From Planoprotostelium fungivorum (taxonomy: Eukaryota > Evosea > Variosea > Cavosteliida > Cavosteliaceae), in assembly GCA_003024175.1 (NCBI GenBank), contig MDYQ01000036.1:62001-126000 (forward strand): DNA of 64,000 nucleotides. Reading direction: 5' to 3'. Position numbers and translations under genes: made by a program. Under the pieces are notes generated by a model. The model searched no databases, had not been told where the DNA came from, and worked only from the letters and a program-made list of their open reading frames with translations. Shown here in pieces: positions 1 through 64,000 of this stretch. Positions within the stretch are counted from its first letter, which is position 1. Every line of letters begins with the position of its first letter.

Positions 1-99
1 AAGGCGGCACAGATATTTTCCGACGGAATTATTAGTGCTCATCTGAACATCAGAGCGTTGAAAGAAAAGATCGATGGTGTTCAGCCAGCTGTGGATTAG
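1..99 (+). CDS. C-terminal end of an unidentified gene (5' cut by window)
   Basis: Frame 1 is open from the first base and ends with TAG at 97-99. It gives 32 residues, beginning KAAQIFSDGIIS and ending GVQPAVD. The composition (amphipathic helix, then a short tail) looks like the end of a helical protein, but I do not recognise the family. It is followed by 146 bp of non-coding sequence before the next start codon, so it reads as the end of an upstream plus-strand gene. The region is too short to assign a function. Confidence 0.45.
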   Translation, partial: KAAQIFSDGIISAHLNIRALKEKIDGVQPAVD

Positions 100-245
100 A
101 TATCTATCCAGCTGAGTAAGTAGGTGTGAAAGAGACAGCGCGTTCCCATTCGCAGGCTTAAATCTCACTTCCACATTCCCGGGAAGAGATCAAAATAAAA
201 AGAAAATGTCTCTTGGGCCGTACATACCAACAGACAAGACCCAAC

Positions 246-3200
246 ATGAGACTGATCCTCCTTGTCTCTTTCTTATGTGTGGTGCAGGGAGATGTCTTTC
301 TCCCCTTCTCGAGTAATATACCAAATCTACGTTCTTTCTTTGACGGTCTTAACGGTAAACGACTGCACCACAACTTCAGAAATCTGATCTCCAGAAGGAA
401 AAGAATGGTTCAACTCGTCTGGATGGTTTCAGAGCCCCGATCCGTGCGATCAGAGCTGGTATGGCATCAATTGCAGCATCATCACAGACCGGACAAAGTT
501 TCCCATACCAATCCAAGTTGCAAATATCACCCTCCAAAGAAATAATCTGAGAGGGAGTATCACCTCCAGCGTGAGCGTTTCAATGATCGAAGAGCCGACG
601 TAATCATCACGGACAGATCCCCTTCGCCCCGCTGCTCAATTTGACTGGAAATGATATCGGTGGTATCGTCAGACCAGAGGCCATTTGGACATACACCGTC
701 GCTCTCGATCTGTCGATGGTGAGGTTCCGGAACGAGATCGAAAATCAACCCGATGCACAGAACCGCCTGGAAGGATCGATTCCAGACTTGTCCAAGTACA
801 GCTTACTCCAATATGCTGACCTCTCTGGCAACTATCTCAACGGAACCGTTTCATTCGACTCCACGACATCACCACTTCAATACCTCGACCTATCGGTGAT
901 CGTCACATCCACGTCAACATCTCACAGTCAAACAGAACAACAAGCTGAACGGTCAAATTCCCTCCAATTTAGGAACGGCGAACCTCGCGTTGGTGAACTC
1001 TATTTGTTTCATGTGATGATGTAACGGCTTCTGCAGCTGAATCTGTACAATAATCAGTTCTTTGGGGTCATACCTCCCTCTTTCTGCGGACTGCAGCATC
1101 TTCGACTGTTAGACCTGTCTTACAATCTACTCTTCGGAACGGTGCTTCTCTCACCACTTCACCATCAGACTCATCACCTTCTAGATCCCTTCGTGTATCG
1201 GCAATTTGACGAATCTGGAAGCCCTTTTCCTCCAGTCTAATCTCCTCCAAGGACATCTACCTCAGGGATTATATCTATTGAATCAGGTCAGTTTCACTTC
1301 ATCTCCAACATCACTCAATTCTGCAGCTGGCGGGCTTAAGATTATCACGAAACAAGTTCTCCGGCAGTCTTTCCACTGGATTGTCTAATCTAACAAATCT
1401 CGTGGTACGTGTTCATGATCATCGATCGATTCACATCAGATGTAGATGATCGAAATGGATGACAATCTCTTGGAAGGCTCACTTCCCGAGCTGACTCCCC
1501 TTCCAAACCTCTTGGCCATCAAGTTAACTCAAAATCGATTCAGCGGTTCTTTGCCAGCTTCGTTCATCGCTCACCCGCAGCTGAAAGAATTATCACTGAG
1601 TTACAACAACCTCTCGGGCTCTGTACCTCGTTTTCCAGGTGATTCTCTGTCTCTCACCTCCAGCTGACGTACGACAGGATTGACCACCCTGCAATTATTG
1701 TACCTTGATCACAATAACTTCAGCTCAGTCATTCCATCGGAGTACTTGTTAAGCTTGACCAATGTTCAAGTCTTCGGTGAGCCCGTCCTTCATCTACGAC
1801 GAGACTGAATGATGGAAGATCTTTCTTACAATCATTTCTCGGGCCCCGTACCATGTGAGACGATCGATCTTGATGTGAATCTGACGTGATCAGTGATTCC
1901 GCCATCGGTGAAGAGTCTGACTAAGGTCGTCCTGAGTCACAATCACTTTGAAGGAGGCATGCCACCGTATCTGGCCCCATATACGGGCCTGTCTTATCTC
2001 GACATTTCTTATAATAACCTGTCAGGAAGCCTCAGTATGTGATCATTCTCTTCGGAACTTCCAGGAATCGTCACTCATCGTAAATCAGATTCATTCATAC
2101 AATACCTCACTCAATTAGAGACAGTATCGCTGAGCCACAACGGATTATGTGATCATTCATTCACATTCATCTTCCTGACATCTCGACAGATGGCAGAATC
2201 CCGCCCCAAATTGGACAGCTCACTCGTATGAAGGTGATCATATCCACATCGTTCTATTGATTCATCGATGTACAGTCGATGGACTTCTCTCACAACAAGA
2301 TGGATGGTCCCATTCCCGCTTCTCTTTCAGCTTTGACGTCTCTCACCTTCTTGGATCTCTCTGGTAATAATTTCTCTGGTGTTCTCAGCTCTGACCTCGG
2401 TAAATTGAAACAACTGACTACGCTCGATATCAGGTTAGATATAATCAATCTTCTTTACTGATCGTGATAGTAATAATAAACTTGAAGTGGATCTGAAAAC
2501 AATCACGAGTCTGACGAACCTTCGATCTTGCGATTTATCTCACAATCTTATCTCTGGAAGCTTGCCCAGTAAGTATGCATGAAATCTAACCCATTCTGAT
2601 CGGATGCAGATGACATCATCAACATGACAACTCTGAACAGCTTCGTGGTGGCGGGCAATCAGATGAATGGAGAACTTCCGATGAGTTTCTATCAGATGCG
2701 ATCTCTGCAGTTCATTGATCTCAGCGACAATCGATTTAATGGTTCCTTCCTCCCTCCTTTATCTGCACCCACGGTCAGTATATCCACTCTTTCTCATCTG
2801 ATATGGTATTGTATAGACTCTGAATATATCACGCAATAACTTTTCGGGTGACTCACTCTTCCTCTCCTCTCTCACTACCGCCCAAGTTGTGGGTGAGATC
2901 ATCCTATACGTTTTCAGAGAAATACTCACGGCCAATACAGACATCAGTCACAATCAGTTCAATAGTTCCTTACAGATCGCGGATTTAGCCCGATTAGCTC
3001 ACGTTGATCTCAGCCACAATCAGCTGAGGTTAGATTCTCGTCTCTCATCATAATTCATATCTCACCCGATGATAGTGGCATCTTCCCTGTTCTCAGTAGC
3101 TTCGACCTCAATTATCTCGACATTTCGCACAATCACTTCAATGGTTCAGTGCCCTCGTTTGACCATTGCACTCAATTACAGTATCTCGATTTGCACGATA

Positions 3201-5119
3201 ACAAATTCATCGATGCGAGTGTTACCAGGATCCCCCCTATGACCTACTGTGATATGAGCTCCAATTCTTTTGGCTGTCCCCTTTGGTCTCCTCTCAAGAA
3301 GCTATGCCAGGCTACATGTGCGACGAATGGCACTATCGATCAAGAGGTCTTCATACGCATGAGAATCGAAGGAAGCCTCTCCACTTTCGACCGAAATATT
3401 TTCTTATCGTCCATTGTCAGTGCAACAGAGGTGACAATGTAGTTCGATCGAGGATTGTATTCATCCTTTTAGGCATCAAACGATCGTTTCGAAATCATCG
3501 GTGTATCTGAAGGTTCAGTCATCATCGATTTAGCCATTTTACCTCCAAATGCGAACAACGAAACCCAGTTAGAGCAAGGTCAGGCCTGAGAATTCATGCA
3601 TCATCTGAGTTCATCAGGTACATCCAGCAGATTATTGCATCGACTCATCAATACACCACAAGAAGTGTGGAGCAACTACTCCATTCAATTATTAGATTTT
3701 TCTCAAGTCCCCACACAAATCAGCCGCAGAACGGTCAGCGATGGAGGCATCGCCGGAATCGTCATCGGATGTTCTTCATTCATCCTCGCGATCATCGCTA
3801 CCGTTCTCTACTATCAATACCGAAGGAGAGAGAAGAGGAGGAAGAACGACATCGAGTTACAGAACCACATCGGTCGACTCATGCTGGAAGACGTTGTCAT
3901 AGAAGATAAGATTGGTGCGGGAAATTTTGGTGAAGTCTGGAGGGGACGATTGTGAGCATGCATCATGTATAAGATGTGGAACTGAATGAGATAGGGACGA
4001 TGGAACGATAGTTGCATTGAAGGGACTGAAGAAACAAGACGAAGACACCAAATGGATGGATGAGATTGTCCTCGTGCAGAAGTTGAACCATCCGAATATT
4101 GTGAGGATGTTGGGAGTGAGCAAGAGAGAGGACATGCTGTACATGGTGAGCTTCGAATCTCGCCATAGGAGGAGCTGACATCTGTGTAGGTGTTAGGTTC
4201 GCATTTGTGAATGAAGGAAGAAAGACTGAATGAGACAGAATACGTAGAGAATGGATCTCTGTTATCCTATTTAGCGAGATCTGACAAGGTGGACATTCTC
4301 ACGGAGGAGAAGTTACTGGAGATGGTGCTGGATGTCACGAAAGGGATGATGTACCTGGGGAAGAAGGGAATCATCCACAGAGATCTGGCTGCCAGGTGCG
4401 TCTCTCCTCAAAATTTTTATCGCAGCTGATCGAGATCTATAGGAATCTGCTCATCGATGCAGGCCACAACGTCAAGGTGATATCTGATCACACGTACGTC
4501 TGACATTGTCTTCAGATATCAGATTTTGGTATGAGTCGAGAGGTGGACATGTACCAATTGAAATCTAAAGTATTGCCTTATCGATGGACGGCGCCTGAGG
4601 TGCACTCTTCATCGACTCTCAGAACTGATGAAGTCAGGTGTTGAAACAACAGGCAGCTACGGCACAATCAGACGTGTGGAGCTTCGGTGTCGTCTGTTGG
4701 GAGATCTTCACGAAGGGCAGACGTATGTGACATCATCGGACGACGGACTGATGATCGCAGTTCCCTTCCCTGAATTGACCAACAAAGAAGTCATAGAGAA
4801 CACACTGAAGGGAGGGAGATTGAACAAACCACCGCTCGCACCGCAGCAATTGTTCGATGTCATGAGTCGATGTTGGAACATGAGTCCAGAAGAGCGACCC
4901 ACATTCAAGGAAATCAGATACACTCTGATCGAGAGCTTCCCTCAACTGGATGACAAGCGGTCAAGTGTTCTGGACGATTCGAACCATCAGAGGGCCTCTC
5001 ACCAACTGTACGTCTTCACCGATCAAAAAGATCTGAGCAAAGTTCCCACTGGAGATGTGGAACCCAGCTATCACTCAGGATTGAATGATGGTGCCCCACG
5101 ACAATACGAGAACGAATAA
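246..5119 (+). CDS. LRR receptor-like transmembrane tyrosine-kinase-type protein
   Basis: The start at 246 gives a clear signal peptide (MRLILLVSFLCVVQG). A short intron, about 355-394, leads to a plant-like LRR N-cap with the motif DPCDQSWYGINC. Some twenty leucine-rich repeats follow to about 3.3 kb, split by many 40-60 nt introns. A transmembrane helix (about 3745-3815) is followed by a basic stop-transfer segment. The kinase domain (about 3880-4950) has the glycine loop GAGNFGEV, the lysine in VALKGL, IIHRDLAARNLLI assembled across an intron, KISDFGMSRE, and LPYRWTAPE, then SDVWSFGVVCWEI. HRDLAARN plus RWTAPE is the classic tyrosine-kinase signature rather than the usual TKL or Ser/Thr form. 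The protein should act at the plasma membrane, with the LRRs outside binding an unknown ligand and the kinase in the cytosol. The tail after 4950 is short and polar. The exact exon chain in the LRR part is only partly resolved. Confidence 0.8.
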
Positions 5120-5236
5120 ACATACATCAACTAACTGCAGATGTGGTGATCCGTGCGATAATCCAAAAATTTCGTTCGCGCCATTTTTCGCACTACAACT
5201 GGAGACATCACATTTCGAGCTGATCTGATATCAGAG

Positions 5237-7083
5237 ATGGCCTTCAACGCACCCTCGTTTGGTGCCCCCGGCTCCCTCTTTGGTGGCAGTGCGCCATCAA
5301 GCACTCCTCTCTTCGGATCAACGGCCAATGCACCCACGTCCCTCTTTGGTGCCAGTACACCTGCCGCAGGTGGTTCTACGGCCCCACTCTTTGGTGCATC
5401 AACAACTGCACCGTCCACCGGTCTCTTCGGTGCTTCAACTGGTGCATCTGCGACTCCATTTGGTGCTGCACCGACGACCGCCACTCCATCTCTCTTTGGC
5501 GGTGCTCCTTCCACGGGTGCAACGTCAACTCCTCTATTTGGTGCGCCATCTACAGGTGCCGCACCGACTCCATCTCTCTTTGGTGGAGCTCCTTCTACGG
5601 GTGCACCATTGACTCCCTTTGGAGGTGCCACGACAACCACCTCTACGACTCCATTCGGTGGACAATCTACGATCAGCACACCGTTCGGTGGACAACCTGC
5701 TACTGCACCATTCGGTGGTGCCGGTACACCTTCCACCAATCCCCTCTTTGGTGGTCAACCAGGGGCGGCGACAGACATCACACTGGACAAGAATTTCATG
5801 GACTTGCCCGATGCATTCAAGAAACAATTGGGAGAGACACAAAAGATGATCGATGATCATCGAGCCAAGAGTGACATGTTGAGCTCGAGCTCGAAGCAAG
5901 GCGACACATTCAAACAATTGAAAACAGAAACGAGCGCACTCTTAGAGGTGAATCATCATTCATCTTCCACTCTTGGACATCGTCATCATGGATCACTGAC
6001 GATCATCTTTAGACGACGAGGGCTCTCTCCGTTCGTTTAGTGGGCAGCGAAGACACGATCTTTCACTTCAAGAAGGAAGTCGCCGACCAAGTGAGAAACT
6101 CGCAGACTTTCGCTCGGCTGTGGGACAACCACAAACAATACAAGAGCTACGCTCCCACCCCCCTACCCATACAGTGAGTGTCTACCACACCTCCCCTCCT
6201 GATCCTGTCATTCAGATACCTGGAAGATCTGATCACAAAATTCCACACGAGAATGGAAGAGAGCAAGAAGAAGATCGAAGAATTAGACGAACTCTTCCGC
6301 ACTCAAGATCATTCTGCACCCACTCCAGAAGGTGTCTACACTCTCTATCCCATCGATTCTCACACTCTTGACAGAAGTGAAGATGATCATGAACGATCAG
6401 TTCGAGATGCTGTTCAAGTTGGGAGGTATTTTAGGCTCTTTCGTCGACGTAGAGAAGAACCAGAGACAAGAGTACGTCGAGATGGTGAGGAAACATCCCA
6501 GACTCAATCCAGACCCCTTCCAATCAGACAACCGAAAGGTGAGAATCATCCACCTGCACTCCTTCACATCTCAATTTGAATGCAGGTGCTGCGTGAGAGA
6601 CTCTTAACTGCTCCCACGGCGTCCACACCGACCCCCTCCCTCCCCGCACCCTCTTCCACTCCCTTTGGCGCCCCATCGACACCTTCTATGACGACTCCAC
6701 TCACTTCTACCACCCCCGCCTCCACTTTCCCTTCCTTCTCGACGCCGACTGTCGGTCTCAGCACCCCCGTCACTTCGAATGCCTTTGGAACACCCGCAGC
6801 AACGCCGACCACCTCTTTCGGTGCACCTGCTTCGGGATTTGGCGCTCCTGCTTCGGGATTCGGTGCACCTGCTTCAGGATTCGGTGCGCCTGCTTCGGGA
6901 TTCGGAACACCTGCTACGGGATTCGGAGCGTCTACCACGGGATTTGGAGCGCCTGCATCGGGGTTCGGACAGCCACAACAGCAGCCAGGAGGGCTCTTCT
7001 CTTCTTCGGCTGGATTAGGACAGCCTTCGGCAGCAGCAGCACCGAACCAGAAGAAGACAAAAGCTGGACAGAGAAAGAGATAG
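5237..7083 (+). CDS. NUP58: FG-repeat nucleoporin NUP58/p45
   Basis: Five exons fit in frame: 5237-5947, 6013-6173, 6216-6331, 6375-6538 and 6586-7083, coding about 549 residues. The N-terminus (about 190 residues) and C-terminus (about 130) are rich in FG and LFG motifs, with repeated GFGAPAS units. The central helical part carries YLEDLITKFHTRMEESKKKIEELDELF and later FKLGGILGSFVDVEKNQ. This matches the NUP58 (NUPL1) coiled-coil core, which sits with NUP62 and NUP54 in the central channel of the nuclear pore. The C-terminus ends in a basic patch (KKTKAGQRKR). The gene starts 117 bp after the receptor kinase on the same strand. NUP54 or NUP62 are alternatives, but the FG-core-FG order and the EELDELF helix favour NUP58. 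Confidence 0.8.
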
Positions 7084-7389
7084 AAGATTTCATGACTGGA
7101 TCGATATTTATGAGCGACACGCGTTGTGCGAGTGTGTGCTATCATGTGGAGCTGCGCTGTGTCATTGTGGCTGTCTCGTCGATCGATCGACTACATTCAT
7201 ATTATGAATATATACTACTCGAGTGACTCACTGATCTGTCTTGATCTGTTTTAAGCTAAGCTGCTCGTTATGCATGATGAAGCTCTTGCGATGAGCGAAA
7301 TTTGTATTTTCTACAATCCACAGTGGGTATTTACAACGGATTGTGACATGCATTCTTTTACAAACCAACTCCAAAGAGAGTGGTCAAGG

Positions 7390-8865
7390 ATGTTCAACAG
7401 AGGCGGATCACCTTTCGGTCCTGGGCCACCGTACTCCAGTAGGAAACGTCCACGTTCACTTTCGGATGGATCGAAGGATATGACTCACTCAGAGGGAGAT
7501 GGCAGCTCTTCTGACGGCGATCAAGGTCACATCACACGAACAATCGTGGTCAATCCTACAACGACACAACCGAACGGAGCAACGAATCAACAGAAGAACC
7601 ATTTGCTCGTTTGGCAACCTCAGATAACTCAAGGAATTGTCACCGCTCCCGGTTCATCTTCGAATCGTCTTCAACAACTCCTTCTCGAAAGAGATAATCT
7701 CCTCAGGTACGCAAGCCTGATTTCAACTCTCTCACTCCTACAGAGAATTAGACACTCTGAGTGATCGTTGGTCTTACATCAACAATCGGCTTCCCGAGAT
7801 ACAAAAGCAGATGCTGTCTGACATGGAACAGGTGGATGCCATCTGACTTCCCATTTGTATTCACATCTATAGGTCTCTGGAGAGATTCGTTCAGTCACGC
7901 AGGCAAAGTGAATCACATTTATCATCGTCTCATTCTGATCCGTTCACAGACAACCGCGAGAACCAATCACTCCGAAGGATAAGAACAATAGTAGTCAAGA
8001 GAATATGAATTCACCTGAAAAATCGAAACTACGATCCTCTTCAATGGATGATGCATCACCGATGGTACACCTGTTAGCGCAATGCGACAAGCTCACAAAT
8101 GTAGATAGAAAAGAAGAGTTAAGAGGTGGCGACATGATGGTGACTCTCGTAATGACTGTTCCATCTCGTGTAACATCTCGCAGTCGTACACCGTCCCTGC
8201 ATCGTCAAATCCTTCTCAACCAGGTTCTCCTCCTCTGAGCAACGTACAGATCGTTCACATCAGGAAGAGACACACGTGAGTCTTTCGCTTCACCACGTCC
8301 ACTGAACGAAACAGACCGGTGAAGCCTCAGCCTCTCCTGGCCGAAGAATTCATCCAAATGGAAGATGTCAACCAATGGAATTGGCAATCGAACGGTGAGT
8401 TCCATTTGAATCGTGTTTCGACTTTTTTCTCGGGGATAAAATCGAACTGCATCATGCATCATCTTGTGAGTGAAAATGTGCAGGGAAAAAGAAGAAACCA
8501 GACGGAACGTATCATCACTATTACAAGTGCTCGATGAACAAAGCCATCGGGTGTGCCGCCTCGTACAACAAGAGCAGCGTGGGGAACGTAGTGGTCATCA
8601 CGAACGGGAAGCACAATCACATGCCACCCGATAAGGTATAGAACCTCTCACGCGATGAAGAAGAGAAGAATGAGACGAGCAGGTGAAGCCCAACGTACCC
8701 AGAGATGCAAGGTCGAAGGTGGAGAGAAATTCGACCTCACCGGAGGACAACGGTGACGCGCAGCGACAAGAGAGTGGAGCGAGCGATACGCAGCAGGAGT
8801 CGATGGAAGCCCCCGTGCAAGAGGGATCAGATTCGCAGCTGCAGGACTCCTCACCGGAAGTCTGA
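7390..8865 (+). CDS. WRKY-like (WRKY/GCM1 superfamily) DNA-binding protein
   Basis: The N-terminus is low-complexity with a basic, possible nuclear-localisation patch (SSRKRPRSLSD), followed by a short predicted helix-rich part (LQQLLLERDNLLR). Near the C-terminus, spliced exons at about 8315-8393 and 8484-8634 give NQWNWQSNGKKKKPDG and then YYKCSMNKAIGCAASYN and VVVITNGKHNHMPP. The arrangement W-x-x-x-G-K-K, Y-Y-K-C, C-x7-C and H-x-H follows a WRKY zinc-bound beta-sheet, with WQSNGKK in place of WRKYGQK. The likely role is a nuclear sequence-specific transcription factor. The tail is acidic and Gln/Ser rich and ends SSPEV at 8865. The same frame is open to an ATG at 7270; I chose 7390 because the extra 40 residues look unlike the rest. 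FLYWCH is the main alternative family. Confidence 0.65.
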
Positions 8866-8992
8866 TCAAGAGAATCGATTGTACTTTACTTGTTCGTCTC
8901 GTCGTCCATCGATCTCTATGTCGGTGTCCTGAGAAGGTTCAGGTGGCTCGTGTTCTTCAATTTCACTCTTCTTCTCGTACGAGAAGATGGTC

Positions 8993-9569
8993 TCACAAAG
9001 AAGGGGTGTTCCATGGGGTGGACTTGACGGCCATCTTCTGTTCGTGATCGTTGACTTTAAAGGTGGCGAATATACCGAAACCGACAAAGTTCGCCTTAGA
9101 TAGATGGACCGTGAAGTTGTCCATGAAGGCGACGGATCTCAAGATGGTCCACGGGATGTCAACCTCACATATGTGCTGCTCGATGGTCCATTTTGTGTGG
9201 TGTTCTCGTCTGCATCTTCCACGGACGTGAAGATCAGATGAGAGACGTTGCCTTCTTCGCCTCGTCCACGAAACGAATGCCACGTGTTGCCTCTTTCTGA
9301 TGATCTTTCATTTCTGGCAGGGTGACGAGAAAGGCTGTGTCTACCCCTGCGAGTGCTCGTGCAAGTCCCTCTCCTTCGTCTAGATCTCCCTTGTATATCT
9401 GCACTCCCTCTCGCTGCGAGTGATCTGGCTGCCACGGACTCTGGATTACGGCTGAGAGCACGAATGGTAAAGTTGGCCCTTGCATCTTCGGCCAGCAGCT
9501 CAGAGACCCAGGTCACTTGCCCTCCTTGTTTTCCCGTAGCAGGATGGTCTTCTTGTTTGTGTTGCTCAT
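8993..9569 (-). pseudogene. Decayed NmrA-like NAD(P)-binding protein gene
   Basis: Read on the minus strand, pieces in different frames match one NmrA-family protein in order: an N-terminal MSNTNKKTIL strand, TGKQGGQV (the glycine-rich nucleotide loop), NFTIRALSRNPES, VQIYKGDLDEGEGLARALAG, VDTAFLVTLPEM, HLIFTSVED, and KWTIEQHI with PWTILRSVAFMDNF. At least four changes of frame occur within about 500 bp, none with convincing splice sites. The text then stops well short of the usual 300 residues. NmrA proteins are atypical short-chain dehydrogenase folds that sense NAD(P) redox state. Either this copy is dead or the assembly here is error-prone; the surrounding sequence gives no other sign of errors. 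It lies tail to tail with the WRKY-like gene. Confidence 0.6.
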
Positions 9570-9995
9570 TGTGTGGTTCTTCCTGTTTATGAGATTGTCG
9601 TGGGTTTGACTGTATTCCACCGAAGACCGATGTTGTGTCTTCGGTTTCCTGCATCGGCGCACATCGCCTGATGTCGTGAAATATTCAAGATCCGCTTGAA
9701 AGAGGTCACTATGTCACTGCCTTTCAGACTTCGCCATTCGAGAGGGGTCGATTAAGAGATCACCTTTCATTGGTGTATGATTCCGTCAGTTGTTCAAGAT
9801 TCGCTTGAGTTAGGTCAGATGACACGACGATTGAAAATACATCCAATTTGATGATTCGAATGCATGTCCACCAAACAGAACCCCAACCTATGTCAATGGT
9901 CCATCTTCTTTGTGGGAATTTGCCTCTGCTTGTGATGTGTGTGATGTCGATCTGCCGTTCGGAATAAATATTCAATTTCATCACAGCGAGCATCT
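9570..9995. other. Intergenic, no gene seen
   Basis: This 426-bp stretch separates the NmrA remnant from the F-box gene. Only short open frames are present and none resembles a known protein. It probably holds the promoter of the gene starting at 9996. Confidence 0.4.
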
Positions 9996-11783
9996 GTGGT
10001 CAACATGCAGCAACTGCCTTCCGACTTATGGAGAGAAGTCTTCTCCTTCTTGTCGACACCTGATCTCTGTGTACCCTGCTTCATTTCCAGCACTCTTCGT
10101 GATGCAGCAGTCAGTAATCTCAACACTCGCTTCACCGATAGCATCCAGTGGTGGAAACGGAGAAAACAGCTACCCACATACAATCAAGAAATCGTGAAAT
10201 GGTGGCTGTCTGCGATCAGACAGACGTCAAAAGGGGAGGTGCTAGAAGCAACCAGCAGAGATCAGCTAGAGATCGTGGAACTGTTGGGCTGGGACGACGC
10301 AGGTCTCTCACTTCGTGACCAACTTCTCTTGGCCAAAGAAGTGGACATACTTCCGAAGAAGGTTGAGTGGGGTCTAGTGAACATCTTGATCAAAGCCATC
10401 ACCCACGGTAGCAAGAGGATCATCACCGCCTGTCACCAGAGGGAAGACATCACAAAGACACTTGCCGGTTTTGGACTGAAGAAGCTCATCCTCAACGATG
10501 CATTTGTCAGAGAAGAGGAGAACCTAGAGATGATACAGTGGCTGTCCAGCGAGGGGGACATAGAAGGTCTACCATCCGTCACATGGCCGCCGACCACCAT
10601 CTCATTTCTGATGAACACTCGGGGGAACAGATTCGCAACAAGAGGCCACAGAGACACGCTCACGTGGCTCTTCCAACGAATTACTGTGGATGACATCTTA
10701 GGCTCTAAACTGTGAGTCTACGAGGAGACAAAGCATTACTGAAAGAAAGAAGATACAGCGGGGCAGGAGAAGGAGGACGCCTGGACATGATCATGTGGCT
10801 GGTGAGTCAGACTGTAACACAAAGAGTCTGATGAGCTGTCAGGAAGAGAGAAAGATACCTTGCAATATCGCACATCTGAACCTTTCCTCTTTCGTGAGTT
10901 CATTGTCCATCTTTCAGTGGGCTTTGCAGGTGAGCAAAACAAATCTTGATGCGAACATCTTCTCATCGTTTCAGCACAACATACCCTTTCGTCCTCGAAA
11001 TGAAGGTGAAAGTGTATACTTGTGTGCTCTACACAATGGATGCACCGAGGTGTGGTGAATGTCTTCGAAAACGCTGAGATGGCAGGTGATGAACTACTGC
11101 CGCGAGAACGGATTCGGACTTCCAAACGTCAATGTCTTATCCAGCATCGCAGTGGCGAATCCCTCTTTCGATGTGAGATGACACCATCATTGGATGATCG
11201 CTGATGACGATGGACAGGCTTTTCAGCTGGCCATTGACCAAGGATACATCACGATCGATACTCTCCCAGATGTTCACCACAGAGCGTCCGAATATACTCA
11301 ACTCGGCATTTTGAAATGGCTGCACGAGAGAGGTGTACTCTGTCCACGCATGTAAGTGATGACAAAGGAAGATGAAGTCTTGGACTGATGGAGAGTAATC
11401 CAGTACCAAACAAATGATGGGCTTCGACAACCTTGGAATCCTGCAATGGCTTGAAGACATCGGCTATACTATGGACGAGCAACACGTAAACGGATTCACC
11501 ATTCGATCTGCATCACCCGATGTGATAGACTGGATCATCAGACGTGAAGGAGATCGACTCAACGAAGAATGACTTGGCAGCAGGTTTCAATAAGGCTGAC
11601 GAAGAGGTGTATGATGTACTGATAGAAGAATCTTCTCGCGGAATATTCAACGTGTCATCACTGGAACATCTGCTGCAGAGAAAGTGGAAGAAGAGCGAAG
11701 GAGAGGTACAGATGTGGTTTAACAGAGACCTCAAAGATATCACGAAGCAGTGGCTGCAACATCTGTGGACGTACGGGATATAA
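9996..11783 (+). CDS. F-box protein with degenerate ankyrin-like repeats
   Basis: The first exon (9996 to about 10711) begins with an F-box: LPSDLWREVFSFLSTPDLCV at residues 6-25, followed by a helical repeat region with units such as LEIVELLG and LEMIQWLSSEG. Short introns (for example the one starting GTGAGTCTACG near 10712) join exons with DMIMWL, WALQHNIPFRP, LCALHNGCTEV, LGILKWLHERGV and LGILQWLEDIGY. These are spaced like weak ankyrin-type repeats in which each unit ends in a WL helix. F-box proteins recruit substrates to SCF ubiquitin ligases, so that role is inferred. Near 11570 the frame ends in TGA, while coding-like text (DVLIEESSRGIFNVSSLEHL) continues in another frame to 11783. 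Either a 3' frame change or an unseen intron lies there. Confidence 0.6.
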
Positions 11784-12339
11784 CAAGTGTGTGGGCGGTG
11801 AAACAATGAAGAAGAGAATAGTATAGAATAAAATATATAATAAATCGATTTATTTTCGATTTGCAATCAAACCATCAGCAGCAGCACAGTCCACACCATA
11901 ATGAAGAAGCTGCAGTGGAAAGACCTTCTCCCGTACTTGTTGTGACGTCCGTGCGAAGATGAGGTGGACCTGATGGTGTCCGACTCTCGTTACATGACTG
12001 GATATAATACCTTTATACATCAGTCGTCTCTTCTGTAATGTCGAAAGATATGATATTCTGATCTCACAGAGGTTTTAGAAAAAAATGCATTGAGGTTTTA
12101 ACCCCAAATAAACCAAATCAACGAGATGAAGCGAGACTCAAAAGCTTATATCACGATTTGTAGGCCACAGAGTTGCATTGAGAAGGAGGTTGGCCTCGGC
12201 TTTCTTTTGGCCAACCTCCAACGTAGGATACAAAGAGCGAGAAATAGAACCACAACACGATCAGCACCCGAAATGCGAGACGCGCAAGATCGATCTTTCC
12301 ACGCGTGCATTTAGTGGACACTCTCAGACCTCTGTCCTT
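11784..12339. other. Convergent intergenic region
   Basis: Between the F-box gene (+) and MLH3 (-) are 556 bp with no convincing coding sequence. An AT-rich patch near 11800-11860 (ATAAAATATATAATAAAT) is a likely 3'-end signal. The only clear structure is an 11-bp perfect inverted repeat, listed separately. Confidence 0.4.
12185..12219. repeat. Perfect 11-bp inverted repeat (hairpin)
   Basis: GGAGGTTGGCC at 12185-12195 is matched exactly by GGCCAACCTCC at 12209-12219, leaving a 13-nt pyrimidine-rich loop. It lies in non-coding sequence 120 bp past the MLH3 stop codon. As RNA it would form a stable stem. No known RNA family is recognised. Confidence 0.6.
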
Positions 12340-15248
12340 TTATTCATCTTCCATCGGTCTCCTCAGTGGACGCATGTCTAAGAGGGGATAGAGGGTGGGA
12401 CGACCTGTCGAGATCAACGGAAGGACAGGAGTGGATGTACCGTGGGCACACTGAAAGGGTGTCTGGCACTTTGTCAATTCTTCGATCAACCTCTCACACT
12501 CCTCTCTCTCCAGTGGCTGTCCACGTCAGACATCAAGATCATCAACATCAACAACATCAACAACAACATCAACATCAACAACATCAACATCATCAACATC
12601 ATCAACATCCATCGATGATGATGACATCGATGTGATCTCACATCATCGAATCGGATGGCCGTACGGCAAGCTCTGGAGCACAAGAGACGACGCAGGGGAG
12701 CTGGCACTTCTTCCCCCCTCTCCACGTCCCTCAGACACTCGAGCCAGTGGTCCCTCTCCCCCAATCGAACTCCATAGAGGGCAGGCACCCTCTTCAATGA
12801 GAGGACGTGACGCGTCGACGTCTGCTGTGACGTCACCATGATGAGAGATGACGTCATCACCCTTCTGTCGTTCGTCGTTCTCCTCTCTTCGATGTCATAG
12901 TGATAACCTGACGCTTCAGATGGAAGGAGAAGATGAGGCTCACCCCATGCTTCCATGTCCTTCTTCACTCGTGTCGATCGCCTCGCCTCTTCTGCAGTGA
13001 CGTCGTATTCGATGGAGATTATCTCTTGTCTTAATTCTCCTCTCAATTGTGCAGACAGTCTCTCCAATCGGATCCTCTCGTCGACGGCGTGTTGATCGAA
13101 TAAGAGTAGAGTGTCATCCAATCGACACAGAATAAACTTTCTATCCACCTGTGATCGTTTCCTTTCTTATTCCTCTTCTTCTCGGTCGTTATTCTTCACC
13201 TGGTTGATCACTCGAATTCGATCGAAATGTCTTCGATCGAAACTCATTCGCACGGGCTAAACTCAGTTGGATCTTGTCATGGAAGAGTGAAATGGAAGAA
13301 TAAAATGCTTTCGATCACTCACTCGTTCGTATGTAATACGTTGTAATAAGGTGTCGTGTTGAGAGACTTTGGCAGAGAAACAAGGATTCTTCCATTTCTG
13401 TTGTAGAATGAGACGAAGGGAAGAGGATGAGAGAGACTCACTTGGAAGATGTGATCGACGGTAAATCTCTTTGGAGTGGAAGATGAGACCATCTTTGATT
13501 TGAGACTGTCTTGTGGGTTCTTGTGCACCGCTCTACGCTTGGAATGATAGAAGGGAGGTGCTGAATGGGATCGGTGTCTCTTCTTGGATGTGACGCTTGC
13601 TCTCGTCTCTCTCTCGGCTCTCTCTTCTATCTCTGTCTCTCTTCTCTCAGGTGTCTCTCTTCCCTCAGGTGTCTCTCTCTTCTCAAGTGTTTCTTTTCTC
13701 TCAGGTGCTTCTCTTCTCTCGGGTGCTTCTCTTCTCTCGGGTGCTTCTCTTCTCTCGGGTGGCTGTCGCGTTTCCCCCGTGTGAATATCTAACCACCGAT
13801 TGACGATCTCCTTCACTTGGATCCAATCCTAAGAGGATCGTTTCCCTCCTTCTCATCACGCGACTCACGCTGAACTCGATCTTCGTCTTGTCTGGATGAT
13901 AAGTGATGTCATACATATCGGGAGAGCATCGAATGGATATGATGAACATCGGATATCTGATCGAGTCAATTTCACCGTGTGAGGTTGACCCTTCACCTCT
14001 GAAGATTCTTCTTGGGTGACAGAGAGGCTCCTTCCTTTCGTCTCTCTGATACTTTCAATAAGGATGACATCCTCGTGTTGATGATGTTCTGAATGACAGG
14101 AGACCGGATGAATCTACATAGTTTTGTTAGTGAAGACTCCATCGATAATTCGATCGCGTCAACGATCACCTCCTGTTGACAACTGTAAATGGTCAAGGAC
14201 GAAAGATGAATGAAATGAATGGAAGATCGTTCGTTTGGATACACATGAATTGTAAGTCCTTCGAGAAAAATCAGTCGATAGCTCACATGAATCGTCACCT
14301 TGTTGTGATGTCCGGTGGATAAGTTGGAAAGATAGCCAGTGATGCAGATATCATCCAACTCAGCTTCGACTGCCACTAGGCTCTCTGATCTTACCTTACC
14401 AAACGAATGGGAGAATCGAGAGACCACGTCAGGCATCTGTTCCTGAATCAATCTGAATGAATTTCCGTGCATCACCTTCGGTAGGTTCAATATCTGGATG
14501 TTCATCACTGAGGATACGGTGAGTCGAGTGTGATGATCTCTCGTCGTCACCTTTATCGTAGAGGGTGAAGGCAATATTCGGATGGATCAGTGCAACTCTC
14601 TCGAGCATCTTTCTGATGTCTTTCGCCTCTTGATCTCTCTTGATGTGTTGTCTTCTGACAGGTGTGTTGTAAAAGAGATCACTGACTCGAACTGCGCGTC
14701 GTTAACGTCATCGTGAGAGCCGAAAGGTCGAACTTGTTGTTCCGGGTGTTGGAAAAACAGATGACATTCTCTCTTCTTCCATCTTGGCTCCCTGTGCGAG
14801 ATGAGAAAAAGACAAACACAGGATCAATCACCATGATGATCTTTCTGAAGGACACGTTGGAATTCAGGTGGCGTGTGAAGATCTCTAATCTGGAAGTCTG
14901 AGCTATACTGCTAAGTGCCTCTCCTCTAAATCCAAAAGTCTGAACAGTGTGAAGACCGTGGAGGTCTGTGCATTTGGATGTGGCTATTTCGTCGTTCAGA
15001 TGGGGATTGTCCCGGGCGATCTCACCGTATCGGTCACCAATCAGTTGCAGATCTTCTTCTGTCATTCCACGACCGTTATCTGTGACAGAAAATGCCCACT
15101 CCTTCAAGTCAAAAGTTACATCCACACTGCTTGCCCCTGCATCCAGAGAATTCAATACCACTTCCTCGATCGTTTGGCAGATAGAAGGGAGGATGGTCAA
15201 ACTTCTTAGAGAATGACCTGTGTTATCGTCTAACGTGCTGATGGACAT
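12340..15248 (-). CDS. MLH3: MutL-type mismatch repair / meiotic endonuclease subunit MLH3
   Basis: The N-terminal GHKL ATPase starts at 15248 and shows EEVVLNSLDAGA, VTDNGRGM and TFGFRGEALSSIA, the MutL signature. The C-terminus has QVDRKFILCRLDD, then DQHAVDERIRLE, exactly the DQHA(X)2E(X)4E nicking motif. It continues with ACRTAIRFDD, spliced to PLEREECERLIEEL, then PFQCAHG spliced to RPTLYPLLDM. The last pieces match the MLH3 C-terminus better than PMS1 or PMS2. MLH3 pairs with MLH1 to process mismatches and resolve crossovers. The middle linker holds a repetitive Arg/Glu-rich tract (13640-13780). Introns are short except 12517-12641, which is filled by a hexanucleotide repeat. The stop is at 12340-12342. 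Confidence 0.88.
12517..12641 (-). repeat. Hexanucleotide/trinucleotide repeat filling an MLH3 intron
   Basis: The intron between exons ending AIRFDD and starting PLEREECE is 125 nt, more than twice the local norm. It consists largely of ATCAAC/CATCAA units (about 12537-12610, plus-strand reading). Translated straight through it would give a run of Leu and Met, which is clearly not protein. Its donor and acceptor restore the MLH3 frame exactly. Confidence 0.75.
13640..13780 (-). repeat. Coding minisatellite in the MLH3 linker
   Basis: On the minus strand, units of 18-21 nt encode repeated APERRE and TPERRE-like motifs, seven or so in a row. The tract lies between the ATPase and C-terminal dimerisation regions, where MutL proteins carry a disordered linker of variable length. 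The 5'-most units are nearly identical and the later ones have diverged. Confidence 0.7.
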
Positions 15249-15341
15249 GTGAGATCACCGAGTGCGAATTCACTTTTCTTTGGTTGGTTGTAGAATTAAA
15301 TTAAAATAAACAACTCGTTAATAATAGTACAAAACATCTAT

Positions 15342-17615
15342 TCATCTTAATACACCTGACCACTGTTGTAACTGCAGAAGAGCAGCCTCATATGTCGCTA
15401 AAGAAGATCAGACGAAAGATCATGTGGCATCATGAGGTGACTCACCTAGAGCAAAACCCTCCAGTGCCTCAGTCAGAAAACCTGGACAGAGATTTCTCAT
15501 GTACAACCATTGTGAATGCGGTGAAATCAGGTTACTATTGATCAGAACACATTTGAGCGCTTTGAGAATATCCTCCGCCGTTCTGTCTCACATCAGATGA
15601 TATCAGATGATGGAAGACCTGATCGTATGCATTGATGACGATGATGATGACGATCCTCACAATTGAGAAGAACCCTGAGTGAGGGCTCTCTGTATGTCCA
15701 ATACAACACTCGTCAGACAGCTCAGTTTCGTGTGGACGTTATGCATCTCGGACAACTGCTCCAACTTTCTGGTCAGCACGCCCATCGTCACCAGATGGAA
15801 ACTGAGATTCGAAGGCAATCCGAAAGCAGAACCGGGAGCACCTCTCCCTTCCGCCATCAACTTGACGATGAAATCGTCCGCAGATTGACTCTGTCGATCT
15901 GTTCAGAGGAGAAGAAGGAGATGTATATGGTACCTGGTGACATATGGTCTGCATCAGAACGTGGCCTGTCTTCTGGAGGAGGACTTCGGTGATGATACGC
16001 CACGCGACGTGGACTCCCAGGGTGGATTGAAAATCTGGAATCTTCTCCACGATCATGGTGTGGAGGAGAGAGACGAAGCGATGGAAATCTTGAAATGCAG
16101 CCACGCACATCTACATCGTTATCTCACTGCACGACCGATGGTCTCGATTGATTTTTCGAGTTTGATGCAAGTATGAATCTTCTTCACTCACTCTCTGATT
16201 GGTGGCGGAGTCTGCTGGTTGTCGGTTGAACGTCTGGTTGAATTGGTGCTCGAATTCAAAGACTTTCCTTCCCAGAGGATGAGACTCTCTCCTGAGATAC
16301 GGATCAGATGACAAGAACACATCATCGCCCATCCAATGTACATTCTCTCGTGTGAATTCATCTCACTCACTTCAAGATCGTCATCAGACTGGCCTCGGTC
16401 GTAGATTTGATCGCAGTGTTTGGTATAGTCTGCATCGACTCAATCTCCTCTTCCACCAATATAAAGGCCTCACCTGAGTCAGCTTACACCAATTATTGAA
16501 CAAGTAGGAACCGTTGGGCTTGGCCGCATCGACGTACAGATACTGAACGTAAAAGTCGACAGCTGCCGTCTTCACGTCCGTCTTTCCATTCAGTACCTGA
16601 TTCATTCAACTCTCTCCATACGATCCGACTCACTCTCAATATGACGGGAGAGTCCTTGGGGGACATCTGTTCTCTCGATGGATAATCATCGTGCAGCACG
16701 CACAGTGAAGCGATGGCCGCATTCGGTTCACCGTTTGATTTCTGGAGGGCGTTGATGATGATCTCTTGAGACAGGTGGGGGAACGCCTGGGAGAGTCAGC
16801 GACGATGGAGGAGGTGATGCGGAAGATGATGATGGATCCACCTCCGAAACGGTCTCGATGGGGGCTTTGACTCGAGATGCAGAGACGCTCATGGAACGAC
16901 CTCTGGTTTCTGCAGCCATGCTCATGGACCGAGTTCTACTCTCGGTGGCTAAATAAGGGCCGGCCGTTCTCGCTGAAACGGCATCATCTGCATCGAGTCA
17001 GATGGAGTGCATGGGGAGGTGAAGGGAAACTGACTCTGTACTGGTTGAAACGGAAGGCTGAGAGAGGCGGGTGGATTCCATGATGCATTAGAACCTCTGC
17101 GTTCCACGGAAGCAACTGAAAGAGATGAGATATTCGGAAGGTGAATCTTCACTCACAGAGGCTGGGCTTGGGTTGACCAAACTTTGGAGAGAGTGTGGGG
17201 CTCTGTGGGGGTGATTGATGGTTGTGTGGTATAGGAATTGGTTGTGCAGACAAAATTCCCTTGCTGATCAGGAGACCCTCTAAAGAAGGAAATGGGGGCT
17301 GATTTCCGCATTCAGGAATGTTGTAACCGTTTGGAAGACGATTGATGAGAGAATGCTGTATCGTTCCCTTGTCTCGCAGAGACAGTGCATAACTGTTCGG
17401 AACCGAAGATTGACGAATGAAGAAAGATCCGTCAGGCATGTGAGCTAGTTTCGACTGTTATAATCAATCTTTGTGTCTCTCGATCCATCAGCCCACCTCT
17501 ACCACGTCTCGGTTTAAATCAGGTTTGAACCATTCTGAGATGAGATCAGATCAGACATTTTCAGCGTGATTCTATAGGTCTATTCACCTCGGGTAAGCAG
17601 TTGTCCATAATCCAT
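15342..17615 (-). CDS. SH2-CUE-VPS9 protein, putative Rab5-family guanine nucleotide exchange factor
   Basis: Start ATG 17615 (MDYGQLLT). Splicing gives an SH2 domain: EWFKPDLNRDVVESKL, then DGSFFIRQSS with the phosphate-binding Arg, NSYALSLRDKGTIQHSLI and FPSLEGLLISKG. After a Pro/Ser linker comes a CUE domain, AFPHLSQEIIINALQKSNGE then PNAAIASLCVLHDD (about 16710-16800). The C-terminal third ends with VHTKLSCLTSVVLDIQRAL, AEDILKALKCVLINSNL and LEGFALATYEAALLQLQQW. This pattern matches the second half of VPS9 domains (TP-DKL-C, ADD-LP-L-YVLI, GE-GYYLT). VPS9 domains activate Rab5-type GTPases on endosomes, CUE domains bind ubiquitin, and SH2 domains bind phosphotyrosine. Metazoan RIN proteins combine SH2 with VPS9, and yeast Vps9 combines VPS9 with CUE; here all three appear. 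The central region (about 16110-16560) is unassigned. Stop 15342-15344. Confidence 0.72.
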
Positions 17616-17876
17616 ACCGCGTCCACTTGGTCCCGGTCACTGTGAGCCTCTCTGGGAATAGAGCCAGATTACAACGATACCGAGGAATTGTGTGACAGGA
17701 CACAATTTGCTCCTTGATGAAAATGTGACCCGACACCCTCTAGAGGATGCTAGTGTGGAGCTATACCTTGGTCAGGCGAGCGTGATACTTTGAAGTGACA
17801 ATTTATGAATTGTGTCCGTTCTATTTTTCCGTCGTGTTTTCAAGACTAATTCTGGCGCCAATTACAACTTATTGTG
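17616..17876. promoter_or_regulatory. Shared divergent promoter region
   Basis: 261 bp separate the start codons of the SH2-CUE-VPS9 gene (-) and LRRC9 (+). The side nearest LRRC9 is AT-rich (around 17795-17875). No specific motif can be named. Both genes must be driven from here or from further into each other. Confidence 0.4.
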
Positions 17877-20800
17877 ATGGTCGCTGATGAGGGCACGGAT
17901 GAAGCCTATAGTGCCAATTTCATCAAGGAACACAGCGGTGGATATAGAATAGTGAGCCTTCACAATGTGAACTCGCTGTGATTGAAACATACAGTGCCAA
18001 TCCAATGGAATAAGCCAGCAAGACTATCTGGAGCGGCCAGAGGAGATTCATCGGATAGAAATGATTCACTGGGATTTTCCTCGCATCGAGGGTGTCAGCA
18101 GATTGACTGGTGGGTGTTGATTAGCGGTGTCGTCTAAAGATACAAAGCACTACGGGAATTATGCATCCTTTCACAACAATTGAGCGTGATCAAAGGATTA
18201 GAGGAATGCGTCAATCTGGTGATATCGCATCTTTCCTCTCATGCTGAATGATGTGTTCAGGAATCTCTGTGGATTTGTGAGACAAACGTCGAACAGATAG
18301 CAGGATTGGACAACTGTCTCAAACTCCAACATCTCTATCTGTGAGTGTGTCGTTCCGTACCAACCATTGATTTTACCAGCTATTCCAACAAAATATCAAA
18401 GATCGAAAACATATCTCACCTGGTGAACCTCAAGAGCCTCTGGTTGAGCAGCAATCGTGAGTCGATGTTCATTCATCATCATAACAGACGCACAGGTATA
18501 AAGAGAATCGAAGGTTTAGAGAATCTAGTCAATCTAGAGTCACTCTGGCTGGCCAATAATCAGATCGAGAGATTGGGCGAAGCCTTGGATCACAACACGA
18601 AGCTCACCGACTTAAACTTATCGGCGAATCACATAGGTTATTTCAAAGAGATAAGCCACCTGACGAGGCTGCCGGCACTGAAGCGTCTCGTATTCAAGGA
18701 CCTCATGTTTGGACATAACCCCATCTGCAAGCTCGGAAATTATCTCACCTATATCCTATACCACTTATCGCATTTGGAGGTGAACTTGACGATCTGTACT
18801 TATATCTTACGTTATCAGATGGTGGATCACTTGCAGGTTACGGAAGAAGGTAGACAGAACGCAGAAGCTACGTTCATGAAGAAACAGATGTGAGTTTCCA
18901 CCATTCGATCCATCATGTGAACAAACGAAGGTATTACAACATGCGAATCAAATTATTGAACAGTAACGCGAGTAATACGATCGACGTTGGCCGTAAGAAA
19001 CAACAGATCGTCATCGATCGATTGTACGATCAATTGGGAAAATATGTGCAAGCTCAACGAGCGGTAGAACAACAGTTATCGAAATCCAATTCGAACGATA
19101 GGGTGTTTGATGATCATTCTTCATCGCTCAGCTTAACCTCAACAGGAGCAACAATTTAAGATCGCCAAGATCAAGGGGAGGATCGAAGAGAAATTAGCCA
19201 TCAAAGAACAATTAGACAAAAAGTTCCAGAAGTTTCAGAAGCAAGTGCTCCAATGTACAGAGAAAGACATCGGGTGAGATCACGTTACGAAGAGTAAGAC
19301 TCACCACTCCAGTCGAGTCGTCACAGAGTTAACGAGCGGTGGGAACATCCGTTTAGAATTAGGAGAAAGCCAAGACGTCTGGTTCACTTCTTGCGTCGAA
19401 CTCCTTCACTCTCGTTTCTTTCCTCAAGATTACAAAGGCACCGGCATCCACGGTGATCATCCGTGAAGATGGAAGAATGAGATGATTGACGATATATAGG
19501 TCTCCGAGTCGATCGAGTCATGAGAATCCACAATCGCCACCTCAGGAGACGATTCGAAAAACAATTGAAACCTCTCGATCCCGACGTTTACCGCAGGAAC
19601 ATTGAATACTTGTTCTTTGGTGAAGACAGCACTAGCGTGGGAGAGATAGCGAGGGTCGTGGAGCGAGGCTTCTTGTCTCCCGAGGAGTACGAGGTGTGTC
19701 CTTTCATGTGAGAGGTCTTTATCCAACAACGACAGCGAATGCAGTGGAAAAATTCCGTTCGTATGTCGAACAGTGTGTCGGCATTAGATGCTCTAAAGTG
19801 GAAGAGAGAAGAAGAGAAGGGAGAGGGGGCTGCGTCGGTGGTTCCGATGAAGGGAACGCTTATCTTGGTCAAGTTGTACACGGGCAACATTGCCAACCTG
19901 GAAGAATTGGGCACGCCACACAAGGCATCGATCAGCCATCGAGATTTCAAGGATTACGACACGGTGTACCGAGCGAAGAGGGACGATCCCAAGCAGAGAC
20001 AGTACTTTGTATTCAATCACTGGCTCGCCCTGCCCGAGTACATCATCGATTACCAATATCTTCCCACACCTTACGTGAGAATCACATCAAAGATCACATC
20101 AAAGATCACATCAAAGATCACATCAAAGATCACATCAAAGATCACATCGAGGATGACGAGAGATAGTCGGTGGATGAGAACGTTAAATCGTGCGCGCAGA
20201 ACACCTCGAGAGGGCAGGAGGACATCGATTTCGATGTGAGATTGATGAACCAAATCACGGAAGAATTCGAGGCGGATTCGTCCAAGTTGGTGACTGATGT
20301 CCGAGCGGAAGTCGAGATGGATGAATTACGCATTCCACCCTTCTCTTCACCTCTTCAAGTCATCTCAGAATCCTATTTTCAGGTGATGTGACGTCAACTA
20401 ATATCGATGTAGACACTTCGAATGGTATTGAACGATCGCAGAGGATATCGTCTAGTTTCTCAGCGATCGAGACGTTGGATCTGTGTTCGAATCAGATCAC
20501 GAAGATCGAGAATCTTTCTCTCTTGGTTAATCTGAAGAGACTCGTCCTCAGCTTCAACAAGATACAAAAAGTAGAGGGACTGAACGAATTGAAGTCGTTA
20601 GAAACGTTAGATTTAGGTGAGGTCGAATGTAATCGCCTGGAAAACTGATCGTGTCAGGATTTAACGAAATCAAGAGGATCGAAAGCGGATCATTAAGAGG
20701 ACTTAACTCCCTCACTTGTCTAGATCTCACCAGCAATCAGATCTCCAAAATAGACGATATATCACACCTACAAAAGTGAGAACGAGGAATAGAGGACGAA

Positions 20801-23335
20801 ATAACCTTCTCAGGCACACACCACACCTCAAAGAAATCAGCTTCTTAAATAACCCCGTCACTTCGGCCAGAGGCTACATCAGTTTCATTTTAAGAAAGTT
20901 GACCGACGTGCGAACACTCGACTACCGCAAGATAACGGAAGAGGATCGAAGAGATCACGGTTACAACGTCCTCACTCGACAGATCATCTTGGACTCTTCT
21001 TATTCGAGAAAGAGACAAGAAACTTTAGATTATTCCTCCGTCTCTTCTAAACTGGCCGGTCGCAGGGATGGCATCGATGTCGATAACTGCTGGGATCACA
21101 TCATCGAATTGGATGCATCACATCTCGGCATCCGTAAAATTCAAGTGAGATCACCATTCACGCGATTCATCGTTTCATCTTGTATGATAAGACTTTCATT
21201 CATACGTCTCTTCGTAACTGTTTCTGTAGAATTTGGAAGACTGCGTACAATTGCAGCGTATCTACCTGGCGGATAACCAAATCGGCCGCATTGAAGGATT
21301 GAGCCAATGCACTCGGCTCGAGGAATTGTATTTGAACGACAACCGCATCAAGATCATCGATGGATTATCACAGTTGCCTCAACTCCTACGTCTCGATCTG
21401 TCGAGGAACAGCATCTCCTCTCTGGAGAACATATCGAACCTCGTACACCTGACTCAGTTATCACTGTGTGATAATCGTTTGGAATCGCTGAGCGGCCTAT
21501 CGTCTCTCGTTAATTTGGTCGAATTATGTGAGAACAGAGTTTAAACGTGAAATCGAAATTTCATTCTCATTGTCGACAGATCTCGCCGGTAATTTGATCA
21601 GTGAACAGAGGGAAGTCTTACATCTTAAACCTCTGAACCGGTTGATCATACTCGATCTATCAAGTAATCCTGTGAAAAGCACGAATAATTACAGACAGTA
21701 CGTCATTTATAAGAACCAAAAGATCAGGGTGAGATGATGAAGCGAAAAATAATAATAATGTGGCAGGTATTAGATGGAATATCTGTGGACACAGAAGAAT
21801 TAACCAACGCAAGAGAGCAGTATAGCGGCCGCTTAACGGCTGATTATCTCGAGGATAAGCTTCAGCATCGCAATTTTTCTCGTATCCTCATCTCAACATC
21901 GTGATACTTTTCGTCCTTCATTCTTTCAGTTATTCGAGAGTTATCTCTGTCTGGAGCTAAAATCAGAGACATCGAGCCTCTATCTTCTACCGAGTTTTAC
22001 CATTTGAGAGAGCTGAATCTCGATAACAACCAGATAACAAAGGTGAAGTCGAAACATATTATCTCATTGTTGATGTATTGAGACTCACATCGTTCAGTTG
22101 AAAGGACTGTACGGATTGCAATCTCTCGTGGTGTTGAAATTAAATAACAACCGAATCGAAAAGATGGACGATCCACCGAGCGTGAGTGGAGAGAGAAAGG
22201 GAGTGAATGACGTCATCAGGATCCTATCTTTCCGATATTGCAGATCCTTCATTTGGGCGGGAACCACATTCACGACATCAATCTCCTTCACCTTCGCTTG
22301 TTTCCCTCTCTCGCCAGTCTCAACCTGGAAGGAAATGAAATTACAAAGGTAAGATCATCTGCATCGTGCATCGTGTTTCACGGATGATGATCACGATGAT
22401 CACACAGATGCATCTGTCAGATCGAAACGAGAGATCTGTCGAGCTGATGCCTTCAGGTCGAAGGTTTAGATGATTGTACGAACCTGAGAGAGCTCATATT
22501 GGATCGAAATCGCATCAAGACGTTAGATTCCGATGCCTTCCTCAACCTCGTACACTTGAAGTACCTCTCCTTAGAGTGAATCATCACGATTCGGACACCA
22601 TCTGATGATAACAGGAACAACGGCATATCTACACTTTCGGGAGTAGATCATCTCATCTCCTTGCACACTCTCCGTCTCAGCAACAATCGCATTCAGGAGC
22701 TCTACGAACTCGACGTACGTTCTGGTTTCATTCATCTCGATTGAACTTTACAGCGGCTGAGCGCGACGAGAGTGAAAGAATTGTACATACAACCCAACGG
22801 TGTCTGCAGGAAACCGCACTACAGACAGATGGTATGTTCTCTCTCTTCTCCTCTTCTGATCTATTCAGGTCATCACCGCCAATCCAGCCCTCGAAGTTCT
22901 AGACGACAAACGCATCGAGGTGATGATCATCACTTCAACTGACCTCTAATGATCTCATGATGACTTAGGTGGAAGAGAGGGAGAAGGCAGAATACAACAC
23001 GAACCATCCCGAGGTAGTTATCGATCCGAGAGTCGTCAATCCTGTCGGACCGAAAGTGGCCATCAAGATGAGCCTGATGACGTTCGACACTGCGCTGAAG
23101 AACAGCGCCGCCTTCTCTGGACCATCCTCTTTACACTCAGAATCACCTCAGGGCTCACCCAGTAAGTTCACCTTCGCATCGTCTCATGTGCTGATCCTCT
23201 TTAGCTAAATTGAGAGGATTGAAGGGAAGACAGAATCTCACCGGTTCTCTTCCGACCGGTCAACAGAGGTGAATTCTTCGATAGAGGCTTCCACTGACCT
23301 CGAACAGTCCGCGAACGAGGCCTGTGTACAGATAA
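17877..23335 (+). CDS. LRRC9: LRRC9-like leucine-rich repeat protein, cilium/flagellum associated
   Basis: A single long gene in many exons. The N-terminal SDS22-type repeats include NKISKIENISHLVNLKSLWL, GIKRIEGLENLVNLESLWLA and LTDLNLSANHIGYFKEI. Next comes the LRRC9-specific link LTRLPALKRLVFKD, NPICKLGNYLTYILYHL and YYNMRIKLLN. A central non-LRR region follows with RVMRIHNRHLRRRFEKQL, YLFFGEDSTSVGEIA and LALPEYIIDYQYLP. A second large LRR block then runs from about 20440 to 22900. This LRR, unique centre, LRR order and the central motifs match vertebrate LRRC9 (about 1450 residues). The C-terminus has AKLRGLKGRQNLTGSLP and ends at TAA 23333-23335 after one more short intron. LRRC9 homologues are restricted to flagellated lineages, so the organism probably can make a flagellum. 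Confidence 0.8.
20081..20152 (+). repeat. 12-bp tandem repeat inside an LRRC9 intron
   Basis: Five exact copies of ATCACATCAAAG plus one diverged copy fill most of an intron, 20075 (GTGAGA) to 20166 (TAG). The flanking exons read LPEYIIDYQYLPTPY and SVDENVKSCAQN. The repeat is open in frame and can look like protein, but the splice sites restore the gene. Confidence 0.75.
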
Positions 23336-24121
23336 ATTTGGGTGGTTCAATGAATGATCGAGATTTCGAATGCATCTTATAGGGACCTGTTGACGAATTC
23401 ACGATGAATCAATATTTCCGCCGTGGTGATTGCTGATCGATAAATGCTGCACGACTCATGAAATTGTGCGACATCGTTTCGTCGTGAGCTGCACTGGTGC
23501 CTCTATCCCATTGATAGCCCGACATAAGGTGCACATTCGCTCCAAATGTGGGTGTTCATCAGAACATGCCAGACAGAGTCGATGAATTCTTAGACGAAAC
23601 CGCCATCGCCAGCAAGATGATTACAGACACTCAACCGAACAGTATAACCGTATAACTACGTAAATCATACTCGTTCGAATGAGGGCGCTTTTCGAGTCGA
23701 TGAAGGATACATCTTCAACATCAGAGAATGAATAAAGAATTTAAATAAGCTTCTGTCGCATCATACGCCACCATTGGCGATCAAAGGACGCAATTGAGTT
23801 CGATGACCAGATGATTCAAGACATCCAACTGGCATAGAACTATATAGTCTTATCAATTCAAACTATGTTCGGAAACTCCCCTGGAGAGGCATATGTGAGC
23901 TCTATTTGGATCTCGACATCAAGTGAGCCGATGAACGCACCACAGTGCACCGTGCAGGACATATATTCGAGAGTTTGAGGCTCCACGGTGATGCTGCGCA
24001 GACTCCAAAAGGTCGCTACCCATAATCTGAATACCAATCTAAAAGAATTTATCACGAAACGAAAGACATACAACACAACCAAACACCTGCGAGATCATCG
24101 ACTTCTCAAACAAGACGACTG
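23336..24121. other. Intergenic, no confident gene
   Basis: 786 bp between LRRC9 and the ankyrin gene. A 74-codon minus-strand frame at 23858-24082 is mildly hydrophobic at its start but has no recognisable match. The left part contains only short frames. The right end should hold the ankyrin gene promoter. Confidence 0.35.
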
Positions 24122-25874
24122 ATGTCTAACGGTATCATCTCCAGTCACGATGTCACGAGAGTCGTCTTGGAGATGGTCATGTCTTCAAGAGACGAACCCA
24201 CAAGGAGGACACAGTTTGCCGCTCTACGCCTCACGTGCAAATCGTGGAAAGAGATCGGTGAGATGCTCGATAGAAGACAAGCCCTTCTGATATTCCCAGT
24301 GGACAGCTTCACTCTCAGGCTGTCGGAAGACGATTTTCACGTGGCAATCGAAGAAGACCATGTCGAGTCGCTATGCTTCCTGTTGACTCACGAATCGTCA
24401 CATGAGCTCCTGGACCGATACCAATTCCTTTATCTTATCGTATATGCATTAAAGAATGAGTCTACCGACATTGCTACTACTGACTGCTACCAGATCTGGC
24501 ACAGATGATGTCGTCCGACTCATCTTGTCCGACCCGCGGATGAACCCACCAGAAATGGACAATATCGCCATCAGGCGCGCAGCAAAAAAGGGCCGTACTG
24601 AGGCTATACGGCTACTCTTGTCCAACCCGCGTATGGACCCATCAGCACAACGCAATGAGGCCATCAGAAATGCAGCAGAAAAGGGTCACACTGAGGTTGT
24701 ACGGCTACTCTTGTCCGATCCTCGTGTGGATGCATCAAGTTTGGACAATTACGCCTTCAAAAAGGCAGTCTGGAAAGGCCATACCGAAATCGTGCGGCTG
24801 CTTTGGTCCCATCTTCGTTTGGATCCGTCAGTACATGACAATGAGGCCATCAGAGAAGCAGCCCATTATGGCCATACCGAGATTGTACGGCTACTCTTGT
24901 CCGATTCTCGTGTGGACCCTTCGGCACAGGACAATTATGCCATCAGAAGGGCTGGTAACAAGGAGATTGTACGGCTGCTGTTGTCGCATCCTCGAGTGGA
25001 CCCATCAGCACAAGACAATGAGGCTATCGGACACGCAGCCTGCTGGGGTAAGAAGGGAATTGTACGGCTGCTCTTGTCGGACCCTCGAGTGGACCCTTCA
25101 GCACAGGACAATTATGCCATCAGAAGGGCTGGTAAGAAGGAGATTGTACGGCTGCTACTGTCGCATCCTCGAGTGGACCCATCAGCACAAGACAATGAGG
25201 CTATCAGACACGCAGCCTGCTGGGGTAAGAAGGGAATTGTACGGCTGCTCTTGTCGGACCCTCGAGTGGACCCTTCAGCACAAAACGATGAGGCTATCAT
25301 AGGTGCAGCATCTCGTGGTAACAATGAGATGGTACAACTGCTCTTGTCTGATTCACGTGTGGATCCTTCAGCACAGGACAATGAGGCCATCAAGCATGCA
25401 TCTATGAGCGGCTTGATTCAGACGGTGCGATTACTGTTGGGAGACGAACGAGTCAATCGATCCAGAAACAGCTTTGCCATCCGATCAGCGGCATTTAACC
25501 ACGCCAACATCCTCGAGCTGTTGATGTCTCATTCTAGAGTGCAATCAGCAGAGCAGATAAATACGACTAAGAGAAGATCAACGGAAGCAGCACACACAGA
25601 GGGGGAGCAGCTACTCGACAATCACAAGCGGCAGAAGTCAGCCGTATATCAGTCCTGTCTGTCAGTACATTCTTTGCAGACTATCTGTTTCTCTATGCCC
25701 GATGCAGCTCGTCGTATCAATGTCGTTGTGAGAGACGGAAAAGCACCAAATTCGCAATTGTATAACATGGGCTGGAACTGCGAGACATCAGTCTGCGTGA
25801 TATCATCCTCCTTGCGACGAGGGAAGAAATTTGAACGCAATGAAACGTTGTGCCACAGGATATATATGGAGTAG
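24122..25874 (+). CDS. Ankyrin-repeat protein with F-box-like N-terminus
   Basis: The N-terminus MSNGIISSHDVTRVVLEMV followed by LRLTCKSWKEIGEML looks F-box-like. From about 24480 to 25550 there are roughly a dozen ankyrin repeats of the form RLLLSDPRVDPSAQDNEAIR. The C-terminus (KRRSTEAAHTEGEQLLDNHK onward) is unrelated to ankyrins. Near 24450 the frame shifts by one: the first frame ends TAG-free but off register after YLIVYALKN, while the repeats continue from 24456 in the next frame. No good intron spans it, so either the assembly has an indel, the gene is slightly broken, or the repeat protein starts at 24456. Ankyrin arrays bind proteins, and with an F-box the gene would be an SCF adaptor; that is inference. 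Its closest relative in the window is the broken copy at 59863. Confidence 0.6.
24939..25292 (+). repeat. 177-bp tandem duplication within the ankyrin array
   Basis: Positions 24939-25115 and 25116-25292 are two head-to-tail copies of 177 bp (59 codons, two ankyrin units, one of them shortened). They differ at only a handful of positions over their length, while other units in the array are much more diverged. This marks a recent in-frame expansion. Confidence 0.8.
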
Positions 25875-26037
25875 CTGTTTCCCAGAGGATTCCCAAACAT
25901 TCCGACATCCAAAACCAAGCTTTGGAACAAGAATAGAGGGCAGGGAGAGAATACAACGTCAAGAAGAGCCTGGATGTGTTGACCGCAGCCCGAATGGATG
26001 GTATCGAGAGGTGACGATGACATTTTATTGTGTCAAA

Positions 26038-26659
26038 TCAAAACTTGACCAATAACTGAGGAAAGACGCGCATGCGGAACGTCGGGGCCTGGTCTGCCAC
26101 CAGAGGAAGGTTATCTCCTCCACACATTGCCACAGCGTTGTAGCCCGTCTGAGCATCTTGTGTGCAGGGTACCTCTCCACATCCCTGTCCGTAGAGGATG
26201 GAAGCTCCGATGGGTTGTCCTGTTCTAATGAGTTTGGATGATCTGATCGACACGGTGCTCACCAGAACAGACACCAGAATCACCGGGGCATTGGACAGAA
26301 GTGGCGGGGTATATGATGTCTACAGCGGAAGAAGAGTCCAGCTGGGGGTAGGTCATGTTACCCGCGTCGAGCCAATTGATCACGGTCATCATCTTGCAAC
26401 GTCCATTGTAATCGGATCTCTGCATGGTGTAGCTCTGACCAGTGCAGTCTGGGTTTTGGAATTGAGTCACGGAGTTCTTATCGCCCATGATGGCGTGATC
26501 GCGTTGAGGGCCGATGGGCATGCAGACTCCGTATCCAGCGTAGAAGCTGGAGGTGGGCTGTCCAGAGCAGCCACCACCGAAGCTCATGAAGTAGTCGAGA
26601 CGGATCACGGCACTGGCGGAGGCCACAAGGGCGAGGAAGAGGAGTTGAGAGGCACGCAT
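26038..26659 (-). CDS. Small secreted cysteine-containing protein
   Basis: Start 26659 gives a textbook signal peptide, MRASQLLFLALVASASA. The mature part is rich in Gly, Ser, Cys and Tyr: SFGGGCSGQPTSSFYAGYGV, FQNPDCTGQSYTMQ, and VQCPGDSGVC. That frame closes with TAG near 26225. A second coding-like stretch in another frame (GQPIGASILYGQGCGEVPC, YNAVAMCGGDNLPLV) runs on to 26038 and keeps the same composition, so I include it. A candidate intron starts at GTGAGCACC and ends CATTAG, but its phase does not restore the second frame. The family is not recognised; the paired Cys and the Gly-Cys motifs suggest an extracellular disulfide-bonded protein. Confidence 0.6.
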
Positions 26660-27435
26660 CGGATGGCGGTTTTGGTGAGAATGTTATTTTGTAAAAAGAC
26701 GAATCCCTCTTTCGCGTGAGTCGGCTCTTCCAGATGTGTCAATCACTGCCGCGCGCACGTTTCACAGTAACCCCCTTTTGAGTGACAAATTGCAAGTTGG
26801 AGTAACCAAATGCTCGCAACATTGACAAGCGGTGTCTCATTCGCTTTTGGATGGCAATATGGCGAATGGTTCCACGCCTTCGAAATGGTCGCGTTGCGAC
26901 CTGATCGTAGGAGGATTCTATCAGCCTTTTTAATTGACTGCAAGCGCCGGGACCGGGTTTTATTGGCAGTGTGTGAGGGAATGGTGTGCTACTGTTGAGG
27001 TCGATCTCATCGCTTATTCGTTGATTTATCCGATCGCAGCATCCTCTATCAACATATCATCCAGCCGTCTCCTCGTCGCTATTCACAATATACCTTCCTT
27101 TAAATCCTTCTTCTGGTAACAACAGCAACCATCCCTTTCCACACTCAGTTCATCAGCTTATAGGTATGAGGGCCGGCTCCTGATCTATTCCGTCCGCTGT
27201 TCAGATAAACAAAAATTGACGTCAATGATTGGTGAGGCCAATCGCGTCCATTGTGCCTATCCAGAAAAGGTACCGCTCTGTCTGAGTGGGAAAGTCGTCA
27301 CACACGATTTGCCCGCCGGAGAAAAATCACGCCAAGTTGTAAAGGAAAATTCTCTCGTGGCTTCGCTTTGTGGCGGAAGGGGACAAGATATTCTCTCTTC
27401 TTCTCATCTCCAGCGACTACCTCACATAACCAACC
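26660..27435. promoter_or_regulatory. Divergent intergenic region between secreted protein and Ras gene
   Basis: 776 bp between two divergently transcribed genes. Small frames exist on both strands but none resembles a protein family. It should contain both promoters and possibly 5' UTR introns of the Ras gene. No specific motif can be supported. Confidence 0.35.
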
Positions 27436-28291
27436 ATGACGATAAGCCTCAAATTGGTGATTGTTGGCGATCCTACGATTCATCCGAGCTGAAATGTGCA
27501 TAATAGGTGGTCGTCGGGTCTGGAGGAGTGGGTAAGTCGGCGTTGGTGATCCAATTTATCAAGAACACCTTCGTGGAGGTCTATAATCCGAGTGAGGTAT
27601 GACATATTGGACTCGAATCTGAATTCGTAACAGCTATCGAAGAGAATTATAGAAGGAATTGGAGTGTCGATGGAGGAGTATATCTCTTGGATATATTGGG
27701 TAAGAGGATCCTCACTTGATGATGTTCTGAAATGGTCTCAGACACAGCCGGTCAGGAGGACTTTCAGATCGTAACAGAGCAGTACATCAAAGGTGATTGA
27801 TTTCAATCGATGTGCATATCTGACCATGCATTCTACAGCCGGTGACGGATTTCTATTAGTCTATTCTATCGAAGACAGACAATCTTTCGATAACATCCTC
27901 ACATTTCGAGACCAAGTGAGTGCCATTCTTGGCATCCGCATACATGTTCTAACACACACAGATCCTCAGAGTTAAAGACGCCACGCGATTTCCCATGCTC
28001 TTGGTCGGAAACAAAGTAATCTCAGACATCTCATTTCCATCTGATGATAATGCAGTGTGATCTGGTCAATCGCTCTATATCCACAGAGGAGGGTGTCTCT
28101 CTCGCCAGATCCTTTGAGTGCCCCGTATTAGAGACATCTGCGAAAGAAGGTGAGAGCAGAGAGTGAGATGAGATGTCTGATGAGATGCAGGGACGAACAT
28201 TGAAGAGGTGTTTACAGTCATCGCACGCGAGGTCCTGAAGACAAGACCGGCCACAAAGAAAAAGAAGGGATCGAAATGTACACTGTTGTAG
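27436..28291 (+). CDS. Ras-family small GTPase
   Basis: The first exon is only 21 nt (MTISLKL, 27436-27456). After splicing the protein reads VVVGSGGVGKSALVIQFIKN (G1 P-loop), YNPTIEENYRR (effector loop; an intron after ccga restores the Thr), LLDILDTAGQEDF (G3), LLVGNKCDL (G4) and ETSAKEG (G5). It ends in a basic stretch KKKKGSKCTLL, so it carries a CAAX box (CTLL) for prenylation and should sit on the inner plasma membrane. The length, about 185 residues, fits the family. The residue aligned with Ras Ala11 is Ser; Gly12, Gly13 and Gln61 equivalents are intact, so it should be an ordinary cycling switch. Ras versus Rap cannot be settled by eye. Stop 28289-28291. Confidence 0.9.
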
Positions 28292-28498
28292 TCAGATAAT
28301 ACGAATCGATAAAGAGATGAATAGATCGAGTGTGAGAAAGAGTCATGAAGGAGATGAGATCACGAGACACAGAGATGTGAATCATCATCAGCTGACCGAG
28401 TCACGGAGGGTGACGGCCGTGAGAGACATCATGCGTCGCTGTGTTACGGTTAGAAGGAGTTAATGCCAAGTTCCATTAAACTAAATGGTACAAATTTA

Positions 28499-28714
28499 TC
28501 AGCATCGTGTTCTGAGAAGAGGGGTGCGCTTCACAGTGGATGATGCATTCGAGGGAGCAAGCATCGTCTTTTCCTTCCTCAGGATGGAAAACTTATCTTC
28601 AGGGGACCATTGTCTCTCTTCCTGAATAAGCCACTTCACTCTGTGAACGTTCTTAGCGTCCTGAGCGTCGGCGGCAGTTCTGGGATTCTGTTGGATGATG
28701 GCTGTTCCGGTCAT
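28499..28714 (-). CDS. Small basic protein, hypothetical
   Basis: A 71-codon single-exon frame (MTGTAIIQQNPRTAADAQDA to TPLLRTRC). It is the only sizable frame in the 800 bp between the Ras gene and the ICE2-like gene. Composition is hydrophilic and protein-like, with QEERQWSPEDKFSILRKEK in the middle. No family is recognised and no transcript evidence can be seen, so it could be chance. Confidence 0.35.
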   Translation of the reverse strand: MTGTAIIQQNPRTAADAQDAKNVHRVKWLIQEERQWSPEDKFSILRKEKTMLAPSNASSTVKRTPLLRTRC

Positions 28715-29094
28715 TGCTATGGTATCGTTCGTTCGTTAAGAAGTGGTAGTGTGGTGGTCGTGTGGGTCAGAGACTTGAAATGATTTCACCATCGATCAAC
28801 CTCTTTGGAGTGAGGAAGTTCTTCCCTTTCCATGGAACACTCCAACACCTGTCACCCGCTTCCTCAATTGTGTAGGTCCACTTCCTCCGTTTCTGTCAAG
28901 AGCAGTGGACTTATTTGGCTGAGTGACACGAGCTGGCTTGGAGCCGTGCGTTAGATATAATCACCGTTCGTAAAGCAAAATTCGTTACAAAACAAGGATC
29001 GAGTTTGTAGATCGAGAGGAAGTTTCGGCGAGATTTATGATTGAAATCCTACACCACATCAGATCACATCCCTCGATTGATTGTCTGAAACAAG

Positions 29095-30574
29095 ATGGTT
29101 TTGGCCTTCTTAGAGCTCGGTGTAAATCTGGTCAGTTTCTTGGCGCCATTTCTTCTCCTTCCAATCTCCCTTCTCGGAGGAGAACAGACATTCTACAGGC
29201 TCTCTTTCGTATTTGCCTCTTTCTATCTCGTATGGGGACTATTCAAATTCGTTCTCGGTGCACGACTGGTGAGTGTAATATGAAAGTCCAAAGTTGAAGG
29301 ATTCACAGACGGAATGGTCGTGGGTGTTCGAACTTCCTCTGTTAGGCGTATGGATGGTCTTCTTCTGGATGTACCTGCCATCTGACGTAGGAATATGGTA
29401 CTCGAAGATCTTGGAATACTCAGGTGAGCTGGAGGATTTCATCTTCTCCACGTCTAGATCTCGAGAGTTGTTAGACGTGCGACATTCGAAAGACTGACAT
29501 TATGGAAGGACCTGCTTTACTAGTCGTCGAGGCCGTGCAGATCGTTCGAATCATCATGCACACTAGCTATAGACTCGTCTCGAACGCAACCACAGAGCCC
29601 GATCGAGAGAACATTATCAAGGTGAGCCACCTCATTCGTCTCGCCCTGACTTCTTCAGTTCATCTTGATGGGTGGCTCTCTCTTCTGCTATCTCATCTTT
29701 GGTCTCTTCGCTTACAGACTCTACCACCACAAGGCCCTGACCATCGAAACTGCCACGTAATCGATTCTCATCCTTCTCACACTCATCACGAGGCAGTTTC
29801 CTGACGATCGTCGTTTGCACGATCATCGCATTGACCATCACCGTCGTCTTCTTCGTGGAGAGTGGATCAATGTCCGACACGGCCATGTTGTCCGTCTTTC
29901 TCATCTTCATCGTCAGGATGACAGTCCACTATTCCTCCGATCTCAGCACCCAGAAGCTGTTCAAGTGTGTCGAAACACCGAATCATCATCACCTTCTCAT
30001 CTCACCTAGTGGCTCGACACAAGTGAAATCGGGATGGAACATGCTCAACTATTACGCCGGAATTGGAACTCAGCAGATGACCATCAGCCAGCTCTTCTCA
30101 CTCGATTTCCTCGCCGCTGGCTTCTTAGCTATCGCCACGATCTTCTCATTCCCCTACTTTTCTCTCGAAACAGAAGACACGACCCTCTCTTCTGTGAGCA
30201 ATTCTTCATCTTATATTTTATACAAAATATCACACATACATGGTACAGAGATAAAGCATCCTCATGATACAGAGATAAGCATCATTCTCCATCACAATCA
30301 TCATTCCAGTCCACACAGATTTACACTCTTGCGAGTCATACTGACACGAACACAGCTGGCGAGTGAAGAAGACGAAGCGAGCACGCGGGGGTGGCAGACG
30401 AGCGTCTTCGGGTCCATCATGACCATCTTCTACTCTCACATCATCCTCTCCCTCACGGGAATCATCTCACCATCGAGCGAGTCCACGAGAATGATTCAAG
30501 CGTCGATCGCAATCTTGTATTACATCTACAGATTATACAAATCCTCTGTCTCTGACGGCTTCAAAGAGGACTGA
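29095..30574 (+). CDS. ICE2-like multi-pass ER membrane protein
   Basis: Start 29095 (MVLAFLELGVNLVSFLAPFL). Exons are joined by introns such as the one beginning GTGAGTGTAATATG near 29272. The segments include PALLVVEAVQIVRIIMHTSY, FGLFAYRLYHHKALTIETAT, FFVESGSMSDTAMLSVFLIF and FGSIMTIFYSHIILSLTGI. Around eight to ten hydrophobic helices are visible. The combination of an internal P-LL--E-- motif, the YRLY---LTI-TAT block, the SGS-SD-A-L block, and a late Y-H-IL helix resembles yeast Ice2, an ER protein that shapes cortical ER and regulates lipid enzymes. The match is by eye only. The C-terminus is cytosolic and polar (SVSDGFKED). It ends 39 bp before the stop codon of the convergent helicase gene. 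Confidence 0.55.
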
Positions 30575-30613
30575 TAAACGCTCCACCCTCTATACATTTC
30601 TCCTCTCTACATC

Positions 30614-33600
30614 TTACTCTCTGAACAGCAGTCTTAGTTCGTCGATACGGATCTGTCGCAGTTCTTTCGTGTTCATACCCAGTGCTCCCTATTCATTCCA
30701 TAAGCTTATTCCTTATTCTTCTTCTCTTGTACTATCATCTCTTCTTATTGCTTATCTCTTATTTCTTATTTCTTCTTATGGCTTATTGCTTATTTCTTAT
30801 TCTTAATATTACCTGAGCCATCGTCTTCTTTCTCTCTTGTAATTCAACGATTCTCTCTTCGATGGAATCTTTGATGATGAATCGTGTGACGTGAACGGGT
30901 CTAGTCTGTCCCAGACGATGAACACGATCGATGGCTTGATCTTCTGAGGCAGGATTCCACCAGGGATCTAAGAGGTAGACGTTACTCCCCGTCACTAGAT
31001 TCAGACCTAGACCTCCTACGCAATGTCAGCACCTCGTGTCATCATCGTGATGATGATCATTATGATAAACATGATGTGATGACAATCATGATAGAACATG
31101 ATGTGATGACAATCATGACAGAACGTGATGTGATGATGACAGACAAATGAAACTGACCTGCTTTCATGGATATGAGAAAGACACGAACTCTCGGATCCTC
31201 TCTGTACTGCTTGACCGATGCATCCCTCTGTGCCTGCGACATACCACCATCCAGACGTACGAAACGTATCCCGACCTTGGCCAGAGAAATCTCGCAGAGA
31301 TCTAACATGGACGTCCACTGACTGAACACGATGGACTTGATGCAGCTCTCTTCAGGCAATTGTGTCAGCTCCTGCAGCAACGCATCGATCTTTGATGATG
31401 TCATCCAATTGGACATGTCGATCGTCTCCTTCAACGATCTGATTCCATCAGTATCGTCCATCTACAATCAGCCCTCACTTTTCCTTCTTCCTCGAATTCG
31501 GCTTCGCCACAGAGATGACGTCAGACGTGACGTTCAGATTTCTCCTGCAGATGGGACAAGAGGGAGACATCTGTAGGGCGGGCTCCAAGCAAGACTTGCA
31601 GAAGATGTGGCCACACAACGTAACCATGGCATTGTCCACCGGCTCGACACATTCGGCGCACGTCTCGTCGCAGTATCGCACCCCCTGCGCCGCGACGGTT
31701 CGCAGATTCGCGATCTGCTCCTCGCGATTCGCGGCGGAGAGGGTTCTGGCGAGAGCCCTCAGGTCTTCCAGTCCGCCTGTCAGAAGTGTCAAGAGTGTCA
31801 AAATGACATTCAAACGTCACCTTCATTCCTCGCCTTGACGAGTGCCGGATGATCACACGATTGTCTCAGACGTAATAGGAGTTCTAAGATGTGTGCGTAG
31901 TTCTCGAGGATCTTACCAGAAGAGATGAGGCTGTCGAATTGTGTCTTCGAGCTGTCCCACAGTTGACGGTAGAAGGCGTCTTCGTCGATGCGGAAGGGAA
32001 TGGCCCTCAGCCTCACGATCCTCGGGGGGAGAGAGACGATGGGTGCGTTGTCCACCTGTTCAATCTCAATGGATGATTCGATGGATGTAAATGTTTCATT
32101 CTATACACAACATAGATGACATAGATGTTTCATTCTATATAGAATGTATGTACATGATGTGGTTATTCAATTCCATAGAATATAAATCATCGAATTGTAC
32201 ATAAGACTTGATCGTTGGAATCATCGATGCAATTGATCGTGTGATGAATAGAAGGAGATGTTGTGAAGAACGGCTCACCTTCTGATCTTTCGTGCGACGT
32301 AACAATATACTCCCCAATATGTTCTGCAATCGATTGAATCCCGACTCATTCTTGTTCCTATTCGATTTCAGATGACGATCAATCAACGATGTGAATCGTA
32401 TGCTTCATCTTATTCTCTACAGAAGGGACTCACCGGATGGCTCTCATGATATCCCTCGACCAACAAGAATAATCACCGTACGATTCAACGCGTAAAAAGT
32501 GAAGGAGTGAGAAGAGATCGTCCAATTTGTTCTGTATGGGTGTGCCTGTTGTGATCAACTCTTGTTCACATGAAGAGTTGACTCACCTGTGACGGCCCAA
32601 CGCCTCTCAGACTTCAGCTCGAAGGCAGCTTTCGCGGTTCGAGTGTTTCGATCTTTGATGGTGTGGGCTTCGTCCAACACAATTCGGAACCAATTGACAT
32701 CCATCAGTGGACATCCTTGTTCTTGCTTCTCCTATCATCAGAGTCACCTCTCTATCGCTCACGAATCGATCGATTTTCTTCTCTGTAGACGCTTGCGCGT
32801 GTGACTCGGGAATGAATGTCCTATAAATAGCTCACCCTCTTTCTCTTCGTTGAGTCTGCATTTGCCCTCGACGCCTTCGTTTCCGCTGGAATTTCACCAG
32901 CCAATGTCGTGTACGTTGTCAGTACGACGTCATGCTTCGACAGAGCTGACGCGTCACGATTCCGACCGTTACCGTGGTAGACGTAAATGGACAAGTGACC
33001 CTCCACCGTGTGGTTCTACAACGAGTCAATTCTATTCATAGCCTTCCTCTCACCTTCATCTCCTGATGCCACTGATTCAACACGGAGAGTGGACAGACGA
33101 TGAGAGTGGCTCGAGATGGCACGTATTCGTCACGATCTGACGTACCTTGTCTCTCTTCCCACTTGTTGGTCAACACCAAGGACAACACCTGACGATCCAT
33201 CAGGTACAGAACATCCTTCACCTTCACCTCTATCGTCTTTCCCATGCCCATCTCGTCCGCCAGAATTCCGCCTCGAACGCCGACGCCAGTCTCTGATATG
33301 TATACACCACTCCCCAACATAGGGTGCTCCCACTGTGTGATGTGCGTGTCTTGGTTGTAGTAGAATCGTTTGCCTGATTCCGGGACGATCATGACTTGCC
33401 AGGGAGCGGGGAGGGGAATCTGAGAGTGAGGATGTTCGGGGGACTTCTCTCGGTCGGACATCCAGGCGAGAGCTTGGCGTTGGTAGGAACGTAATGTCAC
33501 TTTGAGCGTCTGTCGTTTGTTATCTCCGTGCATGAATTCATTATGATTCGATGCGTTCTCTCTGTATGAGATTTTTATATAAGAGATGATGAAGATAAAG

Positions 33601-35684
33601 AGAAGAAAAAAATAGACGACGATAAAGATGAAGAGGAGATAAAGAAGAGATAAAGAAGAGATGAAGAGGAGATAAAGAAGAGATAAAGAAGAGATGAAGA
33701 GGAGATAAAGAAAAGATAAAGAAGAGATGAAGAGAAGATAAAGAAAAGATAAAGAAGAGATGAAGAGGAGATAAAGAAGAGATAAAGGAGAGATGAAGAG
33801 GAGATAAAGAAGAGATAAAGAAGAGATGAAGAGGAGATAAACGTTCGATGGAGATGATGGAATACCTCTGGTCCATCCATTTCTTTGAGATGTTTGTTGA
33901 GATTCTTGTACAATCGATCGGCAATCATGTCGATCGGTGGTTCGTTCGAAGATGATTCAGATGCCTCCATACGTGGTCTCTTTGTCATCAACTCCATCTG
34001 CTGCGTGTTGTAGACGTGTCCGGACTCATCCACAGTGAGATCCACTGGATCACTACTGCCACCCGCTGATTCGAGTCATTCTCTATCTCTCTCGTGTTTT
34101 TTACACGTCTATCTTCTCTTCTATCTCAGAAAGGAGAGATCATCACCTGGTGCAGCAGAGGCCGGTCGTTTCAACACACGGATATAACTGACGATTTGCT
34201 GTGAGGTCATCAGTCTTGCTTCACGTTCGTTCCCTCGCCTTCATCATGTCTTGCAGCGGAACTCCGATGGCATTGGCCAGATTGATCCAACACTGATAGA
34301 ATTTCGGGTTGCTGAGAGCTGTTCCGTAGATGAAATACTTGTTGCAGTACACCTACATACCATTCAATGACGAATCGTTACGTAACACCCACCTTGATGG
34401 CGATCTCGTCCACCATCTGCATCGCGTTCTCGTTTCCGTTCGAAGCGAGGACTTGTCCCTCAATGTACAGACACTTTGTATCACCCAAAGGCGCCAGCCA
34501 GCTGCAGACGGCGGAATCGATCCTTCCAATCAGCTGACGCTCCACGGTGTACACGGCGTACAGATTCTTATCGTAACCGAACAGTCCTCTCGGGTCTCGA
34601 ATCAATCGCAATCTGTCGCCTGGATCCTCCATCAACCCTCTCCTCTCGGTGTGACGAGCTCTCACCTGGTCTCGCTGTGGCGGGAACGAGAGATTGTTGG
34701 TTGGCAAAGTCAGTGAGGACGACCGTGGTGAATTGACCGAGTGGAGTCCTCTCGGTACGATTCTGTCTCTGGTTCTGTCCTTGTTGCGAATTGGATCGAG
34801 CGTTGTCTGATGCACTGTGGCTAGACAGATCGATGACCTTCGTGATCAGTGTCTGCATCATGTGGATGTCTCACCTCTCGACTCTCTGGACCGTCTACGA
34901 CGATCGGGTTGGATCGTGTCGAGGGTGCGAAATTCATTTCACTCGATTCTGAGAGGTGATCAGTTTGAATGGGATGAGATGGACTCACCATCGTCCTTCA
35001 CTCGAAATGGATTCCCGTTCTCACCCACGTAACCGTTCGGCCTCTCGATTCCATTGCTGCCATATAAACTGAGATCTTCAGATTTCATCTTGCATCATGC
35101 CGCTCACCCTTGAGATCCGTAACGTGAGTTGAGAGAGGCACCCAACTCGGTCAGAAAAGATGGACCATTGTCCTTTTTTATCTGTTCCATCGGTGTGACC
35201 ATTGGGGGTGTCGATGGACCATCTAATTCGATGAGTCTGAGGCGTTGAAAGATTAGAACTCACTTCGATAAGTCCATGGATTGGTGGGAGTCGAGGTCAC
35301 TGTCGGCGCGGGAGCTTGAGGTCTGGGAATGGGTGTTGGCATGTCTTCTGAAGAGGGCATGCGATTCAATAGACCCATTTTGAAATTAAGGAGGCCCTCA
35401 GAGGACACGAGAGACCGATCTTCTCTGTCGGGCTGATTCGTCCCATCTTCTGAGAGCTCTTCCCGATTTCCGTCGACGTGAAAAGATTGGGAGGGATAAT
35501 AAGAGGTCGTGTCTGCATTGGCAGTGGGTTGTTGATGTTGTAATGATGATTCATTCCCTGCATAATCGCCGAAACCCCTCTGATAAATCATTGCACTATG
35601 AGCAGATGCGTCCCCTTCGTTATACGTCATGTCGTCCTCTCCAGCATAAATGTTCTGGCTGCCATCGCTGAGATGAAGCGACAT
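30614..35684 (-). CDS. HLTF/RAD5-type SWI2/SNF2 helicase with RING finger, HIRAN-like and WW domains
   Basis: The N-terminal 200 residues are disordered (start 35684). A HIRAN-like part follows ([34 protein letters not shown]). The helicase core begins [17 protein letters not shown]. Then comes a WW-like sequence, [20 protein letters not shown] and THITQWEHP, just before the Walker A motif [15 protein letters not shown]. Further on are [20 protein letters not shown] (DEAH box) and a C3HC4 [24 protein letters not shown] to CPICRRNL (about 31520-31680). The second helicase half has [13 protein letters not shown] and [20 protein letters not shown]. The order HIRAN, SNF2-N, RING embedded, SNF2-C is that of RAD5/HLTF, which polyubiquitinate PCNA and remodel stalled forks. 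The last exon is spliced over a repeat-rich intron to [16 protein letters not shown]. Stop 30614-30616. Confidence 0.85.
31069..31137 (-). repeat. Tandem repeat in a helicase-gene intron
   Basis: Two to three diverged copies of a unit of about 28 bp built on ATGATGTGATGACAATCATG lie inside the intron that follows the VFLISMKAG exon. The unit is made of the same GATGA/TCATC words that dominate introns across the window. Confidence 0.6.
33590..33842 (-). repeat. Purine-rich minisatellite in a long helicase-gene intron
   Basis: Copies of a unit of roughly 33 bp built from GAAGAGGAGATAAA and GAAGAGATAAAGAA (plus-strand reading) run for about 250 bp. They fill the intron 33510-33865, which is 356 nt, several times the usual length here. 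Splicing from ...DGPE to [17 protein letters not shown] is in frame. All three frames through the repeat are open, which gives false Ser/Leu/Phe-rich proteins on the minus strand. Confidence 0.75.
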
Positions 35685-35950
35685 TCGATATAGAGGCTGG
35701 TGCTTCTAATCCGTACCCTTTCGTTTCTATCCTCCCGGGTGTGAGCTACAGTGTGAGTGCCAATCGCGCCGCACAATCAGATCGTGAACCGCGGCAAACA
35801 ATTCCTGTCTTTTTCCTCTGCTACAACGCATCGATTCCTTTATTCGACAACACATCCCCTCGTGTTCTCTCCGTCTCTCTTTTTTCCACCTGCTTTCCAG
35901 TCAGCCCATCTCCCTCTGTTATATCCTCCCCACCTTCTGCCCCTTTATTA

Positions 35951-37578
35951 TCACCCTTCACTCTTCTTCATTTCTTCCACTAGTGTCTTATACTCTGCAT
36001 CCAATCTGGCGGCGAGTGCGTTATAATTCCTCGCCATGATGATGGCATTGTCCAATTGGAACCGAAGTTGAGCCAACTTCTCTTCTCGACTTACACCCGG
36101 TCTCTCCACGCTGACTGGCCCCTGCAGCATCATCCTCCCGTACTGCACCGACCCGCAGCCATGTGCCGTTCGAAACAGCTGCTCTAAGAAGGCTAATACG
36201 GCCGGTGCGTCTCCCTTCACGAGGCCTTCTGCGTCCATGACGTCCATGTTGGCGCCCAACCTCCTGCAGCCGTTGACGCAGGCGAGCTGGTTGTCGATCT
36301 GCTCGAAGAAGGACAAGTTCCTCCCGTAGCGAAAGTTGGTCTCGTCGATGGTTCCCGGGCGGATGTGATTGATCATGGCGCTGAAGAGGATGCCGTCTTT
36401 GAATTTACCAAAGACGAAAGGGCTTCGAGGATCGAGGGGAAGGAGATCTGAAGAGGTCAGTCGGTGATGGATGGGATGAGCGTGTCTTGTGTGATCGTGA
36501 TGTGATGTGATTGATAATCGTAATGTGGATGATGTGATGTGAGATGAGGTGATGTGGTTGTACCCGTTAGCGTAGAGTTTCTCGATAGCATGACGTTTAC
36601 AAAATTGATGAGGACAGTAGGGTCTTCGGAGTGGTTTCGTTGGTCGTATGGCTGAGAGGAGTCAGTGGTCGAACGTGGTGATGTCTGTGATGATGAGACA
36701 GCTGACGTCACGTACGGGGTAGCCGGGGTATGATGGATTTGCATGATCTGGATGGTATGGATAGCTGTACGGGTCTATCGGTGGTGGAGCATTTGCGACC
36801 CCCTGCCTCCACTCCCAGTTCTACGTGAACGTTACAAGTTGTCCGCTGGCCTCATCGGACTCACCACTGGATGTTCGTGGTGCGGTGGGTGAATGGACAT
36901 CTGCTGCCTCTTGGGTTCTCGTTGTTCGTACTCTACGGCGGGCTGCGGTCGCTTTCTGTGCTCTGCAAACGTCTTCGCGACCATGTTGACGAGGGGGTAG
37001 AGGTCACATCCTGGAACTTGGCATATGTCTGTGAGCTTGACGTTCATGGGCGGTGGACACTTGGTATACTCTACGAGAGTCCACTGGGAATCTACATCCA
37101 AGAAAGATAGCTGGATAGTTGTCAGCGAAGGTATCAGGGGACTGATTTGATACCTGTCTTCTCAATTTGAGACCGTTAAAGGTGGCGTAGTGGTATCTTC
37201 GAAGTAGGTTGTCTCCGACTTTGACCACACCCCTACTGGGTTTCCAAAAGAGGCCGTCGCTGTTGGCGGATGGTAAGAATTTACCCCGAAATAGATAAAA
37301 GCACGGGAGAGAGACATTCGTGGACTCGGGATCTAAATAGCGTCAGATGCATCTTTGATTGGTCTGAAATCATAAGAATCAAATCAGATTTGAATCGTAC
37401 CGAAAAGGAAAACACGAGTGGTAGAATATGTGCCCTCTGACGGTGCCGCTGCTTCCACCTTCTGAAGTAATGCCTCCACGAAGACGATCCATTCCCTCGA
37501 GTCCCATTCTAGGTTACCATCTTGAAGATATTGAGAGTACTTATAAGACGTCGAACTCTCCATCAGAACGGGCACCAC
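35951..37578 (-). CDS. Protein with unknown N-terminal domain and a calponin-homology (CH) domain
   Basis: Start 37578 (MVPVLMESSTSYKYSQYLQD). The N-terminal part reads WIVFVEALLQKVEAAA, RVFLFDPESTNVSLPCFYLF, DGLFWKPSRGVVKVGDN, LRRYHYATFNGLKLRRQ and DSQWTLVEYTKCPPP. It is globular and conserved-looking, but I cannot name it; the DG-FWK...W-L-EYT pattern recalls plant NAC domains only loosely. A Pro/Gln-rich linker with the basic motif REPKRQQ follows. The C-terminal CH domain is clear: LINFVNDLLPLDPRSPF, KDGILFSAMINHIRPGTIDE, LSFFEQIDNQLACVNGCRRL and FLEQLFRTAH, closest to fimbrin/plastin-type CH domains that bind actin. A coiled tail ends LVEEMKKSEG. A single CH domain may not bind actin on its own. 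Confidence 0.65.
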
Positions 37579-38334
37579 TGGCGTAAACGTGAGCGTGTGG
37601 GGACGCCTCTGTGCTCAAGTTGCGGTTGGCAGCGCTTGTGTTCGAAGAATTAAATGCGTGTGTATCGCCGCGTTTCCACCCCGTTACGGTCACGTCTGTC
37701 TCAAAAGGTTTCAACTTTTACGTCTCCCCAGGCGACCCCTTACTCTTCCTTTTCTCAGATCCACTAACCAGTCTATGTCGTCCTATCACAAGAGGAAGTC
37801 AAAGGAATACAGGTCTATGAAGACGTGAAATCGTTGTGGGAGGATGCTGGTGGAACTTGATTCTACGAGTTCTCAACGAGACAACGTCCCTACAAATGGA
37901 CGGCCGAGGTGTCAGGTCTTACTAGCGCGTAAAAAGATCACGGAGTCACGGTGGAGTTCTCTCTTTTTTGAAAGGCTCATTTATTGCGAGAGGGATCTGG
38001 AGGTCTCTTGGCCATCCAACCAACAGCGTGTATTGTATAGCTATATGATTGATTGGAAAGAAGAGAGATGTAATCAATCAAGATCTAAGACTGACACGTT
38101 ATCAGGACACCCGACGAGGAGACATCAATGCGATGGTCATCTTCTGAGGTAGCACGATGGTCTGCAGGGCCTGTCGTCAGCCATGGTCAGAATGACCTAT
38201 CGAAACTCCTCCACATAATGAGGCACGGGTGATCTGATGGAATAAAAGTTGTGGATATCTTTTTATTGACAACGGATCAAAGCAATGAGACGCTTCCTGG
38301 AAAAGCAGACACCATCTTGGTCGGAGCATTATCG
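37579..38334. other. Intergenic, no confident gene
   Basis: 756 bp between the divergent CH-domain gene and the 38.3-kb gene. A short frame from 37773 (MSSYHKRKSKEY) is followed by a GT, and the next gene starts with a similar MSSYTSSQRE, but I could not link them by splicing. Nothing else resembles coding sequence. Confidence 0.35.
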
Positions 38335-39563
38335 ATGTCTTCATACACATCCTCCCAGAGAGAACTTGTTGACGCTTATACAACATCTAAAAACAAAAAG
38401 AAGACAAAGAAGGTTCATGCCAGCGGATCTCTGACACCGAAAGAGGCTCAGCTGCTAGGTGAGATAATAGATTCATTTATCTTGGACTCACTGACCATAG
38501 CGACACCGCATGTTCCAAGGAGGGTGATGGTCGGTAAGGGCTACATGACCCTGGGATTCGTCCAAAAGCCAACCGAAGAGATGACCCATTTCCCCCCTCC
38601 ACATAAGGCACATCAACATCATTATCATGTCACGTCTGATACATTCACAGAGCCGAACGAAGAATATACAACCGAAGGAGGGAATGATACAAGAGCTGAG
38701 AAACCTCCACAGGAAAGAAGTCGAAGATGAGATCACCACGTTCACACAGAAACCATCGCTTGAGAAGAAGCAGCCAGAAAAGTGAAGCATCATCAGTCAA
38801 ACCTTCGATTCACACTGCCTGCAGACCACCTCCTCCTCGTCCACAATTTACACCATCTCCAGTTAAGAGGACACACCTACCTACTCTCAGCGATCTTCTG
38901 GACATGCAACAAGTTGCATCTGATGAAGCTCCAAAGAAGAGAAAGAAGGGCGATGAGATTCCTTTCAAATTGGCAAGAGAAGAGAGAGAACAGAATATTC
39001 CATTGAGAGATGCACCATCCCCTCCTGTACACAAGATACCTCGCAGCACAGACGTGAACAGTTTCGGGTGGAAAGCAAACGACAGAGCAGAAATCAAGAA
39101 AGAATTGTGTACACCGCCGGTCGGTTTCAATCAACTGATGATTCATCTGATCGATGACAGGTGAAGAAGATGACCCTCCTGTACGAAGAAGAGGTCACGA
39201 GTAGCTGGGAGCAGGCAGCCATCGCTGCAACGAAGGTGCATCATCACACGATGAGACATCTGAAAGAAACAGGTGGAGGCCTCGCAGCCATCTCAGTCAT
39301 CAGGAGAGATATGCTCTCCCCTGACCTTCACCCCATTCCAGGTGATCGTAATCACAGAAGAAGAATCATTTGACAAATACGGTCAGGTATCCTCTCAATT
39401 CATGAAAAGGTCCTTCTCTCCCGTGGATGTATCATCCCAATACGATCTATTGGACCAAACACAAGTCAGGACACCACCAATGACGGGAGGGACACAGAAA
39501 GGCACGATTCGATTTTACCAAGGGATAGAAGGGAGTCAGATTAAGGATCCCAGTCAAATATAA
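38335..39563 (+). CDS. Lys/Pro-rich protein of unknown function
   Basis: Start chosen at 38335 (MSSYTSSQRELVDAYTTSKN). The first half has KNKKKTKKVHASGSLTPKEA, then QLLGEIIDSFILDSLTIATP. The middle frames (38600-38780) cannot be joined with confidence; a stretch GMIQELRNLHRKEVEDEI in a third frame looks like a coiled coil. From about 38780 the text is clear: PPPPRPQFTPSPVKRTHLP, LSDLLDMQQVASDEAPKKRK and LAREEREQNIPL. It is then spliced at CTPP to VKKMTLLYEEEVTSSWEQAA, and again to VIVITEEESFDKYGQVSSQF. The C-terminus ends IKDPSQI at 39563. The basic KKRKKGDE patch could direct it to the nucleus. No domain is recognised. The next gene, MCM2, starts 110 bp downstream on the same strand. Confidence 0.5.
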
Positions 39564-39673
39564 GAATGTCTATAAAGTGCACATGTGATCATCCCGCCAC
39601 GAAAATGATTTGAAAGATTTTGGCGGGAAAATATTCCGGCTCATCCAAACAAACAGACATCAGAGACAACATC

Positions 39674-43524
<3,851 letters not shown>

Positions 43525-43862
43525 TAAAGAAGCTCTCTGTGTTACGATTGTGATGTTCGTTACGCGTCTCACTTGTGGTCGATGTTGGAACGAAAAAAAC
43601 CTAGTCACGGGCTGTAAGATGGTAGCCGTGAGAGGTTGATCGGTCAGCAGTGACAGTTCGTTGTCCAATACCCAGTGTCATAGATGAATCGATCTTTGTG
43701 CAGAGTGACCGATCGGTGTCAGTGATGCAAACCTATCAGCATCCAACAAGGCTGGATTCACAATTTGATGATGTGATGAAGAGATGTCGATGTGCCGCAG
43801 TTTACAAGTGTTGTGACGCACGATGATCAAGCGAAGAGATCGGATCCTTTATTCCCCATCTC
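43525..43862. other. Convergent intergenic region
   Basis: 338 bp between the stop codons of MCM2 (+) and the amine oxidase (-). No coding or RNA feature seen. It should hold both 3' UTRs. Confidence 0.4.
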
Positions 43863-45316
43863 TTAACGAAGAGAAGACAAGATCTCAGCGGCCACTCTGT
43901 ACCCCGATCGAACGGCTCCCTCCATGTAACCGGACCACTCTTCACTCGTTGCCTCTCCAGCAAAGTGAAGGTTACCCAATGTCTTTGTCCTCGTCTCGTC
44001 TTGGAACTGAAAGAGGACACCGGGTGGATTGTACGAACCGTACGCTCCATGAGCGAACTCGTCTTCGGCCCAGACTTTCTCGTGGAACTCGGTGAAATTT
44101 CCGGCCGAAGGGCCGTACAGCTGGACCAAGAGGTCGACGGCTTGGAGCTGACGCTCTTCTTTAGACAGCTGAGCGAGCTGACGCGCGCGAGAGCCGATCA
44201 TGAGACCGATGATGATACCTTCGCTTCCATCTGGAGGCGAGTTGTCGTAGGTCACGACAAAGGGACTGTTTTCTTCGGGCAGGAGGGCCTGGCCGTTGCT
44301 ACCGGTTTCCCGCCAAAAAGGTGTGTCGTAAACGATGTTCATCTTGATGACGTTGCCCATCGGCTGTCTCTGAAGGAGCTGGACGAGAGGTGCGGGGAGA
44401 TATGGAGAGAACTGGATGCTGCTGATGGTGGGTCTAGGTAATGTGACGACCACGTGCTTCGCTTCGTATCGCCCGAGGTCACTGTGAACGATGAAAGATC
44501 CTCCGGACTCCTCGATGCAAACCACTTTCTCTTTGAGATGGACGATGGCGCCGAGATCTTTCGCCATGGCGATGCTGATGGACTGAGGTCCCTGTTTGAA
44601 TCTCGTATCTTGAGCGCCATCGAGAACAGCGTCGAGGCCGCCGGAGCTGGCGATGAGGCTCAAGAGATCGAGAAGACTGACGGAACCGACGTCCTCTCCG
44701 TAGACGGCCTTGAGCGCCATGCGAACGACCTGCTTGGCCTCTAAAGTCCACATGTTGGCTTCGATCCAGCTGCCGATGGAATTCTCGTCGTATTCTTTGG
44801 CCGATGGAGTGTTCCAGGGTCTCTCCTTGTCCACATTGTTGACGCGATTGAGTTTGTAGCGGGCCTGAAGAAGATCTGCCTTGGCCAGCAGCCCGATGGG
44901 AGGAACGTCTCCTGAATAGCGAGTGTTCTGTCCGTTCCAACGATAAGTCACATCTCCTTTGGTGTACATGTCGAACGTCTCGATGCCCAATGCTCGGCTG
45001 AGATTGAACATCTCGTCTTGACCTGGGCCGATCCACTGGCCACCCATTTCTAAGACGTTGCCCTTTGAAGTCTTCACGTCCAGTGTGCGACCCCCGACCC
45101 GATCTTGAGCCTCTAAGACGAGGATGTTGTCCTTTCCGGCTTGGTGTAACCTTCGGGCAGTGGATAAACCAGACAATCCTCCACCCACGATGATGGCATC
45201 GTAGAGGTGACCGTCTGCAATCGGTTTGGCTGACGGATGTGAGGCGATGGTTAGAAACAGTGTGGATCACCTGCGATACAGACCACAAGAGCGACCAATA
45301 CAAAGACACTCCGCAT
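43863..45316 (-). CDS. Secreted or lumenal flavin-containing amine oxidase
   Basis: Start 45316 gives the signal peptide MRSVFVLVALVVCIA. One 40-nt intron then joins it to AKPIADGHLYDAIIVGGGLS. The rest is a single long exon of 440 codons. The FAD-binding Rossmann motif IIVGGGLSGLSTARRL, LEAQDRVGGRT, and EMGGQWIGPGQDEMF are at the N-terminus. GNLHFAGEATSEEWSGYMEG near the C-terminus is the second FAD contact of the monoamine-oxidase family. The Cys that covalently holds FAD in animal MAO is absent: the aligned segment is HGAYGSYNPPG, so FAD is probably bound non-covalently. It would oxidise primary amines to aldehydes, releasing ammonia and hydrogen peroxide, in the secretory pathway or phagosome rather than at mitochondria. 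The nearly intron-free layout is unusual for this window. The closest subfamily cannot be settled by eye. Confidence 0.88.
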
Positions 45317-45672
45317 GCTGTTCGTGTTCGTATGGAATGCCAATACCGCGCATACTGGTCTATTGACGGTTGACAAGTCTACAATGACGGAAATAGCCGG
45401 AAGGGTCGATTGCAAATTGAAGGATGGATGTGACGTGAACATGATGATGATGTGGACAGAGTGACCACCCGTTGAACACCTTTTTATCCATGTGATAATT
45501 TATTGTGTCGCTAACGAAGTCGGTTCGTACGCGACTAAATAATGCACGAGTGATGATTTCTGATGTCGATGCATCATAAATAATCTGATGGATCTACCGA
45601 GAGCGTGATACGACGTCTTTTCATGTTCTTAACAGCCGGACAGGATCTCGAGAGGAAGGTGATATCATCACG
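45317..45672. promoter_or_regulatory. Upstream region of the amine oxidase gene
   Basis: 356 bp between the amine oxidase start and the stop of the next minus-strand gene. Contains only short frames; likely the oxidase promoter and the 3' end of the YnfA-like gene. Confidence 0.35.
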
Positions 45673-46130
45673 TCACAATTGAGGGTTGATGTCGTCCTCG
45701 CCTTGTCCTCTGGGGACGAACATGATGAAGATCACTCCGATCATAACGATGACCCCTCCAATCAGATCCCATCGATCAGGTACACTGTCGAGTTCAGTTG
45801 AAGAAGTGATAATCAGCGATCATCTCACGTCTTGTCAAAGATGTAACCCCACAAGAAAGACATGGCCACGAAAATACCTCCATACGCTGCATAACTTCGA
45901 GAGAAACTGGTCTTCTGTAAAGTTGGAATGAAGCCATACGCGACTAAAATGAGACTGCCCAAGAGGGCCCACCACCACGGTCTCTTCTCTCTTATCGTCT
46001 GCCACACCAGCCATCCTCCACCGATCTCTGCGATGCCTGCCTCATCTTCAGATCACATCAGGAGACGTATACTCCCACCTGCTAATATGAAGATGAGAAT
46101 AGAGACGAAAATCTGCAGCGCTGGGTTCAT
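45673..46130 (-). CDS. YnfA/UPF0060-like small four-helix membrane protein
   Basis: Two introns split about 110 codons. Start 46130: [20 protein letters not shown], spliced to [20 protein letters not shown]. Then come [18 protein letters not shown] and [20 protein letters not shown], and after a second intron [20 protein letters not shown]. Four hydrophobic helices, the RxYAAYGGxFV motif and the final WD-IGG--- helix match bacterial YnfA (UPF0060), a small multidrug-resistance-like membrane protein of about 108 residues. The length agrees. This family is common in bacteria and patchy in eukaryotes, so lateral gain followed by intron gain is plausible. The substrate is unknown. It lies between two other minus-strand membrane or secreted protein genes. 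Stop 45673-45675. Confidence 0.75.
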
Positions 46131-46249
46131 CTCGTTCAAGATGATTCTGGTCTGACTACCGATGTTTATTTTCTCGAAATTCTCGGAATGTCAAACAGAA
46201 GACAACCATCGTGGTCCTTCATCTTCTAAACCACTTGTCATCGTCCTCT

Positions 46250-48086
46250 TTACTCTGGAATAGTCGTCTTCTCTCTCGGTGGTAATTGATTCAATTTCAT
46301 CTGCAACACGATGGCAATCACAAGACATCCCAAACACATCATGAACGATGTCGAGTGGCTCTGACTTCCCGCCTGATTTCAAGTCAATCAACCACCCATC
46401 CAAACGATCTCGTCTTTCACCTGTGTGAGAACAAAGACGACGATGAGATTGAGGGGGATCCGGGCAAAGTTCATCACCCCCGAGCGGCAGCTCTCGGGTA
46501 TCATGCGACTCCGAATGGTGCCGTAGCAGGGCCAATACACTCCACAGCACATTTCGAAGACGAGAAAGGCCGGAAGATTCACGTAGAGGTTCTAAAGAGT
46601 CACCGTCATCATGATGTCCGTGTCGGCGTGACGATCACCTCGAAGAGGATAGGAACGGATAGTGTCAGAGCGGAAACACACAGCATGATGGTTGCGACAG
46701 TTTCTGTGGTGAAGAGGTGACGCTCGCTGATGATGGAGAAGACGGACGAGCCGATCATGAGAGAGACCATGAAGCAAGCAAAGACAAGACCCAATGGAAT
46801 CTGTACGCTGGCATCGGGCCTAGTAGAAGTCAGAGATATTGCGAAGAATTCATCTTACGTCAGTACAGGAGTCCACATGAACACAAAAGTGTACATAGCA
46901 GCTTCGAAGAAAGATTGGATGAGGCACAGCAATACGATCCTAACGTCTGATTGGGTCAGCGGCGTAACTGCGTACCGTACTTACCCTTACGTATGGCCTC
47001 CCACGCACCATCGAATGTGGACCAGAATTGTACGTTCTCGTCTCCAAAATTTTCACTCCACTGAGAATGAGCCAGAACGATCTGCGATGATCATCAACAT
47101 CACGAACATGGGCATCACACGATGACCTCGAGTGATGAAACATGACATGGATGACGATGATGTGGTGTGGATGGAGAGAGATCGATGAGAGAACATGCAT
47201 CACCATGATCGCCAGCAAGATGATCGACAAACCGAAAGGTGCGACGTAACCAAAAGTATCTGCCACGGCCGACGCAGCGAGACCAGCTGATGATTCCATC
47301 AGACGATCTCATCCATCATCTCATTTGGACTCACCCGTGATAGCAACGACTCCGTTATAGAAGGAAGTGAGAGAGAAAGTCAAACTCAACAGATTCTCTC
47401 CAAAGCCTCTCTGTGTTGGGTCACGAGATGTTCTATCCGATGCAATCATCCATCCACCTTGTGATGTTCGGCGACCATCCATGCCTCTAAGACGGAGAAG
47501 AGGAGAGAGGTGGAGATACCTCCCAATATCCTTCCAAGCATGAGGACCCAAAAGTGATTGATGTATTTAGTAAGACAGGAGAGGATGTATGAGATTCCGA
47601 AGACGATGGTCAACCTCTTTCGGCCACTGCATCATCTGTGAATCACATAGAAGATGAATGACGTAGGTGTATGTTAATCTCGTGGACGTGTCTGTGACTC
47701 ACTATTTATCTGCCAATGTCCCAACGAAAGTACCAAAGATGGCGCCTGATAAGAATCCTCCCACAAATAGTTGACTGATCTCCTCTTGGCTGAAGTCGTA
47801 AGATGAATACAATTTATATACATAAGGTCCCTGCAGCCAATCGGCTCCTGTTTGATATCAGATGCGATTCCACTTGACACTCACCCATTGCCAACAGATA
47901 GACGATCAGATACCGGTATTGGAAGGATCGAAAGCCATCGTCTTGTGATGCTCTAGTATCCTTCCCCTGCAGACGTCGTATGAAGATGCAAAGGAGGACA
48001 AGTCCGATGAACAGAACAGTGATCTGATTCGCGTGACTCTCAATCATGGACTTGTCCAGGATGTGAGACCTGATTCGCCGTGTCAA
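46250..48086 (-). CDS. MFSD5: MFSD5-like major facilitator (molybdate-anion transporter family)
   Basis: The frame opens at 48086; an inner ATG at 48047 (MIESHANQITVLFIGLVLLC) is equally possible. After splicing the protein reads FQYRYLIVYLLAMGADWLQG, PYVYKLYSSY, FVGGFLSGAIFGTFVGTLAD, KYGRKRL, LGRILGGISTSLLFSVLEAW, and near the end FEMCCGVYWPCYGTIRSRMI, PESCRSGVMNFARIPLNLIV, and MCLGCLVIAIVLQMKLN. The QGPY-YKLY motif, the GR-LGG-ST-LLFS--EAW motif and the IPE--R-GV-N--R-PLN motif are diagnostic of MFSD5, reported as a high-affinity molybdate transporter in algae. About twelve helices are expected, in many small exons. Stop 46250-46252. Confidence 0.82.
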
Positions 48087-48680
<594 letters not shown>

Positions 48681-48783
48681 GAGATCGCTCTACCTCGTGG
48701 CCTTCGCGGCTCTACCAAACAACAATGGTGTTATTCAACACCACCACTAGCACTCTGGTCAAAGCCGCAAGCTTTATATAAAT

Positions 48784-49014
48784 TTATGATCGATCTGTAC
48801 TGCCTATTGCTTCTGTTGCGTCTGTGTTCCAAGGTCCAGTCGTTGTGAAAGGATTGTTCAGGACAGCTGGCTCCAGGCCTCTTGACCACCCGATCGAAGC
48901 TAGAAGCATCGCCGAGGCAGTCGAGCGAGCTATCTCTAAAGAGGTCTCTCCATCGCCTGAGAACCCAACTCTCCAATCTCCGAGTACGGATATTCGCTTT
49001 TTGTTTTGTGACAT
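48784..49014 (-). CDS. Small hypothetical protein
   Basis: A 76-codon single-exon frame (MSQNKKRISVLGDWRVGFSG to ATEAIGSTDRS) lies antisense in the gap between H4 and SNRPG. Its start is 86 bp from the SNRPG start, an ordinary divergent spacing here, and an AT-rich TATATAAATTT sequence follows its end. No family is recognised and chance cannot be excluded. Confidence 0.3.
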   Translation of the reverse strand: MSQNKKRISVLGDWRVGFSGDGETSLEIARSTASAMLLASIGWSRGLEPAVLNNPFTTTGPWNTDATEAIGSTDRS

Positions 49015-49100
49015 CTACAACCGCGGGAGATGTCGCACGTAGGATATCATAAAAACCACATCATCTGATCCGTCAGCCGTATCGATCACCACGCACAAAC

Positions 49101-49451
49101 ATGTCTAAGTCCGGAGTTGATTTGAAGAAGTATCTGGATAAGTCCTTGAGCAGTGAGTAGTAGACCTATGCGCTCATATAGCCCAACTGAATCTTTTCAG
49201 TTGGGATGAACGGAAACCGTAAGGTTATTGGAATTCTGAGAGGTTACGATCAATTCATGAACCTCGTTTTGGAGGATGCCGTCGAGCAGGTGTCCGCCTC
49301 AGAGAAGAACGAGATCGGCATGGTGGTGAGTGAAATCGACTAATACGATCCTTTGCAGGAGATAAAGGAGGAGAACTGATATAGAAAATAGGTCATCCGT
49401 GGAAACAGCGTCGTGATGATGGAGCCACTCGAGAGACTTGACCCTTCATAA
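49101..49451 (+). CDS. SNRPG: Small nuclear ribonucleoprotein G (SmG), complete copy
   Basis: Three exons: MSKSGVDLKKYLDKSLS, then IGMNGNRKVIGILRGYDQFM with NLVLEDAVEQVSASEKNEIG and MV, then VIRGNSVVMMEPLERLDPS. The Sm1 (GNRKVIGILRGYDQFMN) and Sm2 (VIRGNSVVMMEPLE) motifs and the 76-residue length identify SmG. It is part of the heptameric Sm ring that binds the U-rich site of spliceosomal snRNAs. Introns are 49148-49200 or close, and one of about 60 nt before VIRGN. A second, 5'-truncated copy follows after the N at 49873. Confidence 0.92.
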
Positions 49452-49872
49452 AAGTGTATCTCTTATTTTTGCATCTCGAGCGTGAGACGAATACGAAAAG
49501 ATCTCATTCCACGATTACACATCTTTCATGTCTTCCATTACACCGCGTTGCCATGTCCAAAGACGTTTGTAGATTCGTTTATGAATGAAACTGCCGCTGT
49601 TTGATCTGGAGGATCCTCTCTTGAGCTCTCGCCCTCAGAGCTGCCCTCTCATCTGAGGTCAAACTGCCCACGTTCAAGGCAGTGATCGACCTGATGTCGA
49701 TTCCCGACTTTGGCTCTTCATCTGATCCTGAACCTCCATCATCTCCTGCAGCCGTTAGACGTGCCATCACCGTCACATCCAACTCACCCTTCTTCTCTTT
49801 GTACAATTTATCTGTCTTCGCTAATGTTGTATCTGGGTTCGGGGTATCTTCACCGTCTTCATCGTCCGAGTC
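49139..49872. repeat. First copy of an assembly-derived duplicated block
   Basis: This block (SNRPG from the end of exon 1 through the start of the downstream minus-strand gene) recurs at 49874-50696. The copies share almost every base, but this one lacks about 85 nt present in the other (near 50222-50306) and has several small in-frame differences. It stops at the N, whereas the other copy continues into the complete downstream gene. Confidence 0.85.
49579..49872 (-). CDS. Truncated copy of the Lys/Glu-rich protein gene (C-terminal part)
   Basis: The same C-terminus as the complete gene at 50392-51640 (LYKEKKGELDVTVMARLTAA to ILQIKQRQFHS), cut at its 5' side by the N at 49873. It carries one extra dipeptide (GSGSDEEP versus GSDEEP) and other small differences. 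Best read as the second allele at a contig end, not as a separate gene. Confidence 0.7.
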   Translation of the reverse strand, partial: DSDDEDGEDTPNPDTTLAKTDKLYKEKKGELDVTVMARLTAAGDDGGSGSDEEPKSGIDIRSITALNVGSLTSDERAALRARAQERILQIKQRQFHS

Positions 49873-49873
49873 N
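49873..49873. other. Single undetermined base (N), contig join
   Basis: The only N in the window. It sits exactly where the first copy of the duplicated block ends and the second begins, so it marks where two overlapping contigs were joined end to end. Confidence 0.9.
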
Positions 49874-50185
49874 TAAGTCCTTGAGCAGTGAGTAGTAGAC
49901 CTATGCGCTCATATAGCCCAACTGAATCTTTTCAGTTGGGATGAACGGAAACCGTAAGGTTATTGGAATTCTGAGAGGTTACGATCAATTCATGAACCTC
50001 GTCTTGGAGGACGCCGTCGAGCAGGTGTCCGCCTCAGAGAAGAACGAGATCGGCATGGTGGTGAGTGAAATCGACAATACGATCCTTTGCAGGAGACGAA
50101 GGAGAGGAACTGATATAGAAAATAGGTCATCCGCGGAAACAGCGTCGTGATGATGGAGCCACTCGAGAGACTTGACCCTTCATAA
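49874..50185 (+). CDS. SNRPG: SNRPG, second copy lacking most of exon 1
   Basis: Begins inside exon 1 (AAGTCCTTGAGC) right after the N and then repeats exons 2 and 3 with silent changes only (for example GTT to GTC and GAT to GAC). The protein part is identical: IGMNGNRKVIGILRGYDQFM to LERLDPS. The missing start is explained by the contig edge rather than by gene decay. Confidence 0.8.
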
Positions 50186-50391
50186 AAGTGTATCTCTTAT
50201 TTTTGCATCTCGAGCGTGAGACGAATATCGAAACAAACCTCCATCCTTTATATACTGTTCCATCATCGCATAGGAAGCCCGCTGAATCCATTTCACTTTC
50301 AGAACATGAAAAGATCTCATTCCACGATTACACATCTTTCATGTCTTCCATTACACCGCGTTGCCATGTCCAAAGACGTTTGTAGATTCGT

Positions 50392-51640
50392 TTATGAATG
50401 AAACTGCCGCTGTTTGATCTGGAGGATCCTCTCTTGAGCTCTCGCCCTCAGAGCTGCCCTCTCATCTGAGGTCAAACTGCCCACGTTCAAGGCAGTGATC
50501 GACCTGATGTCGATTCCCGACTTTGGCTCTTCATCTGATCCTCCATCATCTCCTGCAGCCGTTAGACGTGCCATCACCGTCACATCCAACTCACCCTTCT
50601 TCTCTTTGTACAATTTATCTACTGTCTTCGCTAATGTTGTATCTGGGTTTGGGGTATCTTCACCATCATCGTCCGAGTCGTCCTGTATGAGGTGAGATGA
50701 CATTGTCCAGAGACACCTCTTTAGCCCCACCTCTTCTTCTTCCTCTTCCTCTTCTTCAGCTTCGTCTTTAGAGTCGTCTGCATCGCTGATCAACTGTTGG
50801 ATCTTCTCTTTCGTTTCCTCCACAGGAATACCTGAAGAGGGTTGGTTTAGATGTTGGGTAATAAGAGCTCACCCAGGCTGATGAGATGATGTTCGAGGAT
50901 GGTCTTCAGCTGTAAGACTATCTCTGGGCTGCTGCATGCCTTCAAGAGGGCCAAAAACTTCTCTCGTACGTCGTCGTCGTTGGCATTAGAAGTCGTCGGT
51001 TGATCCTCCGTCGCATCTTCAGAAGGAGCCAAAACGTCGGTGCTTTCATCAGCTGGTGCCTATTGAAATCAGAATACAGATGCACTGAGATCTGAATCAC
51101 CTTCTTCTTCTTCACGACCTTCTTGACTGTCGAAACTTCTTCTCCGACTTCATTTGAGGATGATGTCTTCTTCGGTTTCGTTATGACGTTCCCATCTTGG
51201 TCTTTGACTACTTTCTTCACCTATCACGCGTTCACATTCCATCTCGATCTCACTCCTCACCTTCTTCTTCACCACAGGGTTACCATCCTTGTCTGTCTTC
51301 TTCTCCGCCTTGTCTTTGGGTTCTTTATCGCTTGTTACCTTCTTCACCTTCTTCACTACTTTGACTTTCTTCGGCTCTTCGGTGGCTGTGGGCGTAGCCA
51401 TCGGTGACTTCGGCGTGCTAGGTCTTACGACTGGGGATCCAGGTGCCTTTTTGGGTGAACTGCTGCCTATCGTTACGTTTCCACTCGATGGCATCCTCTC
51501 TAAAGCTGGTGGCTTTTTATTCACGCTCTTTGTGGATACCACAGAGGTTCCGTCGGAGCTGACCTATAGAGGGTCAGTCAACGTTTTCAAGAGGATCGCG
51601 ACACCTTCTTGACTTTCTTTACTTTCTTTGGCTCCTCCAT
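50392..51640 (-). CDS. Lys/Glu-rich low-complexity protein, unknown function
   Basis: Start 51640 (MEEPKKVKKVKK), spliced to VSSDGTSVVSTKSVNKKPPA. The first half is Lys/Val/Pro-rich with repeated KKVKKV and KSPMATP motifs, resembling disordered chromatin or microtubule-associated tails. The second half has a helical part, REKFLALLKACSSPEIVLQL then KTILEHHLISLG, joined to IPVEETKEKIQQLISDADDS. After that come a Glu run, an acidic DDSDDDGEDTPN stretch and a conserved-looking end, SLTSDERAALRARAQERILQ. No family is recognised. Four short introns are visible (around 50830, 51065 and 51220 for example). A partial second allele lies at 49579-49872. Confidence 0.6.
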
Positions 51641-51800
51641 GCGTCGTTGATCGTGAGGGATATCCAATTGAACAGCCAGGCGATGCCGGTGTAGACAAGC
51701 TAAAAATAATTAGCCAGGGTCAAATCTGTCCGTCACAGCATATCTGATCCCATAGAGTCAGAAGCCTCCAGCAACAGATGTCTGCAGTGTCGATCTCATT

Positions 51801-54800
51801 ATGACGGAGTATCAGGATGGCGAAGTCTATATAGATGTCGTCACACCAACGGAGAGGCTTCTTCCTGTAGCTTGGGAAGATGTCCTCGTCAAAGAGATCG
51901 ATTACAACAATAATGAGAAGGCCCGAAGGAGGACGGCTTCCGATGAAGAGGAGAAATTAGAACTGCTACAGGAGAGAGTTTATGAAGGATGCAGAGAGAT
52001 CGAGGAGCTGTGGGACGTCCATTACGATCTCGGTCTAGGGAACGGCGTCCTACAAGTGTTAAATATGACCGTTGCAGAACGCGCGATGAGAGAGTTTCGA
52101 AACTCTGTGCGTCCAATACAATTAGATCACAAACAAACCTTTGCTTATCACAAGGAGACCGGTGAGCTGCATCACATCATCACATGTCTAATCCTTCAGG
52201 GATCAATCCTTTTCGAGATGAAGACACTCCCTCTACACCTTCTAGCACGGGACATTTCCTGTCGGGAGAGTTCACCACGAAAGAGAGGAAGGACAGAAAC
52301 AGGGAGCAACTCAAGAGACAGATCGAAGATCTCGTGTCAAACGTGGTCACCGATGCATGTCTCATCCAATCTGAATCCGAAGAGAAACTGGCTCGACCGC
52401 TCGTCGACGCCGAAGTCTTGAGCTTCATTGAACGAGAGAGACAGAAGGACATTCTCATCGACACATTGAGAGGTGATCTCGTTCGCAAAGAGGACAACGT
52501 GTGACATGATGTCAGGTCAGCTCATCCGTAGAAATCGTTCTCTGGCCGAACAACGCACTGCATACATGAGAGAACTCCTCGTATTAAAGAACCAACTCAG
52601 TCGAAGAAAGGACCTGGGAGAAGAACCCGCACAGTGGGGTCAGTTTTGGAAGTACGATTTAGGCAGTTTAGAAGAGGCAACACGAGAAGAGGCACCGGCG
52701 TCCACCACACCGTCTCACGTCATCATGAAGATGCAAGCACAATTCGATGCGGAGAAAGAAGAGATGCAGATGCGATTTGATGATGAGATGGCTCTGGTCA
52801 ACGATCAGCTCCTCAGCCAGCAGTTTTTGAGGGAGGCACAAGACAAAGACTTTCAATTGAAGATGAAGGAGATGAAATCGGAGACAGAAAAGAAGGTCAG
52901 TGTGTCACACATCTTCTGATCAGCTGATCATCGACAGCTCCTGACGACAAAAACTCTATTCGAAGAAGAGAAGAAGGCCATCCAGATCACCATGGAAGAG
53001 ACCCTGAGAAAGAACAAGGAGAGGTACAAGGACATCAAGAGGCGAAGTGGAGAAGAATCCGCCTCTCGCATCCGGACACTCACCCAGAGAGAAGAATATC
53101 TCAAGGACAGTATCGAAACGTTGAAGGCTCAACATCGTCGTGAGCTGTCCGCCCGAGAGACAGAAGTCAAAGCCAAATCCATCGCCATAGAAGAGCTCAA
53201 GCAGAGGCTGATAAGCGCCAGCAGCACCAACAAGGAGAGGACGGACGCAGGCTATGTACAGATGAGATTGATCGAGAGAGAGAACGAGAGAAACGAAGAA
53301 TTCAAGTTCATGTCGGCCTCCCTCTTGGAATCTAGAAACGAAGTTCTAAATCAGAGGACGAGGTTGGAGACGTCTGCCATGATGTTCGAAGAGCTGTCGG
53401 TCAAGTATCTCACCTTGCTCGAAAACTTTAAAAAGTCCGAGCAGTCGCTGAAAGATGCCCAACAACTGGGTGTCGTTGGTAAGTGTGATCGAACTGAATG
53501 TTTGTCTCTGACGATCTCCGTTCCAGCTTCGAGTATGAGAGTGCAAGAGAAGGAGAAGAAGTCACTCATGACGGAGATCTCTTCCATACAAAAGGAGTTG
53601 CTCAAACGTCGCAATTCGATCAACAAGGGAAATCGTAAACCGGAGGTGATGTTTCTCTCAACGCCCTTCGCTGAATCCCATCAGGATGACGAAGCCTTAT
53701 CGCGACGACTTAAAATCGCCGAGAAATTGCTGGGCCAGAAGATTGTACAGATGGAGAATAACTCGGTGGAATTTCTAGATCTCCTTCACCGCTTCGAAGA
53801 GTTCGAGGCGGAGTTGGACATGGTAGAAAAAGATGCCAAAACAGCTGGGGCAGTGGAAGAACTTCTCAAGTCTTCATACAAGACCGGACCGGTCGACATA
53901 ACCAACGCGAGCGTGGCAAAAATCAAAGGAAGTCTGGCGCGGCGAAACAGCTCCAAGGTACACGACACAAATGAAGATCGAGACTGATGTACGCAGGATG
54001 TAACGGAGGACGTCAAGAAGAAGGCATCGGCTGGACTGAAGAAAACACAGTCTAAACCTGCGTTGTTTCCAGGTCGAGCTGCATCTTCTTCCTCTCAACC
54101 GAATCTGAACCACAACTTGGAGCCCTCGAGGCCGGTGAGTGATGACCCACTTTCAATCGACACATCGTCATCCTTCGATTACGATCATCTCCACTATCAA
54201 TCATCACACCTTCACGTACTGAACGCATTCAGATCGCCATAGAGAAGATTAGAGCCGAGAGATTGGATGCACCAGAAGGGAGATTGAGAGCTGGATCCTC
54301 CCCTCCGGCCGTCAATTACTTTGATACTTCCGTAGGAACTCGTGGACATCGATCCATGTCCCGTCACCTCCAGTTACCGAACCCAGAAGTTTTTGGCGGG
54401 AACAGCCTCGACGAGGTACCTTCGCCCCGAACCATTTCCACGGAAGAAGACACGTCATCGAAGGGAGACACCTCTCAGTATCTACCGGAGAGAGAGGATC
54501 AATCGACTCCATCCACGATCACCATCCATCTCCCCAGCAACTCTTCAGAAGTCCCGGACGACACTGCACCTAGTGGCGTCACTATCAGTCCCAGTCACTC
54601 CACCCTCTTGGCGATACCGCAAGAACAAGCTGGAAGGAGATCGAGATCCGTCAGCCTACGCATTCCAGAAGACATCGAAGTCATGGGACAGCCCTCTCCA
54701 CGTCTCTCACCGCGCCGCATCGATCCAGCTTTGGAGGAGATGAAGAGGGAGGGAGCTTCAACGAAGAGAGCTTTAGAGGATGCCAATCGACAGATCGACT

Positions 54801-55824
54801 ATCTGTTGTCCGAGAACGAGAGGTTGAGAAGACTGACCGTGACCATGGCCCAAAATCCTGCGGAGGAGGTGAAGGAAGTCATCACATCACGAACTGATGA
54901 TGAGATAGACACCGACGAGAGAGAAGAGAACGTCTAAAGCACCAGTGCCTTACCTGGGATTATCCATCGTGTCGAGAACTGATGACAAGGGCAAAGTGTT
55001 GATGTCACCTAGACAGCAACTGGCCTCGCTGAATCAGCCATCACCTACCTCTAATCCGCCATCACCTACCTCTAATCCGCCAGAAGAGCAGGATCCACGA
55101 AGTCTGACACCAGAGCTCATGGCCGCCCTTGCATCACGTTCACAGAAGGTAAACACGAGCAAGCCGAATGCGCTGGGCAACGAAGACTGGATCTCACAAC
55201 TCAGCGTATGGGAGAGACTTCAGATTCGAGCCAGAATCTTGTCTCACAAACTGAGGTGAACTCGTCATCACCATCGTCCAACACCTGACGCCATGCAGAC
55301 ACACCATCGGCAACATCAACCAGAAGAGGAGAGAGGACATCGAACGCACACTGCGCGATACTGCCCTCCTCCAATCAGATGACGTGGCGCAGAGAGAGAC
55401 CGAAGACTACGACTCTTACATGTACATCGGAACGAACCCGTCCATCACCCGAACTCGAGTCGTAACCGCCAACTTTCAACCTCATGCACCCTCCTCTGTC
55501 ACCGTGAAGGAATTTGAAGAGTCTCTCCCCATCAGCCAGGGCTTCAACCAGAACTCTTTCTTTCCTCTGCCACGAGACATCAACTTGGAACCATCACCGA
55601 GAAAGACACACGGACCATCACCACCGCAGACGGCAAAGACGAACAATCTGACGTCGACCTCTTTACCTCAATCCCGTCTGGGGACGACCATGCTGTCCAC
55701 CGGTGTGAAGCAGAAAGTCAAGTTTCCCGCACCGCCATCGAACATCGAAACCAGTCCGACCATCAAACCGACACATGCAGTGAAGATACCGAGCTCTCTA
55801 AGGAAGAATGATGTCACATCGTGA
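51801..55824 (+). CDS. Long coiled-coil protein, unknown function
   Basis: Start 51801 (MTEYQDGEVYIDVVTPTERL). Residues 1-110 form a globular-looking N-terminus (CREIEELWDVHYDLGLGNGV). From about 52200 to 53900 spliced exons encode a nearly continuous coiled coil, with segments such as QLKRQIEDLVSNVVTDACLI, MKMQAQFDAEKEEMQMRFDD, EETLRKNKERYKDIKRRSGE and LLHRFEEFEAELDMVEKDAK. A Ser/Pro-rich part follows (RSRSVSLRIPEDIEVMGQPS), then a short leucine-zipper-like helix, DANRQIDYLLSENERLRRL. That frame ends TAA at 54937 (EENV). Eight bases on, the next frame reads on through SRTDDKGKVLMSPRQQLAS and LSVWERLQIRARILSHKL to 55824. I could not find splice sites joining them. They may be one gene with an indel, or two. 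Confidence 0.6.
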
Positions 55825-55856
55825 TGAGATCCATGATCGATACAGTCCGCGATCTT

Positions 55857-56305
55857 TTATTTCTTTTTTAGCTCTCTGGCCTCGACACGTGCGGAGTCTT
55901 GCAGCAGCTGGATGTCTACTTCAGCTGATGGCAACTGAACATATCGAACGACGGATCCTCGAATAAAGCAGTTCTGTACTGATATCTGTCGCATTCTTTA
56001 GAGGAGATCTTGCATCGTGAATAAGATGAACTTATCGAGTGATTTCATGTTCTTCGGTGCTGAATGCAGATGTACGATGGGAAAAGAGTCTCACCATGTG
56101 GGGAAACTTTTCGCTATCTACGACGCTGATGTCCTTGAGTTTGATGTTGAGATACTGATCGACTGAATGTAATGTCCCCTTGATGCATAGGTCGCTCTTC
56201 AATTCGACTATGATTTCCTTACCGACCAAACTCTTGAAGAAGGAGAAGAACAACTGTCCATTATGAGATATCCTTGACATGAAACAGGATCTTATAAGTC
56301 ACCAT
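55857..56305 (-). CDS. LSM2: LSM2, U6 snRNA-associated Sm-like protein
   Basis: Exon 1 holds only the start codon (56303-56305). A 49-nt intron (56254-56302) joins it to LFFSFFKSLVGKEIIVELKS, DLCIKGTLHSVDQYLNIKLK and DISVVDSEKFPHM. A second intron leads to ISVQNCFIRGSSVRYVQLPS and AEVDIQLLQDSARVEARELK. With MLFFSFF restored the protein aligns end to end with LSM2 (about 95 residues). LSM2 is part of both the nuclear LSM2-8 ring on U6 snRNA and the cytoplasmic LSM1-7 decapping ring. Reading without the first intron would add a false N-terminus (MSRISHNGQ). Stop 55857-55859. Confidence 0.93.
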
Positions 56306-56780
56306 CGAATCTTATGTAAATAGACGTTGGTTAATCGCCAGAAGCGTAAAAGTATCCGAGAGAGGTCTCTAGATCTCGATGGCTGATGTGATACGGCAAG
56401 ATCAGATGTTGGTGCAAAACAACTCGCCACGCCAAAATTCGGCTCGTAACGGGCAACAACATTGAATGATTCATTTCAGCGACCTCTATATAGAGGTGAA
56501 GACGCCAAGAAGTATGTCCAATTGTACGTGATGGCGCTTCAGACACTGCACAATAAAAACCATAAAACATACCATAAAATGATAACCCATACAGAGGAAC
56601 AATTAGACAACGTGTACAGTCCATGCAGAGTGTGTCAGGTCGATACCAGAGGATATATAGATATAAACCTCAAAATGATTCCGAAACAAACATCGGAATC
56701 GTTCCATTTTCTGACCGAACTTCGCTGAACGCTCGGAAACAGACGAGAAAGAAGAGGCCACATCTTCAGATCAACTCACC
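56306..56780. other. Divergent intergenic region with one short open frame
   Basis: 475 bp between LSM2 (-) and the zinc-finger gene (+). A plus-strand frame at 56462-56728 (MNDSFQRPLYRGEDAKKYVQ to FHFLTELR, 88 codons) has no recognised match and may be chance or 5' leader. Confidence 0.3.
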
Positions 56781-57053
56781 ATGCCGCAGTCTAAGAAGGA
56801 TCTCCGTAAAGCAAAGCAGAAGGAAAATGCGGCCGCCGGTGTCGTCTACCAGAAGAAGGAGCCCGAACGTATGGCCAAATGTCAGAAATGCAAGGTGAGG
56901 AGTCGATTTAGAGGCGAAGTTTTGCATGAACTGATGGAAGATCAGTTGGATTTTCGCGCCACAAAACGAAATGTAGAGTTGTTATCTCACGCCACAGCGA
57001 AGCACTCAGATTCTACTTTCACCGACTGCTTCCCAGGAGAGGTACATGAATAG
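56781..57053 (+). CDS. Small C2H2 zinc-finger protein (zf-met2 / At2g23090-like)
   Basis: Start 56781: MPQSKKDLRKAKQKENAAAG is a Lys-rich N-terminal helix. An intron of about 70 nt joins MAKCQKCK to LDFRATKRNVELLSHATAKH, giving Cys-x2-Cys and His-x4-His, followed by STFTDCFPGEVHE. The spacing and the final CFP motif match the small zinc-finger family that includes plant At2g23090 and relates to human ZNF706. Members are about 75-80 residues long, as here, and poorly characterised. Confidence 0.75.
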   Translation: MPQSKKDLRKAKQKENAAAGVVYQKKEPERMAKCQKCKVRSRFRGEVLHELMEDQLDFRATKRNVELLSHATAKHSDSTFTDCFPGEVHE

Positions 57054-57253
57054 ATGGGCTCGTAACCTGTAATGTGATGTCATTTTATGTATCAAAGCGA
57101 AATGCGAATGAGGGTGTCACGATTCGTTCGTGAACCATCCCTTTTTCACCCTGATGACACGTTCTCTTCAAACCATTGTGAACAATTCGAGTCTGTGACG
57201 TACAAAGAGATAGAAGGTGCACCACTGTTGTCGTATTTATATTGAAAGATGGA

Positions 57254-57699
57254 TTACTCGGCTGTCTCGAAGCTGAAAGTCTCTCTCTTCTTGAATCCCC
57301 TCAGACAGATGTATCTGGCTCCACAGAGGACGAAGAAGATGGCGTAAATGAGAGCAGCGATTCCAGATGAAACAGCAGCGAAATGGGGGTCGAACTCCGT
57401 TGGGGGAACGGACTGTTTAGCACTCTCTATGGCGGCGTGGTACATTTTCTCATAACCAGCATTGTATAAGAGCGCCATGACTCCCTACCCAGATTTAATG
57501 TGGGTTCAGATGATGCAAACAGACGGATCGACAGGGTAACCGTTCGGGTCGATGAGACGACCGACCGGCATGGAAATGTCTAAAGAAGCTCACCAGCATA
57601 AGGGCTCCCCAGAGAGAGAAGATGGTGCAGCATATCGAACCTGACCGTTGTCAATGGAGTGTGAAGGGTGATAAACTCACAGACGGGACCGGGGAACAT
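57254..57699 (-). CDS. RNASEK: Ribonuclease kappa / V-ATPase-associated protein RNASEK
   Basis: Exon 1 reads MFPGPV and shares the next Cys codon with exon 2, CSICCTIFSLWGALML. A longer intron leads to GVMALLYNAGYEKMYHAAIE and then a second helix, VSSGIAALIYAIFFVLCGAR. The tail is RGFKKRETFSFETAE. Two membrane helices, the CC-I-S-WG--ML motif and about 95 residues match RNASEK. That protein is associated with the V-ATPase proton pump and needed for endosomal acidification. The RNase activity described for the family is less certain. Stop 57254-57256. Confidence 0.78.
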
Positions 57700-57902
57700 G
57701 GTTGCCGAGAGATGATGTGTTCTTGTGATCTTGGGGTTTCTGTTGCCGAAAATGGGCTTCCTCAGTCACAGCTGAAATGTCCAAAAACTTGGTAAAACAA
57801 AGAATTCTTGTAGAAAGGAGAAGCCTCAGACAAAAGAGAAGCACTCTCTCTTCTCTTTAACCTTCCCACAGTGGATGATCCATTTCTGTGAAGAGTCCAC
57901 AT

Positions 57903-58037
57903 ATGATGCATAGAACTTTCCTCAGAGCGGTGCTCGCTCTTGTCGCTGTCTATGTCATAATGCTCACCTACGAGTTGTTACCATCGATTCGAACTTGCAT
58001 CATCTGTTACGACATACCTCCGTTCTTCGATGAGTGA
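57903..58037 (+). CDS. Tiny single-helix membrane or secreted peptide, hypothetical
   Basis: A 44-codon frame: MMHRTFLRAVLALVAVYVIM followed by LTYELLPSIRTCIICYDIPP and FFDE. The first 20 residues look like a signal peptide or membrane anchor, and two Cys lie in CIIC. It stands alone between two minus-strand genes. A GTGAG at its end could be a splice donor, so it may be a first exon, but no matching downstream exon was found. Confidence 0.3.
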   Translation: MMHRTFLRAVLALVAVYVIMLTYELLPSIRTCIICYDIPPFFDE

Positions 58038-58273
58038 GACGTCAACATCAATCGGAACGCATCCGATTGCTCATCGTGTGCAGGTGATCTCCGACCATTA
58101 CAACAAGTCATCCAGAACTCAATGCAAGATATCTCCAGCGATTCGATTCAAACATAATCCGTCACGAGTCACCCCATTCAGAGTCTTAATCGGCTGATCA
58201 TCATGGACGTCACGACTCTGTCACTTCGAACCCATTGATCGCGATCCAATAAACTCTTCATCGATCGCATCTT

Positions 58274-59512
58274 TTATCTCTTCTTCTTTCCCTCCTTCTC
58301 ATCCACCATCGCTGTCCTCTCCTCTCTCATCGTCCATGCCGCAATCAGCACAGCACCCGGTCCGATGATCACAGATGCAAGAGACAAGAGGAAGAAGAGA
58401 ACAGAGACCTTCACTATGCCACTCGTCAGAGTCAGAGCCGAAAGCAAGACGGCCGCCGCTGCCGACCAGATGAGATCCCACTGGAGGAAGACCTACGTCT
58501 CGTTACGTACGTAGGGTACGTACACCCACCTGGGCTCCAGTGATGACATCAGGAACGGTGGATCCGTAACCGTGGGCGACGGAAGGGACGAATGCACCTG
58601 ATAGACCTTGCAGTCCTCGCATCATGATGAGTTTGTGCATGGATGTCACGTGAGCCGCGAGGGTTAAGAAGAAGGCAAAGACATACAGACGTCTTAAGGT
58701 GGGCATCTTGCCTCTACCAAAGATGAGACCCCCCGACGATGTCTCGTCTCGAGAGAAGATGAGCCGGTTGATGTGATAGAAGATGAAGAATGAGATGAGG
58801 ATATAGACGGGGAAGGGCTGCCAAGCGGCGATCAACCTGTAAATGTCAACGATGTCGAAGAGATGGAGGATACATCATGATGGAGACGATGTGAGATGAT
58901 GTGATACCTCGATTGGAGTTCGACTCCGATGACGGTGGGGTCTAATTTCATGAGAGCCGATGGAAATAAGAAGCCGAGGCAGATGGAGGGGATGATGGCG
59001 GAGCTCAGAGATGATTGGATCGATGAGCGCCCGGGACGGTTGCCGATGGCACCGAACACGAGAGGGGTGACAATGCCACTGCCAATCATCTGCATCATCA
59101 AAAGATAGAAAGTGACGGCGAATAGACCCAACCGAGTGTTTTTGTTCTCTTCTCTAATCGCTGTGGAGAGGTGAGATGACGTAAGAGGGTCAAAATGTCA
59201 CATTCTGTATAGATCACGAACAGAGAAGCGATGATGGTGCCTAAGAAGGTTTGAAGTTGTGACTCGATCTCAACGGGTGGGTTGTGGATCACAGGACGGA
59301 AGAAATTGACCATGCCACAGAGAAACTTATCTAACGGTATCTTACCACGATCAATATGTATTTTCGTACATCGATCGACTCACAATGCGAGTTATAGACA
59401 GGTGATTTGCATCACAGCCATCACTCATTAGTTTGAATGTCCCATTCGAAATGGAAAATCCTAAAAGAGTCAATAGTCCGAGAAGAGAGATCAAGTAGAA
59501 GGTGACGTTCAT
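58274..59512 (-). CDS. Polytopic membrane protein, unknown function
   Basis: Start 59512 (MNVTFYLISLLGLLTLLGFS), a signal-anchor. Splicing gives HLSITRIIPLDKFLCGMVNF, FRPVIHNPPVEIESQLQTFL, LFAVTFYLLMMQMIGSGIVT, PLVFGAIGN, SICLGFLFPSALMKLDP, LIAAWQPFPVYILISFFIFY, YVFAFFLTLAAHVTSM and FLQWDLIWSAAAAVLLSALT, ending in a Lys-rich tail. Around eight helices are visible. The AAWQPFP and FLQWD motifs recall a large group of uncharacterised membrane proteins abundant in filamentous fungi, sometimes in secondary-metabolite clusters; that resemblance is by eye only. Nothing nearby suggests a pathway. Stop 58274-58276. Confidence 0.6.
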
Positions 59513-59862
59513 TACGTGAGTTGCGCCTTGGTGTTGTATGCAATATCGATTTAATTAAAATATCCATAATAATAATTAGAACTCCATTCTGTCTCAATGG
59601 ATTGCAACAGGCGGCGAATACAACCACGCAATCACCAAGAGTTCCATAGTGGAAGACAAAGTCACCATTCAGAAGGTCGTCTTGAGCGCAATTTTTTCTA
59701 TCCTACGACGGAGCGATGACCTTGAGAATTGACAAGCTTGCAGCGTATTCATCTGATGATGGATGGAGTCATCGCGGTTGGTCCATTTTATTTCCGCGGT
59801 TTGTTCTGACGTCTGCGAGATCAGATCATTAACATCAGTCGCCTTCTCTGCTGAGTCGGATG
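59513..59862. other. Divergent intergenic region
   Basis: 350 bp between the membrane-protein gene and the ankyrin pseudogene. No feature recognised. Confidence 0.35.
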
Positions 59863-60852
59863 ATGTCTAACGGTATCATCTCCAGTCACGACGTTACGAA
59901 AGTCGTCTTGGACTTCGCGCTGAACGGAGGCACAACAAATGAAACTGAGACACAACGAGGAGCAGTTTGCCATTCTTCGTATGACGTGCAAGTTGTGGAA
60001 GGACATCGGTGAGTCACTCAGTGGTAATAGACCCTTCTGATGTTTTCTCAGTGGACAGCTTCACTGACTGGCTGACCAAATATGATCTGCCTTTGGCTAT
60101 AGAGAGAGGCAATATCGAGTCATTACGCTTCCTGTCAACTCGCAACGAGCTGGATCCATGCATCGAGGATATTCAGCTGCTCATCATTGCATCGACCAAG
60201 GGCTCTATGGAGATTGTACGGCTTCTCTTGAGCGATATTCGCGTGGACCCATCAACACAAGACAACGAGGCCATCAGAAATGCAGTCAGTGAGGGCCATA
60301 CAGAGACTGTACGGTTGCTCTTGTCTGATCCTCGTGTGGACCCATCAGCACAAGACAACTACACGATGGTACGAGCAGTAGAGAGGGGATATAGAGATCG
60401 TACGGCTGCTGTTGTCTGATGCTCGTGTGAACCCATCAGCAGGAGACAACTTCGCCATCAGATATGCAGCCTTTAAGGATGATAGCGAGACCATACGGTT
60501 GGTCTTGTCTGACTCACGTGTGGACCCATCAGCAGGAAACAATGAGGCCCATCAGTACAAGACAATTATGCCATCAGATACGCGGCCAAACAGGGTCATG
60601 CTGGTAGAGCAATTGAGGGCGGTTACAGCAAGACCGTACGGTTGCTGCTGGCCGAACAGCCAGAAAAAACAAATACTTTCTGGATTGAAAAGCCAAAAAT
60701 TCAAGGGGAGGAAAGTTAGCGCATGGTCTGACCATCCCCCCAGAGTGGAACGTATATCCCCAACCATTCCTTTTGCAGGGTCAGCATTGAATCTTTTGCC
60801 AAAAGATGAAGACGAGTTCGCTGCGCTCAAACAATTGAAAGCGCCAGCCTAG
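59863..60852 (+). pseudogene. Broken paralogue of the ankyrin/F-box-like gene
   Basis: The first 16 codons (MSNGIISSHDVTKVVLD) are almost the same as those of the gene at 24122. The later text LRMTCKLWKDIG matches its LRLTCKSWKEIG, but in a shifted frame. After a short intron-like gap, ESLRFLSTRNELDP and ankyrin units (IVRLLLSDIRVDPSTQDNEA, TVRLLLSDPRVDPSAQDNY) follow. Frame then changes near 60395 (IEIVRLLLSDARV continues in another frame) and again near 60545 (NYAIRYAAKQGHA). At least three frame changes in 900 bp make this a pseudogene, although the repeats remain 70-90% alike in sequence to the intact copy. The last 80 codons to 60852 (WSDHPPRVERISPTIPFAGS) are unrelated to the other copy's tail. 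Confidence 0.65.
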
Positions 60853-61333
60853 AGGAGGAGTTCGATCGTGCCTGCATCAGAAGATGAGGTGCTCGAGATC
60901 ACTCGACTACCACCGATGAACGAGGTATCATCTTCCACCGGCGAAACATCGAATTCAGATAGACATGAACGTGAATGTAAATATTGAAGGGAAAAGCAAA
61001 AGTTCTCGCGACATCCACGCCTGTCATCACGTAAGTCGTGACGCTCGATGATGAGCTCACCTCATCAGGTGAGAACTGGTCGCTGGTATCGGGCTGAAGA
61101 TCTTGTCTGCCGGAGGTGAAGTCTCTCAGTTGGGTTCCTCTTCAGTGAGAAAATTCAAGTGCCAATTCAACTTGACGACGACGGCCGTGATGTTGTACAG
61201 TGTTCCCATGGATGTACGTAGTCGACGAAACGCTTGGTGTATGTTTCCTCTGGAGAGTAGAATCTGCGAACAATGTCGAAAGCAGGTGATTGTTGAATTG
61301 TCTACTCAAATAATCGCTAAGGTGAATGCACCA
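60853..61333. other. Intergenic with short coding-like scraps
   Basis: 481 bp before the tRNA. A short frame near 60870-60990 (ASEDEVLEITRLPPMNEVSS) looks protein-like but has no start or partner exon. A frame from 61103 runs into the tRNA and is therefore not a gene as written. Confidence 0.35.
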
Positions 61334-61414
61334 GCAAGTTTAGTGAAGTGGTCAAACACGCTAGCTTCAGGTGCTAGTCCTTCGGGTTCGTGGGTTCGAC
61401 TCCCACAGCTTGCA
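61334..61414 (+). tRNA. tRNA-Leu, anticodon CAG
   Basis: All cloverleaf parts are present. The acceptor stem GCAAGTT pairs with AGCTTGC (one G-U pair). The D arm has stem GTG/CAC. The anticodon stem CTAGC/GCTAG is perfect, with loop TTCAGGT giving CAG at positions 34-36. A long class II variable arm (TCCTTCGGGTTC) follows, as in Leu and Ser tRNAs. The T arm is GTGGG-TTCGACT-CCCAC, and A is the discriminator base. The internal A box (TAGTGAAGTGG) and B box (GGTTCGACTCC) for RNA polymerase III are intact. A T-run at 61420-61423 is a likely terminator. There is no intron. Confidence 0.93.
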
Positions 61415-61419
61415 ACTTC

Positions 61420-61423
61420 TTTT
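61420..61423 (+). terminator. RNA polymerase III T-run terminator
   Basis: Four consecutive T residues 6 nt past the tRNA-Leu 3' end, the minimal pol III stop signal. Confidence 0.6.
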
Positions 61424-61599
61424 GTAATCTTTTGGTTCGCTCGTTCTAAGTCATTCGCATCAGCATCAGCACCGCACTCTTTTGTACTTTCACATCTCTC
61501 AAGTGAGATGACTGTCGACATTTCCGACACCTCACGGAATGCATTGTTTGTCGCAATTTGTTTTTTCACGAATTTAGGAAGAGATCATCACACATCACG

Positions 61600-63460
61600 A
61601 TGGCGGTCCAACCAGAGCTAAACAATGACGCATTCAAAGCAAAGGTGGAGGCTCTGAAGAAGGATTTGAAGAGCCCACGGACTTTTGTGTCAGGATGCAA
61701 CAGTCTCATAGCATTGTTCCCTAACAACTGCATCCCAATGTACAAACGACAGTTCTATGATTCTCTCACCATCATAGCTCATCGGTTTCATCAATCTGGC
61801 TTCGAGGTGATGCGATCGGCTGTTCATCACAGACTCATTCGTTTCAGTCGCACTTAAATACGACGAGAGAAGTGTTTCGGATGGCAGAGACATACAAGGA
61901 CAACTTTACAGATGGCTATCGTGCCAAGATCTTGGAATGGAAAGCCCAAGTCGATGCACACCCCCCCGGAGTGGTGCTACCCTCACCATCATCGGCTCCG
62001 CCGGCCAGAAACAACCGAAACAACACCACTTCTGCGGACTTTCAGACCTTTCTGATGAGAGCCATCCAGTGAGCTCCTCGTCATCACATCATCCTCTGAT
62101 CCGATGACACATCATCAGGAGCGTGAGAGATTCTTCTCGTCGAGGATCTCTTAATTGGGGATCAGACAGCAGCGACGGCAGCAGCGACGATGATGCACCC
62201 GCGGCGGTTCCCATCTGGCCCCCACGCTACGCTGCTCCAAAGAAAGAAGACGACATCGAATATCCTTATTCGAAATTCACAGACGATTCTGCTCTGTTAG
62301 AACCGCAGGAGATTCGGCACAGTCCTGTACCATCCGTACACGATTTCAAATTTCAAATTTCAGAAACACAGTATGCCAAGTGAGAAGCCTTACACGGAAC
62401 GGCATCTTCATGTCATCACACATCACGATCGTGATCATCTCGTGATGATGATCGATCACCTGATGTGATGACAGTTTAAAGAAAGAACCGAGTCTATTCG
62501 TGGGACTCTGTACTTACAAGACGGACACGAAGAGGTGTGCAGAGAGCCCACCGGGCATAGAATTTCGAGTCAATTCGTCGAACGTCGATCTGAAGGGAGC
62601 TGTGAGTCTTTCTCTCTCTTCGCTCTCGTTCATTTCGAGCAGACATCGTTTGTTCACGGATACAACATCACATCTTTGTGCAGATCGGGGCCGAATCAAT
62701 TGCGCGTCATCGTGCCGAATTGTTGTTGTGTGAGTCTTTCGATCGTACGCATCAGTGATCATGATCACGATATAATCATGTTTCGTGATCATCGGTCATC
62801 ATTGATCATCCCACCAATTGTTGATCATCTTTGATCATCGGTCATCATCGAACATCATCGAACATCGATCGTCATCGATCATCGATCGTCATCGATCATC
62901 GTTGATTCTGATGTAGGGTCACTCGTTCGGAGTCCGAATATCCCAGATGAATTCGTTCGAAACGCTCCAACTGAAAGTGGAGAAGGAGAGCGTTGTAGAC
63001 GAAGCCGCCTGCCTCACCCGCGTCAGAGACTCCTTCTCCACCGACGCAGAAGTCGCCGAAATTTCGCGATGCATTTCAGTGAAAGACCCGTTGAGTCAGA
63101 TGAGAATCAATATACCTACTCGAGGGAAGAAGTGCAAGCACATCCAAGTGAGAACCTAACCGTCGCGGTACGTACCTTACGTATCGACAGTGCTTCGACC
63201 TCAACTCGTTCTTGCAAGTGAACAAGAAATTTCCAAAGTTTAAGTGTCCCGTGTGTTCGAATGTTGTGCCGTATTCGGACCTCATTGTAGATGGACTGAT
63301 GAAGAAGATTTTGGTGGGAATTAAAGAGAACGAGGAGGCCGATGAGATCGAGATGATGCCAGATGGCTCGTGGAGGGTTGTGGATCCGGAAGAGAAGTCG
63401 AAGAAGAGAAAGAACACGTGGGAAAATGTACAGCAGGTGACCACCATCACATCACCATAA
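61600..63460 (+). CDS. PIAS/Siz-type SUMO E3 ligase with SP-RING
   Basis: Start 61600 (MAVQPELNNDAFKAKVEALK). The N-terminal helical region and a Ser/Asp-rich linker (NWGSDSSDGSSDDDAPAAVP) come first. A PINIT-like region follows, split by several introns: PSLFVGLCTYKTDTKRCAES, GPNQLRVIVPNC and HSFGVRISQMNSFETLQLKV. The diagnostic SP-RING is DPLSQMRINIPTRGKKCKHI, spliced to QCFDLNSFLQVNKKFPKFKC and PVCSNVVPYSDLIVDGLMKK. Its Cys and His residues match the SUMO E3 family that transfers SUMO from Ubc9 to nuclear targets. No SAP domain was seen at the N-terminus. The last frame closes at 63460 after VQQ, where a GTGACC could instead be a donor into a repeat-containing intron, so the C-terminus is uncertain. 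Confidence 0.8.
62740..62925 (+). repeat. GATCATC-rich simple sequence in a PIAS intron
   Basis: Many overlapping GATCATC, TCATCATCG and ATCGATC words fill the intron before the exon beginning GHSFGVRIS. At about 190 nt it is one of the longest introns seen here. Confidence 0.6.
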
Positions 63461-63506
63461 TCACATTACCATCAACACATCACCATAATCACATTACCAT
63501 CAACAC
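63451..63506 (+). repeat. 28-bp tandem repeat past the PIAS SP-RING exon
   Basis: Two exact head-to-tail copies (63451-63478 and 63479-63506) of a unit built from CATCACCATAATCACATT and similar words. It lies where the PIAS reading frame ends or is spliced out. Confidence 0.7.
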
Positions 63507-63604
63507 ATCACCATCACCATTCATCCGACGAGCACACGAGAGGGAGAATGACACAAACAGATGACACCAAAGAAGATGAGAACAGAACAAGTCATCGACT
63601 TGAC

Positions 63605-64000
63605 TTAATTCGTGGCGTCTTGTAATTCGATAAATTCTGCTCGGGATAAAGGTTTTCCAGACGCCACCAGCCCCAGATAAGCGTAGAGCGTTGAATAGCA
63701 ACCGATAAATAGTCCCCACTGCCACCGTGATAGAGGGTAGGTCGAGTTGAGCAGCATGTGAAAGAAGAGTGTGAAGATGAAGACGAGCTCTCTCAGACCG
63801 AGTCTGGACCACGTCTTGTGAGTGATGGAAGACATGTGGAGGAAGTGCATGATGGTTTCCTGTTTGTATGAGATCGACATTTGTGAGATGAGAGAAGGAG
63901 AGAAGGTGATTACCTCTTCGGTGTCGTCGTTGTGGTTCATGTCGTTGTGCCACAGACGATCGCAGAGTTTGTAGACGCCCAGGCCGATCATGTTGGCTCC
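63605..64000 (-). CDS. Membrane protein, C-terminal part (5' cut by window); PEX11-like at best
   Basis: The stop is at 63605-63607 and the frame runs out of the window upstream. Removing one 55-nt intron gives ANMIGLGVYKLCDRLWHNDM, NDDTEE, then ETIMHFLHMSSITHKTWSRL, GLRELVFIFTLFFHMLLNST, YPLSRWQWGLFIGCYSTLYA and YLGLVASGKPLSRAEFIELQ. Two hydrophobic helices flank a YPLSRWQWG turn. The late helix pair with Trp-Gly between recalls the C-terminus of PEX11 peroxisome proteins, but the likeness is weak and no decisive motif is visible. It converges on the PIAS gene, with about 145 bp between ends. Confidence 0.5.
   Translation of the reverse strand, partial: GANMIGLGVYKLCDRLWHNDMNHNDDTEEVITFSPSLISQMSISYKQETIMHFLHMSSITHKTWSRLGLRELVFIFTLFFHMLLNSTYPLSRWQWGLFIGCYSTLYAYLGLVASGKPLSRAEFIELQDATN

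Follow-up and report, generated by a model that had tools for sequence, protein, structure and literature searches.

A spliced gene combining SH2, CUE and VPS9 domains, with altered residues at the exchange positions of its VPS9 domain

Do an SH2, a CUE and a VPS9 domain occur together in one protein, and would such a protein be an active Rab5 GEF that senses phosphotyrosine and ubiquitin, as the original prediction for this locus had it? The locus lies in a window (the whole stretch of DNA that was analysed, 64,000 nucleotides, C289:62001-126000) from a host genome with small introns, sampled as 36.9 Mb in 471 contigs. The consulted sections of a survey of 311 Vps9 proteins (PMC6032885) describe the coupling of SH2 to VPS9 domains in the RIN proteins as an innovation of the holozoans, the exception being a possible RIN in Dictyostelium that has poor support. 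If the organism is outside the holozoans, the wiring of phosphotyrosine to endosomal Rab proteins would have arisen more than once or be older than thought.

Gene structure and a diverged paralogue

The gene occupies 15342..17615 on the minus strand, from an ATG at 17615 to the last base of a stop codon at 15342, so the predicted boundaries fit the two ends of a coding frame. The splice model was made by hand and is accompanied by a full-length paralogue. It contains 13 exons, exons 1 to 5 at 17615-17588, 17534-17497, 17454-17157, 17115-17035 and 16972-16842, exons 6 to 10 at 16786-16634, 16596-16474, 16429-16371, 16291-16192 and 16110-15934, and exons 11 to 13 at 15890-15661, 15582-15446 and 15397-15342, all on the minus strand. 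These are separated by 12 GT-AG introns of 37-81 nt and give a coding length of 1611 nt, or 536 amino acids.

The spliced 536-residue protein was searched with Pfam, families being listed to E 10 and judged by per-family cut-offs. The SH2, CUE and VPS9 domains were all above their cut-offs and in the order originally predicted; one other family was listed, at E 0.19 and under its cut-off. The occurrence of the three domains together in one spliced protein is real and above chance. The stretch between the CUE and VPS9 domains, exons 7 to 11 (15771..16596, minus strand), is without a Pfam match and was aligned with the paralogue; 16110-16560 lies inside this stretch.

The genome was also searched by tblastn, with the spliced protein as query, and this found the gene itself, several places matching the SH2 domain only and one place on contig C47 that was matched over both the SH2 and the CUE domain (31% identity, query residues 23-218, E 2.3e-11). 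The splice model of this paralogue, L022 (G000:C47:182500-190500, locus positions 2202-5576), has 856 residues, and Pfam scores its SH2 domain at 39.7 bits and its VPS9 domain at 31.6 bits, both above the cut-offs. One 609-nt exon holds most of the SH2 domain and a CUE-like stretch; the Pfam CUE model had no match in L022, and at the CUE site there were only sub-threshold matches to HBS1_N and UBA. Residues 9-525 of the window protein align with L022 at 27.8% identity (E 1.35e-43), and the parts after the CUE domain, VPS9 included, reach a local alignment score of 250, where none of 500 shuffles exceeded 60. When the genome was searched with the post-CUE part of L022, the window gene came next after the exons of L022 itself, at E 0.003. 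Three of the 12 introns of the window gene match L022 in position and phase, and a fourth, in the VPS9 domain, lies in an alignment gap and is equal to that of L022 if the stretch is taken ungapped. Two diverged paralogues were thus found in the genome, the window gene and L022. The long C-terminal tail of L022 ends in a TPR-like stretch, whose Pfam score of 17.2 bits is under the cut-off of 27.8, and the last part of the tail is repeated just downstream, where the assembly has an ambiguous base.

The introns were picked by hand so that the frame remains open, and a 13-exon frame resting on such choices could have arisen by the wrong joining of two or three neighbouring genes, an SH2 or SH2-CUE protein and a separate VPS9-like protein. 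We consider this very improbable, as the coding exons are nowhere more than 81 nt apart, every gap is GT-AG, and L022 lies on another contig. The locus is one gene because the paralogue aligns along nearly its full length, has the same domain order and shares three of the 12 intron positions. The two-gene model was dropped on the strength of the short exon gaps and the nearly end-to-end alignment.

Two frames downstream of the gene on the same strand match the MutL ATPase (14679-15254, minus strand, 39.4 bits) and the MutL C-terminal domain (12486-13166, minus strand, 41.8 bits), and are presumably one mismatch-repair gene (12486-15254). By eye, the first methionine of the ATPase frame is about 90 bases past the stop codon of the SH2-CUE-VPS9 gene. 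A leucine-rich-repeat frame is found at 18345-18893 on the plus strand. Further away, at 24453-25874 (plus strand), a 473-residue stop-to-stop frame consists of near-identical repeats that look ankyrin-like by eye.

The SH2 and CUE domains

The SH2 domain (residues 11-70, 17311..17532, minus strand) spans an intron and scores 43.4 bits against a cut-off of 21 (E 3.8e-11). The prediction of an SH2 domain with the critical arginine was borne out, Arg36 (17413-17415) being found at the FLVR position, and Trp11, Arg18 and His56 are also present. In SH2 domains, residues of these types belong to the phosphotyrosine pocket or its surroundings. The top solved-structure matches of this domain were SH2 chains of p85 and PLC-gamma (phmmer, best 60 of 124 matches), and the kept pocket residues suggest that it would bind phosphotyrosine. 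When the SH2 domain alone was compared with phage records there was no match at E 0.01.

The CUE domain (residues 187-220, 16703..16859, minus strand) is split by intron 5 (16841-16787). The match is only 34 residues long; at 26.4 bits against a cut-off of 21.1 (E 5.3e-6) it agrees with the predicted presence of this domain. The ubiquitin-binding motifs of CUE domains are Met-Phe-Pro and Leu-Leu. By eye, the window protein has Ala-Phe-Pro, in which Met is replaced and Phe-Pro is kept, and Leu-Cys for the usual Leu-Leu. With so weak a motif, ubiquitin binding by this domain is uncertain.

The VPS9 domain and its exchange positions

The VPS9 domain (residues 437-530, 15363..15770, minus strand) scores 37.9 bits against a cut-off of 27 (E 2.5e-9), so that the failure to hit a VPS9 profile, which would have refuted the original prediction, did not occur. 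The original prediction of a VPS9-like C-terminal half holds for the domain and not for its extent, as the match covers about 94 residues in exons 11-13 rather than the whole half. In alignment A1, Glu476 and Lys480 (15561..15575, minus strand) occupy the positions of Asp313 and Pro317 of Rabex-5, and Phe516 and Ala519 (15396..15455, minus strand) those of Tyr354 and Thr357; the codon of Ala519 is split by intron 12. The catalytic Asp and Tyr are therefore both absent from the window protein, and L022 has Asp468, Cys472, Phe508 and Thr511 at the four positions in the same alignment. In the window protein Asp477 lies one residue past Glu476, so that a one-residue shift would place an Asp at the catalytic position, and Thr520 directly follows Ala519.

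As a control, eight other VPS9 genes of the genome were read by eye (L001, L002, L003, L004 with L008, L005, L006, L007 and L013). Asp and Pro are kept in all eight and Tyr in each of the seven that are readable there, and Thr is found in one of six readable. As aligned, the changes of Asp, Pro and Tyr appear peculiar to the window gene and L022 among the genes read, the change of Asp to the window copy alone. As Thr is rare in the control genes, its loss from the window protein says little.

A profile of four VPS9 sequences (window, L022, L013 and L001) matches plant VPS9a (2.6e-19) and Rabex-5 (2.1e-17), two of its four rows being ordinary VPS9 domains, so that the result is more useful for the alignment than as a test of membership. 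At the catalytic Asp position the plant VPS9a chain 2efc has Asp and the chain 2efh, an Asp-finger mutant, has Asn. In searches against solved structures, the window protein alone matched only SH2 domains and no VPS9 domain among the best 60 of 124 matches, and the window protein together with its paralogue likewise matched only SH2 domains and no VPS9 domain among the best 60 of 180.

The importance of these positions is known from other VPS9 proteins. In Lpg0393, changing Asp to Ala or Tyr to Phe each affects exchange severely, according to the sections of PMC4379102 consulted. RINL shares the four residues that are critical in Rabex-5, and its double mutants in Asp and Pro or in Tyr and Thr have reduced GEF activity, as described in the consulted part of PMC3264577. 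With Glu, Lys, Phe and Ala in place of Asp, Pro, Tyr and Thr, the label of Rab5 GEF given in the original prediction is unsupported.

Alternatively, phosphotyrosine and ubiquitin may recruit the window protein as a Rab5 GEF that is still active, with Glu and Phe tolerated or their effect offset by membrane recruitment. The clear match to the VPS9 profile and the Asp and Thr kept by L022 favour this, and the consulted text of PMC4379102 describes yeast Vps9 and Lpg0393 as GEFs of low activity. By analogy with these, weak exchange could matter, and Glu might partly stand in for Asp. We nevertheless find continued activity rather unlikely, given that the window protein has other residues in place of Asp, Pro and Tyr, which every readable control keeps, and that the Tyr-to-Phe change is by itself severe in Lpg0393.

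The catalytic changes could also be those of a decaying duplicate, the window copy drifting to a pseudogene. It has four changed positions against two in L022, as this would predict, but its frame is readable through 13 exons, the pocket residues of its SH2 domain are kept, and the Tyr-to-Phe change is common to both copies, and so predates the duplication or arose twice. Decay is an improbable explanation.

The reading that we prefer, with a probability of about 0.6, is that the window protein is an adaptor that reads phosphotyrosine, and perhaps ubiquitin, and carries a weak or pseudo-GEF VPS9 module. The SH2 domain would dock onto a tyrosine-phosphorylated membrane protein or scaffold, and the CUE domain would add affinity for ubiquitylated cargo or drive mono-ubiquitylation of the protein itself, as the CUE domain of yeast Vps9 does (consulted sections of PMC3764060). 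The C-terminal region that includes the VPS9 domain would then engage a GTPase of the Rab5 family (Rab5, 21 or 22). Nucleotide exchange would probably be slow or nil, because the catalytic Asp is replaced by Glu and Tyr by Phe, and Pro and Thr are replaced too. As a pseudo-GEF or coincidence adaptor, the protein would position or sequester active VPS9 proteins at endosomes or compete with them; with the chemistry of its switch domain changed, it may direct endosomal switches instead of activating them. As Asp and Thr are kept in L022, some weak exchange may persist there. Rab binding, the loss of exchange and the endosomal site are all predictions. More tentatively, the pair could be a family of pseudo-GEFs that gave up exchange and links two signals to GTPases of the Rab5 family purely through binding, having evolved independently of the animal RIN proteins. 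The two genes provide a natural test of VPS9 function once the exchange residues are changed.

Comparison with known VPS9 proteins and with the rest of the genome

The RIN family consists of RIN1-3 and RINL, which are SH2-VPS9 GEFs for Rab5 in animals and their relatives. The window protein resembles them in its N-terminal SH2 domain, a linker that is rich in Pro and Ser by eye, and its C-terminal VPS9 domain, and differs from them in having a CUE domain. It resembles RINL further in being without a Ras-association domain (Pfam to E 10), but the exchange residues are conserved in RINL and changed here, and RINL and RIN2 are without the FLVR arginine, unlike the window SH2 domain with its Arg36 (RINL data from the consulted part of PMC3264577). 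The RIN-homology (RH) region had no match in the Pfam listing of the window protein, a listing that may be without such a model. Membership of the RIN family was rejected on the missing Ras-association match and the presence of the CUE domain, the former being a feature that RINL shares.

In the fungal Vps9p proteins the CUE domain is C-terminal, after the VPS9 domain. The window protein also combines VPS9 and CUE in one chain, but its CUE domain (187-220) precedes its VPS9 domain (437-530), an SH2 domain is added, and the exchange Asp and Tyr are replaced; the VPS9 and CUE combination is described for fungi in the consulted sections of PMC6032885. Rabex-5 and plant VPS9a are alike in being matched by the four-sequence profile that includes the window domain, but both differ from the window protein in their exchange residues, and the A20-type zinc finger of Rabex-5 has no match in it (Pfam to E 10).

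In the same sections of PMC6032885 the CUE domain is described as a fungal addition to Vps9 proteins, and a UBA-like domain is reported in one amoebozoan Vps9 protein, along with further combinations. A full-text search of the literature for the three domains together brought up only this survey. The combination of SH2, CUE and VPS9 was not found described in the consulted text of PMC6032885, PMC4053784 and PMC4758236, or in the titles and opening lines of abstracts listed by literature searches, and a literature search for a VPS9 'pseudo-GEF' found none. The claim that the three-part combination is new is thus upheld as far as the domain order is concerned, which is unlike that of RIN or fungal Vps9, and for its novelty in print extends to the sources just named. 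The window protein is a new variant within the VPS9 family. An SH2-VPS9 protein of an amoeba may already have been published. Some SH2 domains of Acanthamoeba resemble those of the RIN family, according to the consulted part of PMC4053784, and related fusions may therefore exist there.

Six-frame searches of the genome gave at least 79 SH2, at least 16 VPS9 and at least 7 CUE matches, counts that are lower bounds because such searches lose split or weak domains; the VPS9 and CUE lists contain neither the window gene nor L022, and the SH2 list contains the window gene and not L022. At least 79 SH2 matches fit a sizeable repertoire for reading phosphotyrosine. In a genome search with the kinase family PF07714, 134 of 1388 candidates were scored and there were 169 matches, in which tyrosine kinases and other kinases are not told apart. 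Two short peptide patterns from alignment A2 were used to look for further relatives, with none confirmed among 116 pattern matches in a collection of genome contigs and none among 71 in viral contigs.

Among the 79 SH2 and 16 VPS9 matches, one pair lies within 6 kb on one strand, against 0.2 expected. This second SH2/VPS9 fusion, L013 (G000:C155:115500-124500, locus positions 2477-6438), was read as 1019 residues with an arbitrary N-terminus. In Pfam it has a VPS9 domain at 61.1 bits, four MORN stretches and two stretches of SH2 that jointly score 44.3 bits, and its VPS9 domain keeps Asp, Pro and Tyr, with Met in place of Thr. L013 shares MORN repeats and a C-terminal VPS9 domain with Alsin (ALS2), and it matches the alsin-PH model at 13.2 bits, under the cut-off of 40; its two SH2 matches set it apart and give it the look of an Alsin to which SH2 domains have been added. 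L013 and the window gene are not closely related. SH2 domains are numerous in this genome, and they are joined to VPS9 in at least two different ways, one with a CUE domain and one with MORN repeats. By eye, several introns of L013 and L022 have a string like CGTTGTAG(AT) at or near their 3' end, which is perhaps a splice motif of the organism.
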